The translations under genes and the position numbers were made by a program. The notes below the pieces were generated by a model that had not been told where the DNA came from, did no database searches, and saw only the letters and a list, made by a program, of their open reading frames with translations. Below, piece after piece: positions 1 to 64,000 of a DNA stretch of 64,000 nucleotides. Positions within the stretch are counted from its first letter, which is position 1; the number at the start of each line of letters is the position of its first letter. The DNA comes from Thalassomonas viridans (lineage in GTDB: Bacteria > Pseudomonadota > Gammaproteobacteria > Enterobacterales > Alteromonadaceae): contig NZ_CP059733.1 of the NCBI RefSeq assembly GCF_000948985.2, positions 3,968,001-4,032,000 on the forward strand, read 5' to 3'.

Positions 1-1711
1 GGTAACTCCAGTCGTAAATCCGGCTTGAGCTGTGATCATAGCTAGTACGCAGCAATTCGCTTAACTTGTAGGTATTTTTCCGCGCTTCGGCAATTGCACC
101 ATCGTTATAGTCTTTCTTGGCGATATATTCAGCTATGCCTTCGCCCCACCATACCGAGTCATGGGAGTTAAAATCACTGAAATCACCGTATTTATTAAAG
201 CGGCCGTCCAGGTAATGAACATATTCATGTTCTAGGTTCCATACGGCAAATTCAGGCAGCAACCAGTCGGCTTCATGGGCGAAAAAGCGCGGGATATTAC
301 CCGGCACCGACGGATCGCCTTCAAGGTAAATGCCGCCATTATCGCTATTATTGCCGTAGATATGATAAGAAAAGCGCTTATATTGATCTGTACTGTCGTA
401 AATCACCAGTTCCAGCGCCGAGTTATGATCGTCGGCAACAGGGGTATTGTTGGTATTTAACTTCTGGTGGAAATAACTTTCCTGTTCCCCCAGTTGATCA
501 CATATCTGCGTCAATTGGGCATTGGTCAGCTGCTGGGCGCGTATGGTTAAGGTTGAACTACAGGCATGGGTAATAGGCAGAATTTCCGCTTCCAATTCGG
601 CTTTATAGTTACAGGTGCCGTAAAAGCTACAGTTTGCACCGTCATAATAATCCACCTGGCCAACGGCTTTAAACCAGGCTTTAGAGGCATTGCCTGTCAT
701 GCTGTGCCGGGATAAAAAGTCTTTAAGATCGGCTTGAGCCTGCGTACGGGTAGCGCCGCTATATTTGAGAATACGGCCAAGTTCAGAGGCAGCATCATTA
801 AATTGCGCTTCCTGGCTGTGACCAATCAGGTCGGTATTATTTTTTAAGAAACGGTCAAGGGCATTAACCAGGAACAAGTCTGCTTCGACGGCATTGATAA
901 AGGCGGCATCATCTCTCGCCCGGTAAATATAAATAAGGGTTTTGGTAAACCAGTTCTGGGCATTACTGCCCCACTCTTTTACATAGGCGTCTAATATACC
1001 GATAGCCTGGGGTAGATAGCGATAACGATCGGCAGGATCCGTCGTGTACATCAAAATCATAACTTCCTTGGCGAGATAAGCATGAGTTTCATCGCTCTGG
1101 TAAAAATTGGCATTGGCCGCAAAAGCATCGAGGAAACTGACAATGGCATTGTCCAGGGCACTGCCGTGGTTGCCGATAATAGCGGAATTCCCCGCCTGCT
1201 CCTGGGTCCATTTACCGGAACGTAAATAAGCAACGAAAAAGCGTAGATTATTGGCACTGGTGCCGTCGTAGGCCAATGCCAAGGCCCGGGCTTCATTGGC
1301 AATGTCGATCATGGCGCTTTCGTTAAACAGAGACTGCATGTCACTGCTAGGCGTGGTCCAGATGTTATCTTCAAAACAACTGTAATCCCCCTGGCTTTTC
1401 ATCAACGCATTACGCGTGCTGCCGCTAACCGCCGCCAGTTCGGCCGTTGTGGCACAAGCGGCGGCATCGGCAGTTAATTGCCCGGTGCTTTTCGCCAGCA
1501 GCCGGTTTTTGACTGAATGGCGCGCCATGCTCGCTGCGGCCATGTCTCGCGCAAGAGGATCGGCATCGCGAATATCCGTCTGAACCTGGGTTAAATGGCT
1601 GGGTTTATGGTCATGGCTTAAATGGATGTTTTTGCTGGAAACTGTGCCTGCGATACTGGTATTGGCCGCCAATAGCGCAGATGTTGCTAAGATTATTGTT
1701 TTAATTTTCAT
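1..1711 (-). CDS. M9 family microbial collagenase, C-terminal part outside window
   Basis: Secreted zinc metalloprotease of the Vibrio/Clostridium collagenase family (M9), which degrades collagen or gelatin outside the cell. The minus-strand frame opens at an ATG at 1709-1711 and runs off the window edge, so only about 570 residues are seen. The N-terminus is a signal peptide (MKIKTIILATSALLAANTSIA). The helical activator region typical of M9 follows. The catalytic motif HEYVH lies at about residues 495-499 (bases 215-229), followed by YLDGRF and then WWGEGIAE, whose first Glu (about residue 524) is at the spacing expected for the third zinc ligand. C-terminal domains (PKD or collagen-binding) cannot be seen. 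The start is supported by the signal peptide; no strong Shine-Dalgarno sequence is visible. The upstream region resembles that of the TonB receptor gene at 4006-6717. Confidence 0.93.
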   Translation of the reverse strand, partial: MKIKTIILATSALLAANTSIAGTVSSKNIHLSHDHKPSHLTQVQTDIRDADPLARDMAAASMARHSVKNRLLAKSTGQLTADAAACATTAELAAVSGSTRNALMKSQGDYSCFEDNIWTTPSSDMQSLFNESAMIDIANEARALALAYDGTSANNLRFFVAYLRSGKWTQEQAGNSAIIGNHGSALDNAIVSFLDAFAANANFYQSDETHAYLAKEVMILMYTTDPADRYRYLPQAIGILDAYVKEWGSNAQNWFTKTLIYIYRARDDAAFINAVEADLFLVNALDRFLKNNTDLIGHSQEAQFNDAASELGRILKYSGATRTQAQADLKDFLSRHSMTGNASKAWFKAVGQVDYYDGANCSFYGTCNYKAELEAEILPITHACSSTLTIRAQQLTNAQLTQICDQLGEQESYFHQKLNTNNTPVADDHNSALELVIYDSTDQYKRFSYHIYGNNSDNGGIYLEGDPSVPGNIPRFFAHEADWLLPEFAVWNLEHEYVHYLDGRFNKYGDFSDFNSHDSVWWGEGIAEYIAKKDYNDGAIAEARKNTYKLSELLRTSYDHSSSRIYDWSY

Positions 1712-1830
1712 TGTTATTATCTTTATCGTTATTAATTTATTTTTGTTAACTTCCGCCACGTCGGAACTATCTCTTTTAGTTAAAATGAAACTCAGCATTT
1801 CAGAGAATATTCCTTTTCGCGACCAGAAAA

Positions 1831-1859
1831 ATATATATTGTATACATTATACTCGTCAA
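1831..1859 (-). promoter_or_regulatory. Candidate promoter with TGTATACA palindrome in the spacer, upstream of collagenase
   Basis: Read on the minus strand, TTGACG (1854-1859) lies 17 bp from ATATAT (1831-1836), a plausible sigma-70 pair. The spacer contains the 8-bp palindrome TGTATACA (1839-1846), centred about 131 bp before the collagenase start codon. A very similar block (TGCATACA followed by TATACT on the plus strand) sits at the same distance before the TonB receptor gene. The AT-rich stretch from here to 2150 shows no gene. Confidence 0.4.
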
Positions 1860-2145
1860 GTGTTTTTGTTTATTCCTTGACCATGCGCGGTGAAGGCACC
1901 AGCAATCGAAAAGCAATTAAGCAACTGTTATCAAAAGAAAATAATCTTGTGTATAGTTCAAAAAAATAGTTAAAAAAACACTTTACTGATATAACTAATT
2001 CTTAATAGGAATAATAACGAAACATTAATTTAACAATAGAGTGCTAAGGCCGGGTGAAGGGATACGTTAAAGGAAAGTCCGGCAATAAAAGGATTAACCA
2101 AGCCTATAGGCACAAGAGAATAAGAACAGCTCCATCATAGACTGT

Positions 2146-2188
2146 TTATTAAAAAATAATGCCTGTTATCTGCAGCATAACAGGCATT
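2146..2188 (-). terminator. Rho-independent terminator downstream of tag
   Basis: A perfect 12-bp stem (AATGCCTGTTAT at 2158-2169 with ATAACAGGCATT at 2177-2188) has a 7-nt loop. On the minus strand it is followed by a T-rich run (2150-2157). It lies about 90 nt past the tag stop codon. A smaller GC hairpin (ACCCCG/CGGGGT, about 2233-2250) lies between it and tag. Confidence 0.8.
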
Positions 2189-2274
2189 TATAAAAATCGA
2201 TTCACGAAACCTCGTTTAAACCAAGTTGTTAAACCCCGCCAGCACGGGGTACAAGATTACACAGGCTTTCACTC

Positions 2275-2880
2275 CTAAGGGCGCTGAAAGCGGCTGCGTG
2301 ACTGCTCAACCTTGGCTCTGCTCACACAGGCTCGGGCATGGTCATTAACCAACCCCATTGCCTGCATAAAGGCATACACGGTAGTGGGGCCGACGAATTT
2401 CCAGCCCATCTTTTTTAATGCTTTTGACAAAGCCACCGACTCTTCCGATGTCGAAACGGTTTGCGGCTCTATCCCGCTGTCGGTTTTAGCTTCGTAACCC
2501 CAGAAAAAAGTCGCCAGGGAACCCTGTTCTTTGACCAGCTCCTGTGCACGTTTGGCATTGTTGATCACGGCTTCGATTTTGCCGCGATGACGTACTATGC
2601 CTTCATCTTGCAGCAAACGCTCAACATCTTCTTCGTTAAAGCCGGCAACTTTATCGATTTCAAAGTTCTCAAAAGCCGCACGGAAATTCTCACGTTTGGC
2701 CAAAATGGTGCGCCAGCTCAACCCGGACTGGAAACTTTCAAGGCATAGCTTTTCAAACAAACGCCTGTCATCGTCTACCGGAAAGCCCCACTCATTATCG
2801 TGATACTCCAGAAACTCAGGCGCTCCGCCGCACCAACGACAACGGACACCGCCATCCGGGCCGACAAAATTTTCTGTCAT
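2275..2880 (-). CDS. tag: DNA-3-methyladenine glycosylase I
   Basis: Base-excision repair enzyme that removes 3-methyladenine from alkylated DNA. The 201-residue length matches the family (E. coli Tag is 187). The N-terminal zinc-binding pattern CRWCGG, the invariant YHDNEWG block at about residues 26-32, SFQSGLSWRTIL at about 49-60 and the late FVGPTTVYAFMQAMGLVNDH region with its paired His/Cys zinc ligands are all visible. It is the last gene of a tight minus-strand group with a YciI-like gene (27-nt gap) and a TetR regulator (30-nt gap) and is followed by a strong terminator. A DNA repair gene under a one-component regulator suggests, by inference, a response to a reactive compound. Confidence 0.95.
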   Translation of the reverse strand: MTENFVGPDGGVRCRWCGGAPEFLEYHDNEWGFPVDDDRRLFEKLCLESFQSGLSWRTILAKRENFRAAFENFEIDKVAGFNEEDVERLLQDEGIVRHRGKIEAVINNAKRAQELVKEQGSLATFFWGYEAKTDSGIEPQTVSTSEESVALSKALKKMGWKFVGPTTVYAFMQAMGLVNDHARACVSRAKVEQSRSRFQRP

Positions 2881-2907
2881 CTTATTCTCCTCAGCTGATA
2901 TTGCAGA

Positions 2908-3195
2908 CTAACTTAACAGGAAGTTAAGGCGTTCATCGCCCTGGTGCGGGGAAATTTCCATAATCTCTGCGGTAACAACATTCTCCGCAACAAAAGGATC
3001 ATTTTTTACCCGGTTTTCCAAGTCTGCCAGTTCAATATTATGGGCCAGGACAGCTCCCCCCTTATTAGGTTGTAAGCTGCCCACCAGTAAAAACACACCG
3101 TCATCCAATCCCTGCTTGATCCAGCTCTTGTGACCTTGCATAAACTGGCTCGCCTGGCTTTTGTTTTCTGAAAATCTCAAAAAAATAACAAACAT
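2908..3195 (-). CDS. YciI family protein
   Basis: A small (95 aa) ferredoxin-like alpha+beta protein of the YciI/YCII superfamily. It begins MFVIFLRFSENK and has the family features GHKSWIKQGLDDGVFLLVGSLQP and a C-terminal PFVAENVVTAEIMEI strand. Members are often small enzymes or auxiliary domains with a conserved His-Asp pair; the substrate is rarely known. It sits between a TetR-family regulator upstream and tag downstream with short gaps, so the three are probably co-transcribed. YciI proteins next to TetR regulators are common, but the physiological substrate cannot be told from the sequence. Confidence 0.85.
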   Translation of the reverse strand: MFVIFLRFSENKSQASQFMQGHKSWIKQGLDDGVFLLVGSLQPNKGGAVLAHNIELADLENRVKNDPFVAENVVTAEIMEISPHQGDERLNFLLS

Positions 3196-3225
3196 CCGCT
3201 TTACTCTCCCTTGTTCAAGTTAACA

Positions 3226-3807
3226 TTATTGTTCCGGCGGAACGTTTGAATAAGCGCTAAGCCATTGATACAAACGTTCTACTTCTTGTTTAATAAAAGT
3301 TTCATCGTTAAAAGCGCTGGCCAGGGTCGCTACCCCCTGGCTGCGGGCCAAAAGGTGCATGGCCAGCTCATCGGCATCGGCCCGGTGACCAAGCTGCTCG
3401 AACTGGCGCCGCAGCCAGGTACGAAACAAACTAAATAATTGATTGGCTTCACCTTGTCCGGTATGGCTTAACTTGGATAGTTCCGTGGTGAGAGAGCCTA
3501 CCGGACAGCCGTAGCGTTTAATTTTGTCCAGGTTGGTGATCAGAATATTGATAAAACAGCGGATACGTCCTGCCGGCGTTCCCCCTTCCCTCTGCCACTG
3601 TTCCAGCATCTCCCGGGTATTTGTTAACCTGTGCTGAATCACGGCGCTGAGTATTTCGTCTTTGCTTTTGAAGTGGTAATAAAAATTCCCCCGCGAAATG
3701 TTCACGGCCTTGGCAATATGCGCAAACGAGGTATGTTCAAATCCCTGCTGATAGAAAAGGTTATCCGCCGCTTCGACTATATGCTCACGTGTCGCTTTCT
3801 TGCTCAT
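3226..3807 (-). CDS. TetR/AcrR family transcriptional regulator
   Basis: A one-component repressor of 193 aa. The N-terminal helix-turn-helix occupies roughly residues 5-50 (REHIVEAADNLFYQQGFEHT then IAKAVNISRGNFYYHFKSKDE), the standard TetR DNA-binding fold. The rest is the helical ligand-binding and dimer domain of the type that follows NFYYHF HTHs (YcdC/AcrR-like C-terminal region with GCPVGSLTTEL). It is the first gene of the group with yciI-like and tag genes. Two palindromes at 3901-3916 and 3934-3949 lie about 95-140 bp before its start codon and are good candidates for its own operators, implying autoregulation. The inducer is unknown; control of repair and detoxification genes suggests an electrophile or alkylating agent (inference). 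Confidence 0.92.
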   Translation of the reverse strand: MSKKATREHIVEAADNLFYQQGFEHTSFAHIAKAVNISRGNFYYHFKSKDEILSAVIQHRLTNTREMLEQWQREGGTPAGRIRCFINILITNLDKIKRYGCPVGSLTTELSKLSHTGQGEANQLFSLFRTWLRRQFEQLGHRADADELAMHLLARSQGVATLASAFNDETFIKQEVERLYQWLSAYSNVPPEQ

Positions 3808-3900
3808 GGAGAAACTTCCCGTTCTTCCTTTATCAGACGATTCGATTAATGGCTAGCTGCCCAGCCCTTCCAGGCAAATATGCCACTTAAGAATAAATCA

Positions 3901-3949
3901 TAGGACAGTTGTCCTAACTTTATGCAAAAAGAATAGGACACGCGTCCTA
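3901..3949. promoter_or_regulatory. Tandem palindromic operators TAGGAC-N4-GTCCTA
   Basis: Two copies of TAGGAC-N4-GTCCTA lie at 3901-3916 and 3934-3949, with start points 33 bp apart (about three helical turns). The second extends to AATAGGAC...GTCCTATT. They lie between the TetR start (3807) and the end of the TonB receptor gene (4006). The size and spacing suit two TetR-family dimers bound on the same DNA face. Confidence 0.7.
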
Positions 3950-4005
3950 TTCTGTCAACAACTCAGCAAGGTAACTTCGCTAATAAGTTCGGTACTAACA
4001 GCTAG

Positions 4006-6717
4006 TTAAAACTCCTTCGCCAGCGTCAGATAAAAGAAATTCCCCCGCAGTGAATAAGTGTTGTAATCAACCCCGTTGGTGCCTTCATACCGCAGCGGCG
4101 GTTCTTTATCCCACAAGTTTTTCACTCCCAGGTTAATTTCTACCCCCAACGGATCATAATAATAATCTACCTGGGCGTTATGGAAGTGGCTTGAGCCCAT
4201 AACATGGCCGCCGGGCTCATCGGTGGCAGAAATATATTCGACATTATAAGTAACCGACCAGTCATAATGGCTCCACCCCAGTGTCAAATTGGCGCGATCT
4301 TCCGGAATATTGCCGAATGAATTGTCATACAGGCCGACAATAGAACGTGACGGCGAATCCGCGGTATCCTGCACGTCAAAGGTTAAGAAATGCGACCATT
4401 CCAGGTTGATATTCCAGTCGCCAACGGAAGTATCAAAACCGTACATCAGCGCCAAATCGATCCCGTCCAGGGTACGCTCGGCGATATTGTCATTAGGCGC
4501 ATCAACCGACACTATATAACCAGTACCGCCATTGGCACGGGTAACCTGAGCGATATAATCGGGATTTTGCGCAACATAAGCCTGGTTCAGCACATACTCG
4601 GGGCTTTGGAACACCACGTTTTCCTGGGTAATTTTAAAGTAATCCAGTGTCATGGAGAGTTTGTCCGTCGCCTGATAAACCAGTCCTAACGTTAAGTTTT
4701 TGGCTTCCTCCGGCAAGAGTTCGCGGTTACCGCCCGAATTGACATTAAAGCCCTTAACGGTATTTAAAATATTGCCGTCCACCAAACCGGCACAGCCCGG
4801 CATGTCAGCCACTACGCCGGTGCCTGTCGGGTCACAAGGATCGGCAATGCCTTCGGTAAAGGCGGCATTGGCCTTAGAGTACATTTGCAGCATAGTCGGC
4901 GCGCGGAAACCGGTGGAATAACTGCCCCTTAATGTCAGCTCATCCAGCGGCTTATAAATCAGGCCAAATTTAGGGTTGGTAGTGGTTTCCCCCAGGTCAC
5001 TGTATTTAGAATGCCGTACCGCCACTTGCGCTTCCAGGGTATCCAGTGCCGGGATCACAAACTCTGCATAAAACTCATCGATTTTGCGCACCGGCGACAC
5101 TACATCCGAAGTGGCTTCCCCCCAGGAAACATCAAAAGTTTCCGTTTGCTGGCTGATATCCGCCCTTTGCTTGGACTGCTCTTCCCTGTGCTCATAACCA
5201 ATGGCAAATTTCATGGTGCCCGCGGGTAATTCCATCACAGGACCGGCGACACTCGCCTGGTAATAATCCAGAGAATTGTCGTTAATGGAGAAAGGTTTAG
5301 TGACATTGATATAGTCGAGCATTTCCTGGGTAATAGTGCCCGGAGGCCCGAAGACATTTAACGGTACACAATCCGGATCTTCCTCGGTGCCGCATTCGTC
5401 GGACAAGGCCGCATCAATACGCATCAGTGAAGGCTGCAAGCCGCCGTCAACCGTCATGCGCCCTTCCTGCGACGAATAGGTCAGGTTCCAGTCGTAATCG
5501 CCGAAGGTACCGTTAAAACCTAAGGTATAGCGGGTAAGGTCGGTTTCCGTGGTATAAACACGCGGACCATATTCAACAAAACGGCGCGAGACATTGCCTT
5601 CCACCCCGAATGGATTATATCTCTGGTTTGCCCCAACCCCGTACTGGTTGCCGTCAGCATCATAATGGTGGAATGCCGGAGTTTCTGTGCCGCTGCCGTA
5701 CCAGCCGGTATCCACACCTGGAGGGGCCTGGTTACCCCGGTTCCAGCCCTGGTAGGAACTGACTTCGGCAAACACCTGAATATCCTCGGTCAGCTCGTAT
5801 TCACCGGTAAAAAACATAGTGGTGTTTTTCAGGGTATTCGAGCCTGAGGTCACGTCATGATAGTTATAGCCCATAGTGTCGTATTCCCAGGGAATAACTT
5901 CGCCCGGATTGGCGGCATCGGGCACGGTCCATTCCCCCTCGCCTAAACCAAACCCCGTCAGCCTGGCATTGGGAGCCGTGCCCGAACGCTGGTTTTGTCC
6001 GCCGACATGGCGAAAGTCGGCATCCTGGGTACGGGTTCTGTCCCTGGACAGCCAGCCGTCAGTATTATTTTGCGCCAAAGCTATCATCAGGCTGCCGCGG
6101 TCATTGCTGGCTCCCAGGGTAAGTCCGATGCGTTTTTCAGCCCCGTCTCCCCTGCCCGAAATACCGTAGCTGGCATTGATGCGGGCCCCTTCATAATCAT
6201 TTTTGGTGATAATGTTCACCACCCCGGCAATGGCGTCCGAGCCGTAAATGGCCGAAGCGCCGTCTTTAAGCACCTGAATTTGCTCAACCGCCTCAAAGGG
6301 AATGGATAACAAGTCCACCTGGTTTTCGGCATTGGCGGCTATGGTGCGCCGGCCGTTAATCAGGATCAGGGTATTGCTGGCTTCAATGCCGCGCAGGGTT
6401 ACGGTAGCAACCGAGCCCGCCCCGCTGTCCGACTGGGCATTGGCGGTATTCCCCGTCAGTGAAGGCAGTTTACGTAAGGCTTCCCCGACATCCGTGATGC
6501 CCAAGCGCTCCATTTGCACTTTTGACACCACAGTAATAGGCGAAGACGAACTCAGCTCGGTGCGTGCAATGCGCGACCCGGTAACCATTATTTTTTCTAT
6601 ATTTTCTGCGTTTTGTTCACTGACCGCTTCGGCAGAAACCGGAGCTGCTATAACCGTGGCGGTTGAGATCATAGCAACAGATAAAGCGGATAGCTTAAAA
6701 CTCGAATACGTGCTCAT
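4006..6717 (-). CDS. TonB-dependent outer-membrane receptor
   Basis: A 903-residue outer-membrane active transporter. Residues 1-30 form a signal peptide ending near APVSAEA. A TonB-box-like segment (EKIMVTGSRIARTEL, about 41-55) follows, then the plug domain (SPITVVSKVQMERLGITDVGEAL..., with LRGIEASNTLILINGRR and VLKDGASAIYGSDAIAGVVNIITK). The rest is the 22-strand beta barrel, ending in the terminal aromatic residue of an outer-membrane signature (FFYLTLAKEF). The plug type (IEASNTLVLINGRR, YGSDAIAGVVN) is that of marine receptors for large substrates such as oligosaccharides, peptides or cofactors rather than classic siderophore receptors. A purine-rich SD (AGAGGG) precedes the ATG. Its promoter region resembles that of the collagenase gene, so a peptide substrate is possible (inference). 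Confidence 0.95.
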   Translation of the reverse strand: MSTYSSFKLSALSVAMISTATVIAAPVSAEAVSEQNAENIEKIMVTGSRIARTELSSSSPITVVSKVQMERLGITDVGEALRKLPSLTGNTANAQSDSGAGSVATVTLRGIEASNTLILINGRRTIAANAENQVDLLSIPFEAVEQIQVLKDGASAIYGSDAIAGVVNIITKNDYEGARINASYGISGRGDGAEKRIGLTLGASNDRGSLMIALAQNNTDGWLSRDRTRTQDADFRHVGGQNQRSGTAPNARLTGFGLGEGEWTVPDAANPGEVIPWEYDTMGYNYHDVTSGSNTLKNTTMFFTGEYELTEDIQVFAEVSSYQGWNRGNQAPPGVDTGWYGSGTETPAFHHYDADGNQYGVGANQRYNPFGVEGNVSRRFVEYGPRVYTTETDLTRYTLGFNGTFGDYDWNLTYSSQEGRMTVDGGLQPSLMRIDAALSDECGTEEDPDCVPLNVFGPPGTITQEMLDYINVTKPFSINDNSLDYYQASVAGPVMELPAGTMKFAIGYEHREEQSKQRADISQQTETFDVSWGEATSDVVSPVRKIDEFYAEFVIPALDTLEAQVAVRHSKYSDLGETTTNPKFGLIYKPLDELTLRGSYSTGFRAPTMLQMYSKANAAFTEGIADPCDPTGTGVVADMPGCAGLVDGNILNTVKGFNVNSGGNRELLPEEAKNLTLGLVYQATDKLSMTLDYFKITQENVVFQSPEYVLNQAYVAQNPDYIAQVTRANGGTGYIVSVDAPNDNIAERTLDGIDLALMYGFDTSVGDWNINLEWSHFLTFDVQDTADSPSRSIVGLYDNSFGNIPEDRANLTLGWSHYDWSVTYNVEYISATDEPGGHVMGSSHFHNAQVDYYYDPLGVEINLGVKNLWDKEPPLRYEGTNGVDYNTYSLRGNFFYLTLAKEF

Positions 6718-6839
6718 GGAAATTCCCTCTGTATGACATTCACTTGAAAAAACAAGGTAACAAGCTGCTGTTTTTATATTTATTTTTAAATTTTTTGTTT
6801 TCGTACCCTTACTTCCATTACATCAATCAACAGAAAAAC

Positions 6840-6866
6840 GAATACTGCATACAATATACTTTATAA
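6840..6866 (-). promoter_or_regulatory. TGCATACA motif upstream of the TonB receptor, matching the collagenase motif
   Basis: TGCATACA at 6846-6853 followed by ATATACT matches the collagenase block TGTATACA-TTATACT at 1839-1853. Its centre lies about 132 bp from the receptor start codon, almost exactly as in the collagenase gene. The -35/-10 hexamers are less clear here (TTATAA ... GTATTC on the minus strand). Confidence 0.35.
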
Positions 6867-7236
6867 AAATAGAGAAAAACAAGCCAAAACCGGGTGTTTT
6901 TTAAACAAGATTTAATAGATAAATAATTGGCAACAGCGGGAAACAATCAAGATATTTTCCGTGGCAACTCATAGCTGATGTAGAAAAGAAAAGTTCAACC
7001 ACAAAGTTAATCCGGGGCTGCTTTACCTGTTTTAACAGGCAAGGGTAGAAAGAAAAACCGGCGCGCTTTTACAGCCGGTTTCCGTGAGGAAAATCTGCGC
7101 TGTTCCAATACGGCCCGGCAGCTGTTCAACAACATTTTCTGTCATAATTTTAATCAATGCTTTCATAACCTTGCAGCACCTGTACAGCAAGCTATACAGA
7201 CACCACAATTAAGCACAAAATTAAATGCAATCCCAA
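6867..7236. other. Intergenic stretch with small hairpins only
   Basis: No convincing gene is seen. It contains CCTGTT-TT-AACAGG (7026-7039) and an AAACCGGC/GCCGGTTT hairpin (7055-7081) without a T-run. The plus-strand terminator at 7237 would end any transcript started here. Confidence 0.5.
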
Positions 7237-7256
7237 GCGGATTTATCCGCCTTTTT
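7237..7256 (+). terminator. Orphan plus-strand rho-independent terminator
   Basis: GCGGAT-TT-ATCCGC (7237-7250) is followed by CTTTTT. No plus-strand gene precedes it within 500 bp, so it may end a small RNA read from the 6.87-7.23 kb interval. Confidence 0.55.
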
Positions 7257-7335
7257 GTACTACCTTTTAAGGGAATTTATCGACTAACAAAGGAGGTATT
7301 TTCAAGAGAAACATTCCGCGAATGAAATGTAAATA

Positions 7336-7391
7336 AAGGGCTCAAAAAGAGCCAAGCGCTACCCCTGAGTGCGCCAACACTCAAAGGTAGC
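7336..7391 (+). promoter_or_regulatory. Structured leader of the 7424/7590 gene pair
   Basis: Two hairpins lie in tandem: GGCTC-AAAAA-GAGCC (7339-7353), then GCTACC-CCT-GAGTG / CACTC-AAA-GGTAGC (7358-7391), a two-part stem with a symmetric 3x3 internal loop and a CGCCAA loop. They end about 20 nt before the GAGG ribosome-binding site of the small ORF at 7424. No known riboswitch class is recognised. Confidence 0.4.
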
Positions 7392-7423
7392 TAACCTAAA
7401 CAGATACGTACGAGGTATCCATT

Positions 7424-7585
7424 ATGGCTATACGTAATGATATGTCAGAGTTTCACTCGGTTAAAGTTTTTTTAACAACCCCTTTAACTTGTCCTTTAGC
7501 TTATCCTTTAAGTAATGACACCCCCGCCAGCCAACATTCATCACCCCGGATGACTTTTGCCCAACAAGCGATTTATAGGAGTTAG
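7424..7585 (+). CDS. Short ORF (53 aa), possible leader ORF
   Basis: The ATG at 7424 has a GAGG sequence 8 nt upstream and opens 54 codons, starting MAIRNDMSEFHSVKVFLTTP and ending AQQAIYRS. The stop (7583-7585) lies 4 nt before the ATG of the next gene and overlaps that gene's AGGAG ribosome-binding site, the arrangement of translational coupling. The middle is encoded by an imperfect 12-nt repeat (three CC-TTTA-type units at about 7481-7515), giving alternating Pro/Leu residues. No family is recognised. It could be a regulatory leader or a chance frame; there is no homology information. Confidence 0.35.
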   Translation: MAIRNDMSEFHSVKVFLTTPLTCPLAYPLSNDTPASQHSSPRMTFAQQAIYRS

Positions 7586-7589
7586 TGAC

Positions 7590-7919
7590 ATGAGCGACTT
7601 TACAGACGACCCCGATGTTGACTCTCCTTCCCCGGAAGAAAGTGAAGAAGAAGTTGCAGAGCAACAGCCAATTGACAGCCAGTTTTTAAAGCTGACAAAT
7701 GACTTTGCCGTCTTCAGTGCAGACTGCGCCTTTCTCTGTGACGCTTTTAGCGCGATTGCCGACGAGCAGGAAGATATAGATGACTACACCAGCTATGGCC
7801 TCAAGCGCTATGGCTGGCAGCTCAAGGCTCAGGTAATAGCCCTTGATCAAAGGATACATCAACTGCAGCGGCGCATGAGAGAGGAAGCTTGCTCCGAACC
7901 TGAACAGCCAGATAGTTAA
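7590..7919 (+). CDS. Small acidic protein of unknown function
   Basis: The product is a 109-residue hydrophilic protein with a strongly acidic N-terminal tail (about residues 1-30, rich in Asp/Glu/Pro/Ser) and a helical remainder (SQFLKLTNDFAVFSADCAFLCDAF ... LDQRIHQLQRRMREEA) with two Cys near 47-52. It has no signal peptide or membrane segment and is probably cytosolic. The ATG at 7590 is chosen because AGGAG (7577-7581) lies 8 nt upstream; an in-frame TTG at 7557 lacks such a site. It sits behind a short ORF and a structured leader and ends at a strong terminator. I do not recognise the family. Confidence 0.75.
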   Translation: MSDFTDDPDVDSPSPEESEEEVAEQQPIDSQFLKLTNDFAVFSADCAFLCDAFSAIADEQEDIDDYTSYGLKRYGWQLKAQVIALDQRIHQLQRRMREEACSEPEQPDS

Positions 7920-7932
7920 AGGTTAAACGGCC

Positions 7933-7965
7933 AAAAGCCCGGTTCTGTTTTGAACCGGGCTTTTT
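7933..7965. terminator. Strong bidirectional terminator
   Basis: A 13-bp perfect stem (AAAAGCCCGGTTC at 7933-7945 with GAACCGGGCTTTT at 7952-7964) has a 6-nt loop and T-runs on both strands. It serves the converging genes at 7590 (+) and 8007 (-). Confidence 0.9.
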
Positions 7966-8006
7966 AATCATATTTTTAACTAGGTTTTTAACTAGGTAAG
8001 AGCTAT

Positions 8007-8525
8007 TCAGGCACTTTTTGCCATATCGATAAGTTTATTGACGGTATTAAGATTGCGCCCGGTAGCAGGTACCCCCAAGCAAGCCTCGATATTCGCCACC
8101 AGCTTAGAGCGGCCTATCCCGTCCGGCGCATGCAGATAAAAGACCTTGTCTACAAGCTGATAACTTTCTGTTGCCGAGATCAGCCCGGCCAATTTTTCGG
8201 TATTGATTTGCGGCTGTGTTTTACAAAAATAAAAATGAACCGTTTTGCCCTCGGCTTCCTGATAAGGATTATCGGACGCACAGCGCATAAACTCATCGTC
8301 ATCCAACACCATTATTTCCGGAATAAAGCCAAATTCGGTTTGAATTAAAGTGGCAATTTCCTCTTCCGGGTTGCTGTTGCTTAACAGTACAATGTTGCCG
8401 CTTTGAATATAGGTTTTTACCTGCTCAAAACCAGCTGCTGCTAACTGGCTTTTTAATTCTTTCATGGGCAGCAGGTTTTTCCCGCCGACGTTTACTCCCC
8501 GAAGTAAGGTGATGTAAGTTTTCAT
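8007..8525 (-). CDS. DUF1697 domain-containing protein
   Basis: A 172-residue protein of the widespread DUF1697 family. Diagnostic blocks are visible: YITLLRGVNVGGKNLLPMKEL at residues 4-24, GFEQVKTYIQSGNIVL at about 33-48, and the C-terminal GRSKLVANIEACLGVPATGRNLNTVNKL. It is a cytosolic alpha+beta protein. Its biochemical role is not established and nothing around it (a converging small gene and a divergent secreted protein) gives a clue. It is a single-gene unit ending at the bidirectional terminator. Confidence 0.9.
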   Translation of the reverse strand: MKTYITLLRGVNVGGKNLLPMKELKSQLAAAGFEQVKTYIQSGNIVLLSNSNPEEEIATLIQTEFGFIPEIMVLDDDEFMRCASDNPYQEAEGKTVHFYFCKTQPQINTEKLAGLISATESYQLVDKVFYLHAPDGIGRSKLVANIEACLGVPATGRNLNTVNKLIDMAKSA

Positions 8526-8954
8526 ATGCTCTGCTTATTTTTCTAGTTTTAATAAGATATACATGCTTATCATATGATTTATTTGAAAAAATTGTAACCA
8601 CTCAATTTAAGGATCACATGATTATGAGCTACCCATAAACAAAGCGACCAGGTTAGCCAATAACATAAGTGATTTGCCATACAAGGCTATGCCCTGCGAA
8701 TTTATGACCCCGTCAAGTGCGCTTTGCTCCACATCACCTTAAACACAGCCAAGTTGCTATTTTCCTCTCTTTTATAAAAAAACACCTGATCAACAAAACA
8801 TTTTCTGCGAATATGTTTCACAAACTTAACACCGTCAAGATGCAGGAAGTGTAACAACAAATTAACCAATAAATACCGGCATTATCCCCCTGCAGCCGTG
8901 TCGGCAAAGCTAAGTAATAAGGCTACAAACTTAAAATGGAAAAGGAGAAAAACA
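8526..8954. other. Intergenic region with no recognised element
   Basis: A mostly AT-rich stretch between two divergent genes. No clear sigma-70 pair, terminator or known riboswitch was found. The last 80 nt (GC-rich TGCAGCCGTGTCGGC then GCTAAGTAATAAGGC) could fold but match nothing I recognise. Confidence 0.4.
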
Positions 8955-9002
8955 ATGGAAAAAAGCAGTACAACAATCAAGGCAAAAGGATTTTTATCAT
9001 GA
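8955..9002 (+). CDS. 15-codon leader ORF coupled to the Vps62-related gene
   Basis: An ATG at 8955 with a very good SD (AAAGGAG, 8941-8947) encodes MEKSSTTIKAKGFLS. Its TGA stop overlaps the ATG of the next gene in an ATGA arrangement, so ribosomes finishing it could re-initiate directly. The peptide has no obvious attenuator codon run. It may set the level of the downstream secreted protein; this is inferred from layout only. Confidence 0.5.
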   Translation: MEKSSTTIKAKGFLS

Positions 9003-10564
9003 AGTATAAATACAAAACCACCATCAAGTCACTGGCATTAGTGCTTTGCGCATTAACCGGCAACGCCCTTGCCAACGAAGTTAAGCTGGTGGCAAAACCC
9101 GTCACCCAGTTCGACTGGATTTATGACGACCATGACACAGGCGCCAATGGCGATATCAGTATCTGGCGGCCTAACCTGTCCCACGCCCGTTTTAATGACG
9201 GCAACTATTACAGCCTGGGCGACGTTGCCATGAACAGCCACGGCACGGCCCCTAAAATGGCCATTGCGGTAAAAGCGGTAGCGGCAGATGCCCTCGCCCC
9301 GCCAACAGGCTATGTTAAGGTTTGGGACGACTCCGGCTCAGGCGGCAGCCATGATGTGATTTTCTGGAAACCTGTCGCTCCGTCCGGTTATACCTGCCTG
9401 GGGGATGTTGCCATCAGAAGCTATTCCCAAAGTCCGGATACCAACTGGATCCGCTGCGTTAAAACCGAATACCTGCGCAGCGGCAGCTACCAGAAAATTT
9501 GGGATGACAGCGGCTCGGGCGCCGACGATGACGCCGGCGTATGGCAGGCAACCCCGGCAAGCGGCGACGAAGCCGGTTTGGCGGTTAATACCTTTATCTC
9601 ACGGGGCAGCCATAATGTCGGCGGCCAGCAGTTTTTTGTGTTAGACAAACAAAAACTGCCGGGATTGGGCTTTAGCCAGCAACCAAGTTCGGATGCCGAC
9701 TGGGCGGCCCTAGCGAAAAGCTTTGCTCCCTTGGTTTATCTGCATCAGGACGATGAATTTTTGCCCTCTTCCGTGCCCCACTTTACGCCAAACACCAGCC
9801 CGTTCTCCGGTTATAACGGCAATATCACCGACAATAACGGTTATTTAACCACAGGCTTAAGCTGTGCCATTTGTACCAACCAGACCTTTCTGTACGGCCA
9901 GAATCCGGAGTCGGCCAGCGTGCCGGTTTATGCCAGTATCATCACCAAAAACTCTCCGGCGACAAGTACTGGCGGCATAGAGCCGTCGGATACGGTCACA
10001 GATATTGTCTACTGGATGTTTTATCCCTATAACCGCGGCAAGTGGATTAATCCTATTCTGTGGGATACCACCTGGTACGGTAACCATGTTGGCGACTGGG
10101 AGCATTTAACGGTGCGTTTTGTGAACGGCTATCCGTACCAGGTATATTTAAGCCAGCACGGCGATGGCTCAACCTATATGTTCGGGGATAAAAACCTGAT
10201 GTTAACCGGCACCAGCACGGGAGAGTTCGGCGCCCAGGTATATTCGGCTAAAGGGTCGCACGCCTTGTACGCCTTTGCCGGCAGTTATACTTACCAAAGC
10301 ATTAATATTGTAGTTGACTCTATCGATTTAACCGACCATACCAGCCAGGGTAAGGCATGGCATACTTCGAATAATGTTGAGGTGATGTTCTACCGGACGC
10401 CGGGACAATATACCGGGGATTTTGCCTGGATGAATTATACCGGCCGCTGGGATAATTCGGAGCAGGCCTGTATCAGTACCATAGGCGTCTGCCGCCTGGA
10501 AGACGGCCCGACTGGTCCGATACGTAAAAATGCCCTGAACCCGGGTTATTTCAATTTAGATTAG
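8999..10564 (+). CDS. Secreted Vps62-related protein
   Basis: The 521-residue product starts with a signal peptide (KTTIKSLALVLCALTGNALA), so it is exported. The first half carries repeated beta modules with W-x-x-DxGS/GA patterns (WIYDDHDTGANGDISIW, VWDDSGSGGSHDVIFW, IWDDSGSGADDDAGVW) that end in LGDVA blocks. The second half has FAPLVYLHQDDEFLPSSV, typical of the Vps62/DUF946 family found in fungi, plants and secreted bacterial proteins, with a later GDWEHLTVRF block. The function is not known; a lectin-like or toxin-like role has been suggested for related proteins. The ATG at 8999 is chosen because the signal peptide begins there and AAGGA lies upstream; an in-frame ATG at 8936 would add 21 charged residues before the signal. 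It is preceded by an overlapping 15-codon ORF. Confidence 0.8.
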   Translation: MKYKYKTTIKSLALVLCALTGNALANEVKLVAKPVTQFDWIYDDHDTGANGDISIWRPNLSHARFNDGNYYSLGDVAMNSHGTAPKMAIAVKAVAADALAPPTGYVKVWDDSGSGGSHDVIFWKPVAPSGYTCLGDVAIRSYSQSPDTNWIRCVKTEYLRSGSYQKIWDDSGSGADDDAGVWQATPASGDEAGLAVNTFISRGSHNVGGQQFFVLDKQKLPGLGFSQQPSSDADWAALAKSFAPLVYLHQDDEFLPSSVPHFTPNTSPFSGYNGNITDNNGYLTTGLSCAICTNQTFLYGQNPESASVPVYASIITKNSPATSTGGIEPSDTVTDIVYWMFYPYNRGKWINPILWDTTWYGNHVGDWEHLTVRFVNGYPYQVYLSQHGDGSTYMFGDKNLMLTGTSTGEFGAQVYSAKGSHALYAFAGSYTYQSINIVVDSIDLTDHTSQGKAWHTSNNVEVMFYRTPGQYTGDFAWMNYTGRWDNSEQACISTIGVCRLEDGPTGPIRKNALNPGYFNLD

Positions 10565-10580
10565 TTGCTTTGTATTATTT

Positions 10581-10604
10581 ATGGCCCGGGAATATCCGGG
10601 CCAT
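10581..10604. terminator. GC-rich hairpin between converging genes
   Basis: ATGGCCCGG/CCGGGCCAT (10581-10589 with 10596-10604) lies 17 nt after the Vps62-related stop. The stem is strong, but no T-run follows on the plus strand, so its efficiency as a terminator is uncertain. Confidence 0.5.
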
Positions 10605-10625
10605 TATCGCCGTTGAGTTTACTTA

Positions 10626-11054
10626 TTATCCGGCTGGCTTGGCTTGCCACTGCACCAGCTGCTTTCTGATCATATCGTAAGCCCAGTTAAACAAAATGGC
10701 GTATACCAAAAAGAAAGCTACAAAGCCTATATCCATCAGTAAAACCGAGAGCAGATCCAACTGCATCACGTACATGATCACCGGGAAAGACAGCACTACC
10801 ATACCAAACTCGAATCCCAGGCCATGAAGTAGGCGCTCGGTTAAACTTCTGCAGCTGCGGTCGGCACCGAAATAGTGGTCATAGCCCAAATTAAAAAGGT
10901 AACTCCAGGCCATGGCGATCAAAGATAAACAAACGGCAAGCCCCCCCATAGACAGGGCTTCTTTGCCGGTGATAAAGATTGCAAACAGTGTCAGTAGCAC
11001 CAGCGCCAGCGCCTCAAAAAGCACCATATGGAAGATTCTTTCTTTATGTGTCAT
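10626..11054 (-). CDS. PACE family efflux transporter
   Basis: A 142-residue inner-membrane protein with four predicted membrane segments arranged as two repeats (bacterial transmembrane pair domains). Family hallmarks are present in each repeat: ERIFHMVLFEALAL with the conserved membrane Glu at about residue 14, WSYLFNLGYD, ERLLHGLGFEFG, and FNWAYD near the end. PACE proteins such as Acinetobacter AceI export chlorhexidine, short diamines and other cationic compounds by proton exchange. A good SD (CAGGAG) precedes the ATG. The divergently transcribed LysR gene 82 bp away mirrors the aceI/aceR pair and is probably its regulator. Confidence 0.92.
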   Translation of the reverse strand: MTHKERIFHMVLFEALALVLLTLFAIFITGKEALSMGGLAVCLSLIAMAWSYLFNLGYDHYFGADRSCRSLTERLLHGLGFEFGMVVLSFPVIMYVMQLDLLSVLLMDIGFVAFFLVYAILFNWAYDMIRKQLVQWQAKPAG

Positions 11055-11120
11055 TCGCTTCTCCTGATAAAAACTTGCCGCTAATAATATCCTTTAATAA
11101 GATTGAACAAAGTTAATAAC

Positions 11121-11137
11121 TATCAGTTTTAGTGATA
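11121..11137. promoter_or_regulatory. Inverted repeat TATCA-N7-TGATA in the PACE/LysR divergent region
   Basis: A T-N11-A type dyad (TATCA 11121-11125, TGATA 11133-11137) in the 82-bp divergent region is a plausible LysR-family operator. Its right arm touches the LysR start codon, which suggests autoregulation and a leaderless or SD-less start. Confidence 0.45.
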
Positions 11138-12015
11138 TGTATAATATTGAACAACTTAACATGCTGGTGCAGTCGGCCGAGCTGGGCTCCTTCTCAGCCT
11201 GTGCCCGCAAGCTGGGCAAGGTTCAGTCTGCCATCAGCCAGGGCATAGCCAACCTGGAAATAGACCTTGATGTAACGTTATTTGACCGCAGCACCCGAAA
11301 GCCTACCCTCACCCCGGAGGGCGAGCGTATATACCACTATGCCAAAGCCGTACTGCATCAGGTTATGGAGCTGGAAAAAGTCGCCCTGGCAGCAGGCAAA
11401 GCGGAAGAGCCTTTAGTAAAGCTCGCCCTGGACTCGGCCCTGTTTACGCCGAAACTGTCACAGCTGCTGCTACAATTCAGTGAAAAGTTTCCCCATACCA
11501 GACTTGAAGTGATCACCCTGGCCAGTACCGACATTACCGCTCATGTCGAGTCGGGCAGAGCGGATATAGGCATCATCTTTGCCGACCCGACCTTTAACCG
11601 CAATGTCGACCTGTGTTTTATCGGTAACCTGTCTTTTTACGGTGTTTGCCATCCGGAACATGCGCTGGCAACAAAAGAGTCCCTCAATGCCGTCGACCTG
11701 ATCCCCCACAGGCAGTTATTACTCAGGGGAGAATACGGCGACGAGCAGCACCATTTTGCTGCAATATCAGCCAATGTCTGGTGGGCAAACAGCTTTGAAA
11801 GCATTTTAACTTTAGTACAACAAAACGTCGGCTGGACTTATCTGCCCCAGCATATGGTGACAGACTTGTTCGCAGAGAAAAAACTACACCAGCTGCCCGT
11901 GGTTTTTGACCACAAACCCTGGAACCTTCAGGTAGACCTGCTCTCGGCCAAAGGAGCTTCATTCGGCCCGGCGCTAAAATGGCTGTTTGAAGGTTTAAAA
12001 ACCATTCTGGAATAA
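11137..12015 (+). CDS. LysR family transcriptional regulator
   Basis: A 292-residue LTTR. The winged helix-turn-helix occupies residues 1-60 (LNMLVQSAELGSFSACARKLGKVQSAISQGIANLE, then LFDRSTRKPTLTPEGE). The periplasmic-binding-protein-like effector domain runs from about 90 to 290. It is divergent from the PACE efflux gene and probably activates it in response to a transported cation or diamine, as AceR does for aceI (inference from family and context). The start is fixed by the HTH position; no SD is evident and a candidate operator overlaps the start. Confidence 0.93.
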   Translation: MYNIEQLNMLVQSAELGSFSACARKLGKVQSAISQGIANLEIDLDVTLFDRSTRKPTLTPEGERIYHYAKAVLHQVMELEKVALAAGKAEEPLVKLALDSALFTPKLSQLLLQFSEKFPHTRLEVITLASTDITAHVESGRADIGIIFADPTFNRNVDLCFIGNLSFYGVCHPEHALATKESLNAVDLIPHRQLLLRGEYGDEQHHFAAISANVWWANSFESILTLVQQNVGWTYLPQHMVTDLFAEKKLHQLPVVFDHKPWNLQVDLLSAKGASFGPALKWLFEGLKTILE

Positions 12016-12097
12016 AACCTTGTTCTAAATCAATAAACTAGATATCTTAATTGCTAAGCTAATCTTGCTGTTTAATTGAACTGACAAAGGAATGAAA

Positions 12098-12364
12098 ATG
12101 AGCAATCCAACCAGCAAAATTGAAGAAATAGAAACCTTATTATTAACCTGGAAAAACCACATTACTTCCCCGGACAAAGCCTATTCACAGGTAAAAGATA
12201 TCATAGTGGAGTTAATGAACGAGCACTCGCTTGAATACATCAGCGACCAGATTATCGACATCAACTGGCATGTGAACAGAGCCTACCAGGGCGAAGAACG
12301 GCACCTGATTATCGCCCTGGATAAAACCAGGACATTAAAAGGCAGGCTGCTTCTCCCTGCCTGA
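12098..12364 (+). CDS. Small hypothetical protein
   Basis: An 88-residue, probably helical cytosolic protein (SKIEEIETLLLTWKNHI ... IIVELMNEHSLEYISDQIIDINWHVNRAYQGEERHLIIALD). It has no signal peptide or membrane segment. The ATG at 12098 is preferred over the in-frame ATG at 12092 because AAAGGA (12086-12091) abuts the latter but is 6 nt from the former. It follows the LysR gene by 82 nt and could be read from its own promoter. The family is not recognised. Confidence 0.65.
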   Translation: MSNPTSKIEEIETLLLTWKNHITSPDKAYSQVKDIIVELMNEHSLEYISDQIIDINWHVNRAYQGEERHLIIALDKTRTLKGRLLLPA

Positions 12365-12526
12365 AGCGAGTCCATGGCGTATTAAATAAGAACAAAAAAG
12401 CAACGGGCGCTTATTCCACCGGGCATTCGCCTTTACGGAGATTTATCGCGTAATAACGCGCCCCACTCCTTTAAATCCCCTTACCTTTACTGCTATGCTT
12501 ACTAATGTATATCTTGGACAAACGTC

Positions 12527-12703
12527 ATGAATAAGCCTGTCAACACCCCGTCAATGCAAACTACCCGGCATAGCGACAGCCCGCCAGAGAGAAACACCTA
12601 TAAGCTCAGTATTTATCTTGCGGAGATTTTTGCTGTGTTGGTGTTTCTTATGTTGGTAAGTTTGATTGTTAATCAATTAGTTTTCTCGCAGGCTGGTTTG
12701 TAA
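12527..12703 (+). CDS. Small single-pass membrane protein
   Basis: A 58-codon ORF encodes a polar, Ser/Thr/Pro-rich N-terminal tail (MNKPVNTPSMQTTRHSDSPP) followed by one strongly hydrophobic helix at about residues 30-52 (IYLAEIFAVLVFLMLVSLIV) and a short tail. The SD is weak (GGACAAACG). The layout resembles bitopic small membrane proteins. No family is recognised and the frame could be fortuitous, although the clear membrane segment argues for a real product. It lies 140 bp before the IS21 element. Confidence 0.45.
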   Translation: MNKPVNTPSMQTTRHSDSPPERNTYKLSIYLAEIFAVLVFLMLVSLIVNQLVFSQAGL

Positions 12704-12843
12704 TACCAAAAAAGAAACCATTATAACCTCAAACCTTTAACAGGATAGGCCTACAACTTAATATCATCGAATAGTAGAGAGGATTACTATGCCTACATCA
12801 TCAAGATTACCTAGCCAATAGCGAACTTTTAGTCATACAGTAA
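12704..12843. other. Flank of the IS21 insertion, with a 10-codon ORF
   Basis: A strong SD (GAGAGGA) precedes ATG at 12790 and a 10-codon frame (MPTSSRLPSQ) that ends at 12822, 22 bp before the IS21 target duplication. It may be a chance frame or the start of a disrupted unit; the sequence right of the IS element (from 17214) does not extend it. Confidence 0.3.
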
Positions 12844-12848
12844 TAAGG
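12844..12848. repeat. IS21 target-site duplication (left copy TAAGG)
   Basis: TAAGG directly precedes the IS21 left end and recurs at 17209-17213 directly after the right end. Confidence 0.85.
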
Positions 12849-12942
12849 TGCGTATTCCGGTGAACGTGCACAGCGATTCCGGTTTTTTCGTGCACACCTG
12901 ATTTTAAACACATTGGGCTCATGATATTTTTAACCTAAGTGT

Positions 12943-13686
12943 TCACACCCCGTCAATTTTTGACTGTAATTTTCGCATGGATTCTCCCTTAAGTTTGAGC
13001 CGGTGGGCGTTGTGCATCAACCGATCTAAAATGGCATCGGCCAGGGTGTTGTCACCAATCGCCTGATACCATTTATCCGTCGGCAACTGACTGATCATTA
13101 GGGTTGATGCCTGCCCATGCCGGTCATCCATAATTTCCATCAGGTCATTACGTTGTACAGCGCTCAGGGGCTCAAGTCCCCAGTCATCCAGGATGAGTAA
13201 ATCAACCTTGGACAGCGATTGAAGTACCTTACTGTAACTGCCATCAGCTTTTGACTGACTCAGCGCAAGCATCAACCGGGAGATCCGATAATATTTCACG
13301 CTATAACCTTTCATGCAGCCGGTGTGGCCCAGCGCACAAGCAATATAGGTTTTTCCGCTACCGCATGGCCCGGTAATGAGCAGATTTTGTGATTTGTTCA
13401 GCCAGTCGCAGTGTAGCAAGGAGGCCATCAGGGATTTCTGTAACCCCCTCGGGTGGTGATAATCAATGTCCCTGGCATTGGCGGCGAGTTTCAGCTTGGC
13501 TCCTTTTAGCAAGCGCTGTTGTTTGCGTTGATCCCGCTCTTGGCTTTCGCTATCGGCAAGCAGCTGTAACCTTTCTTCGAAGGCCAGCCCTTCATAGGTG
13601 CCCGGCTGTTCTGCCTGACTGACCAGCGCATTGGCCATGCCCGTGAGTTTAAGCTGTCTTAACTGCATAATTATGTGCTCTAACAT
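12943..13686 (-). CDS. istB: IS21 helper ATPase IstB
   Basis: A 247-residue AAA+ ATPase related to DnaC that assembles on target DNA and activates the IstA transposase. The N-terminal IstB helical domain (LRQLKLTGMANALVSQAEQP) is followed by a Walker A GPCGSGKT at about residues 106-113 and a Walker B LLILDDWG at about 163-170, with a sensor-like MISQLPTDKW. The length is typical. It follows istA by 15 nt in the same orientation. The gene appears intact, so it could still act in trans with an intact IstA made elsewhere in the genome. Confidence 0.95.
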   Translation of the reverse strand: MLEHIIMQLRQLKLTGMANALVSQAEQPGTYEGLAFEERLQLLADSESQERDQRKQQRLLKGAKLKLAANARDIDYHHPRGLQKSLMASLLHCDWLNKSQNLLITGPCGSGKTYIACALGHTGCMKGYSVKYYRISRLMLALSQSKADGSYSKVLQSLSKVDLLILDDWGLEPLSAVQRNDLMEIMDDRHGQASTLMISQLPTDKWYQAIGDNTLADAILDRLMHNAHRLKLKGESMRKLQSKIDGV

Positions 13687-15170
13687 CTTGTTCTCCTTGA
13701 TTTAGTGGAAGCTTTCCGGACCGCGGATATTTTCATGGTCCTGCGGTAGTAACATGCCTTGGGTCTGGTTTTCCCGCGGTAATTGATCCTGATTGCTCTG
13801 CAGGATTTCCTTGATATGCTTGAGCCGATACAGGTTGTGCTGATTGGCTACCCCACAGGCATTATTGAGCCGGTGAGCGGGATAACTTCTCGATAAATTC
13901 AGCAAGCCCAGGCATACACGGTAGGCCTGCTCTGCATGCTGCTTTTGCTGTAGCTGCATTTGGATCCAGGCCAGGACTTCCTCACCTATATCCTTGGCCC
14001 AGTTCATTAAGCGTCCTGGTGACCAGCGGTGGTGCTTTTCATGTTTGACCGGCATGTGCTCCGGGCGTGTCGTCATCCCGGAGTGATACTTCCTGGGATG
14101 GCTGGTAATGCGTTGATTGTTGAAATAAGCTTCTACCAGGTTGTCTTTGACATGCAGCTCCAGCCTTTCACCGACAAGCTGATGTGGCACTGAGTACAGG
14201 TGATCATCATATTGCACATGGTAACCAATATTCACTTTCACCTGTTTAATATCGGTATATTGATAGGTATGCCTGGGCAGTGGCGTTAGCGCTGGTTTAT
14301 CAAGCGTATCGAAGACGCTCTGCCGGGTGCCTTTGAGTTGTTTGAAGGGCTTATTATTGACCTCAAGCAGCAAGGCCCGGATGCAGTGGTTGAGCTCGGC
14401 CAGTGAGAAGAAGGTTTGGTGACGTAACCGGGCCAGTATCCAGCGCTCAATGATTTGTACACCGACTTCAGCTTTTGCTTTATCCTGTGGCTTTCTCGGC
14501 CTTGCCGGCACAATGGCCGTACCATAATGCTGTGCCAGCTGCTGGTAGCTGGGATTGACGTCCGGATCGTACCGGCAGGCCTTGCTGACACCGCTGCGCA
14601 GGTTATCCGGTACCACGATGTCGGGTACGCCGCCGATAAATTCAAATCCCCTGACATGGCTGCCAATCCAGTCGGACAGGCTCTGGCTGTAGGTGGCCTC
14701 AGCAAAGGTATAGTTCGAGGCTCCCATCACCGCCACAAAGATCTGCGCATGGCGCACCTCGCCCGTGGCGTTGCAGACAATAGGCACCGTTTGCCCGGCA
14801 TAATCGACAAAGAGCTTTTCACCCGCCTTATGCACCTGCCTCATGGAGCGCTTTTGCTTTTTAAGCCAGTGTTTATAGCGGTCGCAGAACTGGGAGTAGC
14901 TGTAGCAACGGTTAGGGTATTGCTGGGTGTATTCCTCCCACAACAGGGTTTTTGTCACCCCTTTAGCTTTTAATGCCTGGTGGATCTCGGCCCAGTCAGG
15001 CATTTCAAAACGCTGTGATGGCCGGGTATCGGCACGCGGGTAGAATTTCATGGCTAACTGGCTGTCATCAAGCTCTTCGGGCAGGGGCCAGGTTAGCGAT
15101 AATGCTTTGGCTTTGGTGAGTAGCTTTTGAATGCCGCTGGGGCTGATTTTAGTGCTGGCACCGATTTTAC

Positions 15171-16917
15171 TGTTGTTCCGCAGTTGATTTTTTTATTTGC
15201 TTTGCTTAAAAAACGCACGAAAACAGCTTTTTTTTAAAATTTCCTTGACGCCGATCCCCTATCTTGATCTATTACTCTTTTTTGAAAGAGAAAAATCATG
15301 GCTTTCCCCTATACAAAAACACTTGAGCATCTTGGCCTTGTTGCCGGTTTCTGCAAGGAAATCGAATTAGCCAATATTATTGACGACAAATTGGGGGCTA
15401 CGAATCGCGATGTCAGTTTTGGCCAACTCTTTGTTGCCATGCTCCTCAATGGCCTGGGGTTTACTGGCCGCACCCTGCATATGTACAGTGAATACTTTGA
15501 AGATAAACCGCTTGATAAGCTTATCGGCCCAGGTATTACCCCGGAGCAGCTAAATGATGATGCATTAGGGCGTTGCCTTGACGCCCTTTATGACGAAGGG
15601 GTTTCCCCGCTTTATCAAAAAATCGGGGAAGCCGTGATTAAGCATTTGGGACTACCTTGTGACTCGGTGCATCTTGATTCCACCAGCTTCCATTATGACG
15701 GGCAAGAGAAGCTGTCAGAGGCGGACTTTAACCCTATTCAAATAACCAAAGGCTATTCCCGTGACCACAGGCCCGAGCTTAATCAGGTGATACTGAACCT
15801 GATTTGTGAAAATCAGTCCGGTATTCCGGTTTATATGAAACCGGCCAGCGGCAACAGCAATGATATGGAAGGGTTTAAAAAGATTGTTAAATCCCATATC
15901 CAGAGTTTGAAAGCGGCTCAGGCCAGCCGTTATCTGGTCGCCGATGCCGCCCTGTATGTTAAGGACACCATCGCCCACCTAGGTGAGCTGGCTCAGTTAT
16001 TTATAACCCGTGTTCCGCAAACCCTAAAAGAAGCCAAAACCCTTACAGCACAAACGCCGATGTTAGATTTTAAGCCAATCTGCGACGGCTATGAAGGCGT
16101 GTGGGCCGAGTCAGATTATGGCGGTGTAGCACAGCGATGGTTACTCATTCGAAGCGAGCAAGCCCGCAAGCGCGAGCGCCATAATCTAGATAAACGCATA
16201 CTGAAAAAAGCCGATGCTGAGCGGAAAACGTTTAAAAAATTGTGTCAGCAGGAATTTGCCTGCGAACAAGATGCACAAAAAGCCATTGAACACTGGCGTC
16301 AAAAGCAAGTTTATCTGGATGTTATCGCTGCAGTTAACAGCGTGCCTGTTTATGGAAGCAAAGGTCGTCCGGCGGTTGGGCAACAACCACAAAGTGTTCA
16401 TTATCAAATCACGGGCAACCTGTTTACACCACTAGCCAAGCGGGAAGATGCGCTCAAGCAACTGGGCCTGTTTATCATTGCCACCAATGACCTGTCAGAA
16501 AACCTGACCATGGATAAGGCGCTGAGTACCTATAAATCGCAACAGGCGGTGGAGAAAGGATTCAGGTTTTTAAAGAGTCCGGACTTTTTTACAAGTGCTA
16601 TTTATCTGAAAAAGCCTGAGCGCATAGAGTCGCTGCTCATGGTTATGACCACTTGCCTGATGGTTTATGCTGCGTTAGAGCATCAAATCCGTAAACAACT
16701 CAAAGCGCAAAACCGACACTTTCTCGACCAAAAGAAGCGACCGAGTCAAAAGCCAACGGCGCGTTGGGTATTCCAATGCTTCCAAGGCGTAACGCTGCTT
16801 TATTTAGAGGGGCAACCCCCTATGGTGGTCAATTGGAAAGCGCGGCAGCAAACCATTATTGACTGTTTAGGTTGCGTTTACAGGCAAATTTATTCCTAAA
16901 AGAGGTGCGGGACATCG
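15171..16917 (+). mobile_element. IS1634-type insertion sequence nested in istA
   Basis: It is bounded by an 8-bp direct duplication GATTTTAC (15163-15170 and 16918-16925). The ends share a short imperfect inverted repeat (TGTTCCGCA inside the left end, TGTCCCGCA in reverse inside the right end). Length is about 1747 bp, with one transposase gene. Removal of the element and one duplication copy restores the istA frame exactly, which fixes the boundaries. Confidence 0.88.
15298..16899 (+). CDS. IS1634 family DDE transposase
   Basis: A 533-residue transposase of the IS4 supergroup. The N-terminal DUF4277 region (EHLGLVAGFCKEIELANIID ... GQLFVAMLLNGLGFTGRTLH) covers roughly residues 10-110. Catalytic residues are in VHLDSTSFHYDG (first Asp, about 125), YLVADAALY (second Asp, about 216) and the QQAVEKGFRFLKSP block (Glu, about 420), the last with the Y/E spacing of the IS1634 family. 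The gene is full length with no frame break, so the element may still be mobile. It lies opposite in orientation to istA, which it interrupts. Confidence 0.93.
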   Translation: MAFPYTKTLEHLGLVAGFCKEIELANIIDDKLGATNRDVSFGQLFVAMLLNGLGFTGRTLHMYSEYFEDKPLDKLIGPGITPEQLNDDALGRCLDALYDEGVSPLYQKIGEAVIKHLGLPCDSVHLDSTSFHYDGQEKLSEADFNPIQITKGYSRDHRPELNQVILNLICENQSGIPVYMKPASGNSNDMEGFKKIVKSHIQSLKAAQASRYLVADAALYVKDTIAHLGELAQLFITRVPQTLKEAKTLTAQTPMLDFKPICDGYEGVWAESDYGGVAQRWLLIRSEQARKRERHNLDKRILKKADAERKTFKKLCQQEFACEQDAQKAIEHWRQKQVYLDVIAAVNSVPVYGSKGRPAVGQQPQSVHYQITGNLFTPLAKREDALKQLGLFIIATNDLSENLTMDKALSTYKSQQAVEKGFRFLKSPDFFTSAIYLKKPERIESLLMVMTTCLMVYAALEHQIRKQLKAQNRHFLDQKKRPSQKPTARWVFQCFQGVTLLYLEGQPPMVVNWKARQQTIIDCLGCVYRQIYS

Positions 16918-17086
16918 GATTTTACGGACACTGAGTCGGGCAACAAAATGCAGCCTCAACACTTCTCTGATTTTACGCATTGTGATCCTTTTATTCGCCA
17001 TATCCCTGCCTCAGTGATGAAAAAGGGAATAGCTTAACAAATAGATTGAATTATCAATGCGTTGAAAGATTCTGGTTGGGTGTGCA

Positions 17087-17208
17087 CACCGATTCCGGAA
17101 ATTCAGCAAAAGTGTGCACGCTAAATCCGGAATCAGTGTTCACACTAAAACCAGAATAGGTGTGCACATTGGCCCGGAATCACTGTGCACGTTGAGCCGG
17201 AATATGCA
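17087..17208. repeat. Five tandem IS21 end units
   Basis: Units of about 22-25 bp each contain GTG(T)GCAC or GTGTTCAC followed by a CCGGAAT or CCAGAAT core. They form the right end of the IS21 element. A plus-strand open frame across them (17114-17311) is a by-product of the repeats and is not annotated. Confidence 0.8.
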
Positions 17209-17285
17209 TAAGGATGGCTGCGAAAGCCTTCATGCTTTTTTTATCTACTCAACGGTATTCATGATAGACATATTCCGGACACAAA

Positions 17286-17309
17286 AAAGCCGCAAATATA
17301 TGCGGCTTT
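17286..17309 (-). terminator. Rho-independent terminator, mainly minus strand
   Basis: AAAGCCGCA/TGCGGCTTT (17286-17294 with 17301-17309) with a 6-nt loop is followed on the minus strand by a run of T. It is the first terminator downstream of the CHAT gene and the gene fragment after it. Confidence 0.75.
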
Positions 17310-17374
17310 AAATGCACACTCAAGATTAACAAAAAATTAAAAAGTCACAACCTAAATTTATTCACATTTACTCT

Positions 17375-17509
17375 TTAATTACGCGTTAATTCTAGTTTGA
17401 TCGCCCAAGCCTTAAACACTGTCGTCTCCATTATTTCATCTAAAGTTGGTGGTCGAAAAAAGTTCGAGGCTAGGCCACCGTCTTCAAACCAAAAGCTGCC
17501 TTTAACATC
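17375..17509 (-). pseudogene. C-terminal fragment of an unknown protein
   Basis: A 44-codon minus-strand frame without a start codon is bounded upstream by TGA (17510-17512). It reads like real protein (it includes GSFWFEDGGLASNFFRPP and ends KLELTRN). It directly follows the CHAT gene. It looks like the remnant of a gene, or of a longer CHAT-gene partner, lost by deletion near the IS21 insertion. The family is not recognised. Confidence 0.4.
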
Positions 17510-17525
17510 TCAGTGGTAATATCAC

Positions 17526-19679
17526 TTAATCTTTAAATATTATTCTAATATTTTCAGGTCTTCCCAATTGCATATAATACATAGATTCAGTGATACCTAT
17601 TTCATCTACCAAGTTAAACAAAGCTTTTTCATCTAATTTACTTTCAATTGATACTGCGTTTATTACTTTCTCAAACCAAGATTCTTGGTAGCTATTTACA
17701 ACCTCATTGCCAAAGATATGAAGTTTTTTGTATTGCTTTTGATCAATGATCTTATAGTCCTCTTTAAACGCTTGCAGAATATCCGTGCAATAAGACATTC
17801 GAAAAAAACCTGTGATAAATTCTCTCCATGTGAGGTGATCAATACCTAATTTTTCTACAGCGTTAAGAAACCCAGAAAGTCTATAAATTATTCTTCCCAT
17901 AAATATGGAAGACTTTGCTGCATCAACAGGTAAAAATGTTCCTAATACACTTAAAGCCCCTGATTTAATTAAGCCATTAGCAAATGAAGCATGGGAGCCA
18001 CTCACAGCAGAAGTTAGGCAAGCACTTAGTAAAACAATTGTTGGGATAGGTGCTTTATATGTCAATGACCATGAATCAACCTTATCTTCACCTATTTGTA
18101 ACCAGCCATGACTTTCAGAGCCACCGTGCTCTCCATGACAATCGAAAATTAAAATATGGCTATTACATTCATTTAATGCGCGAATCAATTCAATCTCACT
18201 TGAGACATCTACAATTTTTATGGTTACCAAATTATCAATATCGGCAAAATGCTTTAGTGACATTTCAAGCATACTTTTTATTGGGTCATTGTCTTTAAAT
18301 GACCGTATTACAGTAACAACAAATAATTCACTTTTATGAACTTTAACATTAACAGATTGGGACGAATTCAGTAAAAACATATTTCCAGGTGTAGTATGAA
18401 TCTTTGATATTTCGTGAGTAAACATGAGTGGAATTTTATCGAAGCTAACCCACTCTAACGGAGTATCAGTGCACAATGTGATGGAGTTACTTTTTTCTTT
18501 AATAAATTCAATTAATTCAGAGCCTATTTCATTTTTTATAGTTGAGACCAGATTTTTAAATTTTTTATTGAAGTTTAGAATTTGTTTTTTGCCTGAGAGC
18601 TTTGATAATTTTTCAAGCTCTCTAATTTCACCTGTATGAAAGTTTATAGCATTTGGTAATCTTATAGCGGGGGAGCAGTTCAATATCGAAAGAAACTGTA
18701 TTGCTAAGGTTGTAAGCGCAAGCTCTGATTGTCTCATCGAGAGTATTGTACCAGCTTCTGGGTAATCCCACAGATTGAAAGGCTCTTCTGTTTCTATAAT
18801 TAGACCGGAGTAATTAGGGTTTTTAAAAACCCCATTTTTAATAAGTTCTTTAATCTTTTTATTTTTTATTTTCCGAAACACCTGATTCCACCAATGACTG
18901 TTAAATTTGTATAGGTGGTTATAAATACTCGGCGAATAAACAATTAAGTCCGATTTACTTATATCCTTTTCTTGACCAGCAATTGTAAGAAGATTACTCG
19001 CTGCTTCAATGATTGCTCTTACATACCCTGATTTTTCAGGACTACCTGGTATGAATTTAACTTCTTTGAATTCATATCCAAACCCCTCAACTACGCTTTC
19101 AGTAGCACAAGTGACGCCATGATTACGAGAAATAAATCCAGGATCAGTTAACTCTTTATTTCTGAGACTTTTCTTTTCAAGCAATTGTATTAATTCTATT
19201 TTGTCATTGTTTTTATCGACATATAACTTCAGGCGTTCATATAATATTTCATCAAGAATATAGCAGTTGAAGTCTTGGTTAATATTTACATCACTGTTTT
19301 TGTTAGTGCTGGCCGTTATAGGAGAATATTTAAATTCATTCTTTATACTACTAATAAACTCCAAATCAGATGGCAAATAGGTTAAGACAACAAAAGAGTG
19401 TTCTTTCAATAACGGCAAAAAAGACCTCAGTGCAGTAGGTCTTAATAAAAAAATGTTAGGTTTAAAGTAATGATTTCTGAAATATATTAACTCCTCTTGA
19501 GTCATAAATATTTCTTGCACCTCTTGGGGGAAGATAGAAAATTTAGATAAATTTTGAATGTATTGGGGGTCTAGAATTTCGGCTAAAAACCCTTGAAATA
19601 GGGATTGCGCAGATTCATCATCTGACTCAGGCATAATGAAAATATTAATTATAGACGTATAACTTAACTCTAAATTCAT
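17526..19679 (-). CDS. CHAT-domain (caspase-like protease) protein
   Basis: A 717-residue protein. The C-terminal third (about 400-660) is a CHAT domain: TDTPLEWVSFDKIP (405-418) corresponds to the conserved entry segment, the catalytic His is in DCHGEHGG (His515), and the catalytic Cys in LSACLTS (Cys554), followed by GLIKSGALSVLGTFLPVDA. The N-terminal 400 residues have no TPR pattern or other domain that I recognise, apart from CATESVVEGFGYEF at about 191-204, so the usual TPR partner is absent. It has no signal peptide or membrane segment. The gene is clearly AT-rich compared with its neighbours and lies between an IS21 element and a tRNA-Leu array, suggesting horizontal acquisition. CHAT proteases occur in caspase-like defence and cell-death systems (for example TPR-CHAT with type III-E CRISPR and gasdermin-associated proteases), but no partner gene is visible. 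A GGAAC sequence 5 nt before the ATG is the likely SD; a four-codon ORF overlaps the start by ATGA. Confidence 0.85.
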   Translation of the reverse strand: MNLELSYTSIINIFIMPESDDESAQSLFQGFLAEILDPQYIQNLSKFSIFPQEVQEIFMTQEELIYFRNHYFKPNIFLLRPTALRSFLPLLKEHSFVVLTYLPSDLEFISSIKNEFKYSPITASTNKNSDVNINQDFNCYILDEILYERLKLYVDKNNDKIELIQLLEKKSLRNKELTDPGFISRNHGVTCATESVVEGFGYEFKEVKFIPGSPEKSGYVRAIIEAASNLLTIAGQEKDISKSDLIVYSPSIYNHLYKFNSHWWNQVFRKIKNKKIKELIKNGVFKNPNYSGLIIETEEPFNLWDYPEAGTILSMRQSELALTTLAIQFLSILNCSPAIRLPNAINFHTGEIRELEKLSKLSGKKQILNFNKKFKNLVSTIKNEIGSELIEFIKEKSNSITLCTDTPLEWVSFDKIPLMFTHEISKIHTTPGNMFLLNSSQSVNVKVHKSELFVVTVIRSFKDNDPIKSMLEMSLKHFADIDNLVTIKIVDVSSEIELIRALNECNSHILIFDCHGEHGGSESHGWLQIGEDKVDSWSLTYKAPIPTIVLLSACLTSAVSGSHASFANGLIKSGALSVLGTFLPVDAAKSSIFMGRIIYRLSGFLNAVEKLGIDHLTWREFITGFFRMSYCTDILQAFKEDYKIIDQKQYKKLHIFGNEVVNSYQESWFEKVINAVSIESKLDEKALFNLVDEIGITESMYYMQLGRPENIRIIFKD

Positions 19680-19872
19680 AAACGTTCCATGTATTTGTTT
19701 TTATTGTGTCTTTATAAATTGATCCTACCATAAAAAAGCTTATTAATGGATAATAGACAAAGTTGGCCCCCATAAACTGGTAATAGTAAGAAAGGACCTA
19801 CAATTATCCAAAGTGAGTAAGAAATACACAGAAAGAAGCTTACAGTACTTATATACCGCAGCCCTCTTAAAT
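19680..19872. other. AT-rich spacer upstream of the CHAT gene
   Basis: No gene is seen. The block at 19843-19870 resembles the terminator region that follows the intact tRNA-Leu genes (compare 20878-20916), so it is probably the decayed terminator of the pseudo-tRNA next to it. Confidence 0.5.
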
Positions 19873-19957
19873 TGGTGTGGATGGAGGGAGTTTCCTCCTC
19901 ACTTTCTAAAGCGTAATCCCTTCAAAATTCTGACGCTATTATTTACAGTCTTGAAAG
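19873..19957 (-). pseudogene. Decayed tRNA-Leu copy
   Basis: Aligned with the intact tRNA-Leu genes at 20917 and 21143, the 3' end (acceptor side and T-arm stem, 19873-19898) is nearly identical apart from C-to-T and GAA-to-TCC changes in the T loop. The variable arm and anticodon region are recognisable but mutated, and the D-arm and 5' acceptor strand are lost. It cannot form a functional tRNA. It is either a third tandem copy that has decayed or a leftover attachment-site duplicate of an integrated element. Confidence 0.7.
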
Positions 19958-19958
19958 G

Positions 19959-20573
19959 TTAGAAGGGATCACCATCGTTAACCATATAAATAGTGCTGCC
20001 GTAACGTCCACTACTGCCATTAAAGTAATTTTCTAAGGTAGCAGTAATAGGTGCAGTATCAAAACAGCTGCTGGCATCCCACTTTATTATTCCAGTACCA
20101 AATGCGGCAACATTAGTCTGAATTCCTATCAGGCCATAACTTTCAGCGGGCATCTGTGCACCAGAGCTTTTTAATGGGTCATTACTAGTTGAAAATATAC
20201 CAGCGAAAGCTTCTGGGTTTATGTTAATTTTATTGCCGCTGGTTTCACTAAAATATTTAGCCTGAAAGAAAAGATTTACAGGTTGGTTTTGATTGTTAAC
20301 CACATAAATATGTGTGCCCCTGCTATTAGAGCTTGTCATTCTTATATGTGGGATGTTTGCAGAGCCAGAGTAAAAAACAGCAGTGTCTTCGGTAACAAAA
20401 GTATGGATTGCGGGATCATATTCAACCAATTGTTGTAGCTCATCATAGATATATTCCGTACCCGCACATTTTTCTGTGTCGATCTGATATTTACCTGTAT
20501 CAACTTCAGATGCTAAAGCACTTGCACTTGATAGTGCTACTGTTACGCCTAATAGAATATGTTTAACCATCAT
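19959..20573 (-). CDS. Exported protein of unknown function
   Basis: A 204-residue protein with a clear signal peptide (KHILLGVTVALSSASALA), so it is periplasmic or secreted. The mature part has two Cys (in TEKCAGTEY and DASSCFDTAP), which may form a disulfide, and a beta-rich composition (SRGTHIYVVNNQNQPVNLFF, GRYGSTIYMVND). No domain is recognised. A good SD (AAGGAAG) precedes two adjacent ATG codons at 20571 and 20568. It lies inside the tRNA-Leu array, between the decayed copy and the two intact copies, so it probably arrived with an inserted segment. Confidence 0.7.
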   Translation of the reverse strand: MMVKHILLGVTVALSSASALASEVDTGKYQIDTEKCAGTEYIYDELQQLVEYDPAIHTFVTEDTAVFYSGSANIPHIRMTSSNSRGTHIYVVNNQNQPVNLFFQAKYFSETSGNKININPEAFAGIFSTSNDPLKSSGAQMPAESYGLIGIQTNVAAFGTGIIKWDASSCFDTAPITATLENYFNGSSGRYGSTIYMVNDGDPF

Positions 20574-20877
20574 CTTTCTTCCTTATCTTGATTAAGTTAT
20601 TTAAAAGCCTGCTGCAAAATAGACTAGCTTTTATTTAGCAAACATTCACAGCTTTGCGGGCTAACCTGAATATCAAAAATTCCTTTGATTTCGATTTCCG
20701 CGGGAGGTGATTGTAAACATAGACAGAAGGAATGAGCAAAAAACTAGAGCAAACCTAAACTTTCCCCATAAAAATGGTAGACAACAAATATTAAAAGCGA
20801 ATTGAATTAATCGAAGCCACGGGACTGGCAACAATCAATTGCCGCTCTAACAGAAATGATTTTCGATACAAAGAAAA
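20574..20877. other. Intergenic stretch, nothing recognised
   Basis: AT-rich sequence between the exported protein gene and the tRNA-Leu terminator. No promoter, RNA or gene could be supported. Confidence 0.4.
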
Positions 20878-20907
20878 AAGCCTGCAGTACTTATGCACTA
20901 CAGGCTT
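20873..20907 (-). terminator. Terminator after the second tRNA-Leu
   Basis: AAGCCTGCAGT/ACTACAGGCTT (20878-20888 with 20897-20907), one mismatch, with a T-run on the minus strand (20874-20879). Confidence 0.85.
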
Positions 20908-20916
20908 ATCTAAAAT

Positions 20917-21001
20917 TGGTGCGGATGGAGGGAGTTGAACCCTCACGCCCTAAGGCACAGCCCCCTCAAGACTGCGTGTCTACCAATTCCACCACATCCG
21001 C
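20917..21001 (-). tRNA. leuU: tRNA-Leu(GAG), second copy
   Basis: The 85-nt gene with encoded CCA begins GCGGATG at 21001 and ends ACCA at 20917. The anticodon loop is TTGAGGG with a five-pair stem, giving anticodon GAG (reads CUC and CUU). The long variable arm of a type II tRNA is present. It is identical to the copy at 21143-21227. The position downstream of secG matches E. coli leuU. Confidence 0.97.
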
Positions 21002-21100
21002 GAAACTTGATTATTAAATTGTTATTTTTCTACTATGTGCCTATAAAACCAGAACATTTTTACTTTGTTACTTGCCCCTGACTATAATCATCAGGGCTAA

Positions 21101-21132
21101 AAAAACCTGCAGTGCTATGGCGCTACAGGCCT
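21101..21132 (-). terminator. Hairpin between the two tRNA-Leu genes
   Basis: CCTGCAGTGC...GCGCTACAGG (21106-21129) is followed on the minus strand by a T7 run. It is a paralogue of the hairpin at 20873, so the tRNA and its terminator were duplicated together. Another small stem, CCCTGA/TCAGGG, lies at about 21076-21096. Confidence 0.75.
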
Positions 21133-21142
21133 TTGAAATAAT

Positions 21143-21227
21143 TGGTGCGGATGGAGGGAGTTGAACCCTCACGCCCTAAGGCACAGCCCCCTCAAGACTG
21201 CGTGTCTACCAATTCCACCACATCCGC
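21143..21227 (-). tRNA. leuU: tRNA-Leu(GAG), first copy
   Basis: Identical in sequence to the copy at 20917-21001: GCGGATG 5' acceptor strand, anticodon GAG, long variable arm, encoded CCA. It lies 17 nt after the secG stop codon and may be co-transcribed with tpiA-secG. Confidence 0.97.
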
Positions 21228-21244
21228 GAAATTTTTATTAATAC

Positions 21245-21637
21245 TTACTCAGGTACGTTAGTATCAGAGTCAGCAGCCGGCACGTCTTCATTGGCGGCTT
21301 TAGGCTCGGCACTTTCACCAGGAATAGTGTCGGCTGGAATAGACTGCTCAACCGGTACTTCCAAGTTGTTCCACTCGTCGGTGGCTTTAACGCGGTTAGC
21401 CGTCATGTTGCCTAAGAACAGGCTGATAACGAAAAACAGTACAGCCAGGATAGAGGTACTTTTGGTCAGGAAGTTACCTGAACCGCTGGAACCGAAAATA
21501 GTCGCTGAAGAACCGGCACCAAATGAAGCGCCCATGTCAGCCCCTTTACCCTGCTGGATTAACACCAGGCCGATCAGGCACAAGGCAATAATCAAATAAG
21601 CAATAATTAGAATGTCGTAAACAAGTTCATTAAACAT
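21245..21637 (-). CDS. secG: Protein-export membrane protein SecG
   Basis: Small subunit of the SecYEG translocon in the inner membrane. The 130-residue protein has two membrane segments (about 8-28 and 57-75) around the conserved loop LIQQGKGADMGASFGAGSSATIFGSSGSGNFLTK. The C-terminal tail is acidic and Pro/Ala/Glu-rich, longer than in E. coli (110 aa). It starts 3 nt after tpiA and is followed by tRNA-Leu, the classic secG-leuU order. Confidence 0.96.
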   Translation of the reverse strand: MFNELVYDILIIAYLIIALCLIGLVLIQQGKGADMGASFGAGSSATIFGSSGSGNFLTKSTSILAVLFFVISLFLGNMTANRVKATDEWNNLEVPVEQSIPADTIPGESAEPKAANEDVPAADSDTNVPE

Positions 21638-21640
21638 CTT

Positions 21641-22411
21641 TTAAGATCCCTTAGCTGCCGAACAAATCACTTTAAACTCGTCGACTTTTAAACTGGCACC
21701 GCCGATCAAACCGCCGTCTATATCAGCTTGTGCAAATAATTCTTCACAGTTGGCGGCGTTAACACTGCCACCATATAACAACGGCACTTTTTTCGCCACT
21801 TCAACATCAGCATTTGCTAAAAATTGACGAATAAACTCGTGAGTTTCCTGGGCCATTGCCGGTGAAGCCGTTTTTCCTGTGCCTATCGCCCAAACCGGCT
21901 CATAAGCAATAACAACTTCTTTAAATTTTTCTATGCCGATTTCATCGATTACCGGCTGCAGCTGGGCAAACAAGACTACTTGGGTCTGCCCTGTTGCGCG
22001 TTCCGCTTCGCTTTCGCCAATACAAAGAATCGGTTTCAAACCGACTTCAAGCGCCGCTTTAACCTTATGCGCCACCTGGGTGCTGGTTTCTTTATATAAC
22101 CTTCTGCGTTCTGAATGCCCTAAGATCACATATTTGGTGCCTACTTCCTGCAACATGGCAGTAGAGACTTCCCCCGTATATGCGCCTTTTTCGTGTTCAC
22201 TGACATTCTGAGCGCCAAGATGAAAACTTTCACTTAAGCCTTCATGCTTTGCCGTTTGTGCAAACGCCGCCAGATAAGGAGTGCTGGGACAAACAACAAC
22301 GTCAACATTATGGTTAAGTTTTACATCTTTAAGACCACTGACCATTTCATCGATAAGTGCCAGGCTACCGTTCATTTTCCAGTTAGCCGCAACTATTGCT
22401 TGTCTTGTCAT
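21641..22411 (-). CDS. tpiA: Triosephosphate isomerase
   Basis: Glycolytic and gluconeogenic enzyme interconverting dihydroxyacetone phosphate and glyceraldehyde 3-phosphate in the cytosol. The 256-residue TIM barrel shows AANWKMNG (catalytic Asn/Lys, about 9-16), LGHSERR (catalytic His, about 97), AYEPVWAIGTG (catalytic Glu, about 169) and the phosphate-binding YGGSV near 215. It sits between glmM and secG, an arrangement seen in several gammaproteobacteria. A weak hairpin (AAAAGATA/TATCTTTT, 22457-22488) lies in the glmM-tpiA gap. Confidence 0.97.
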   Translation of the reverse strand: MTRQAIVAANWKMNGSLALIDEMVSGLKDVKLNHNVDVVVCPSTPYLAAFAQTAKHEGLSESFHLGAQNVSEHEKGAYTGEVSTAMLQEVGTKYVILGHSERRRLYKETSTQVAHKVKAALEVGLKPILCIGESEAERATGQTQVVLFAQLQPVIDEIGIEKFKEVVIAYEPVWAIGTGKTASPAMAQETHEFIRQFLANADVEVAKKVPLLYGGSVNAANCEELFAQADIDGGLIGGASLKVDEFKVICSAAKGS

Positions 22412-22521
22412 TAATCATTCCTTCTCGAAAGCGGCGTGATATTAACTAACCTAAAGAAAAGATACAAGCTTTTAACTTAATATCTTTTCCGTTTGCCTAG
22501 ATTTCAACCGTAGGCGAATAG

Positions 22522-23859
22522 TTAGCAGGCAGATTTTACCGCATCTGCGATATTATTCGCCAGCGCCGTGACTTCTTCAAGCTCAGGCCCTTCCACCATC
22601 ACCCGGATCACAGGCTCGGTTCCGGATTTACGCAGTAAAACCCGGCCACGTCCGGTAAGCTTCTCGTTCACCTCGTGGACTGACGCCGCCACAGCTTCAG
22701 CCTTAAGCGGGTCGCTGTCGCCGTTATAGCGTACATTCACCAGTACCTGCGGCAACTTGGTCATGCCCTGGCGCAGTTCATTTAATGTTTTACCGCTGCT
22801 ACAAATGGCGGTTAATACATTTAAGGCGGCGATAATGCCGTCACCGGTAGAGGTATGTTTGAGGTTAATGACATGACCCGAGTTCTCCGCACCCAGCTGC
22901 CAGCCGTTTTGCACCAGCATTTCCATCACATAACGGTCACCGACTTTACTGCGGGCAAAAGGTACGCCCATATCCGCCAGGGCAATTTCCAGCCCCATGT
23001 TGCTCATCAGGGTGCCGACTACGCCGCCGCGGATATTGCCGCTTTTCAGGTCGTTACAAGCAATCACATAAACAATTTCATCGCCGTCAACCACATAACC
23101 GGTATGATCTACCATCATCAAACGGTCGCCGTCGCCGTCCAGGGCAATACCCAGGTCAGCTTCGTGCTCAACTACCGCTTTGCTGATCATATCCATAGAA
23201 GTGGCGCCGCAACCGTCATTAATATTGGTGCCGTTAGGGCTGGTAGCCAGCTCTACTACTTCGGCGCCCAACTCACGGAACACATTCGGAGCAATATGGT
23301 AGGTAGCGCCGTGAGCGCAATCCACCACAATTTTTAAGCCCTTTAATGACATATGGCTGGGGAAATTACTTTTACAGAATTCGATATAACGGCCGGCGGC
23401 ATCGTCGATACGGCTGGCCTTACCCAGCTGATGCGAGTCAACGCAGGACATTTCTTTGTCCAGCTCGGCTTCTATCGCCAGCTCAACTTCGTCCGGTAAC
23501 TTCTGTCCGTCCTGGGAAAAGAATTTGATGCCGTTATCATAATAAGGGTTATGGGAAGCACTGATAACGATACCGGCTTCGGCACGGAACGTTTTTGTTA
23601 AATAGGCAATCGCCGGAGTCGGCATAGGCCCCAGCAGCCCGATATCAATACCGGCAGCAGAAAAACCCGCTTCCAGCGCAGACTCCAGCATATAACCGGA
23701 AATCCGGGTATCCTTACCGATTAACACTTTTTTGGTGCCCTGGGCCGCCAGCACTTTACCGGCGGAATAGCCCAGCTTCATCACAAATTCCGGTGAAATA
23801 GGATATTTCCCTACTAATCCCCTGACACCGTCGGTACCAAAATATCTTCTGTTAGACAT
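22522..23859 (-). CDS. glmM: Phosphoglucosamine mutase
   Basis: Converts glucosamine 6-phosphate to glucosamine 1-phosphate for UDP-GlcNAc, peptidoglycan and LPS synthesis. The 445-residue protein starts [11 protein letters not shown] and has the phosphoserine loop [16 protein letters not shown] (active Ser at about 102), the metal-binding DGDGDR motif (about 241-246), the GAENSGH sugar-specificity loop and the C-terminal RKSGTEP phosphate-binding loop. It follows folP by 55 nt, as in E. coli. Confidence 0.98.
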
Positions 23860-23914
23860 ACTTTTTATCCTGTATTGATTCTTTTATTTGATTCTTTTAT
23901 TTGTTAGTTAAGCA

Positions 23915-24769
23915 TTAAGCGTGCTGCTTAACTGCTTGTAATATTGCCAGGGCATCCGCGGTTTCTTTTACGTCATGTACCCGGATAATACCTGCCCCCT
24001 GCTTTGCTGCGACAATTGCGGTCGCTAAACTGCCTGCCAGGCGCTCATCTACTTCACGATTTAACAGGTTTCCTATCATAGACTTACGTGATAACCCGGC
24101 AAGTAAAGGTAAACCCAAACTTTGAAAGTCGGCAAAATGGGCCAGTAAGTGGTAGTTCTGCTCCAGGGTTTTGCCAAAGCCAAAGCCCGGGTCCAGGATC
24201 AAACGCTCTTTGCTGATGCCTGCATGCTGACAAGCGTCGATACGCTCATTAAAAAACGTTTTGATATCGTCAATCACATCATCATATTGAGGATTAACCT
24301 GCATGGTCCTGGGTTTTCCCTGCATATGCATCAGGCAAACCGGTATCTCAGACTGAGCCATTACCGACAAACAGTTTTCATTTTGCAGGGCGCAAACATC
24401 ATTGATGATCCCCGCACCCTGTTCGACAGCTTCCGCCATCACCGCCGCCTTGGAGGTATCAACAGAAACAATAATATCAAATCTTTGTTTCACGGCCTTT
24501 ACCACAGGGATCACCCGGGCTAACTCGTCGGCCTCATTCACCTCTCCGGCGCCGGGACGGGTAGACTCGCCGCCGATATCTATAATAGTGGCGCCATCCT
24601 TTATCATTTGCTCGGTTTGTTGCAGGGCGGCATCCATTGAATTAAAACGACTGCCGTCGGAAAAAGAATCCGGCGTCACATTTAATATCCCCATCACCTG
24701 GGGAGTGGATAAATCCAATATCTGACTGCCGCACGCTAAAGAAGCTGCGCTGGATGAAGTCGGGGGCAC
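23915..24769 (-). CDS. folP: Dihydropteroate synthase
   Basis: Folate synthesis enzyme joining p-aminobenzoate to 6-hydroxymethyl-dihydropterin diphosphate; the target of sulfonamides. The 284-residue TIM barrel shows GILNVTPDSFSDGS (about 26-39), DIGGESTRPGAGEV (about 60-73), INDVCALQ, LDPGFGFGKT and the C-terminal IIRVHDV. It lies between ftsH and glmM in the conserved ftsH-folP-glmM order but is separated from ftsH by a strong terminator. Confidence 0.97.
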   Translation of the reverse strand: MPPTSSSAASLACGSQILDLSTPQVMGILNVTPDSFSDGSRFNSMDAALQQTEQMIKDGATIIDIGGESTRPGAGEVNEADELARVIPVVKAVKQRFDIIVSVDTSKAAVMAEAVEQGAGIINDVCALQNENCLSVMAQSEIPVCLMHMQGKPRTMQVNPQYDDVIDDIKTFFNERIDACQHAGISKERLILDPGFGFGKTLEQNYHLLAHFADFQSLGLPLLAGLSRKSMIGNLLNREVDERLAGSLATAIVAAKQGAGIIRVHDVKETADALAILQAVKQHA

Positions 24770-24891
24770 GATACGCTCTCTTCATAAATGTTCTTGTTAT
24801 CGGGGGATTATACGTGTTTTACCGGTCAAAAGTCATGGAAAAACATTACAGCAGATAACACCTGTCAGCTGACAACGGAAAAACCGCCTGC

Positions 24892-24930
24892 AATAAAAAA
24901 CCCCGCTTATCTTGACGACAAGCGGGGTTT
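24892..24930 (-). terminator. Terminator downstream of ftsH
   Basis: An 11-bp perfect stem AAACCCCGCTT/AAGCGGGGTTT (24898-24908 with 24920-24930) has a T-run on the minus strand. It separates rlmE-ftsH from folP-glmM. Confidence 0.9.
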
Positions 24931-24957
24931 ATTTTTACTCAGTGTCGATACCGGGGA

Positions 24958-26892
24958 TTATTCCGCCGGAACGTCACTTGGATTTCTTAAATCCGGCTCA
25001 GCCTTTTGAGTGCTTTCCTTTTTAGAAGAGTCGTCATTTGAGCTGCTGCCTGAACTGTTACCGTCAAAATCTGCCGGCGGACGTACATCACGACGCGCCA
25101 TTAAGTCATCAATTTGCTTGGCATCGATTGTTTCGTAAAGCATTAACGCATCTTTCATGGCATGCAGGATATCCATATTTTCTTTTAGTATGTTTTCTGC
25201 GCGATCATAGTTGCGGTTAACAAACTCTTTAATTTCAACATCAATGTCTTTGGCGGTTTCATCCGACATGTGCATAGACTTGGAAGAAGTACGGCCAAGG
25301 AAAACTTCGCCTTCTTCTTCGGCATACAGCATAGGCCCCATTTTATCCGACAGACCCCACTGGGTAACCATTTTACGGGCAATCTCGGTGGCGCGTTCAA
25401 TATCGTTAGACGCACCGGTTGAAACCTTATCGGCACCGTAAATCAGTTCTTCGGCAATACGGCCACCGTATAAAGAAGAGATCTGGCTTTCCAGGAACTG
25501 CTTGCTGTGGCTAAACCTGTCCTGCTCAGGCAGATACATGGTTACACCCAAAGCGCGGCCACGAGGAATAATACTTACCTTGTACACTGGGTCATGCTCA
25601 GGCACCAGGCGGCCAACAATGGCGTGTCCGGCTTCGTGGTAAGCAGTCATTTCTTTTTCTGCTTCATCCATCACCATAGAGCGGCGCTCCGCCCCCATCA
25701 TGATCTTGTCTTTGGCCTGGTCGAATTCCGACATACGTACCACACGGCGCGAGGCACGAGCCGCGAACAAGGCAGCTTCGTTCACCAGGTTAGCCAGGTC
25801 GGCACCGGAGAAACCAGGAGTACCACGGGCGATAACCGATGCCTTAACATCGTCACCCAGAGGAATTTTACGCATATGTACTTTCAGGATTTGCTCACGG
25901 CCACGGATATCCGGCAGACCAACCGTTACCTGACGGTCGAAACGGCCAGGACGCAATAAGGCAGGGTCCAGTACATCCGGACGGTTAGTCGCGGCAATCA
26001 CGATAACCCCTTCATTACCTTCAAAGCCGTCCATTTCTACCAGCATCTGGTTCAGGGTTTGCTCACGCTCATCGTGTCCGCCGCCAAGACCGGCGCCACG
26101 CTGGCGACCTACGGCATCGATTTCATCGATAAAGATGATACAAGGAGCAGATTTTTTCGCCTGTTCGAACATGTCACGTACCCGGGAGGCACCGACACCA
26201 ACAAACATTTCCACGAAATCCGAACCTGAAATAGTGAAAAACGGTACTTTCGCTTCACCGGCAATGGCTTTTGCCAGTAAGGTTTTACCTGTACCCGGCT
26301 GACCCACCATCAAAACACCTGATGGAATGCGGCCACCAAGCTTCTGGAACTTGGACGGGTCTTTTAAGTAGTCAACCAGCTCGGCAACTTCTTCTTTGGC
26401 TTCATCACAACCGGCCACGTCAGAGAAAGTCGTCTTGATCTGGTCTTCGCTTAACAGGCGCGCCTTGCTTTTACCGAAAGACATGGCGCCCTTGCCGCCA
26501 CCGCCCTGCATCTGGCGCATGAAGAAAATCCAGACGCCGATCAGCAATAACATAGGGAACCAGGAAATGAAAATAGAAGTAATTATGCTGGGCTCTTCCG
26601 GCATCTCCCCTGTTGATTCAACGCCCTGTTTTACCAGGTCATTGATCAGATCTTTGTCGTAGCCACCCGGTACCATAGTCACAAAGCTTTCGCCGCTGCG
26701 CTTGGTTCCCTTGATAACACCGCTTCGATCCACAGTTACATCACGCACTTGCCCCTGACGCAGGTCATTAACAAATCGTGTATAACTCACCTGGTGTTCA
26801 TTGCTGTTGCCCGGAGTAAAACTCTGAAACACAGACATCAACACAACTGCAATTACTAACCATAAAATAAGATTTTTTGCCATATCGCTCAA
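24958..26892 (-). CDS. ftsH: ATP-dependent zinc metalloprotease FtsH
   Basis: Membrane-anchored AAA+ protease that degrades misfolded membrane proteins and regulators such as LpxC. The 644-residue protein has two N-terminal membrane segments (about 7-24 and 100-120) around a periplasmic domain, Walker A GQPGTGKT (about 198-205), Walker [12 protein letters not shown], the second region of homology [21 protein letters not shown], and the zinc site HEAGH (about 420-424). The C-terminal tail is Ser/Asp-rich ([11 protein letters not shown]). It lies 57 nt after rlmE and is probably co-transcribed with it. Confidence 0.98.
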
Positions 26893-26949
26893 CTTAACAA
26901 CCTCTTGTTACTCTTAACAATGGTGCGACCATTCATTCCTATTAATTTA

Positions 26950-27579
26950 CTACAATTTAAAGCCGGTAGCTACCAGATAAACTTCTTTTGATCTGGCGCG
27001 GGACGAATCCGGCTTCCGCGTTTTCACCACGCTAAAAGCTGCGCGTACATCTTTCATAAACTGTTCAAAACCTTCGCCCTGAAAAACCTTGACCACAAAA
27101 GCGCCGTTTTTCTTCAGTACCTGGTGACACATATCCAGCGCTAATTCCACCAGGTACATGTTGCGGGCGGCGTCGGCAACATCATTGCCCGTCATATTGG
27201 CGGCCATATCCGACATGACCACGTCGATATTTTTGCCGTCTATCCGGGTAAGCAGCGCATCAAGCACCGCCTCTTCTCGAAAGTCCCCCTGTAAAAAATC
27301 CACGCCGGCGATAGGATCCATAGATAAAATATCGCAAGCCACTACCTGGCCGTTATCCCCCACGGCTTTGGCGGCATATTCAGACCAGCCGCCCGGGGCC
27401 GCGCCTAAATCCACCACTTTCATGCCGGGACGGATCAATTTATCCTTGTTGTTGATCTCTTCAATCTTAAAGACCGCTCGCGAACGTAGTCCCAATTTCT
27501 GCGCTTTTTTGACGTATTCATCATCAAAATGTTCTTGCATCCAGCGGGCGCTGCTGACGGTTAATTTCTTTTTACTCAT
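26950..27579 (-). CDS. rlmE: 23S rRNA 2'-O-ribose U2552 methyltransferase
   Basis: SAM-dependent enzyme (RrmJ/FtsJ) that methylates U2552 of 23S rRNA late in 50S assembly. The 209-residue protein shows the SAM-binding [15 protein letters not shown] (about 55-69), the catalytic K-D-K-E set (K in [12 protein letters not shown] in [11 protein letters not shown] in [11 protein letters not shown] in [11 protein letters not shown]) and [14 protein letters not shown]. The rlmE-ftsH pair is universal in gammaproteobacteria; yhbY is divergent, as usual. Confidence 0.98.
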
Positions 27580-27675
27580 TAATTCTGTTTACCCAACAGG
27601 TACTTTTATTAGTATTACAGACAAGATGGAGGTAAAATAGTGCTAATTCAAGCTAACTTGTAACGAAAATTGTTA

Positions 27676-27972
27676 ATGAACTTAAATAAAAAACAAATCC
27701 AGCACTTAAAAGGCCTGGCCCATTCACTCAAACCCGTTGTTTTACTAGGAAGTAATGGCCTGACAGAAGCCGTTGTTGCTGAGATTGATTTCGCTTTAAA
27801 TCACCATGAACTTATCAAAGTTAAAATACCTACCGACGACAGGGAAAACAAAGCCCTGATCGTTGATGCCATCTGCCGCGAAACTCAGGCAACTAAAGTT
27901 CAGGTGATAGGCAAAACCCTGGTGCTTTACCGCGAGTCGGAAGAAAAGAAAATCCATATCCCGAAACTTTAA
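27676..27972 (+). CDS. yhbY: Ribosome assembly RNA-binding protein YhbY
   Basis: Small (98 aa) CRM-domain protein that binds pre-50S particles. It shows LNKKQIQHLKGLAHSLKPVVLLGSNGLTEAVV (the GSNG loop is the RNA-binding GxxG), ELIKVKIP and a C-terminal LYRESEEKKI. An ATG at 27676 is chosen because the resulting length matches E. coli YhbY (97); an in-frame TTG at 27670 adds two residues. It is divergent from rlmE over a short gap and ends at a bidirectional terminator shared with greA. Confidence 0.95.
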   Translation: MNLNKKQIQHLKGLAHSLKPVVLLGSNGLTEAVVAEIDFALNHHELIKVKIPTDDRENKALIVDAICRETQATKVQVIGKTLVLYRESEEKKIHIPKL

Positions 27973-28024
27973 CGCTTGCCTTACCGGCATGCGTAATATC
28001 GTCACTCCGGTTAATTCCGAACAT

Positions 28025-28052
28025 AAAAAAGGCACTTAACAGTGCCTTTTTT
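28025..28052. terminator. Bidirectional terminator between yhbY and greA
   Basis: A 12-bp perfect stem AAAAAAGGCACT/AGTGCCTTTTTT (28025-28036 with 28041-28052) has a 4-nt loop and T-runs on both strands. Confidence 0.92.
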
Positions 28053-28066
28053 AATATCTCAGCGCG

Positions 28067-28543
28067 TTAAATATGGTCTACCGCAATAATTTCATATTCA
28101 ACCACACCACCCGGCGTGGTGACTTCCACTTCCGAGTCCACCATTTTACCCACTAAGGCGCGCGCAATCGGCGAGTTAACAGAAATACGGCGTTCTTTGA
28201 TGTTAGACTCGTCGTCACCGACGATCTGGTAAGACACTTCTTCATCAGTATCTATATTGAGCAAGGTCACGGTTGAACCAAAAATTACCTTACCATTGTT
28301 AGGCAGTTTAGTAACATCGATGATCTGGGCATTACTGAGCTTGCCTTCGATGTCCTGAATACGACCTTCACAAAAAGCCTGCTGCTCGCGGGCAGCATGA
28401 TATTCGGCATTTTCTTTCAAGTCACCGTGTTCACGGGCCTCTGCGATGGCATTAACAATTTCAGGGCGTTTCACGGTTTTAAGATGGTGCAATTCATCAC
28501 GTAAGGCATCTGCACCCGCTAATGTCATTGGAAAGTTGTTCAT
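28067..28543 (-). CDS. greA: Transcription elongation factor GreA
   Basis: Binds the RNA polymerase secondary channel and stimulates cleavage of backtracked transcripts. The 158-residue protein has the N-terminal coiled coil (about 1-75; [37 protein letters not shown] with the tip acidic pair) and the C-terminal FKBP-like domain ([23 protein letters not shown]). Downstream of carB on the minus strand, as in many gammaproteobacteria, but a terminator hairpin lies between them. Confidence 0.97.
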
Positions 28544-28585
28544 TGTTGACCTTGTCTAATCTTTCTGAAAAATATTTTTCTTAAA

Positions 28586-28626
28586 AAAGTAAAAGGTGGC
28601 ATTTTACTCACGCAAAAGCCACCTTT
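28586..28626 (-). terminator. Terminator downstream of carB
   Basis: AAAGGTGGC/GCCACCTTT (28592-28600 with 28618-28626) with a 17-nt loop and T-rich sequence following on the minus strand. Two copies of the palindrome TGATATCA lie just upstream of it (about 28630-28656). Confidence 0.65.
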
Positions 28627-28673
28627 AGCTGATATCACGATAATTCTGATATCAATGATACCTGATTTTTACC

Positions 28674-31600
28674 TTACTGACACCTTTGATGCAACTCCTG
28701 AATAGAAGTTACCTTGTTTCTGTCGTCAGCGGCATAGGCCATACAAGTGGCAAAGGCAGCATTTAAGGTCGTGGTGTAAGCCACTTTATACCTCAGGGCG
28801 GCGCTGCGAAGCACTTTCGAGTCTTCAATCGCTTTACGGCCTTCTGTGGTATTGACGATATAACTATATTCGTCGTTTTTGATCCTATCAAGGATATGCG
28901 GACGGCCTTCGTGCACTTTGTTCACCAAACGGGTCGGAATATCCGCTTCGCCGAGGATCACTGCGGTGCCGTGGGTAGAGTCCAGCTTATAGCCTAAATC
29001 CACCAGCTGTTTCGCCAGCTCAACCACACGTTCCTTATCGCTGTCGCGTACGGAAATCAAGGCACGGCCCGACTTAGGTACGGAAACCCCTGCGCCTAAG
29101 TTGGCTTTGGCGTAAGCTTCTTCGAAGGTTTCACCAACCCCCATCACCTCACCGGTAGAGCGCATTTCAGGGCCAACCAGAGGATCACTGCCGTGGAACT
29201 TGTTAAACGGCATGACCACTTCTTTCACCGAGAAGAACGGCGGGATAGTTTCTTTGGTTACGCCTAGCTCGGCCAGTTTCTTGCCTGACATCACCCGGGC
29301 AGCCACTTTCGCCAGCGGCACACTGGTGGCCTTAGAAACAAAAGGTACGGTACGGGCGGCGCGCGGGTTCACTTCAATCAGGTAAACCTTGCCGTTTTTC
29401 ACCGCCATCTGGGTATTCATCAGGCCGACAACACCCAGTTCGAACGCCAGTTTAGTAACCTGCTCGCGCATAATATCCTGGATGTCCTGCGGCAAGCTGT
29501 AAGCCGGCAGTGAACAGGCTGAATCGCCCGAGTGTACCCCGGCCTGCTCGATATGCTGCATGATACCGCCGATAACCACAGTTTCACCGTCGCAGATGGC
29601 ATCGATATCCACTTCTACGGCATCGTCAAGGAAGTGATCCAGAAGTACCGGCGAGTCATTGGATACGCTCACGGCTTCTGTCATATAACGGCGCAGGTCG
29701 GCTTCATCATAAACAATTTCCATCGCCCGGCCGCCTAATACGTAAGAAGGACGTACCACCAGCGGGAAGCCGATAATTTTGGCCTGTACCACGGCTTCTT
29801 CCAGGGAAGTTACGGTGGCATTTTCCGGTTGCAGTAAACCTAAACGCTCAACCGCCTGCTGGAAACGCTCACGGTCTTCGGCGCGGTCGATGGCGTCCGG
29901 CGAGGTACCGATAATAGGCACACCGGCGGCTTCCAGAGCGCGCGCCAGTTTCAACGGTGTCTGGCCGCCGTATTGTACGATAACCCCTTTCGGCTGTTCT
30001 ACGCGGACGATTTCCAGCACGTCTTCAAAGGTTACCGGCTCGAAGTATAAGCGGTCAGAAGTGTCGTAATCGGTAGAAACGGTTTCCGGGTTACAGTTCA
30101 CCATGATGGTTTCGTAACCGTCTTCGCGTAGCGCCAGCGCCGCGTGAACACAGCAGTAGTCAAATTCGATACCCTGGCCGATACGGTTAGGACCACCGCC
30201 TAAGATAATAATCTTGTCTTTGTCGCTCGGGTTGGCTTCACATTCTTCGTCATAGCTGGAATACATGTAGGCGGTATCTGAGCTGAACTCGGCGGCACAG
30301 GTATCAACACGCTTGTAAACAGGGAAGATTTCCGCCTGATGACGCTTCTTCCGGATTTCCGCTTCGCTGACCCCTAAGATGGTCGCCAGGCGCGAATCGG
30401 CAAAACCTTTACGCTTTAACTGTTTCAGGAACTCAGGTGTCAGGCCGGCCATGCCGCCCTGCTCTACTTTCTGCTCCTGCAGCACCAGATCTTCAATCTG
30501 TACCAGGAACCAGCGGTCGATCTTAGTGGCATTAAATACCTCTTCTACGCTTAAGCCCAAACGGAAGGCATCGGCAACGTACCAGATACGCTCGGCGCCG
30601 GCTTCCTGCAGTTCGTGCATGATCTTGGTTTTAGCACCCGGCTTAGTCACGTCAACAACAGGGTCAAAACCGCTGGCGCCAACTTCCAGGCCACGCAGGG
30701 CTTTTTGCATCGACTCCTGCTGATTGCGGCCGATGGCCATCACTTCACCCACAGATTTCATCTGCGTGGTCAGGCGATCTTCTGCACCGACGAATTTTTC
30801 GAAGTTAAAGCGTGGGATCTTAGTGACCACGTAATCGATTGTTGGTTCAAATGAAGCCGGGGTCGCACCGCCGGTAATATCATTGGACAATTCATCTAAG
30901 GTGTAACCTACGGCAAGTTTGGCGGCGATTTTAGCAATCGGGAAGCCTGTGGCTTTCGATGCCAACGCCGACGAGCGGGAAACACGCGGGTTCATTTCGA
31001 TAATAACCATGCGCCCGGTGTCAGGACAGATGCCGAACTGAACGTTAGAACCACCGGTTTCCACACCGATTTCACGCAGTACCGCCAAAGAGGCATTACG
31101 CATGATTTGATATTCTTTGTCCGTCAGGGTTTGCGCCGGGGCGACTGTGATGGAGTCACCGGTGTGGATACCCATAGGGTCGAAGTTTTCGATGGAGCAG
31201 ATAATGATACAGTTATCGTTTTTATCACGAACCACTTCCATCTCATATTCTTTCCAGCCGATCAGCGACTCATCGATCAGCAGCTCGTTGGTGGGAGATA
31301 AGTCTAAACCGCGGATACAGATCTCATCGAATTCTTCGCGGTTATAGGCGATACCGCCGCCGGTGCCGCCCATGGTAAAGGAAGGACGGATAATACAGGG
31401 AAAACCGATACGCTTGATGGTTTCATGGGCTTCCGCCATGGAATGCACGATTTCCGCTTTCGGGGTTTCCAGGCCGATTTTTTTCATTGCCTGGTCGAAA
31501 CGGCTGCGGTCTTCCGCTTTGTCGATGGCGTCGGCAGTGGCGCCGATCATCTCAACATTGAATTCTTTTAGTACCCCGTGCTTTTCCAGATCCAGGGCAC

Positions 31601-31892
31601 AGTTTAGCGCTGTCTGGCCGCCCATGGTCGGCAACACGGCATCGGGACGCTCTTTTTCGATGATCTTGCTCACCACTTCCCAGTGGATAGGCTCGATATA
31701 GGTGGCGTCCGCCATTTCCGGATCTGTCATGATAGTGGCGGGGTTGGAGTTTACCAGGATAACCCGGTAACCTTCTTCGCGTAATGCTTTACAGGCCTGG
31801 GCGCCCGAATAGTCAAACTCACAAGCCTGACCGATAACGATAGGGCCGGCGCCTAAGATTAAGATACTTTTTATGTCAGTACGTTTTGGCAT
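28674..31892 (-). CDS. carB: Carbamoyl-phosphate synthase large chain
   Basis: Makes carbamoyl phosphate from bicarbonate, ammonia (delivered by CarA) and two ATP, for arginine and pyrimidine synthesis. At 1072 residues it is full length and shows the two ATP-grasp halves: [22 protein letters not shown] at the N-terminus and its repeat [22 protein letters not shown] at about 555-576, plus the C-terminal MGS-like allosteric domain (about 930-1072) that binds UMP and ornithine. It follows carA by 45 nt in one transcription unit. Confidence 0.98.
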
Positions 31893-31937
31893 TGTTTCTC
31901 TACTCTCTGATTATCTTCTTTACGCTGTGAGTGAAAA

Positions 31938-33068
31938 TTAAGCTTTACGGGCTTTGATTAAATCGATGAAGTGATCGAATAACGGCGCAGCATCCATAGG
32001 CCCCGGGCTCGCTTCCGGGTGTCCCTGGAAACTAAAGGCCGGTTTATCGGTGCGGTGTATGCCCTGTAAAGAACCGTCAAATAAAGATTTATGGGTAACT
32101 TTCAAGTTAGCCGGCATGCCATCTTCGTCTACGGCAAAACCATGGTTCTGGCTGGTGATCATCACCACATTGCGGTCCATGTCTTTAACCGGGTGGTTGG
32201 CGCCGTGATGGCCAAATTTCATTTTTACGGTTTTTGCGCCGCTGGCAAGACCCAGCAACTGGTGTCCCAGACAAATGCCAAACACCGGAATATCAGTTTC
32301 CAGGAAAGACTGGATGGCAGAGATAGCATAATCACAAGGCTCAGGGTCACCCGGGCCGTTGGATAGAAAGATACCGTCCGGATTCATGGCTAACACGTCG
32401 GCGGCCGGGGTTTGTGCCGGTACCACGGTAAGCTTGCAGCCGCGATCCACCAACATGCGTAAAATATTGCGTTTGGCGCCAAAATCATAGGCAACCACAT
32501 GAAACTCACTGTTTTGTGGTGTAACATGCCCCTGGCCCAGCTGCCAGCTGCCTTCGGTCCAGGCGTATTGCTCTTTGGTGGAAACCACTTTGGCCAGATC
32601 CATGCCCTTCAGGCCAGGGAAATCCTGTGCCTGGCGCAGTGCCTGGGCTTCATCCAAATCATCACCGGCAAGGATACAGCCGTTTTGCGCACCTTTTTCC
32701 CGTAAAATACGGGTCAGTTTACGGGTATCGATATCGGCAATACCTAAGATATTGTGGCGCTTGAGGTAGCTGCTCAAATCTTCTTCATTTCTAAAATTAC
32801 TGGCAAGCAAGGGTAAGTCGCGAATGACCAATCCTTTGGCCCAAACGGCATTGGATTCTTCGTCTTCGCTATTGGTGCCGGTATTGCCTATGTGGGGGTA
32901 CGTGAGGGTTACGATTTGCTCTGCATATGAGGGGTCGGTAAGAATTTCCTGATAGCCTGTCATTGAAGTATTAAATACCACTTCACCGACGGCAGCCCCT
33001 TGTGCACCAATGGCGGTGCCTTTAAATACAGTGCCGTCTTCAAGCACTAAAATGGCAGATTTAGTCAA
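31938..33068 (-). CDS. carA: Carbamoyl-phosphate synthase small chain
   Basis: Glutaminase subunit that hydrolyses glutamine and channels ammonia to CarB. The 376-residue protein has the N-terminal CPSase domain ([16 protein letters not shown]...) and a class I glutamine amidotransferase domain with the catalytic Cys in FGICLGHQ (about 269) and His/Glu in [11 protein letters not shown] (about 352-354). A TTG start at 33066-33068 is chosen because ACGGAGG lies 6 nt upstream and the resulting N-terminus aligns with E. coli CarA (MIKSALLVLEDGTQ); an upstream ATG-like frame would add 16 unrelated residues. A 315-nt leader separates it from dapB. Confidence 0.96.
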
Positions 33069-33383
33069 TTTAACCTCCGTAAAGAAGAAAAGATCATTAA
33101 CGCCGCAAAGCGGCACTAATCGTTAAAATTACATGTACAAAACCTGTCAAAACAACGCTAAATTATGAATTTTTGACAAATTCCGCATATGTTACGCTCT
33201 TATATCTCACTTGTCCAGAAAATATAGAGAAAAAACACTTTTAACTTAAAATCTAACTAAAGCAGCTAAAAGTGACAGTTATCCCTGCTATGCCATTAGC
33301 AAAACTGTTAAAACTTTGTTACTTCCAGGCGCCTTAACAAGCGTCAGCCCAAGACGCCTGAGCTGTTCAAATTAGCCGGATGT
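33069..33383. other. carAB leader and promoter region
   Basis: The 315-nt gap holds the carAB promoter(s). A consensus-like TTGACA is visible on the minus strand (about 33143-33150) and an inverted repeat GAATTT-N5-AAATTC lies at 33167-33183; neither fits the 18-bp ARG box well. A CAGGCG...CGCCTG hairpin (about 33326-33360) follows dapB. Confidence 0.4.
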
Positions 33384-34193
33384 TCAGAGATCTTTTAGCC
33401 CCAATACGTCCTGCATATCGTAAAAACCGGGTTTTGCCTTAGCAACCCAGGTACAGGCCCGCATTGCCCCTAAGGCAAAAGTCATGCGCGAGCTGGCTTT
33501 ATGGGTGATCTCCAGACGCTCCCCCAAATCGGCAAACAGTGCGGTATGCTCGCCGACAATATCCCCGGCCCTGACCGTGGCAAAACCTATGGTATCGCGA
33601 GCCCTTTCTTCCATAATGCCTTCACGGCCGTAAACCGCACACTCGTTTAAGTCCCGGCCTAAGGTCTCGGCAATCACCTGCCCCATTTTTACCGCCGTGC
33701 CCGAAGGGGCATCTTTCTTGAACCTGTGGTGCGCCTCTGAAATTTCTATATCAGTATAGTCGCCTATCGCTTTGGCGGTGATTTGTAACAGTTTGAATAA
33801 CAGGTTAACGCCGACGCTGGTATTAGGGGCCAGCACCAGGGGAATATCCTGTCCGGCCTGTTCAATGATCTTCACTTCCTCATCGCTAAACCCTGTAGTA
33901 CCGATCACCATGGCTTTGTTATGCTGCCGGCACCATTTGATATTTTCCAGGGTCGATTCGATGGCGGTAAAGTCGATAAAAACATCGGCTTCTGCCACCG
34001 CCGCTAAACTGGTGGAGGTTTTTAAGCCAATAGCACCTATGCCCGCCATTTCCCCCAGGTCAAAATTAACAAAACTGGAGCTTTCCCGGACGGTTCCCCC
34101 GACAAGCTCGATGGCTTCATGCTCTACCGAAGCCTGGATAAGATTGCGGCCCATGCGGCCGCTGCAGCCTAAAACGGCAACTTTCACTGTCAT
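33384..34193 (-). CDS. dapB: 4-hydroxy-tetrahydrodipicolinate reductase
   Basis: NAD(P)H-dependent enzyme of lysine and diaminopimelate synthesis. The 269-residue protein begins with a Rossmann motif ([17 protein letters not shown], about 4-20), then GTTGFSDEE and the DapB signature [15 protein letters not shown] (about 154-168) with the catalytic His pair and Lys. It follows the small NTF2-like gene by 11 nt and is probably co-transcribed with it; carAB lies downstream with its own leader. Confidence 0.97.
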
Positions 34194-34204
34194 AATAATT
34201 CCAC

Positions 34205-34627
34205 TTAGTGTTCGATCAAAAAAGATTGGCCTAAGGCGATAGAGTTACTCAAGTCATGTGAGATGACATTGATAATTTTCAATTCCCCGCCAGCTAGCTG
34301 CAAATGATAGATAGCACTGAAGTCGGTGAAGACCTCGCCCTTGCTGTTAAGGAACTGCCAGTCGACACAGGCAAGCAGCAGGCTTTCATTTAACGGGGTA
34401 AAACTGGCTTTGAGTGCCCGGATATCCCGGGTGTCCGCCTGCTTGAGCTGTGAAAAGATATCGTTAAACTCACCCGCTAAATCATCAAGATTTTCGATAT
34501 AAACGCATTTATCCGGGGTATTTAAGGTACAAGGCCATTGATAGCACTTTTGTACCGCCTGAAAGTCAAAGTCTAAAAACCCCTTAAGGTAGCTCTGAAA
34601 AAAAGTCTGAAGTTTTTCCGTCTGCAC
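34205..34627 (-). CDS. NTF2/SnoaL-like small protein
   Basis: A 140-residue cytosolic protein with the alpha-helix then curved-sheet pattern of the NTF2-like fold ([20 protein letters not shown] ... [24 protein letters not shown]). No catalytic Asp/His set can be assigned with certainty. It lies 11 nt upstream of dapB on the same strand, so it is likely in its operon, and 121 nt after fklB with a terminator between. The function is unknown. Confidence 0.65.
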
Positions 34628-34716
34628 TGATATTACCTGCTGAAGAATTAAAATGTCTATTTACTGCCCGCCAATGCTGACTTATTGCCAGCCAAAAGCT
34701 AGCGGACATAAAAAAG

Positions 34717-34744
34717 CCGGGAAATCCCGGCTTTAAAAAATAAA
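34717..34744 (-). terminator. Terminator of the FKBP gene
   Basis: AAAGCCGGGA/TCCCGGCTTT (34723-34732 with 34735-34744), 2-nt loop, followed by a T-run on the minus strand. It lies directly after the FKBP stop codon. Confidence 0.9.
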
Positions 34745-34748
34745 AATA

Positions 34749-35372
34749 TTAGCTGACGACGGCAAGTAACTCAACGTCGAAGACTAAAGTCGCGTACGGC
34801 GGGATAGCGCCTTGTGAGCCACGCTCACCGTAAGCCAGGTTGTAAGGAACGAATAAACGCCACTTAGAACCTTCGGTCATCATTTGCAGGGCTTCGGTCC
34901 AGCCGGCAATCACGCCGCCTACCGGGAATTCAGCCGGTTGACCGCGATCGTAAGAGCTGTCAAATACCTGGCCGTCGATGAAAGTACCGTGGTAGTGGGT
35001 ACGTACCGTGCTTTGTGCGGTAGGTTTTTCACCTTCACCGGTTGCCAGTACTTCATACTGCAGGCCGGACTCGGTTACCGTGACTTCTTCACGCTTGGCA
35101 TTTTCTACCAGAAAAGCTTCGCCTTCAGCGGCTTTTTCTTTGGCAGCAGCCATTTCCTGTTCCTGGATCTTTTTAGAAACAATAGAGAAGGCTTCATTCA
35201 AAGCTTCGTCAGATACCTGGCTCTTGGCATTGGCTAAAGCATCGGCTAAACCGGCTTGAACGGCAGTCACGTCAAAATCTTTGAAAGGATTGTTGCGTAA
35301 CTGGTCGCCTAACTGACGGCCAACGCCGTAGCTGACACGTTCTTCTACAGACTCAAATTTGTTTTCAGACAT
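34749..35372 (-). CDS. fklB: FKBP-type peptidyl-prolyl cis-trans isomerase (FklB/FkpA type)
   Basis: A 207-residue protein resembling E. coli FklB. The N-terminal helical dimer domain (ESVEERVSYGVGRQLGDQLR) leads via a Lys/Glu/Ala-rich linker to the FKBP domain (about 105-207: ESGLQYEVLATGEGEKP, DGQVFDSSYDRGQPAEFPV, GERGSQGAIPPYATLVFDVELL). It has no signal peptide, so it is cytosolic. The ATG at 35370-35372 is chosen because it aligns with FklB N-termini and has AAGAAG upstream; an in-frame upstream start would add 14 residues. Confidence 0.93.
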   Translation of the reverse strand: MSENKFESVEERVSYGVGRQLGDQLRNNPFKDFDVTAVQAGLADALANAKSQVSDEALNEAFSIVSKKIQEQEMAAAKEKAAEGEAFLVENAKREEVTVTESGLQYEVLATGEGEKPTAQSTVRTHYHGTFIDGQVFDSSYDRGQPAEFPVGGVIAGWTEALQMMTEGSKWRLFVPYNLAYGERGSQGAIPPYATLVFDVELLAVVS

Positions 35373-35540
35373 AATCGATTCTTCTTGATATAAAATTGCG
35401 CGCAAGGATAGCACAAAGTCTGCAGCGGCAGTAGCCCGGAAGCCGATAATTTTTGATTTAATTGTCTAAATCGGGGGGAATGCGGGGGAATTAAAAAAAT
35501 TTCCCCGCTTTGCCTGCAACAGCATAAGATTCACGCCACT

Positions 35541-36470
35541 TTAATGGCTTAATTGCAACGCCAGCACCGCATGGCAAAAGGATAACCTGGGCACATCTAT
35601 ACCCTGCTCCCGGGCAAGGTTAAGGGCATCGGTTACCAGGGCATCAAATTCACTGGGAGTCTGGCTGGCGATATCCCGCTGCATCGAGGTTTCACTTTCC
35701 GGCGGCAACTGATCGATAAAGGCCAGGGTTTCGTCCACTATTGCCTGATTGATGTCCACCCCCAGGCTATTGGCGATACTGCGGTATTCCTGCATTAACT
35801 TGATCAGTACCGCCCGGGTACCGGGATTATCCCTGAGCTCGCCAACCGGCGCTTTGGCTACACAGGCCAAAGCGCCCCAGGCGGCAACGAATAAATATTT
35901 CCGCCATAACGCCAATTCAATATTCCGGCTGATGCCGGTACTAATATCGGCTTTTTTCAGTATGGATGCCAGTTTATCCAGCAGGGCCTGCTCTGAAGCT
36001 TCACTGTCTTTAAATAACCCCAGCGTGATATGAGGGGTTGCGCCTGTATGGCTCACGACACCTGGCTCACTGACTTTGGCAATAATTTTTGCCAGCCCGC
36101 CGAGGATATTCTGCTTGGGAACTCCCCCTTCCATCAAATTTTTCGCCGCACAGATGCCGTTAAGCAAGGGGATCACCCGGGTATGGGGCGCCAGCATGCT
36201 TTTGATTGCCGGCAGCGCCTCTGCCAGCTGAAAGGTTTTCACCGTGACAAAAATAATATCGGCTTTAAAGCCTGCCTTCGGGGTTTGCATCGCCTGAATA
36301 TCGGTAAGCTTGGCATCCCCGGCGATACTTTTCACCGTCAGCCCCTGGCTCTGCAACGCAGCAAGCTGACGGTTTCTGGCAATAAAGCTGACATCTTCAC
36401 CGCTTTGCAGCAGCCTGGCGCCGAAATATCCGCCCACGGCGCCGCAGCCAACAAATACAATACGCATCAT
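35541..36470 (-). CDS. Ketopantoate reductase family protein (ApbA/PanE)
   Basis: NADPH-dependent 2-dehydropantoate 2-reductase type enzyme, 309 residues. The N-terminal Rossmann motif is VGCGAVGGYFGARL (about 7-20). The conserved LLNGI (about 98-102) and the Lys in the helical C-terminal half (WRKYLFVAAWGAL, about 189-201) fit the family catalytic region, followed by SMQRDI and EFDALV. It could be PanE (pantothenate synthesis) or one of several paralogues with other 2-oxo substrates. It is divergent from the antiporter gene. Confidence 0.88.
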   Translation of the reverse strand: MMRIVFVGCGAVGGYFGARLLQSGEDVSFIARNRQLAALQSQGLTVKSIAGDAKLTDIQAMQTPKAGFKADIIFVTVKTFQLAEALPAIKSMLAPHTRVIPLLNGICAAKNLMEGGVPKQNILGGLAKIIAKVSEPGVVSHTGATPHITLGLFKDSEASEQALLDKLASILKKADISTGISRNIELALWRKYLFVAAWGALACVAKAPVGELRDNPGTRAVLIKLMQEYRSIANSLGVDINQAIVDETLAFIDQLPPESETSMQRDIASQTPSEFDALVTDALNLAREQGIDVPRLSFCHAVLALQLSH

Positions 36471-36585
36471 TATTCCTTTATATTAAACAATCATAATTAG
36501 GCAGTTGAAGTTAACAATATCAATCAGCTTTTATCCGGGATCAAGAAATTCCCGATAAAAGGTTTTTCTTATTTCAGCCAAAACC

Positions 36586-36668
36586 AAATAGACATCTAAA
36601 CACCCAGATTGACATACGGCCAAATATTCCTATAATGCGAGCTTTCCTTAAAGAAAAATAGACATTTA
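36586..36668 (+). repeat. Direct repeats AAATAGACATYTA flanking the promoter
   Basis: AAATAGACATCTA at 36586-36598 and AAATAGACATTTA at 36656-36668, same orientation and exactly 70 bp apart, lie just before the -35 and just after the expected start site. They are candidate binding sites for one regulator. Confidence 0.45.
36609..36636 (+). promoter_or_regulatory. Consensus sigma-70 promoter of the antiporter gene
   Basis: TTGACA (36609-36614), a 16-bp spacer and TATAAT (36631-36636) form a strong promoter on the plus strand; transcription should start near 36643, leaving a leader of about 100-120 nt. Confidence 0.75.
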
Positions 36669-36739
36669 GCCAAATTGCTTTATGGTCGGACAGTAAACAA
36701 GCTTAACGGATTAACACTCGGCCGGGTCAAAAATAAAAA

Positions 36740-38074
36740 ATGAACAATAACAGAGAAGCCTTAATGACGGAAAACACCACTTCTGCAAAACACTTGCTTA
36801 GCCTGGCGCCCTTTGGCGTCTTCCTCGGGTTATTTTTAGGCACAGGCATAGTCTTAACCCTGCAGGGAGTGGACTACGCCTTTTACCAGCTGCCGGCAAG
36901 CATTGCCATTATCCCGGCGATCATCCTGGCGATTTTTATCGGCAAAGACAGTATCAATGAGCAGATAAACCAGTTTATCACCGGCGCCGGTCACCAGAAC
37001 ATCATTACCATGTGCGTCATTTATTTGCTTGCCGGTGCATTCGGTACGGTCGCCAAGGCAACCGGCAGTGTCGATGCCAGCGTACAGCTGGGGCTGGCGG
37101 TGTTCCCCGACTACTTGTTATTACCCGGCTTGTTCCTTGTGGCGGCGTTTTTATCCACCGCTATGGGAACATCCATGGGCACCATAGGGGCGATAGCGCC
37201 GATAGCCGCCGGTTTTGTCGATACCGCGCAGCTTGACGCCGCCCTGGTGGCCGGCTGTATCCTGTCCGGCGCCATCTTCGGTGACAACCTGTCTATTATT
37301 TCCGATACCACTATCGCCTCCACCCGCAGCCAGGGGGCCCATATGAAAGACAAGTTCAAGGTCAATTTCAAGTTTGCCCTGCCCGCCGGTATTATCGCCG
37401 TAGTGATTTTTGCCCTGCTCGGCGATACGGTAAATTACCAGGGCAATGACGAGAGCCAGCTACTAGGCCTGCTGCCTTATATCGTTATCCTGGCTTTGGC
37501 CCTGTCCGGGGTGAATGTCTTTTTGGTGCTGACCCTGGGCATTATTTTAGCGGCGGCTATCGGCATGATCACCCATGACTACCAGTTAAGCAGCTGGGTG
37601 GCCGATATTCAGCAAGGGTTTGCCAGTATGCAGGACATTTTCATTCTTTCCCTGTTTATCGGCGGTTTAAGCGAACTGGTGCGTCATCAGGGGGGATTAA
37701 ACGCCCTGACCTCAGGCCTGGAAAAACTGGCCGCCAAACTCAGCCCCAATAACAACAAACGCGCCGCCGGTTTAGGTATTGCCAGTTTGGCCTTTAGCAG
37801 CAACTTTTTTACCGCCAATAATACCGTCTCCATCATTATCAGCGGCGAAACCGCCAAAGAGCTCGCCGACGACGGTAAGCTGACCCCGGCGGAATCTGCC
37901 AGCCTGCTCGATATTTTTGCCTGTATCAACCAGGGATTATTGCCCTATGGCGCCCAGGCACTGCTCTTAGGGGCAAGTTTAGGTATTTCACCGCTAGAGC
38001 TGGTGGCCTACTCCTTTTATCCGATGATTTTGCTGGTAGTGGCAAGTATCGCCTTCTGGCGGTTGACCCGCTAG
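36740..38074 (+). CDS. Na+/H+ antiporter NhaC family protein
   Basis: A 444-residue inner-membrane transporter with about 11-12 hydrophobic segments. Family features include LLAGAFGTVAKATGSVDA, FLSTAMGTSMGTIGAIAPIA, GAIFGDNLSIISDTTIAS (repeat-1 core, about 184-205), and in repeat 2 FSSNFFTANNTVSIIISG and LPYGAQALLLGASLGI. The family exchanges Na+ for H+, and some members exchange organic ions. The frame has ATG at 36740 and at 36764; the second gives the more usual short N-terminus and has GAGAAG upstream, so the true start may be 36764. The next gene is separated by a bidirectional terminator. Confidence 0.88.
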   Translation: MNNNREALMTENTTSAKHLLSLAPFGVFLGLFLGTGIVLTLQGVDYAFYQLPASIAIIPAIILAIFIGKDSINEQINQFITGAGHQNIITMCVIYLLAGAFGTVAKATGSVDASVQLGLAVFPDYLLLPGLFLVAAFLSTAMGTSMGTIGAIAPIAAGFVDTAQLDAALVAGCILSGAIFGDNLSIISDTTIASTRSQGAHMKDKFKVNFKFALPAGIIAVVIFALLGDTVNYQGNDESQLLGLLPYIVILALALSGVNVFLVLTLGIILAAAIGMITHDYQLSSWVADIQQGFASMQDIFILSLFIGGLSELVRHQGGLNALTSGLEKLAAKLSPNNNKRAAGLGIASLAFSSNFFTANNTVSIIISGETAKELADDGKLTPAESASLLDIFACINQGLLPYGAQALLLGASLGISPLELVAYSFYPMILLVVASIAFWRLTR

Positions 38075-38098
38075 GGTTTAAAAAGCTGCAATAAATAA

Positions 38099-38133
38099 GG
38101 CCGCTATCCGGTATTTAATACCAGATAGCGGTC
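38099..38133. terminator. Hairpin between converging antiporter and M48 genes
   Basis: A long stem (GGCCGCTATCCGGTATT with AATACCAGATAGCGGTC) with a minimal loop and T-rich flanks lies 25 nt after the antiporter stop. Confidence 0.75.
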
Positions 38134-38163
38134 TTGTTTCATATGGGTTAAGTTAAACTGCGG

Positions 38164-38952
38164 TTAGGGTTTTCGGCACCCGGGTTTGGCGGCAGCATTA
38201 TAGTAGGTTAACGCCTTCGGCAAATGGGCGGTTAAATCCCGGATCCGGGTCTGGTTCGACGGATGGGTAGATAAAAATTCCGGCGGCGCACTCTTGCTGG
38301 TTTTTGCCATATTGTGCCAGAGGTCTATGCTGGCTTTGGGATCAAAACCCGAGCGGGCCATCAGATCCTGACCGACTATATCCGCTTCACTTTCATGAGT
38401 GCGGCCATAAGGCATCAAAATACCATACTGCACCCCGAGCCCGAGCCCTGCCATCAGGGTGTCGCGGGCAGCGACATTCTGGCTTTTCAGGGCGGCATTT
38501 GCCAGGTTGAGTCCCGTCTGGGAAAGCTGGTTTGAAGACAGACGTTCATTGGAATGGTTTTCTATCACATGGCCGACTTCATGGCCGATGATGGCCGCCA
38601 GCTGCTCCTGGTTTTCCGCCACCTTTAAAATACCGGTATAAACCCCTATCTTACCGCCGGGCAGGGCAAAAGCGTTCACCTGGTCGGCATCAAACACCAC
38701 CACTTCCCACTCACCGTCATGGGCGGACTTGGGCACATTTTTGGTGATGACGCTGGCGACACACTGCACATAGGCATTGGTAGCCTTATCCTGGCTAATC
38801 TTTTCCTTTTCCTTCATCTGCTCAAAAGAAGAGGCCCCCATCTGGTTCAGCTGATCCGGCGAGATCAGCATCAACTGGTTGCGCCCGGTAGAAGAAGTAC
38901 TGCAACCTTGTAACGCTATCAGCAGCGCACATAAAGAAAGTTTAAGTTTCAT
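38164..38952 (-). CDS. M48 family metalloprotease, lipoprotein
   Basis: A 262-residue lipoprotein with a type II signal peptide and lipobox (ALLIALQGCSTSS, Cys16). The zinc site HEVGH lies at about residues 124-128 in AAIIGHEVGHVIENHSNE, with the downstream third ligand in GRTHESEADIVGQDLMARSGFDP. It resembles E. coli LoiP/YggG and the Oma1-type periplasmic proteases that handle misassembled outer-membrane proteins. The mature protein should be anchored in the outer membrane facing the periplasm (residue 2 after Cys is Ser, so no Asp retention signal). Confidence 0.93.
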   Translation of the reverse strand: MKLKLSLCALLIALQGCSTSSTGRNQLMLISPDQLNQMGASSFEQMKEKEKISQDKATNAYVQCVASVITKNVPKSAHDGEWEVVVFDADQVNAFALPGGKIGVYTGILKVAENQEQLAAIIGHEVGHVIENHSNERLSSNQLSQTGLNLANAALKSQNVAARDTLMAGLGLGVQYGILMPYGRTHESEADIVGQDLMARSGFDPKASIDLWHNMAKTSKSAPPEFLSTHPSNQTRIRDLTAHLPKALTYYNAAAKPGCRKP

Positions 38953-39000
38953 GGTATATCCAATATCTGTTTCGCAATTCTACATGCTTATCACAATCAC

Positions 39001-39684
39001 TTATCTGGTTAGAGCCTGCGGCTCCCGTTTAAGTTCTTTGTCCGTTAGCAGGGTTTCCATGCCTTTGCTGACCCCGTGTACATCCTGAGGATTAAAGCCT
39101 AAAGTGACATGAAAATCTTTTGCCGGCAATAAATGTTTTTGCCTGAAAAACTGTCCGTCCTGTGAGCGGGCCACAACATAATAACTGCTTTTCTTGCCGG
39201 CAGAAACCCGTCCCAGCCCCAGCAGCTGAACCGTCAATGGTTGCTTTAACTGCTCAGGACCGATATTCAGGTTTTGGTATTCATAAGGATTGATCAGGGT
39301 CATATGGAAAGAAAAATGATCCCTTTTTCCCTGGTTTTCCCGGAACAGGGCATAGTCTGCACCCAGCTCCTGTTTAAGCTGCGCCAGGTATGGCGCCAGC
39401 ACGGCTTCGCTGATCTTGCCTCCCAGGTACACCAGGCCGCCGCTGTCGGTAAGCTTCTCCGGCGTGATGCGGATAGTTTTTTGCACTTCGCTGCTACCTT
39501 CTGCTAATGCCAACCCGGCTGCCTCTTGCTTTTTAATGCGCTCAAGCACAGTTTCCCCTGTCTTTGAAGGCTTTACTAACTCAGTCCCGGCATCCTGCTC
39601 GGCAGATGCCTGTATTCTCAATGAAGTAAGTGAAAAAATACTCATTAACACAAACATAAAAAAGGTATTTTGATATCTTACCAT
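39001..39684 (-). CDS. Exported 2H phosphoesterase-like protein
   Basis: A 227-residue protein with an N-terminal hydrophobic export signal (FFMFVLMSIFSLTSLRIQASA). The mature part has two HxT motifs, HMTLINP at 127-133 and HVTLGFNP at 192-199, spaced 65 residues apart, the arrangement of the 2H phosphoesterase superfamily (LigT, CPDase, AKAP18-type), with a conserved C-terminal GFNPQDVHGVSKG block. Cytosolic 2H enzymes act on 2',3'-cyclic or 2'-5'-linked nucleotides; an exported member would meet extracytoplasmic RNA, cyclic nucleotides or other phosphodiesters. The activity is inferred from motif only. It lies 48 bp after the M48 gene on the same strand side, with its own start region. Confidence 0.65.
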   Translation of the reverse strand: MVRYQNTFFMFVLMSIFSLTSLRIQASAEQDAGTELVKPSKTGETVLERIKKQEAAGLALAEGSSEVQKTIRITPEKLTDSGGLVYLGGKISEAVLAPYLAQLKQELGADYALFRENQGKRDHFSFHMTLINPYEYQNLNIGPEQLKQPLTVQLLGLGRVSAGKKSSYYVVARSQDGQFFRQKHLLPAKDFHVTLGFNPQDVHGVSKGMETLLTDKELKREPQALTR

Positions 39685-40086
39685 TATAATTTCCCGATAT
39701 TTTTTAACAGGCGCTATATTACGTACAAATATACTTTAATCATACGGATAATATTATTTAATTTAACCAGGGAAACTTCTATTTACAATCTCCAAAACAT
39801 GGTTACTTGCAAGATAGCAAGGGCGATATATATTTTATTAATGACTTTTATCCTTACCACTCGGCAACCTTGATCAAATATTCAATCCAAGAATAAGCCA
39901 GGTACAATTTAGCCTGAGTTTTCACGGCTCAGGCTGATTATCCCTCTTTAAAACTTAAACCATTGAGCCTTACCGCCTCCCTTCTTATCAGATTATTTGT
40001 CGGGGATCTTTGCACCTGATTGCAGCAATTCGTATTTTAAAAGCGCTTAGGTATAATAGCGCCATACATTCAATTCAGAGTTCGAT
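39685..40086. other. Intergenic region with promoter of the 40087 gene
   Basis: AT-rich in its first half. A stem AGCCTGAG/CTCAGGCT lies at 39911-39935, and TATAAT at 40052-40057 with TTCGTA 17 bp upstream (40029-40034) is a plausible promoter for the gene at 40087. Nothing else is recognised. Confidence 0.5.
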
Positions 40087-40467
40087 ATGAAGTACTGGTT
40101 TACGCCCGAGTCTTTTCATCTGGCGGCAACATCCCTGTCTTCCCTGCGCTGGCGTTTATTGGCCTGGAGCCTGTTCGCCTTTATCCTTTTTTTACTGCTG
40201 CAGGCCCAGATAAAATTCGCCACCCCCAACTTTTTGGTATGGGTGGCACTGTTTATTTTATTTTCCGCCTTGCAGGCCCTGGTAGTGGCCTCCTTTATCT
40301 TTTTTTTCCAGATATTGCCTTCAAATACCGCCAAGTCCCGATATTGGTACAGGCTTTACCGGGTGATAGAATGGTGTGAAACCATGCTCTTTGCCCTGCT
40401 GCTGCCTCTGCCAACCTTAAGCTTTATTTACGCGGTTTTGTCGGTTAATGGCATCACTCTCTTTTAA
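40087..40467 (+). CDS. Small inner-membrane protein, unknown function
   Basis: A 126-residue protein with a short cytosolic N-terminus (MKYWFTPESFHLAATSLSSLRWR) and three hydrophobic segments (about 24-42, 48-76 and 97-120). No family is recognised. A TATAAT box lies 30 bp before the start codon. It is followed 35 nt later by the SDR gene in the same direction, so the two may form an operon. Confidence 0.65.
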   Translation: MKYWFTPESFHLAATSLSSLRWRLLAWSLFAFILFLLLQAQIKFATPNFLVWVALFILFSALQALVVASFIFFFQILPSNTAKSRYWYRLYRVIEWCETMLFALLLPLPTLSFIYAVLSVNGITLF

Positions 40468-40502
40468 AGCCAGGATATAAACTCAAACTAAAAAGGAAAC
40501 TT

Positions 40503-41171
40503 ATGACAACAGCCATGATCTTGGGCGCCAGCGGACTCACGGGGCAGGCCTTACTAGCCAGACTTATCTCAGATGAAGACATCCGGCAAATTGTCCTTTT
40601 AGTGCGTAAGCCGCTGAATATTACCCACGCCAAAATTAGACAGCACCAAGTGGATTTTGACAATATTAATCAATATCAGACACTGTTTGCTGTTGACCTG
40701 GTTTTTTGTTGTCTGGGCACCACCATAAAAACCGCAGGTTCAAAATTGGCCTTTAAAGCCGTGGATATTACCCTGGTGAGCCGGTGTGCACAGCTAAGCA
40801 GCAAGGCGCGGGTCAGAAAGTTTATCGTGATCAGTGCCGTCGGCGCCGATAGCGGTTCCGTCAACTTTTACAGCCGCTGCAAGGGAGAAATGGAAGACAG
40901 GCTTAAGGCCTTGAGCAGCACTTCTGCCATAGAGCTAGTGATTTGCCGTCCCAGTTTACTACTGGGAAAAAGAACGCACCTGCGCCCGGCGGAAGCCCTT
41001 ACCGGCATCTTGATGCAATATTTGACTATTCTTTTTCACGGACCGTTAAAAAAGTATCATCCCATCAGCGCCGAGCAATTAGCCGGGGCCATGGTGAATA
41101 TCAGCCGGCAAAATACCGGACCGATAGCCACCTTGTCCTCACCTGAATTGATAGCCTTATCCGGACAATAA
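40503..41171 (+). CDS. NAD(P)H-binding atypical SDR family protein
   Basis: A 222-residue Rossmann protein of the atypical SDR group related to TIP30/HTATIP2. The nucleotide-binding glycine motif is MILGASGLTGQALL (about 4-17). FCCLGTTIKTAGS (about 75-87) and FIVISAVGADSGSVNFYSRCKGEME (with the YxxxK-like YSRCK, about 123-127) are the family landmarks, followed by ICRPSLLLG. The substrate is unknown; the nucleotide binding suggests an oxidoreductase or an electron-carrier sensor. An AAAGGAAA SD lies 6 nt before the ATG. Confidence 0.87.
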   Translation: MTTAMILGASGLTGQALLARLISDEDIRQIVLLVRKPLNITHAKIRQHQVDFDNINQYQTLFAVDLVFCCLGTTIKTAGSKLAFKAVDITLVSRCAQLSSKARVRKFIVISAVGADSGSVNFYSRCKGEMEDRLKALSSTSAIELVICRPSLLLGKRTHLRPAEALTGILMQYLTILFHGPLKKYHPISAEQLAGAMVNISRQNTGPIATLSSPELIALSGQ

Positions 41172-41212
41172 AGAGCGTTTTTAAACCGGGTCTGCCACGA
41201 GTTAAACCCGGG

Positions 41213-43653
<2,441 letters not shown>

Positions 43654-43721
43654 TTAGTCAGTATTGGCAATGAAGATAACGGTCCCTTGCCGGTGAAAAG
43701 TGCAAGGGGCCAAAAGAAGGT

Positions 43722-44765
43722 TTAGGCGCCTGCGATACAGCGCTTACGTTCAAACTCACGGATATTACTGATGTAATGCTGCTCGGTTTGTTTGGTCATG
43801 ACGCTGCGTTTATCGTCAAGCACCTGGCCGTTAAATTCCGATGCCAGCTGTTTTGCCGCCGATAACATCTGCTCGAAAACTTCAAAGGCATCGCCGACAT
43901 TGGGTAAGGTCATAAACAGGCTCACTCCCTGGGTGGCAAAACTTTCCATATTGTCGAGATCAAAGGTGCCGGGGTTCATCATGTTCGCCAGGCTAAAGGT
44001 CACCTTGCCGTTACCGGCATTGTCCTGGTGGCGATGGAAAATGCCCATATCGCCATATTTCATGCCCAGGGTCAGTAAACTTGGCAGCAAAGCCGCGCCT
44101 GAGATCAACTGGTTTTGCGGCATCACTACAGAGACCACTAATACTTCCGGCTCCATGCTCTCACTGTCGGCTTTAGCGGCCGGGGCGGCCTTTTTGGCTG
44201 TTTGTTGCGGCGGGCTTTGTACCTGAGGTTTAGGTTGCGATACCGGCCCCTGGTATACAGGTTTTTCTATCTCTACCGGCTCAAGCATTTCCTGCTCGGC
44301 TTCCGATAATAAGGTCTTGGTGGTGCCCCCCTGCCCGGGAATGGCGGGTGCTATATCCTCAATGTCGTCGATATTGCCTAACGCCGGTTCAAGCTGTTCC
44401 GCCGGCATCACATCATGCGGCATTTGCTCGTTGACGCTATCCTGGACAACCTCAGCCGCCGGGGGTTGCACAGGATCAGGAGCAGGGACAACCGCTCCTG
44501 CCTTAAGGTGATGCTGCTCTGATTCGTTTACCGGCGTTTTCTCCTGACCGACGGCTTGGCCCGCTACTTTCGGCTGACCCACGCCGTACTGGTCGAAACC
44601 GCTCTGGTCGACTTCCGGAGCCACCGGCTCTATTTTGGCTTTATCGGCCTTTAATTTGTAAGGATTTTTATTTTTCCTGATCGTCCACAAGCCATGGATA
44701 AAAATGGCGCCGATTACTACTGCACTGATAATAATTAAGGTATTTCTGAAACTATCTTCCATCAC
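43722..44765 (-). CDS. zipA: Cell division protein ZipA
   Basis: Bitopic inner-membrane protein that tethers FtsZ to the membrane. The 347-residue protein has an N-terminal membrane helix (NTLIIISAVVIGAIFIHGLW, about 8-27), a short basic segment, a long Pro/Gln/Glu/Ala-rich linker (about 45-205) and the C-terminal FtsZ-binding domain (about 206-347; VLVVSVVMPQNQLISGAALL, FHRHQDNAG, GVSLFMTLPN). It lies 11 nt after smc, probably in one transcript with smc and ligA. A GGTCCCTTGC/GCAAGGGGCC stem lies at 43681-43711. Confidence 0.97.
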   Translation of the reverse strand: MMEDSFRNTLIIISAVVIGAIFIHGLWTIRKNKNPYKLKADKAKIEPVAPEVDQSGFDQYGVGQPKVAGQAVGQEKTPVNESEQHHLKAGAVVPAPDPVQPPAAEVVQDSVNEQMPHDVMPAEQLEPALGNIDDIEDIAPAIPGQGGTTKTLLSEAEQEMLEPVEIEKPVYQGPVSQPKPQVQSPPQQTAKKAAPAAKADSESMEPEVLVVSVVMPQNQLISGAALLPSLLTLGMKYGDMGIFHRHQDNAGNGKVTFSLANMMNPGTFDLDNMESFATQGVSLFMTLPNVGDAFEVFEQMLSAAKQLASEFNGQVLDDKRSVMTKQTEQHYISNIREFERKRCIAGA

Positions 44766-44776
44766 CGAGCCTATTG

Positions 44777-47700
44777 TTAAGATACTTCTGCCATAGCTAT
44801 CGCTTCATCAATATCAACGGCAACCATTCTTGAAACGCCCGGTTCAAACATGGTTACGCCGGTGAGATGGGAAGCCATTTCCATCGCAATTTTATTATGA
44901 CTGATATAGATAAACTGTACTGTTTGCGACATTTCCCGCACCAGGTTGCAAAACCGCCCCACATTGGCGTCATCCAGCGGGGCATCCACTTCATCCAGCA
45001 TACAAAAAGGCGCCGGATTTAATCTGAAGATTGCAAACACCAATGATAAAGCGGTCAGCGCCTTTTCACCACCCGATAACAGGTGAATTGTGCTATTTTT
45101 TTTGCCCGGCGGCCGGGCCATAATGCTGACGCCGGTGTCGAGCAGATCGTCACCGGTCAGGGCCAGATAGGCACTGCCGCCACCAAAGACTTTTGGAAAC
45201 AAACCTTTAAGATCCTGGTTAACCTGGTCAAAGGTCAGTTTGAACTTATGCCGGCTTTCTCTATCAATCTTTTCTATGGCAGATTCTAACGTGGTAATCG
45301 CTTGAGTTAAATCATCATTTTGCGAATCCAGAAAAGTTTTTCGCGCCAGCTGGCTGTTATATTCATCAATTGCTGCTAAATTAATCGCCCCGAGCTGGCT
45401 GATGTCTTTGCCGATGCGGATAATATGCCCCTGCCATACGGACTCTTTTGCCTCCGCCGGCATCTTAGCTCGGACCTCGGGCAAGCTCAGCTGCATTTCT
45501 GCCAGCTGCTCTAAGGCGGCCTCTGCACGCAGCCGGTAGCTTTCCCCGTCGAGCTGGTATTTTGCCATCTGCTCTTTAAGTTTTTCCTGCCGCTTCCGGT
45601 TATCCTGCTGGCGGCGTTCAATGTCGGCAATACTCTGCCCGGCAGCGTTTTGTTTCTCGGTAAAAGCCCCGAGCTCCCGCTCCAGTTGCTGCATTTGCGC
45701 CAGCTGCTGCTGAAGCAGCTCCGTCTCCTGCTCGCCGGGCGTAGTTAATTGCGCCAGCTGCTGCTCGCTTTGGCTTAATTGCTGTTTTAACTGGGCCTGC
45801 TGCTGGCAGGCGCGATTGATATTATGCTCCAGGTGCTGCTTTTGGCTTTTTTCCTGCTCAATAAGCAGGGCCTGTTGATGGTTATCCTGCTGGCAATTGC
45901 GGATTTTGACCTGCACCGTTTGCAGCTGCTGCTGGAGTTGTTCCTGCTGCACTTTCAGCGACCGGGTACGGCTTTCGTCCTCTTCCCCGCCGCCGCTGCC
46001 TGCCTGTTCCTGCTGCAGACGCCCAAACTCTGCCTGTTCGTCCTTTATTTGTCCGGATAACTGGGCCAGCTCCCCCTGTATCCGCTCGCTTCTTTGCTGT
46101 TCATGGCTGGCCTGTTGTCGGGTTAACAGCAAGTCCTGCTGTAATTGCTGGCACTGGTTTTGTACTTGCCTTAACTGACCGGCGATATCGTTAGCCTGCT
46201 CTCCGGCTTGTTTCAGCGCTTCTGCCAGCATCTGGATTTTTTGCTCATGGCCTGCCGTTTCCTGCTCTAGGGCCGCCAGCCGGGATTTGAGTTCGCTGAT
46301 ATTCTGTTTGCGCTGCAGGGCATCCGATGAAGCGCCTATGCTGCCTTTTTGCAAAAAGCCATCGCCGAGCCAGCTGCCGTCGGGGCAGATCACCGACTCA
46401 TCCTGTGCCAGCTGCGGCATTAAAGCAAAAGCATCGGCCAGGTTGTCGGCAAGATAGACCCGGTTTAATTTAGGCAGAAAAATATCTGCGCCGCTGACTT
46501 TAGCCGCCAGGGTTGACGGCTTGGCGGTAACTAAAGGCTTATTTGGCGTATTAGCCACCAGTAAAGCGGTATCCGGCGTGACTTCATGCGGCAGGCTGTC
46601 AACCACCCGGGCTTGCAGCCAGTACGACAAGACCTGCTCCAGCGCTTTTTCCCAGCCGGGTTCAACCTCCAGGTTTTCAAAAAATACACCGCCGATATCA
46701 ACCTTGCTGTTTTTTAACCAGCTTTCCTGCTGCCGGGCCCAGTCCGGCTGCTCTGCCTGGCTGGCTTCGAGCTGGGCCAGGTTGGCAACCAGGGCCTGTT
46801 CCTGCCCCCGGCTGTTGGCGAGAGCCTGCTGATAAGAGTTTATTTCCTGCTGCTGCCCGGCTATCTGCTCCGCCAAGACCTCTTGCTGTTGGCTTAACTC
46901 GTCTTGCCTGGCCCGGAGCACTTCCAGCGCCTGCTCCTGTTCGCTAGCCTGTTTAAGGTGACCGCTTTGGCCAAGCAGCTCTAATTCATCGCTTAATGCC
47001 TGCTGCCTGTTCCGGCTGCGCTCGATCAACACCAACTGGGCGCTGATTTTGTTTTCCAGCAAAGCTTGCCGGCGTTTATACTCATTTACCTGCTGCTGGT
47101 GCTGTTCCCAGGCTTGTTGCCACTGGCTTTGCTCCTGCTGATACTGCTCCGCCATATCCTGCAACTGAGCCAATTGCTCCTGGGCCAACGCCAGCTCGGG
47201 CAGCTTATCTTCCAGCATCAGGCTAACCCGGGCAAGCTTTTCTTCATCTGTGGCCAGCTCTTTACCCGCCAGCTCAAGGTGCTGACGGTACTTTTCTATT
47301 TCCTGTTGCAACAGCTGCTGACGTTGCTTGCTGTGTTTGAGATTTTGCTCCAGACGGGCAATATCATTGCTTTGCTGCAATTTCTGCTGCTGCAATTTCA
47401 CCAGCTCATCGCTGCCTTCGCTGATGGCCTGTTTCGCCTGGTAAAGTGCTGCCTGTTGCTGGTTGTTCATCAGCACCAGGTCTTCAATCTCCCCCTGGCG
47501 CCGGGTTATTTCCTGCTGGTTGAATTTGTATTTTTCATCAAAGGCCATCCAGCGCAGCACCGCCAGTTCCGCCTTGTATTTGCGCTCGCTGGTCTTAAGG
47601 GTTTTAAAACGTTTGGCCGCTTCTGCCTGCTGGTGCAGTTTATCCACCTGCAGTGCCAGCTCGGCGCGGATGTCCGACAGGCGTTCCAGGTTTTCCCGGG

Positions 47701-48259
47701 TATGGCGGATGCGGTTTTCGGTATCGCGCCGCCGCTCCTTGTATTTGGAGATCCCCGCCGCTTCTTCGATAAATACCCTCAACTCCTGGGGCTTAGATTC
47801 GATTAGCCGGGAAATAGTGCCCTGTTCGATAATGGCATAACTTCTCGGCCCCAGGCCCGTGCCTAAAAAAATGTCGGTAATGTCTTTGCGGCGGCATTTG
47901 GAGCCGTTAAGGAAGTAACTGTTGACGCTGTCGCGGTTAACGGTACGTTTGATGGACACTTCGCTGCGATCCGCCATAGAGCCCTGCAGGCGTCCCGTGG
48001 TATTTTCAAACAGGAGTTCAACACTGGCCTGCCCCACAGGTTTGCGGCTGGCGGCGCCGTTGAAAATAACATCTGTCATGGCATCGCCGCGTAAATTTTT
48101 CGCCGAGCTCTCCCCCAGCACCCAGCGCACTGCGTCGATAATATTGGATTTACCGCAGCCATTGGGACCGACGATGGCGGTCATTTGCTGCTCGAAAGGC
48201 ACCTTAGTGGGGTCGACAAAAGACTTAAAACCCGCCAGTTTAATTTGCTTAAGACGCAT
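44777..48259 (-). CDS. smc: Chromosome partition protein SMC
   Basis: ATP-dependent chromosome condensation protein. The 1160-residue protein has the N-terminal head with Walker A GPNGCGKSN (about 32-40) and Q-loop, long Gln/Leu/Glu-rich coiled coils, a hinge (about 510-640), a second coiled coil, and the C-terminal head with the ABC signature LLSGGEKALTALSLVFAI and Walker B FCMLDEVDAPLDDANV. Alteromonadales often carry SMC instead of or besides MukB. It starts the smc-zipA-ligA-DUF3392 group and is divergent from cysZ. Confidence 0.98.
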   Translation of the reverse strand: MRLKQIKLAGFKSFVDPTKVPFEQQMTAIVGPNGCGKSNIIDAVRWVLGESSAKNLRGDAMTDVIFNGAASRKPVGQASVELLFENTTGRLQGSMADRSEVSIKRTVNRDSVNSYFLNGSKCRRKDITDIFLGTGLGPRSYAIIEQGTISRLIESKPQELRVFIEEAAGISKYKERRRDTENRIRHTRENLERLSDIRAELALQVDKLHQQAEAAKRFKTLKTSERKYKAELAVLRWMAFDEKYKFNQQEITRRQGEIEDLVLMNNQQQAALYQAKQAISEGSDELVKLQQQKLQQSNDIARLEQNLKHSKQRQQLLQQEIEKYRQHLELAGKELATDEEKLARVSLMLEDKLPELALAQEQLAQLQDMAEQYQQEQSQWQQAWEQHQQQVNEYKRRQALLENKISAQLVLIERSRNRQQALSDELELLGQSGHLKQASEQEQALEVLRARQDELSQQQEVLAEQIAGQQQEINSYQQALANSRGQEQALVANLAQLEASQAEQPDWARQQESWLKNSKVDIGGVFFENLEVEPGWEKALEQVLSYWLQARVVDSLPHEVTPDTALLVANTPNKPLVTAKPSTLAAKVSGADIFLPKLNRVYLADNLADAFALMPQLAQDESVICPDGSWLGDGFLQKGSIGASSDALQRKQNISELKSRLAALEQETAGHEQKIQMLAEALKQAGEQANDIAGQLRQVQNQCQQLQQDLLLTRQQASHEQQRSERIQGELAQLSGQIKDEQAEFGRLQQEQAGSGGGEEDESRTRSLKVQQEQLQQQLQTVQVKIRNCQQDNHQQALLIEQEKSQKQHLEHNINRACQQQAQLKQQLSQSEQQLAQLTTPGEQETELLQQQLAQMQQLERELGAFTEKQNAAGQSIADIERRQQDNRKRQEKLKEQMAKYQLDGESYRLRAEAALEQLAEMQLSLPEVRAKMPAEAKESVWQGHIIRIGKDISQLGAINLAAIDEYNSQLARKTFLDSQNDDLTQAITTLESAIEKIDRESRHKFKLTFDQVNQDLKGLFPKVFGGGSAYLALTGDDLLDTGVSIMARPPGKKNSTIHLLSGGEKALTALSLVFAIFRLNPAPFCMLDEVDAPLDDANVGRFCNLVREMSQTVQFIYISHNKIAMEMASHLTGVTMFEPGVSRMVAVDIDEAIAMAEVS

Positions 48260-48464
48260 AGCGGTTAACGGACCAACTCAGCGAATAAACAGACAGAAGC
48301 AACGGCGGGACGGGGAGATATTTGCATAAACCATAGGCATTATTTTCATTATGGGCAGACTTTACCAGAAATTGTTTTACTTTGTAACATCTGGACGCTG
48401 TTCTTCGTATGAACGCCCCTTTATAATTCCGGGGTAACCTCAAGTGACAGGAACTCGTGCTTAT

Positions 48465-49235
48465 ATGTCTTTTAAACAGCAACAGTTAACAGAGAATACG
48501 CCCATCGCCAACGGCGGCGCAGCCTATTTTATCAAGGGATTTGAACTTATCCGCTTAAAAGGCATACGGCGCTTTGTTTTTATTCCGCTGATTGTCAACC
48601 TGCTCTTTTTCTCCGCAGCCTTTTATTATCTGTTCCTCGAACTCGAACATTATATGGCCATACTCGAAGGCATGGTGCCCGAATGGCTTAGCTGGATAGG
48701 CTATGTGCTCTGGCCGTTGGCGATATTTACCCTGCTGGTGATATTTTCTTTTATTTTCAGTACCGTGACCAACTGGCTGGCGGCCCCTTTTAACGGCCTG
48801 CTGTCGGAGAAAGTCGAAGAGAGACTTACCGGCCAGCCGGCAAGCGATGGCGGCATCACAGATATCATCAAAGACATTCCCAGAACCCTGGGCCGGGAAT
48901 GGTGCAAATTAAAATATTACCTGCCGCGGGCCATAGGTTTTTTCCTGATCATGTGGTTTTTGCCCGTGATCGGCCAGCTGATCTGGTTTTTATTTGTTGC
49001 CTGGATGATGGCGGTGCAATATAAAGATTACCCTTTTGATAACCATAAGATTTCTTTTGCCGAGATGAAGTCGGCGCTGCAGGAGAGAAAGGGCCTGAGT
49101 TACAGTTTTGGCATTACCGTGGCGGTTTTTTCCATGGTGCCCATTATCAACCTGATTGTGATGCCGGTAGCCATCTGCGGCGCTACCGCCTTATGGGTGG
49201 ATAACTATCGCCAGCAATTTGTTACCCGGCCATAA
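48465..49235 (+). CDS. cysZ: Sulfate transporter CysZ
   Basis: Inner-membrane protein for sulfate uptake in cysteine synthesis. The 256-residue product has hydrophobic segments at about 25-50, 65-95, 140-170 and 200-230, with the family blocks YFIKGFELIRLKGIRRFVFIP, FNGLLSEKVEERLTG and KYYLPRAIGFFLIMW. The ATG at 48465 fits CysZ N-termini (MSFKQQ...); an in-frame GTG at 48444 would add seven residues. It is divergent from smc and ends at a strong terminator. Confidence 0.93.
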   Translation: MSFKQQQLTENTPIANGGAAYFIKGFELIRLKGIRRFVFIPLIVNLLFFSAAFYYLFLELEHYMAILEGMVPEWLSWIGYVLWPLAIFTLLVIFSFIFSTVTNWLAAPFNGLLSEKVEERLTGQPASDGGITDIIKDIPRTLGREWCKLKYYLPRAIGFFLIMWFLPVIGQLIWFLFVAWMMAVQYKDYPFDNHKISFAEMKSALQERKGLSYSFGITVAVFSMVPIINLIVMPVAICGATALWVDNYRQQFVTRP

Positions 49236-49266
49236 TATTCGCCTCTGAACATAGCACAAAGTAAGA

Positions 49267-49292
49267 CCCGCCGGCTGATGGCGGGCCTTTTT
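49267..49292 (+). terminator. Terminator downstream of cysZ
   Basis: CCCGCC/GGCGGG (49267-49272 with 49280-49285) followed by CC and TTTTT. Confidence 0.88.
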
Positions 49293-49314
49293 GATGGCGC
49301 TTTAACCTCTGGCT

Positions 49315-51336
49315 TTAAAAATCTCGCACCTCCACATAGCTGCTGTTAAAGGAAAACATATTGATCTTGCCGCATTGGGCAAAGTGGTTATTGCTGGCAT
49401 AGGGGGTTGCCGCCTGGTAAATATCATTTTCCCAGCCCTGGCCGTTTTTAACATAGGCCTTAAGTTCAAAGACATTATTAACCGCCCTGGAGCAGTCCAT
49501 ATCAACATCCAGCATCCAGTAATGTTGCCCCCAGATATTCAGGGCTTCGACCCCGTAACCGTCATTGGCGACTGTGCGCTCTGTCCCCCAGGACGACGGC
49601 CAGACATTGGTGGTCCAGTCAAGGGCGCTGCCCTGGGCTTCACCGCTTTGCCCGGCCTCAACACCATACCAGTCCAGATAATCGTCATTGCTTTTCCACG
49701 GCCCCGTTGTGGCGTTTTTCAGGTTGTTATGCCGGACAGGCATAGCACATTCGAAATTTGTGCTCTGGCAATTGCGACCCAAAACGCTGTTGGCGTAATC
49801 ATGGTCGATACCGCCGCGGATAAACATATCCTGTCCGCTGCTGGTTTCCGCCTGAATAAAGATCACGGTGCGCTGCCAGTCCTCATTGGGGTCTTCCCCG
49901 CCACCGCTGCCAAGTTTGGCTCCCTGGTGAATTGCCACCGCATCCCAGGCGGGCACAATTAAGTTGATGGTGCCGTCACCGTTAACCACAATAGTTTCAC
50001 CGCTACAGGAATTGCCGTCGGCGCTCAGCTGGCCTTTAAGCACATTACAGTAGCTGCCAGGGGCCATATCTGTAGCGACAGTAACATTCATGGCATAATC
50101 TTCCTTGTTGATGGCGACATGGCCGGAACTGCCGCGGCCAAAAGCTATCTGGTTATGGCCGTTATCCCACCACCTGGTCGTGCTCCAGTGATCTGTGGTG
50201 TTGTTGCGAAAGTCCACACCGCCGGCAATATAAGACCAGCGGTGCTCGCACTTCCAGTTATCGCCAAAACATTCCAGGGTGCCGTTATTATGCACGGGCA
50301 CACCCGGACCACCGGCATCGTTATTGCCGTGATAATCGTAGCTGGACATGACCTTGGGATAACCATAGGGATAGGCCAGCATAAAAACATTGGCCAGATC
50401 ATAAAGCCGCCCGTCTTGGAAAGTAATCACGCTACCGCCACCGCCGTGTCCCCGCTGGTTGTCATGATTATCCACGAAAACCACGGCACTGCTGCTGGGC
50501 AAAAAGCCCCAGGCCTCGCCGAACTGGCTGAGCCAGGCCAGGGAGCCGTTCCTGAAGGTATTGCCCAGCCCCGTGCTGTATTTAAATTCGGTGACTAACC
50601 CGGCGCCGGTATACTCGCCGGCGGTGATCACCTCCCCTCCCTGGTCGATCACTTCCTGGAAAACTAACGGATTGTTATTCACCTTGGCCAGTACACCCTG
50701 GATATCCGCTACTGACATATGCTTAGACGCATCCAGCCTGAAACCCGCCACTCCCAATGAGGTTAAGTCATTCATATAGTTGGCTAGGGTCTGGCGCACA
50801 TAGGAGGCACCGGTATCGAGATCTGCCAGCCCGACGAGTTCACAGTTCTGCACCCGCCAGCGGTTATTACCATAGTCTTCGCCGTTGATGCTGCAGGTAT
50901 CGTGAAAATCCTGGGGACCGTAGATGGGATATTGCTTATTGCCATAACTGCTGCCGGCAACCCCGGTGCCGCTGCCGCTGGCCATATGGTTAATCACGGC
51001 ATCCACGTAGATTTTCACCCCGACGGCATTACAGCGGCTGACCATATCCGCAAACTGCTCACGGCTGCCGCCGCGGCTGATTAACTGGTAACTCACCGGC
51101 TGATACCGGGTCCACCACTGGCTGCCCTGGATATGCTCATTCGGCGGAGAGACCTGCACTGCGGCATAATTATTGGGGCCGAGAAAAGTTTCACATTCTG
51201 TTGCTACATCCGGCCAGCTCCACTCGAACAGGTGCACAAAAGTCGTCGGCTGTTCAACGCTCCAGGCCTGGGCCGGCATCCCCAATCCTAGCCCTAGCCC
51301 TAACCCGGCTATCAATATTGCTTTTTTTATTATCAT
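49315..51336 (-). CDS. Secreted alpha-amylase, animal-type GH13
   Basis: Endo-acting starch hydrolase closely related to the chloride-activated alpha-amylases of Pseudoalteromonas and animals (GH13_32 type). The signal peptide ends near GMPAQA and includes a run of alternating Gly-Leu encoded by a hexanucleotide-like repeat (51287-51307). Catalytic residues are visible: nucleophile Asp in GFRLDASKH, acid/base Glu in VFQEVIDQG, and Asp in [13 protein letters not shown]; the Arg and Asn beside them match chloride ligands in this group. After the beta domain a Gly-rich linker ([11 protein letters not shown]) joins a C-terminal domain of about 180 residues ([15 protein letters not shown] ... EVRDF), probably a glycan-binding module shared with Vibrio/Aeromonas amylases. 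The ATG at 51334-51336 follows AGGG by 9 nt and starts the signal peptide; an upstream in-frame ATG at 51369 would add 11 residues. Confidence 0.95.
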
Positions 51337-51426
51337 GATGATCATCCCTAATTTATTTCGTTGTTTCATTCGGGCATGGCAAAATTGCCATACCGGTTAA
51401 ATATCAACCGCATAAAAAGATGCTTC

Positions 51427-51446
51427 AACTGAATACGTATTCAGTT
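51427..51446. promoter_or_regulatory. Perfect 20-bp palindrome, likely operator for the amylase gene
   Basis: AACTGAATACGTATTCAGTT is self-complementary with a central CG, the style of LacI-family operators. It lies 90 bp upstream of the amylase start codon. A LacI-type maltose regulator is a plausible binder (inference); no such regulator gene is in the window. Confidence 0.55.
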
Positions 51447-51597
51447 TTTAATGGTGGGATCAGGGCTGGCATTTATCGGGCAGGCATTTAATAATGCCTT
51501 ATAAGCCCTTCTTATATTTGATTTTTGGTGGGGTTATTAGCCATCTTCGGCTAAACTTCGGGTAAAGCTTGTCCATCCCTTACGGAGTATCAGCGGA

Positions 51598-51945
51598 ATG
51601 AAATACCTCACCTCTGGCTTTATCCTTTTTCTCTCCCTGCCGCTCGTTAGCGGTATACTGGCCGCAATGGAAACCCGGAATTTAGTGGATAATATTCCGC
51701 TGACGGCAGATGCCAGGGTATTTGCCCGTTTTGATGATAGCCTGCCTGTTGTCGTCAATTACTTTACCCGGGAAAGTGAACAGGCCATTATAGCGCTTTA
51801 CCAGGAAAGTTATGGCAAGCCCAGTGCCAGGGAAAGGAAACGGGGGCGCTTGACGGTGAGTTTTATCCGGGAGAATAGCGATATCCGCATCGTTATTTCC
51901 GAGCAGGATCGGCAGCGCCAGGTGGATATATTAAAAATAAAATAA
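51598..51945 (+). CDS. Small exported protein, unknown function
   Basis: A 115-residue protein with an N-terminal signal peptide (YLTSGFILFLSLPLVSGILA). The mature part (about 95 residues) is basic and beta-rich (ARVFARFDDSLPVVVNYFTRE ... RGRLTVSFIRENSDIRIVISEQ). No family is recognised. A GGAGTATCAGCGGA sequence gives a plausible SD. It is divergent from the amylase and followed by repeats and the group II intron. Confidence 0.65.
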   Translation: MKYLTSGFILFLSLPLVSGILAAMETRNLVDNIPLTADARVFARFDDSLPVVVNYFTRESEQAIIALYQESYGKPSARERKRGRLTVSFIRENSDIRIVISEQDRQRQVDILKIK

Positions 51946-51980
51946 CAAGCCACGGCACCGCTGCATAATCACCACTCTTC

Positions 51981-52062
51981 CACATCCATGTGATCATGAC
52001 ATACCCCTCGTCCTGATTGCCATTCCTGTTCATCCATGAACCCATGACATACATTACGTCCT
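51981..52062. repeat. Duplicated palindrome-plus-tail unit next to the group II intron
   Basis: Two copies of a unit made of an XXCAT-CC-ATGXX palindrome (CACATCCATGTG, 51981-51992; GTTCATCCATGAAC, 52029-52042) followed by CATGACATAC-N5-CGTCCT (51995-52014 and 52043-52062). The second copy abuts the intron 3' end. It may be a dispersed intergenic repeat family of this genome. Confidence 0.5.
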
Positions 52063-52063
52063 A

Positions 52064-52711
52064 ATCGAGTAGGAGGCGGGGTTACCCCCGCCGTCCTCTC
52101 ACACCACCGGGCATACGGTTCCGTACCACGGCGGTTCCTATGAACTCCACGTTTATTGAATCACGTCGCCTGTCAGCTATTAAGCGCCTCACTTTACCTC
52201 ATGGATTCCGTCCATTACTTCCAGTTACGGCCCCTTTCGGGCATCTGCTCTAGCTGCTCAGAGAGCGCACTCTTTGCTTTGCTCATAAGTTCGGTCCTTC
52301 AGTTTACGGTTTCTAAACCTACTATGACCTCTGCTGACTTCTGCCATCCCATCCTGTTACCTCACGGTATCAGTAGCCCGAGGCAGGATGGCAGACCTCC
52401 CAGGGTAATGCGCACGACCTTCCCACTTATACCTGCCACATTTACGACCGCACCTTCCGTGCAAGTATTGGGCTTTGAAGATATTAGCCTTCTTACCCGA
52501 TACGGCCGCCTCGTATGTGATTTCTGTTCGTCAGGCCAGTGTTTTGCCTTCGGCTTCCTTCAGATCCCGACTCGCGACGGGCACCCTTGCCGTTCGGCTA
52601 ACTGTTCCCCTTGCCGGGCCAGTAGCGGACTTTCACCGCCAAGTCATCCGGTTGCCACCACAACTTCCGGAACAGCGCCTGTCAAGGCGCTATGCGCCAT
52701 GCCTGGCACAC
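52064..52711 (-). mobile_element. Group II intron lacking its reverse transcriptase, class C-like
   Basis: Read on the minus strand it begins GTGTGCC, a group II 5' end, and ends ...CTCGAT. Domain V is recognisable at 52103-52135 as a stem with TACG-GAAC-CGTA at the tip and an ACCGCCG/CGGTGGT base, about 33 nt, with a CGC-type catalytic triad in the lower stem as in class C introns. Domain VI follows (52066-52100) with a strong GGCGGGG/CCCCGCC stem and a bulged A near CTACTC. A residual 23-codon ORF (52215-52286, [20 protein letters not shown]...) resembles the N-terminus of an intron-encoded protein; the rest of the ORF is gone. It lies directly after the T-run of the M1 peptidase terminator, the usual site for class C introns. 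Plus-strand open frames here are not genes. Confidence 0.8.
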
Positions 52712-52742
52712 TAAATAAAAAACGGCCCATATAATATGAGCC
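52712..52742 (-). terminator. Terminator of the M1 peptidase gene, intron insertion site
   Basis: On the minus strand, GGCTCATA/TATGGGCC (one mismatch) with loop TTA (52724-52742) is followed by a GTTTTTTATTTA tract (52712-52723). The group II intron begins at the next base. Confidence 0.85.
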
Positions 52743-52793
52743 ACCTTTAATTGCTGTAAATAAGTGAGTTTTATTAAACCCGGGTACAGCTAA

Positions 52794-54641
52794 CTAGTCT
52801 TTTAAGATGTTGTCAACGGTTCCCTGGGCCAGCGGGTGGTATCCGGGACGGGCTTTCATATAAACTTTCTTCGCCCAGGCTTTACCCTGCTCGGATTCTG
52901 CCAGCACCTTATAAAGCGGCACTATCAGTTTACGGCGGCCAATGCCAATCATGTAATCAGACATAGCCGAATAAATCTTGTCGTAACCTACCCTTAGGGA
53001 TAATAAATACCAGGCATGGGCAATCTCGGCATTTTGGCTCTGGGTCAGGTTAAATGCCTGATCCAGGCTGCCCATGCGTGCCAGAGAAATATTAAGCGGC
53101 AAATTGTTGATAAAGTGCAGCCACTCATGCACGGTCCAGTTTGCGGTAGGCAGTTGTGCCAGAGTGATTTCATCACTTAATAGCTGGTTGATCTGAGTGT
53201 CTATGTTTTTAAAAGCGTCGGAAGTCGGCTTAGGCACAAAAGTCGGCAGACCCTGTTCGAAAATCCACTCGTTAACCTCTGCCTTACTGACAATACCAGG
53301 ATACTTTTCAATCAACTCTTTGTTCAGGTATTTGACGAAGTTCGCCGTGCCCAGGCTTTCAAAAGCATGGCTGTCAAAGTAGTTAAGGATAAACTCATCA
53401 AAACGCTGACGGCCGAATTTCTGCTCCAGATAAATCAGGAATAACTGGCCTTTGGTATAAGGCACGCCGGAGAAGGCGTCATCGGGATCGCGTCCCGCCA
53501 GGTCGATATAGAGCTGGGTATCTCCCGGGCTAAGCTCGGCGATTTCATAGTTAAGCCCCTGGGCATCAAGCGCCTGTTCCATCACAGCGCGGTTGCGGCC
53601 GAACACTTCTTCCATGATGCGGTTTTCAACATAGCTGGTAAAACCTTCGTTTAACCACAGGTCACGCCAGCTTTCATTGGTTACCAGGTTACCGGACCAG
53701 GAATGGGCCAGTTCATGGGCAATCAGGTTAACCAGGGATTTGTCGCCGGCGATCACAGTCGGGGTGATAAAAGATAACCTTGGATTTTCCATACCGCCAA
53801 AAGGGAAGCTCGGCGGCAGGATCAGGAGGTCATAACGACCCCAGCGGTAGGCGCCGAATAATTTCTCGGTGGCGTCTATCATGGCCTGGGTATCGTTAAA
53901 TTCGGCTACGGCGCTGTCCAGTATGCTTTTCTCGGCATAAATGCCTGTGATATCGCTCATGGCCTTAAATTCAAGGTCGCCGACCCCGATGGCAATCAGG
54001 TAAGGCGGGATCGCTTGTGGCATAGAGAAGTAATAGTCGCCATCCCTTTTGGTGTCCGGGGTATTATTGGCGCTCATCACAGCTAATACGTCACTGTCGG
54101 TTTTAATTCTTGCGGTATAGGTCATACGGACGCTCGGGGTATCCTGAATAGGGATCCAGGAGCGGGCATGAATGGCCTGGTTCTGGCTGAACATAAACGG
54201 TTTTTTCTTGCCGGCGGTTTGCAACGGCGTCAGCCATTGCAGCCCGGAGGCTTTCTCGGTGGAATGATAATAAACCCTTAATTTAGTGGCCTTAAAACCC
54301 GGCTTGACCGTAAGCTTTGAACCCAGGACATCATCGCGTTTGGCAAGGATATAGCTGACTTTTTTCCACTGACCGTTTGGCTTTTGTGCCTGTACCTTGT
54401 GGATCACTAAATCGCGGGTATCCAAATAGATGGGCTGGGCGGAATCGCTTAGCCAGTTCAGAGATAATTCGGCGAAACCTTTGAGTGATTTTTCATCAAA
54501 GTCGACCGCAAGATCCAGGTAAAGATGGTTCACTTTCACCTGATCATAGTTAGCATAGGTATAGGCATCATTAACCTGTGCCCAAATGGACGGAGTTGCA
54601 AAAGCAGCGAGTAGCACCGCCAGACGTGCAAAGAATTTCAT
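52794..54641 (-). CDS. M1 family aminopeptidase, leukotriene A4 hydrolase-like
   Basis: A 615-residue zinc aminopeptidase with a signal peptide ([16 protein letters not shown]), so periplasmic or secreted. The GGMEN exopeptidase motif is at 282-286, the zinc site HELAH at 309-313 (IAHELAHSW), and the third ligand Glu at about 332 ([21 protein letters not shown]). The C-terminal helical region (about 460-615) has a leukotriene A4 hydrolase-type end. It probably releases N-terminal residues from peptides taken up after extracellular digestion. A stable hairpin sits just before its ribosome-binding site. Confidence 0.95.
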
Positions 54642-54654
54642 TTATTGAACTTCC

Positions 54655-54698
54655 CTTGAAAAAATAGGCCATTAGGTTAGTGTAACCTAATGGCCTAT
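54655..54698 (-). terminator. Perfect 16-bp hairpin with T-run just upstream of the M1 start
   Basis: ATAGGCCATTAGGTTA/TAACCTAATGGCCTAT (54664-54679 with 54683-54698), 3-nt loop, is followed on the minus strand by TTTTTT (54658-54663). It ends about 17 nt before the M1 start codon. It may be the terminator of motY or act as a leader attenuator for the M1 gene. Confidence 0.8.
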
Positions 54699-54786
54699 TC
54701 AACTGTTAATTGGAAAATTCAGCCAAATAAATTCCCCTGGCAGCCAAAGATCCGTTAACTTTTCCTTACTCCTGGCGGTTACGACA

Positions 54787-55653
54787 TTAAGGTTTTTCCA
54801 TATGTATGACCACACGGCGGTTTTTGCCCCGGCCTAAAGTTGTTCTGTTGGAGGCAATATGGCGTTTTTCGCCATAACCGCTGGCCTCGATCCGGCTCGG
54901 ATCGATACCGTTGGCGATAAAATATTCACGGATCTTATTGGCCCGTTTCTCCGATAATTTCAGGTTAGTCCAGCGCCCACCGTAACTATCTGAATATGCG
55001 TCGATTAATACCAGTTCAAGCTCCTGATCCAGGCTCAGATATTCAGAAATCATCGCCATACGTTTTTCCGACGCCTTGGTGAATTCATCACTGTTTGACT
55101 GGTAATTCAAGACGGTATAGGCAATATCCTCAAAACTGAAATTAAGCAGGTTGCCGACACAGCCGACAAATTCCTGATAAGCTTTTTGAAACTTCGCCGT
55201 AGACAGGCCGACAGAAATTTTATCCTGCTCGTTGTACCAGTCATTATAAAAGAAGGTGGGACTCATGCCCTGCTCTAATTCGCTTAGCATGGTCCAGGCG
55301 ACTTTTTTTGGCAGGCTGGGGGTAAATTGCTTATGCAGCTTCATCTTGGCAAGTACATGATCTCCCACCCCGGGACGCCAGCGCGGAGGAACCGAGCGTA
55401 CCTCTGCCAGGGAATAATTATCCGGCAGCAATAACATGTCCAACTCAAACTCCATATTCATCTTACGGTTGGCTTTGCTGTAAAAGCGCGCTTCACCGTA
55501 GTTGGGAATTTTATGGGATAAGGTACATTCCAGACGTGAATTATTAGCCAGCTGCCACTGGGAAGTATTCAGATCCGCACTATATTGCCGGATCCCGGCT
55601 TGTGCCTGGCTCATGAAGAATAACAGCAGAATCGACGCAATTTGTTTTTTCAT
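54787..55653 (-). CDS. motY: Sodium-type polar flagellar protein MotY
   Basis: Periplasmic T-ring component of the Na+-driven flagellar motor, needed to hold the PomA/PomB stator. The 288-residue protein has a signal peptide (KKQIASILLLFFMSQAQA), the MotY N-terminal domain (LECTLSHKIPNYGEARFYSK, RWRPG, SYEDW-like FFYNDWYNEQDKI), and a C-terminal OmpA-like peptidoglycan-binding domain (about 165-288; ELVLIDAYSDSYGGRWTN, LSEKRANKIREYF, ASGYGEKRHIASN, NRRVVIHM). It is divergent from rnt, as in Vibrio. Confidence 0.93.
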   Translation of the reverse strand: MKKQIASILLLFFMSQAQAGIRQYSADLNTSQWQLANNSRLECTLSHKIPNYGEARFYSKANRKMNMEFELDMLLLPDNYSLAEVRSVPPRWRPGVGDHVLAKMKLHKQFTPSLPKKVAWTMLSELEQGMSPTFFYNDWYNEQDKISVGLSTAKFQKAYQEFVGCVGNLLNFSFEDIAYTVLNYQSNSDEFTKASEKRMAMISEYLSLDQELELVLIDAYSDSYGGRWTNLKLSEKRANKIREYFIANGIDPSRIEASGYGEKRHIASNRTTLGRGKNRRVVIHMEKP

Positions 55654-55832
55654 AATTCTAAAAATACGTTTTATTAAGCGGCATTAGTTATATCGGCAAT
55701 TTCAATAGTTACTTTAACACTTTATCAGTAAAAATAACAAAACTATAGCAAAGGCTTACTTTATAATGTCGTTTTCAAACGAATTTTCTGCGATAATCCC
55801 CCGAAATTAATATTCAGTATCGTTATTTTTCT

Positions 55833-56567
55833 ATGTCAGAGTCTTCATCAAGCCAAACAATTGATGCCAATAACCAGAAAACAGCTTTCGCCCAAAGGTT
55901 CAGGGGCTACTTTCCCGTGGTCATTGATGTCGAAACCGCAGGTTTCAATGCACAAACCGATGCCCTGCTGGAAATTGCCGCTTCCGTTTTAGCCCTGGAC
56001 GAATCCACCGGCTTATTCTCCATTGATGAAACTATACATTTTAATGTCAATCCGTTTGAAGGCGCCAACCTGGAGCCGGCGGCCCTCGCCTTTACCGGCA
56101 TAGATCCGGAAAACCCGCTAAGGGCAGCCGTTGATGAAAAAGATGCACTGAAAGAAATCTTTAAGCTGGTAAGGAAAAAAATGAAAGCGGCCGGCTGCCA
56201 GCGGGCCATTATCGTCGCCCATAATGCCTCTTTTGATTTAGGTTTTCTCAATGCCGCCACTGCGCGCTGTGCCATCAAGCGCAGCCCGTTCCACTCTTTT
56301 GTCAGTTTTGACACTACCACTTTATCGGGTCTGGCATTAGGCCAGACGGTGCTGGCAAAAGCCTGCGCCACCGCCGATATAGAATTTAACGGCAACGAAG
56401 CCCACTCGGCCCTTTATGATACGGAAAAAACTGCCGAGCTTTTCTGCCATATAGTCAATAAATGGCAAGCTTTGGGCGGCTGGCCGCTTGCAGAGCAAAC
56501 AGAAGAGACAGAGCGGCCGCTGGCCGAGTCAGCAGAAGATAATTCAAAAAAGGCCAGTAACGGCTAG
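55833..56567 (+). CDS. rnt: Ribonuclease T
   Basis: DEDDh-family 3'-5' exoribonuclease that trims tRNA and other stable RNA 3' ends. The 244-residue protein shows [22 protein letters not shown] (first acidic pair, about 31-35), [17 protein letters not shown] (about 129-145), and the C-terminal [21 protein letters not shown] with the catalytic His and Asp. The Glu/Ala/Ser-rich C-terminal tail is longer than in E. coli (215 aa). It is divergent from motY. Confidence 0.96.
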
Positions 56568-56636
56568 CGCCTCAAAAGAGCAAACAGATTTTATTGTTCA
56601 CTTATCCCAGGACGGGACAGACTGTTAAACCTAAAT

Positions 56637-56664
56637 AAAAAGCCAGCATTAAGCTGGCTTTTTT
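56637..56664. terminator. Bidirectional terminator after rnt and the peroxiredoxin gene
   Basis: AAAAAGCCAGC/GCTGGCTTTTT with a 5-nt loop and a T-run on both strands. Confidence 0.9.
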
Positions 56665-56698
56665 AATGATTACCTTTCAGGCCTTAGGCCCGGGGCAA

Positions 56699-57304
56699 TT
56701 ATAACTGGTCGGCGTTATCGGCCAGGTAAGAAGCAACACCTTCCGGAGAAGCTGTCATACCTTTGTCGCCTTTGTTCCAGCCTGCCGGACAAACTTCACC
56801 GTGCTCCTGGTGGAAAGCAAGGGCGTCGATCATACGGATCATTTCGTCAACGTTACGGCCAAGCGGTAAGTCATTCACTACCTGGTGACGCACGTTACCT
56901 TCCTCGTCGATAAGGAAAGAACCGCGGAAAGCAACACCGGCTTCAGGATGCTCAACGTCATATGCCTGGCAGATTTCATGTTTAACATCAGCAACTAAAG
57001 TGTACTGAACCGGGCCAATACCACCTTCATTTACCGGCGTATTACGCCATGCATTATGAGAAAACTGTGAATCGATAGAAACACCGATAACTTCAACACC
57101 ACGGCTTTTGAACTCATCCATACGGTGATCAAAAGCAAGTAATTCTGATGGACAAACAAATGTAAAGTCTAATGGATAGAAGAATACTACCGCTTTCTTT
57201 CCTTTAATAGCTTCGGCTAAGTTGAAGTTTTCAACAATTTCACCACTACCTAAAACTGCTGCGGCAGTAAAATCTGGTGCTGGACGACCAACTAATACAC
57301 TCAT
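56699..57304 (-). CDS. Typical 2-Cys peroxiredoxin
   Basis: A 201-residue AhpC/TSA-family peroxidase that reduces H2O2 and organic peroxides in the cytosol. The peroxidatic Cys is in DFTFVCPSEL (about Cys52), with PxxxT/SxxC context and the conserved Arg in HNAWRNTP; the resolving Cys is in HGEVCPAGW near residue 170, followed by the GxKG and long C-terminal tail that make the enzyme sensitive to over-oxidation. It is likely OxyR-controlled, though no site is assigned. It lies near grxD and sodB in an oxidative-stress cluster. Confidence 0.95.
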   Translation of the reverse strand: MSVLVGRPAPDFTAAAVLGSGEIVENFNLAEAIKGKKAVVFFYPLDFTFVCPSELLAFDHRMDEFKSRGVEVIGVSIDSQFSHNAWRNTPVNEGGIGPVQYTLVADVKHEICQAYDVEHPEAGVAFRGSFLIDEEGNVRHQVVNDLPLGRNVDEMIRMIDALAFHQEHGEVCPAGWNKGDKGMTASPEGVASYLADNADQL

Positions 57305-57413
57305 TATTATTCTCCAAGGTTTAATTATATTGACCAGCCATATTTAACACATGCCTGGTCGGATGGACTAACACCACTACTATGGTGACGTTAATTAATA
57401 TTTCAATGCAATA

Positions 57414-57752
57414 TTATGCATTTTCTTCAGATTGATATTTATCTGCCGTTTCTTTAATCAGGGTTTGCAGCTCCCCCTGCTGGAACATTTCTAAAATAAT
57501 GTCGCAACCGCCGATTAATTCGCCTTCTACCCATAACTGAGGGAAAGTCGGCCAGTTGGCATACTTAGGCAGCTCGGCACGGATATCCGGGTTTTGCAGG
57601 ATATCAACGTATGCGAATTTCTCGCCGCAAGACATCAGGGCCTGGGCCGATTGCGCAGAAAATCCACAGCTAGGTAATTTAGGAGAGCCTTTCATGTATA
57701 ACATGATAGGGTTCTCGGCGATTTGTTGTTTAATGCGTTCAACTGTGTCCAT
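57414..57752 (-). CDS. grxD: Monothiol glutaredoxin GrxD
   Basis: A 112-residue glutaredoxin that carries Fe-S clusters with BolA-type partners. The CGFS active site is at about residues 28-31 (GSPKLPSCGFSAQSAQAL). The glutathione-binding WPTFPQLWVEGELIGGCDII follows. It has its own ribosome-binding site and lies next to the peroxiredoxin gene on the same strand, divergent from sodB. Confidence 0.95.
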   Translation of the reverse strand: MDTVERIKQQIAENPIMLYMKGSPKLPSCGFSAQSAQALMSCGEKFAYVDILQNPDIRAELPKYANWPTFPQLWVEGELIGGCDIILEMFQQGELQTLIKETADKYQSEENA

Positions 57753-58079
57753 GACGACCTCTAACTAGTAACCAATAAAAATATGCTAAGTTGACTGGCT
57801 ATATGGGGACTTGCCCCAGAAGAATCAACCAAAATAAAGTGTTTATTTCCTTTACTGTGCATTATTTAAGACAAAAACCTTCACAGGAAAATGCAAAAGT
57901 AAAAAAATAATATTAAAACCTGCAGGTCTTGATAAATATTCTGGCAATACCCATATATTTGGTTAAACTATGCAAGTTTTTTGAAAGCCCGAGTATTTTA
58001 CTCGGTTTTTAGTAAAAACAAACTACTTCTTTATTTTTGTGCAAGAATAAATATTTATAATACATTCCTGGAGAAAAAA

Positions 58080-58661
58080 ATGGCTATAGAGTTACCAGCA
58101 CTTCCGTATGCAAAAGATGCCCTGACCCCACATATTTCTGAAGAAACATTAGAATATCACTACGGCAAGCATCACAACACATACGTAGTGAAGCTAAACG
58201 GTTTAATCGAAGGAACCGAATTTGAAAACAAATCGTTAGAAGAGATCGTAAAAACCTCTTCCGCTGGAATTTTCAATAATGCTGCACAGATTTGGAACCA
58301 CACTTTCTACTGGAACAGCCTAAGCCCTAACGGCGGTGGCGAGCCCAGCGGCGCATTGGCCGATGCCATCAATGCCAATTTCGGCTCTTTTGCCGAATTT
58401 AAAGCAAAATTCACCGACAGCGCCATCAACAACTTTGGCTCCAGCTGGACCTGGTTAGTGAAAAATGCCGACGGCAGCCTGGCAATTGTTAATACTTCCA
58501 ATGCAGGCACACCGTTAACAGAAGAAGGCGTAACTCCGCTGCTGACCGTAGATTTATGGGAGCATGCTTACTACATCGACTACCGTAACCTGCGTCCTAA
58601 CTACATGGAAGCTTTCTGGGCCCTGGCTAACTGGGACTTTGCCTCAGCAAACTTTGCTTAA
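58080..58661 (+). CDS. sodB: Iron superoxide dismutase
   Basis: Converts superoxide to H2O2 and oxygen in the cytosol. The 193-residue product aligns along its length with E. coli SodB (193 aa). Metal ligands are in [10 protein letters not shown] (His27), [11 protein letters not shown] (His74) and [10 protein letters not shown] (Asp157, His161); GGxGSG-type Fe signature residues ([10 protein letters not shown]) are present. The ATG at 58080 follows the SD CTGGAG; an upstream frame to 57981 has no family match. A strong terminator lies about 57 nt after the stop. Confidence 0.97.
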
Positions 58662-58717
58662 GCCGCTAGAAAATTAAACGCTTTGGTATCACCTGTGATA
58701 CGAGAGCGATAAAGATC

Positions 58718-58747
58718 AAAAGCCAGTGCCTGTTGCACTGGCTTTTT
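58718..58747 (+). terminator. Terminator downstream of sodB
   Basis: AAAAGCCAGTGC/GCACTGGCTTTTT (58718-58729 with 58735-58747), loop CTGTT. Confidence 0.92.
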
Positions 58748-59167
58748 CGTTACAAGCCGCCGCAAAATAATCTTGAAAAAATAACAACTATTTGCCGTTA
58801 ACAGAGTCAAACACTAGGTGTGGTAAGCTAATCTCAAAACACGGCAACCCGGTTTCTTAACTTAAAAACCCCGCCGATACGCCCATGTTGTGATGCAGGT
58901 TATTGAGGTTTTACCCTCCTTGGCCGTTTTACGCCATTTTACCACTAAGCAATAACCAAAACAGACCAATAAAAGCAATATGATTACAGAGAAAACCGAA
59001 AACTGATGTTTTCAATTTTATTGGCTAAACATTCCTAATACGACAATAAGTTACAAAAAAAGCACTATTAATTACGTGCTTGGCAAATTAGCAACTACGC
59101 TTATAAATAGATAACACTATTTCTCGGTCTTTGTTATATACACCTTTGATTTCGATTGGAGACGAGT
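58748..59167. other. Upstream region of the prkA operon
   Basis: It contains the operon promoter, which I could not place with confidence. A GAAAAC-TGAT-GTTTTC hairpin (58998-59013) is visible. No clear sigma-54 GG/GC pair was found, although sigma-S or nitrogen control is known for E. coli yeaG. Confidence 0.35.
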
Positions 59168-61102
59168 ATGAGCATTTTTCATCATTATCAGTCGCGCTAT
59201 GAACAAGCACAAGAAGAAGAATTTAGCTTACAGGAATTTTTGGATATCTGTCGAGAAGACAAGTTCGCCTATGCCAGCGCTGCCGAACGGCTGTTAAAAG
59301 CGATAGGCTCACCCGAGATGGTTGATACCTCCACCGATCCCAGTTTAAGCAGGATTTTTTCCAACCGGGTAATTGCCAGATATCCGGCATTTGAAGAATT
59401 TTACGGCATGGAAGAGTCCATAGAACAAATAGTGTCCTATTTAACCCATGCCTCCCAGGGGCTGGAAGAGCAGAAACAAATCCTTTATCTGCTTGGTCCG
59501 GTCGGCGGCGGTAAATCTTCTTTGGCGGAAAAATTAAAGTCTTTAATGCAGCAGGAGCCTATTTATGTGCTCAGTGCCAACGGGGTCAGAAGCCCGGTCA
59601 ATGACCATCCGTTTTGTTTATTTGATGTCAACGCCGACGGTAAGGTCTTACAGGATGAATATGACATTCCGCTGCGTTACCTCAATAATATTATCTCTCC
59701 CTGGGCCGCGAAACGTTTACATGAATTTAAAGGTGATATTGCTCAGTTTAAGGTTGTTAAAGTATATCCGTCGATATTGGATCAGATCGCCGTTGCCAAA
59801 ACCGAGCCCGGTGATGACAACAACCAGGACATCTCTTCTTTGGTGGGCAAGGTAGATATCCGCCAGCTGGAGCATTTCGCCCAGAATGACCCCGATGCCT
59901 ACAGCTATTCCGGCGCCCTGTGCCGTGCCAACCAGGGGCTGATGGAATTTGTTGAAATGTTCAAGGCCCCCATCAAAGTCTTGCATCCCCTGTTAACCGC
60001 AACCCAGGAAGGCAACTACAATCCCACCGAGGGCTTGTCTGCCCTGCCTTTCCAGGGGATTTTACTTGCCCACTCCAATGAATCGGAATGGCAAACCTTC
60101 AGGAACAATAAAAACAATGAGGCCTTTCTCGATCGTGTCTATATCGTGAAAGTCCCCTACTGCATGCGGGTATCGGAAGAAGTTAACATTTATAAGAAAC
60201 TTATTGAAAACAGCGAACTCAAAGACGCCCAATGTGCTCCGGATACCCTAGAAACCCTAGCGCAATTTTCCGTTTTGTCCCGGTTAAAAGATCCGGAAAA
60301 CTCCAGTATCTATTCAAAAATGCGGGTATATGATGGCGAGAGCCTCAAAGATACGGACCCTAAAGCCAAGTCTTATCAGGAGTACCGGGATTATGCCGGC
60401 ATAGATGAAGGTATGTCAGGTTTGTCCACCCGTTTTGCCTTTAAAATCTTATCCCGGGTCTTTAATTTTGACCATAACGAAGTTGCCGCCAACCCGGTTC
60501 ACCTGTTTTATGTGCTAGAACAGCAAGTAGAAAGGGAGCAGCTGCCCAAAGAAACGGCGGAACAATACCTGGAATTTATTAAGGGCTACCTCACACCACA
60601 ATATATAGAGTTTATCGGTAAAGAGATCCAGACCGCCTACCTGGAATCCTATTCCGAATACGGCCAGAATATTTTTGACCGCTATGTCACCTACGCCGAC
60701 TTCTGGATCCAGGACCAGGAATACCGGGATGCGGAAACCGGACAATTGTTTGACCGGGAAGCTTTAAATAATGAACTGGAGAAAATAGAGAAACCCGCCG
60801 GCATCAGCAACCCCAAAGACTTCCGTAATGAAATCGTTAATTTCGTTTTAAGGGCCAAGGCCCATAATAACGGCAAAAATCCGGTATGGACCAGTTATGA
60901 AAAACTCAGGACTGTGATTGAGAAGAAAATGTTCTCCAATACCGAAGACCTGCTGCCGGTCATTTCGTTTAATGCCAAGACCTCCGCCGACGACCAGCAA
61001 AAACATGATGACTTTGTTGAACGCATGATGGCCAAAGGCTATACCCAAAAACAAGTCAGGCTACTGTCGGAATGGTATTTACGCGTAAGAAAATCCTCTT
61101 AA
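59168..61102 (+). CDS. prkA: PrkA family serine protein kinase (YeaG)
   Basis: A 644-residue protein, identical in length to E. coli YeaG. It combines an AAA+-like ATPase module with Walker A GPVGGGKSS (about 110-118) and a C-terminal PrkA kinase-like region. E. coli YeaG is a stress kinase active in nitrogen starvation and stationary phase; the Bacillus homologue affects sporulation. The ATG at 59168 follows GGAGACG by a good spacing; an in-frame TTG at 59156 lies inside the SD. It is the first gene of prkA-yeaH-spoVR. Confidence 0.95.
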   Translation: MSIFHHYQSRYEQAQEEEFSLQEFLDICREDKFAYASAAERLLKAIGSPEMVDTSTDPSLSRIFSNRVIARYPAFEEFYGMEESIEQIVSYLTHASQGLEEQKQILYLLGPVGGGKSSLAEKLKSLMQQEPIYVLSANGVRSPVNDHPFCLFDVNADGKVLQDEYDIPLRYLNNIISPWAAKRLHEFKGDIAQFKVVKVYPSILDQIAVAKTEPGDDNNQDISSLVGKVDIRQLEHFAQNDPDAYSYSGALCRANQGLMEFVEMFKAPIKVLHPLLTATQEGNYNPTEGLSALPFQGILLAHSNESEWQTFRNNKNNEAFLDRVYIVKVPYCMRVSEEVNIYKKLIENSELKDAQCAPDTLETLAQFSVLSRLKDPENSSIYSKMRVYDGESLKDTDPKAKSYQEYRDYAGIDEGMSGLSTRFAFKILSRVFNFDHNEVAANPVHLFYVLEQQVEREQLPKETAEQYLEFIKGYLTPQYIEFIGKEIQTAYLESYSEYGQNIFDRYVTYADFWIQDQEYRDAETGQLFDREALNNELEKIEKPAGISNPKDFRNEIVNFVLRAKAHNNGKNPVWTSYEKLRTVIEKKMFSNTEDLLPVISFNAKTSADDQQKHDDFVERMMAKGYTQKQVRLLSEWYLRVRKSS

Positions 61103-61141
61103 GCTTAGCACTGGCTAAACCTTAGGTATGGGGAGCATTAA

Positions 61142-62428
61142 ATGACTAACTTTATCGATCGCCGTTTAAACAGCAAAAATAAGAGTACGGTCAACCGGCA
61201 ACGCTTTTTGCGCCGGTATAAGAGTCAGATCAAAAAGTCTGTTTCTGATGCCATCAATAAGCGCGGTGTCACCGATGTCGACAGCGGTGAAAGCATAGTT
61301 ATTCCGAAAAAAGACTTAAGCGAGCCGATATTTCATACCGGCAAAGGCGGCGTCCAGGACAGGATACACCCGGGTAATGATCAGTTCAGCACAGGAGACC
61401 GTATTCCCCGCCCTCCCCAAAGTCCGGGACAAGGCGGAGGACCCGGTGAAGCCAGCGATTCGGGGGAAGGCGAAGATGACTTTATCTTCTCTATTTCCAA
61501 GGACGAGTACTTAAACCTGCTTTTTGAAGACTTAGAACTGCCGAATCTGGAGAAAAACCAGCTCGACAAGTTAATCGAATATAAAACGGTCCGCGCCGGT
61601 TTTTGCGCCGAAGGGGTGCCCGCCAATATAGATATCGTCAAATCACTGCAGGGCTCCATTGCCCGGCGTATCGCCATGACGTCCGAGAAACGCCGGAAAT
61701 TAAAAGAGTGCCAGCAAAAACTTGAACAATTAAACAACGATACCCATGAGCACGTTAAGGAAAAACGTGAACTTAACGAAGAAATCATTCAATTAAAGGA
61801 AAAAATCGACAAAGTGCCCTTTATCGATACCTTTGATTTAAGGTTTCGCAACTATACCCGCCAGCCGGTACCGACATCCAAGGCCGTGATGTTCTGTTTA
61901 ATGGATGTTTCCGGCTCTATGGATCAGGCCACCAAGGACATAGCCAAACGTTTTTATATTCTCCTCTACCTGTTTTTAACCCGCACCTATAAAACCATAG
62001 ATGTTATTTATATTCGCCACCATACCCAGGCCAAGGAAGTTGATGAACAGGAGTTTTTCTATTCCCAGGAAACCGGCGGCACCATAGCATCAAGCGCCCT
62101 TGAGCTGATGGTGAAAGTGGTGGAAGAGCGCTATAGCGAGTCAAACTGGAACATATACGGCGCCCAGGCATCGGACGGTGATAACTGGGCCGATGATTCC
62201 CCCTACTGCCGTAAACTGTTAGCCGAGAAAATTTTACCAAAAACCCGTTATTTCAGTTATATCGAGATCACCCAAAGGGCGCATCAAACACTTTGGCAGC
62301 AATACCAGCAACTTGAAAAAGATAATCCGCATTTTGCCATGCGGCATATTAAAACCGTTGACGATATATACCCGGTCTTTAGGGATTTATTTCACAAAAA
62401 TACCCAAGACATAAAAACAACAGGATAA
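61142..62428 (+). CDS. yeaH: YeaH/YhbH family protein
   Basis: A 428-residue protein of the DUF444 family. It has a conserved basic N-terminus ([23 protein letters not shown]), a Gly/Pro-rich linker at about 80-105, and a von Willebrand A-like domain with a MIDAS-type DVSGSM motif (about 256-261) and [15 protein letters not shown] context. In Bacillus YhbH, and in E. coli beside YeaG, it is thought to act with the PrkA kinase and SpoVR protein. Intergenic gaps are 39 nt (prkA) and 23 nt (spoVR), so it is one operon. Confidence 0.94.
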
Positions 62429-62451
62429 TTTGCTAGCGAGTAGGTGAGGAT

Positions 62452-63966
62452 ATGACCAAACGCAAACCGCTTGATGACAGCCCAGACTGGACCTTTAGCT
62501 TATTAAGGCAGTATCAGACAGAGATTGCCCGGGTAGCCGAACATTACCGCCTTGATACCTACCCTAATCAAATAGAAGTGATCGCTGCCGAACAGATGAT
62601 GGACGCCTACGCATCAGTAGGCATGCCCATTGGTTATAACCACTGGACCTTTGGCAAAAAGTTCATACAAACCGAACAAACCTATAAACGAGGCCGGATG
62701 GGACTTGCTTATGAGATCGTCATAAATTCGGATCCCTGCATTGCCTACTTGATGGAAGAAAATACCATGACCATGCAGGCCCTGGTGATGGCGCATGCCT
62801 GCTATGGGCACAATTCCTTTTTCAAAGGCAATTACCTGTTTAAATCCTGGACAGATGCCAGCTCCATTATAGATTATCTGTTATTTGCCAAAAACTATAT
62901 CGCCGAATGTGAAAATAAGTACGGGATTTCCGAGGTAGAATCAACCCTGGATGCCTGTCATGCCCTGATGAATCATGGCGTTGACAGGTACAAGCGGCCG
63001 CAGAAAATTTCCCTGGATGAAGAACTGAAACGGCAAAAAGACCGGGAAGAATACCTCCAGTCCCAGGTCAATTCTCTCTGGCGCACCTTGCCGGCAACAC
63101 AAACACAGGAAGAGGAAACCAAAACCACTTTCCCCAGTGAGCCCCAGGAGAATATCTTATATTTTATCGAAAAAAATGCCCCCCTGCTGAAACCCTGGCA
63201 GCGGGAAATTGTCCGTGTGGTACGAAAGATCTCGCAATATTTTTATCCGCAAAAACAAACCCAGGTAATGAATGAAGGCTGGGCATGTTTCTGGCACTAC
63301 ACCATACTAAACCACCTTTACGATGAGGGCTTAATAACCGACAAATTTATGCTGGAATTTCTGCACAGCCATACCAGTGTCGTGGCCCAACCAGATTACA
63401 ATAGCCCTTATTATTCGGGGATCAACCCCTATGCCCTGGGCTTTAATATGTTTATCGATATCCGCCGCATCTGCGAGCACCCCACCGAAGAGGACAAACG
63501 CTGGTTTCCGGAAATTGCCGGCAGCAACTGGTTAGATACGGTGCACTTTGCCATGGAAAACTTCAAGGATGAAAGCTTTATCAGCCAGTTTCTTTCCCCG
63601 AAACTGATGCGGGATTTTAAGCTGTTTCACATTCATGACGATGAAAGCAACAACTATGTGGAAATTGGCGCCATCCACAACGAGCAAGGGTATAAACAAT
63701 TACGTACCACGCTGTCGAATCAATATAACCTGAGTAACCTGGAAGCCAATATCCAGGTGATTGATACCAATATCAACGGCGACCGTTCCCTGACCTTGCG
63801 CCATACTCCCCACAAGGGCGTGCCCCTGGCCGACTCCAGGCATGAGGTGCTCAAACACCTGCATTATTTGTGGCAATTTGACGTCAAGCTCGTTCAGGCC
63901 AACAAAGGCGGAGAGGATGAGGTTATCGGCCGTTGTCCGGACCTGGAAACCCAGGAACAAGTGTAA
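62452..63966 (+). CDS. ycgB: SpoVR family protein (YcgB)
   Basis: A 504-residue protein of the SpoVR family. Conserved blocks include YPNQIEVIAAEQMMDAYASVGMPI near the N-terminus, AYLMEENTMTMQALVMAHACYGHNSFFKGN (metal-type His/Glu cluster), NEGWACFWHYTILNHLY, and GINPYALGFNMFIDIRRICEHPTEEDK. Together with prkA and yeaH it forms the conserved stress-response trio of proteobacteria. The exact activity of SpoVR proteins is not established. Confidence 0.95.
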   Translation: MTKRKPLDDSPDWTFSLLRQYQTEIARVAEHYRLDTYPNQIEVIAAEQMMDAYASVGMPIGYNHWTFGKKFIQTEQTYKRGRMGLAYEIVINSDPCIAYLMEENTMTMQALVMAHACYGHNSFFKGNYLFKSWTDASSIIDYLLFAKNYIAECENKYGISEVESTLDACHALMNHGVDRYKRPQKISLDEELKRQKDREEYLQSQVNSLWRTLPATQTQEEETKTTFPSEPQENILYFIEKNAPLLKPWQREIVRVVRKISQYFYPQKQTQVMNEGWACFWHYTILNHLYDEGLITDKFMLEFLHSHTSVVAQPDYNSPYYSGINPYALGFNMFIDIRRICEHPTEEDKRWFPEIAGSNWLDTVHFAMENFKDESFISQFLSPKLMRDFKLFHIHDDESNNYVEIGAIHNEQGYKQLRTTLSNQYNLSNLEANIQVIDTNINGDRSLTLRHTPHKGVPLADSRHEVLKHLHYLWQFDVKLVQANKGGEDEVIGRCPDLETQEQV

Positions 63967-63968
63967 AC

Positions 63969-63998
63969 AATACAGGCGGTAAAGCTCGCCCTGTATAT
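63969..63998 (+). terminator. Hairpin after the spoVR operon, at the window edge
   Basis: ATACAGG-CG/CGCC-CTGTAT with one bulge lies directly after the ycgB stop. The downstream T-run, if any, falls outside the window. Confidence 0.5.
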
Positions 63999-64000
63999 AG

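What the first reader, a model, noticed from the sequence alone, without database searches (positions are those of the whole stretch)
17526..19679. Orphan CHAT caspase-like gene in an AT-rich stretch between an IS element and a tRNA array
The gene encodes a full-length protein with both catalytic residues in a CHAT domain (His515 in DCHGEHGG, Cys554 in LSACLTS). Its N-terminal 400 residues match no domain I recognise, and there is no TPR partner, CRISPR type III-E array, gasdermin or toxin gene nearby. The AT-rich composition, IS21 on one side and tRNA-Leu on the other suggest acquired DNA. CHAT proteases are central to several defence and cell-death systems, so a one-gene system with an unknown sensing domain is possible.
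Basis: partly seen in the sequence, partly recalled or inferred. Interest (0 to 1): 0.7.

Follow-up and report, generated by a model that had tools for sequence, protein, structure and literature searches.

The report
Borvo-family antiphage caspase-like protease gene

Summary
It is not an orphan: over its whole length it matches PADLOC's BovA profile (residues 6-714 of 717, E 3.4e-217), the protein of the one-gene Borvo system. His515 and Cys554 are identical in 51 of 51 aligned homologues. It is accessory DNA: a full-length match occurs in 1 of 196 family genomes and 1 of 369 class genomes searched, the window's own both times. Its site, between a LysR gene and tRNA-Leu genes, exists in 4 of 4 genus genomes with four different contents, one nearly empty. 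Some relatives lie beside phage integrases or Gabija, Rosmer and Mokosh genes. A confident model (pLDDT 90.4) shows that part of the 'unknown' N-terminus, from about residue 184, matches the protease unit of Craspase Csx29 and separase; about residues 1-180 stay unassigned, with a generic Rossmann-like fold. Most likely mechanism: sensing of phage replication (DNA polymerase, from the literature), protease activation, abortive infection. Sensing, substrate and outcome were not tested.

The parts
17526..19679 (-). bovA-like gene (Borvo), 717 aa, CHAT caspase-like protease
   Evidence: PADLOC PDLC03831 BovA, 721.5 bits, residues 6-714
18135..18137 (-). codon of catalytic His515
   Evidence: Identical in 51 of 51 homologues; position in the caspase fold inferred from the model
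18018..18020 (-). codon of catalytic Cys554
   Evidence: Identical in 51 of 51 homologues
19140..19679 (-). residues 1-180: Rossmann-like region, candidate sensor
18486..19130 (-). residues about 184-398: pseudo-caspase/linker part of the protease unit
   Evidence: separase 5fby aligns to model 184-717; borders inferred
17529..18485 (-). residues 399-717: active caspase-like (CHAT) part
17286..17309 (-). terminator-like hairpin downstream of bovA
   Evidence: 2 sites found in 2.9 kb, 1.0 expected from shuffles, so weak
12708..20841 (.). variable stretch between conserved flanks (LysR/90-aa ORF side and tRNA-Leu/secG side)
   Evidence: site present in 4 of 4 genus genomes, four different contents
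12849..17208 (.). IS21-family element, target duplication TAAGG at 12844-12848 and 17209-17213, interrupted by a second transposase gene (15298-16899)
19824..19925 (-). decayed tRNA-Leu 3' half with 3' flank
   Evidence: 74% identity over 104 columns to 20866-20969
19959..20573 (-). 204-aa ORF without family match, neighbour of bovA
   Evidence: 87% relative at another locus of genome G095
20917..21001 (-). tRNA-Leu (GAG)
21143..21227 (-). tRNA-Leu (GAG)

Best explanation
The gene encodes a BovA protein, the only component of a Borvo antiphage system. The protein is a compact separase/Csx29-like cysteine protease: an N-terminal Rossmann-like region (about 1-180, candidate sensor), a pseudo-caspase/linker region (about 184-398) and an active caspase region with the His515/Cys554 dyad. 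In the uninfected cell it should be held inactive. A phage replication component, most likely the DNA polymerase or a complex it forms, would be sensed and would allosterically order the active site; the protease would then cleave one or more cell proteins and stop the cell before phage is released. Shown here: family membership by sequence, invariant dyad, predicted fold, patchy distribution, variable insertion site. From literature passages: escape mutations in phage DNA polymerase. Inferred: which domain senses, autoinhibition, the substrate, and abortive infection in this host. I put the family assignment at about 0.95 and the mechanism as a whole at about 0.55; the figure below is for the statement's core (a Borvo-type antiphage protease).
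Against: No activity was tested. In the window no defence gene other than bovA was found among 12 ORFs of 8-22.4 kb scanned with PADLOC (the one hit above 50 bits, DrmD, is to the IS21 helper istB), so bovA is not in a dense defence island here, and no tyrosine or serine recombinase was seen in the variable stretch. 8 of the 11 homologue loci scanned were not tied to a recognised defence gene (one search listed only 25 of its 94 families; one search hits were not traced). The two studies that define Borvo and its trigger were not held. E. coli phage-borne copies are only about 35% identical to this protein, so the trigger may differ. Foldseek TM-scores to Csx29 and separase are low (0.30 or less), so the kinship rests on the protease unit alone.
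Confidence: 0.8

Rival explanations
1. The gene is the protease half of a pair: it activates a separate effector (a gasdermin-like pore former or a Csx30-like protein) encoded nearby.
For: [quoted passage not shown] The 204-aa ORF at 19959-20573 is adjacent and has no family match.
Against: Among 14 BovA loci and the window no gene is shared next to bovA; the recurring families are integrases, two pairs of metabolic/regulatory genes (L012 and L020) and LysR-type genes. The 204-aa ORF has an 87% relative at another locus of G095, a genome without a full-length BovA match; by eye its N-terminus looks like a signal peptide, so it is probably exported.
Confidence: 0.08
2. A CHAT protease with a housekeeping or developmental role (for example regulated proteolysis in stress or cell differentiation), kept in few lineages, with no antiphage role.
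For: CHAT and separase-like proteases serve many cellular roles (recalled); no antiphage test has been made on this homologue.
Against: Very patchy distribution, carriage by temperate phages and by plasmids, lower GC than its locus in 12 of 12 loci, variable site, full-length match to an antiphage family.
Confidence: 0.07
3. The protein is a selfish addiction or exclusion module of a mobile element: it acts against competing phages or plasmids of the same element class and not as a defence of the host.
For: Position next to the integrase in phage Ayreon and an E. coli prophage; integrase genes in the loci of L010, L013, L018, L019.
Against: Compatible with, not opposed to, Borvo; in the window the carrier element is no longer visible, yet the ORF is intact.
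Confidence: 0.05

Closest known systems
Borvo (BovA), PADLOC PDLC03831
   Same: Full-length profile match, about 720 aa, CHAT protease domain, single gene
   Different: About 35% identity to the E. coli phage-borne copies; activity of this homologue not shown; sits alone in a tRNA-Leu-side variable site with IS elements
Csx29 (TPR-CHAT) of type III-E CRISPR Craspase
   Different: No TPR family match in BovA; no Cas7-11 or Csx30 recognised among the neighbouring ORFs scanned; 12% identity in the aligned part
Eukaryotic separase
   Different: Lacks the large helical repeat part of separase (recalled); 13% identity in the aligned part; bacterial accessory gene
SAVED-CHAT (8tl0)
   Different: No SAVED domain match in BovA; only the active caspase part is shared

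Membership tests
Borvo | Full-length match to the BovA family profile | tested here: met
   residues 6-714 of 717 against profile 5-713 of 720, E 3.4e-217
Borvo | CHAT protease domain with His/Cys dyad | tested here: met
   (sub-threshold)
Borvo | Single-gene system without a conserved partner | tested here: met
   no gene shared next to bovA among 14 loci (L010 and L018 are from one genome) and the window. A two-gene 'Borvo-like' form exists in S. thermophilus (PMC12322248 passage)
Borvo | Antiphage activity | not testable with these tools
   Needs plaque assays
Borvo | Escape by phage DNA polymerase mutations; abortive infection | not testable with these tools
   Known only from secondary passages
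Csx29 / Craspase | TPR domain fused to the protease | tested here: not met
   Pfam at E up to 1 lists only CHAT; by sequence only
Csx29 / Craspase | Pseudo-caspase plus active caspase arrangement | tested here: inconclusive
   One search supports it by fold alignment; coordinates of the pseudo-caspase were not inspected
Csx29 / Craspase | Type III-E genes (Cas7-11, Csx30) in the locus | tested here: inconclusive
   12 ORFs of 8-22.4 kb scanned with PADLOC and 7 of them with Pfam: none recognised; no dedicated profile or repeat-array search
Gasdermin-activating CHAT protease | Adjacent gasdermin gene | tested here: inconclusive
   Adjacent 204-aa and 90-aa ORFs have no Pfam match above cut-off; no dedicated gasdermin profile was run

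The most novel reading that the evidence does not exclude
Borvo is a free-standing miniature relative of the Craspase/separase protease: the same tandem pseudo-caspase and caspase unit, with the TPR/RNA-guided sensor replaced by a fused Rossmann-like domain that reads the phage replication machinery directly, so that one polypeptide does sensing, allosteric switching and proteolysis.
Probability: 0.4. Interest if true: 0.45.

Novelty: new member of a known kind. Interest (0 to 1): 0.25.

Why it matters
Borvo's activation mechanism was still called unclear in 2024 (PMC11348598 passage). The predicted separase/Csx29-like architecture, the short unassigned N-terminal region (about 1-180) and the list of invariant residues give concrete constructs for finding how BovA senses phage and what it cuts. 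The site is a small, clean example of a variable insertion spot beside tRNA-Leu with an almost empty counterpart in a relative.

Tried and rejected

Considered and dropped: a core gene at a fixed locus; a partner gene in the 204-aa ORF. Six further family genomes pass E 0.001, but over only about 53-58 of 720 profile positions inside ORFs of 1042-1104 aa; I do not count them as BovA. The word 'bova' alone gave 5,207 papers, and none of the 20 listed titles is about this protein. Promoter-like sites (9) were fewer than in shuffles (11.7). The tree puts the window with P0002-P0005 at full support; Vibrionaceae copies fall in two separate places (L014/L016 apart from L010), which fits horizontal transfer, but several deep forks are weakly supported and some branches are long.

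Rows dropped before counts: alignment A4 has 51 rows: the window, 38 of the 43 non-self proteins (five short or partial ones left out: P0024, P0028, P0030, P0039, P0042), P0045, and 11 locus rows (L009, L013, L018 left out). The first neighbour scan used 72 ORFs from 11 of 12 loci (L013 left out, only two ORFs for L018, ORFs of roughly 150 aa or more, some of that size not chosen). One search printed 25 of 94 families; one search hits (RtcR types, mad2, RTasMBL, LmuA) were not traced to loci.

On rechecking I corrected the statement on recurring neighbours (one search also shows gene pairs shared by L012 and L020 and LysR-type genes), corrected the GC range, and added.

Full report
Observation. 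The minus-strand ORF 17526-19679 encodes 717 aa from an ATG. GC is 0.33 over 18-20 kb, against 0.46-0.53 in 13-17 and 21-25 kb. It is the only match in its 7.95-Mb genome.

Identity. Pfam sees only a sub-threshold CHAT match (22.4 bits, cut-off 24), NCBIfam nothing, the PDB by sequence nothing. PADLOC's BovA profile matches residues 6-714 with 721.5 bits, E 3.4e-217. A review table lists Borvo under CHAT protease, citing Millman et al. 2022 (PMC10952713, passage seen); the original paper is not held, and that BovA is its single protein is recalled. The nearest homologue with a species name is from Thalassotalea piscium, 72% identical. A homologue in E. coli phage Ayreon, 35% identical over the full length, matches the same profile with 801.5 bits, and a homologue on a Rhizobium plasmid typed as conjugative with 686.9.

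Active site and conservation. In 51 aligned homologues (choice of rows in Tried and rejected) H515, C554, D465, D513, R340, W410 and P417 are identical in all 51; C514 is kept in 50 and H518 in 49. Conservation is highest at 521-600 and lowest at 121-240, as expected if the protease is constant and the N-terminal part varies with its target (inference).

Distribution. A full-length match occurs in 1 of 196 genomes of the family and in 1 of 369 of the class, in both cases the window's own genome. In GTDB species genomes a pattern scan found 86 stretches, of which 12 loci encode a relative: Vibrio cincinnatiensis (twice), Aliivibrio, Enterovibrio, Photobacterium, Pseudomonas, Stutzerimonas, Dyella, Legionella, an Acidovorax MAG, and MAGs labelled Verrucomicrobiales and Sedimentisphaerales. 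The gene has a lower GC than its locus in 12 of 12, sometimes only slightly. Ten plasmid records hold a relative, only one of them over 80% of the query in one place. Three phage records hold one over the full length, two of them versions of one phage. The Ayreon version occurs in 30 of 5,426 complete E. coli genomes, on the chromosome each time. In Ayreon and in the one E. coli chromosome that I opened, it lies directly after the integrase. This is a mobile accessory gene.

Neighbours of homologues. I scanned 72 neighbouring ORFs from 11 of the 12 loci. L009 has Rosmer-type RmrT and RmrA on one side and Gabija GajB and GajA on the other; L015 has Mokosh MkoA and MkoB and an LmuB-like gene; L012 has a Dsr2-like gene (the system names Gabija and Mokosh are recalled from the gene names). 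So at least 3 of 11 loci lie near recognised defence genes. One search gave six further profile hits that I did not trace. Across 14 loci and the window, no gene is shared next to bovA. What recurs is: integrases of the Phage_integrase family in L010, L013, L018, L019 and L048; an aldehyde dehydrogenase and a regulator with the same C-terminal domains in both L012 and L020, 2.9 kb or more from bovA; LysR-type genes in L014 and the window; one weak pair (L017 and L020, E 8e-5); and the duplicate stretches of L010 and L018. This fits a one-gene system, in part on integrating elements.

The locus here. All four genus genomes held, the window's included, have the same site: LysR gene and 90-aa ORF on one side, tRNA-Leu genes (two, or three in G095) and secG on the other. 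The content differs: about 70 bp in G013, 3.4 kb in G061 (a Y1-transposase-like gene below the Pfam cut-off and a 540-aa ORF without family match), 2.1 kb in G095, and 8.1 kb here. Of the 8.1 kb, 4.36 kb is an IS21-family element (12849-17208, target duplication TAAGG) into whose transposase region a second insertion sequence has gone. Between bovA and the 204-aa ORF lies a decayed tRNA-Leu 3' half with its flank (19824-19925, 74% over 104 columns). The 204-aa ORF with part of this remnant recurs at 87% at another locus of G095, so it may be a separate passenger that used the tRNA end as attachment site (inference). Of 12 ORFs of 8-22.4 kb scanned with PADLOC, only bovA gives a convincing defence match; the IS21 helper gene istB also matches DrmD (100 bits), which I read as kinship of the ATPase.

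Mechanism. Literature passages say that phage DNA polymerase mutations allow escape from Borvo and that the mechanism of activation is unclear (PMC11348598; PMC10732053 also names Borvo among systems activated by replication components). A two-gene 'Borvo-like' system of S. thermophilus inhibited Vansinderenvirus; its table row reads 'Unknown' and then 'Yes', which I take as mechanism and abortive infection, though the column heads were not in the passage (PMC12322248). From these and the fold I propose: inactive protease, recognition of a replication component through the N-terminal region, allosteric ordering of the His515/Cys554 site as described for TPR-CHAT, cleavage of cell proteins, abortive infection. 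Only family, dyad, fold and distribution are supported here; the trigger is taken from distant relatives and the substrate is unknown.

Verdict. The added value is the predicted Csx29/separase-like architecture of BovA and the mapped variable site. My literature searches showed, among the titles and abstract starts listed, none that reports a BovA structure or mechanism; the library lacks most subscription papers and preprints, so this does not show that none exists.

Noticed in passing
window 19824-19925 and 20866-20969: A decayed tRNA-Leu 3' half with its 3' flank lies about 1 kb downstream of the intact tRNA-Leu genes, with a 204-aa ORF in between; part of it travels with that ORF in a relative.
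   Followed up: partly
L045 3020-4642 (genome G061, same site): At the same insertion site a relative carries a 540-aa ORF without Pfam or PADLOC match, next to a Y1-transposase-like gene.
   Followed up: partly
L047 3238-6083 (genome G095): The 87% relative of the 204-aa ORF lies near two similar 159-aa ORFs and a gene matching the type VI amidase effector family Tae4.
   Followed up: no
L010 and L018 (Vibrio cincinnatiensis): Two contigs of one genome carry near-identical BovA stretches with related integrase genes: a duplicated element or an assembly effect.
   Followed up: no
L017 10501-10574 and L019 9976-10051: In 2 of 12 homologue loci a tRNA gene (Asn, Thr) lies within 0.4 kb of the 3' end of the BovA gene.
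   Followed up: no
window 8936-10564: A 542-aa gene matches the Vps62 family (Pfam PF06101, 130 bits), unusual by its name in a bacterium.
   Followed up: no
window 12943-13686: The istB gene of the IS21-family element matches the PADLOC model DrmD with 100 bits, a likely source of false defence calls.
   Followed up: no
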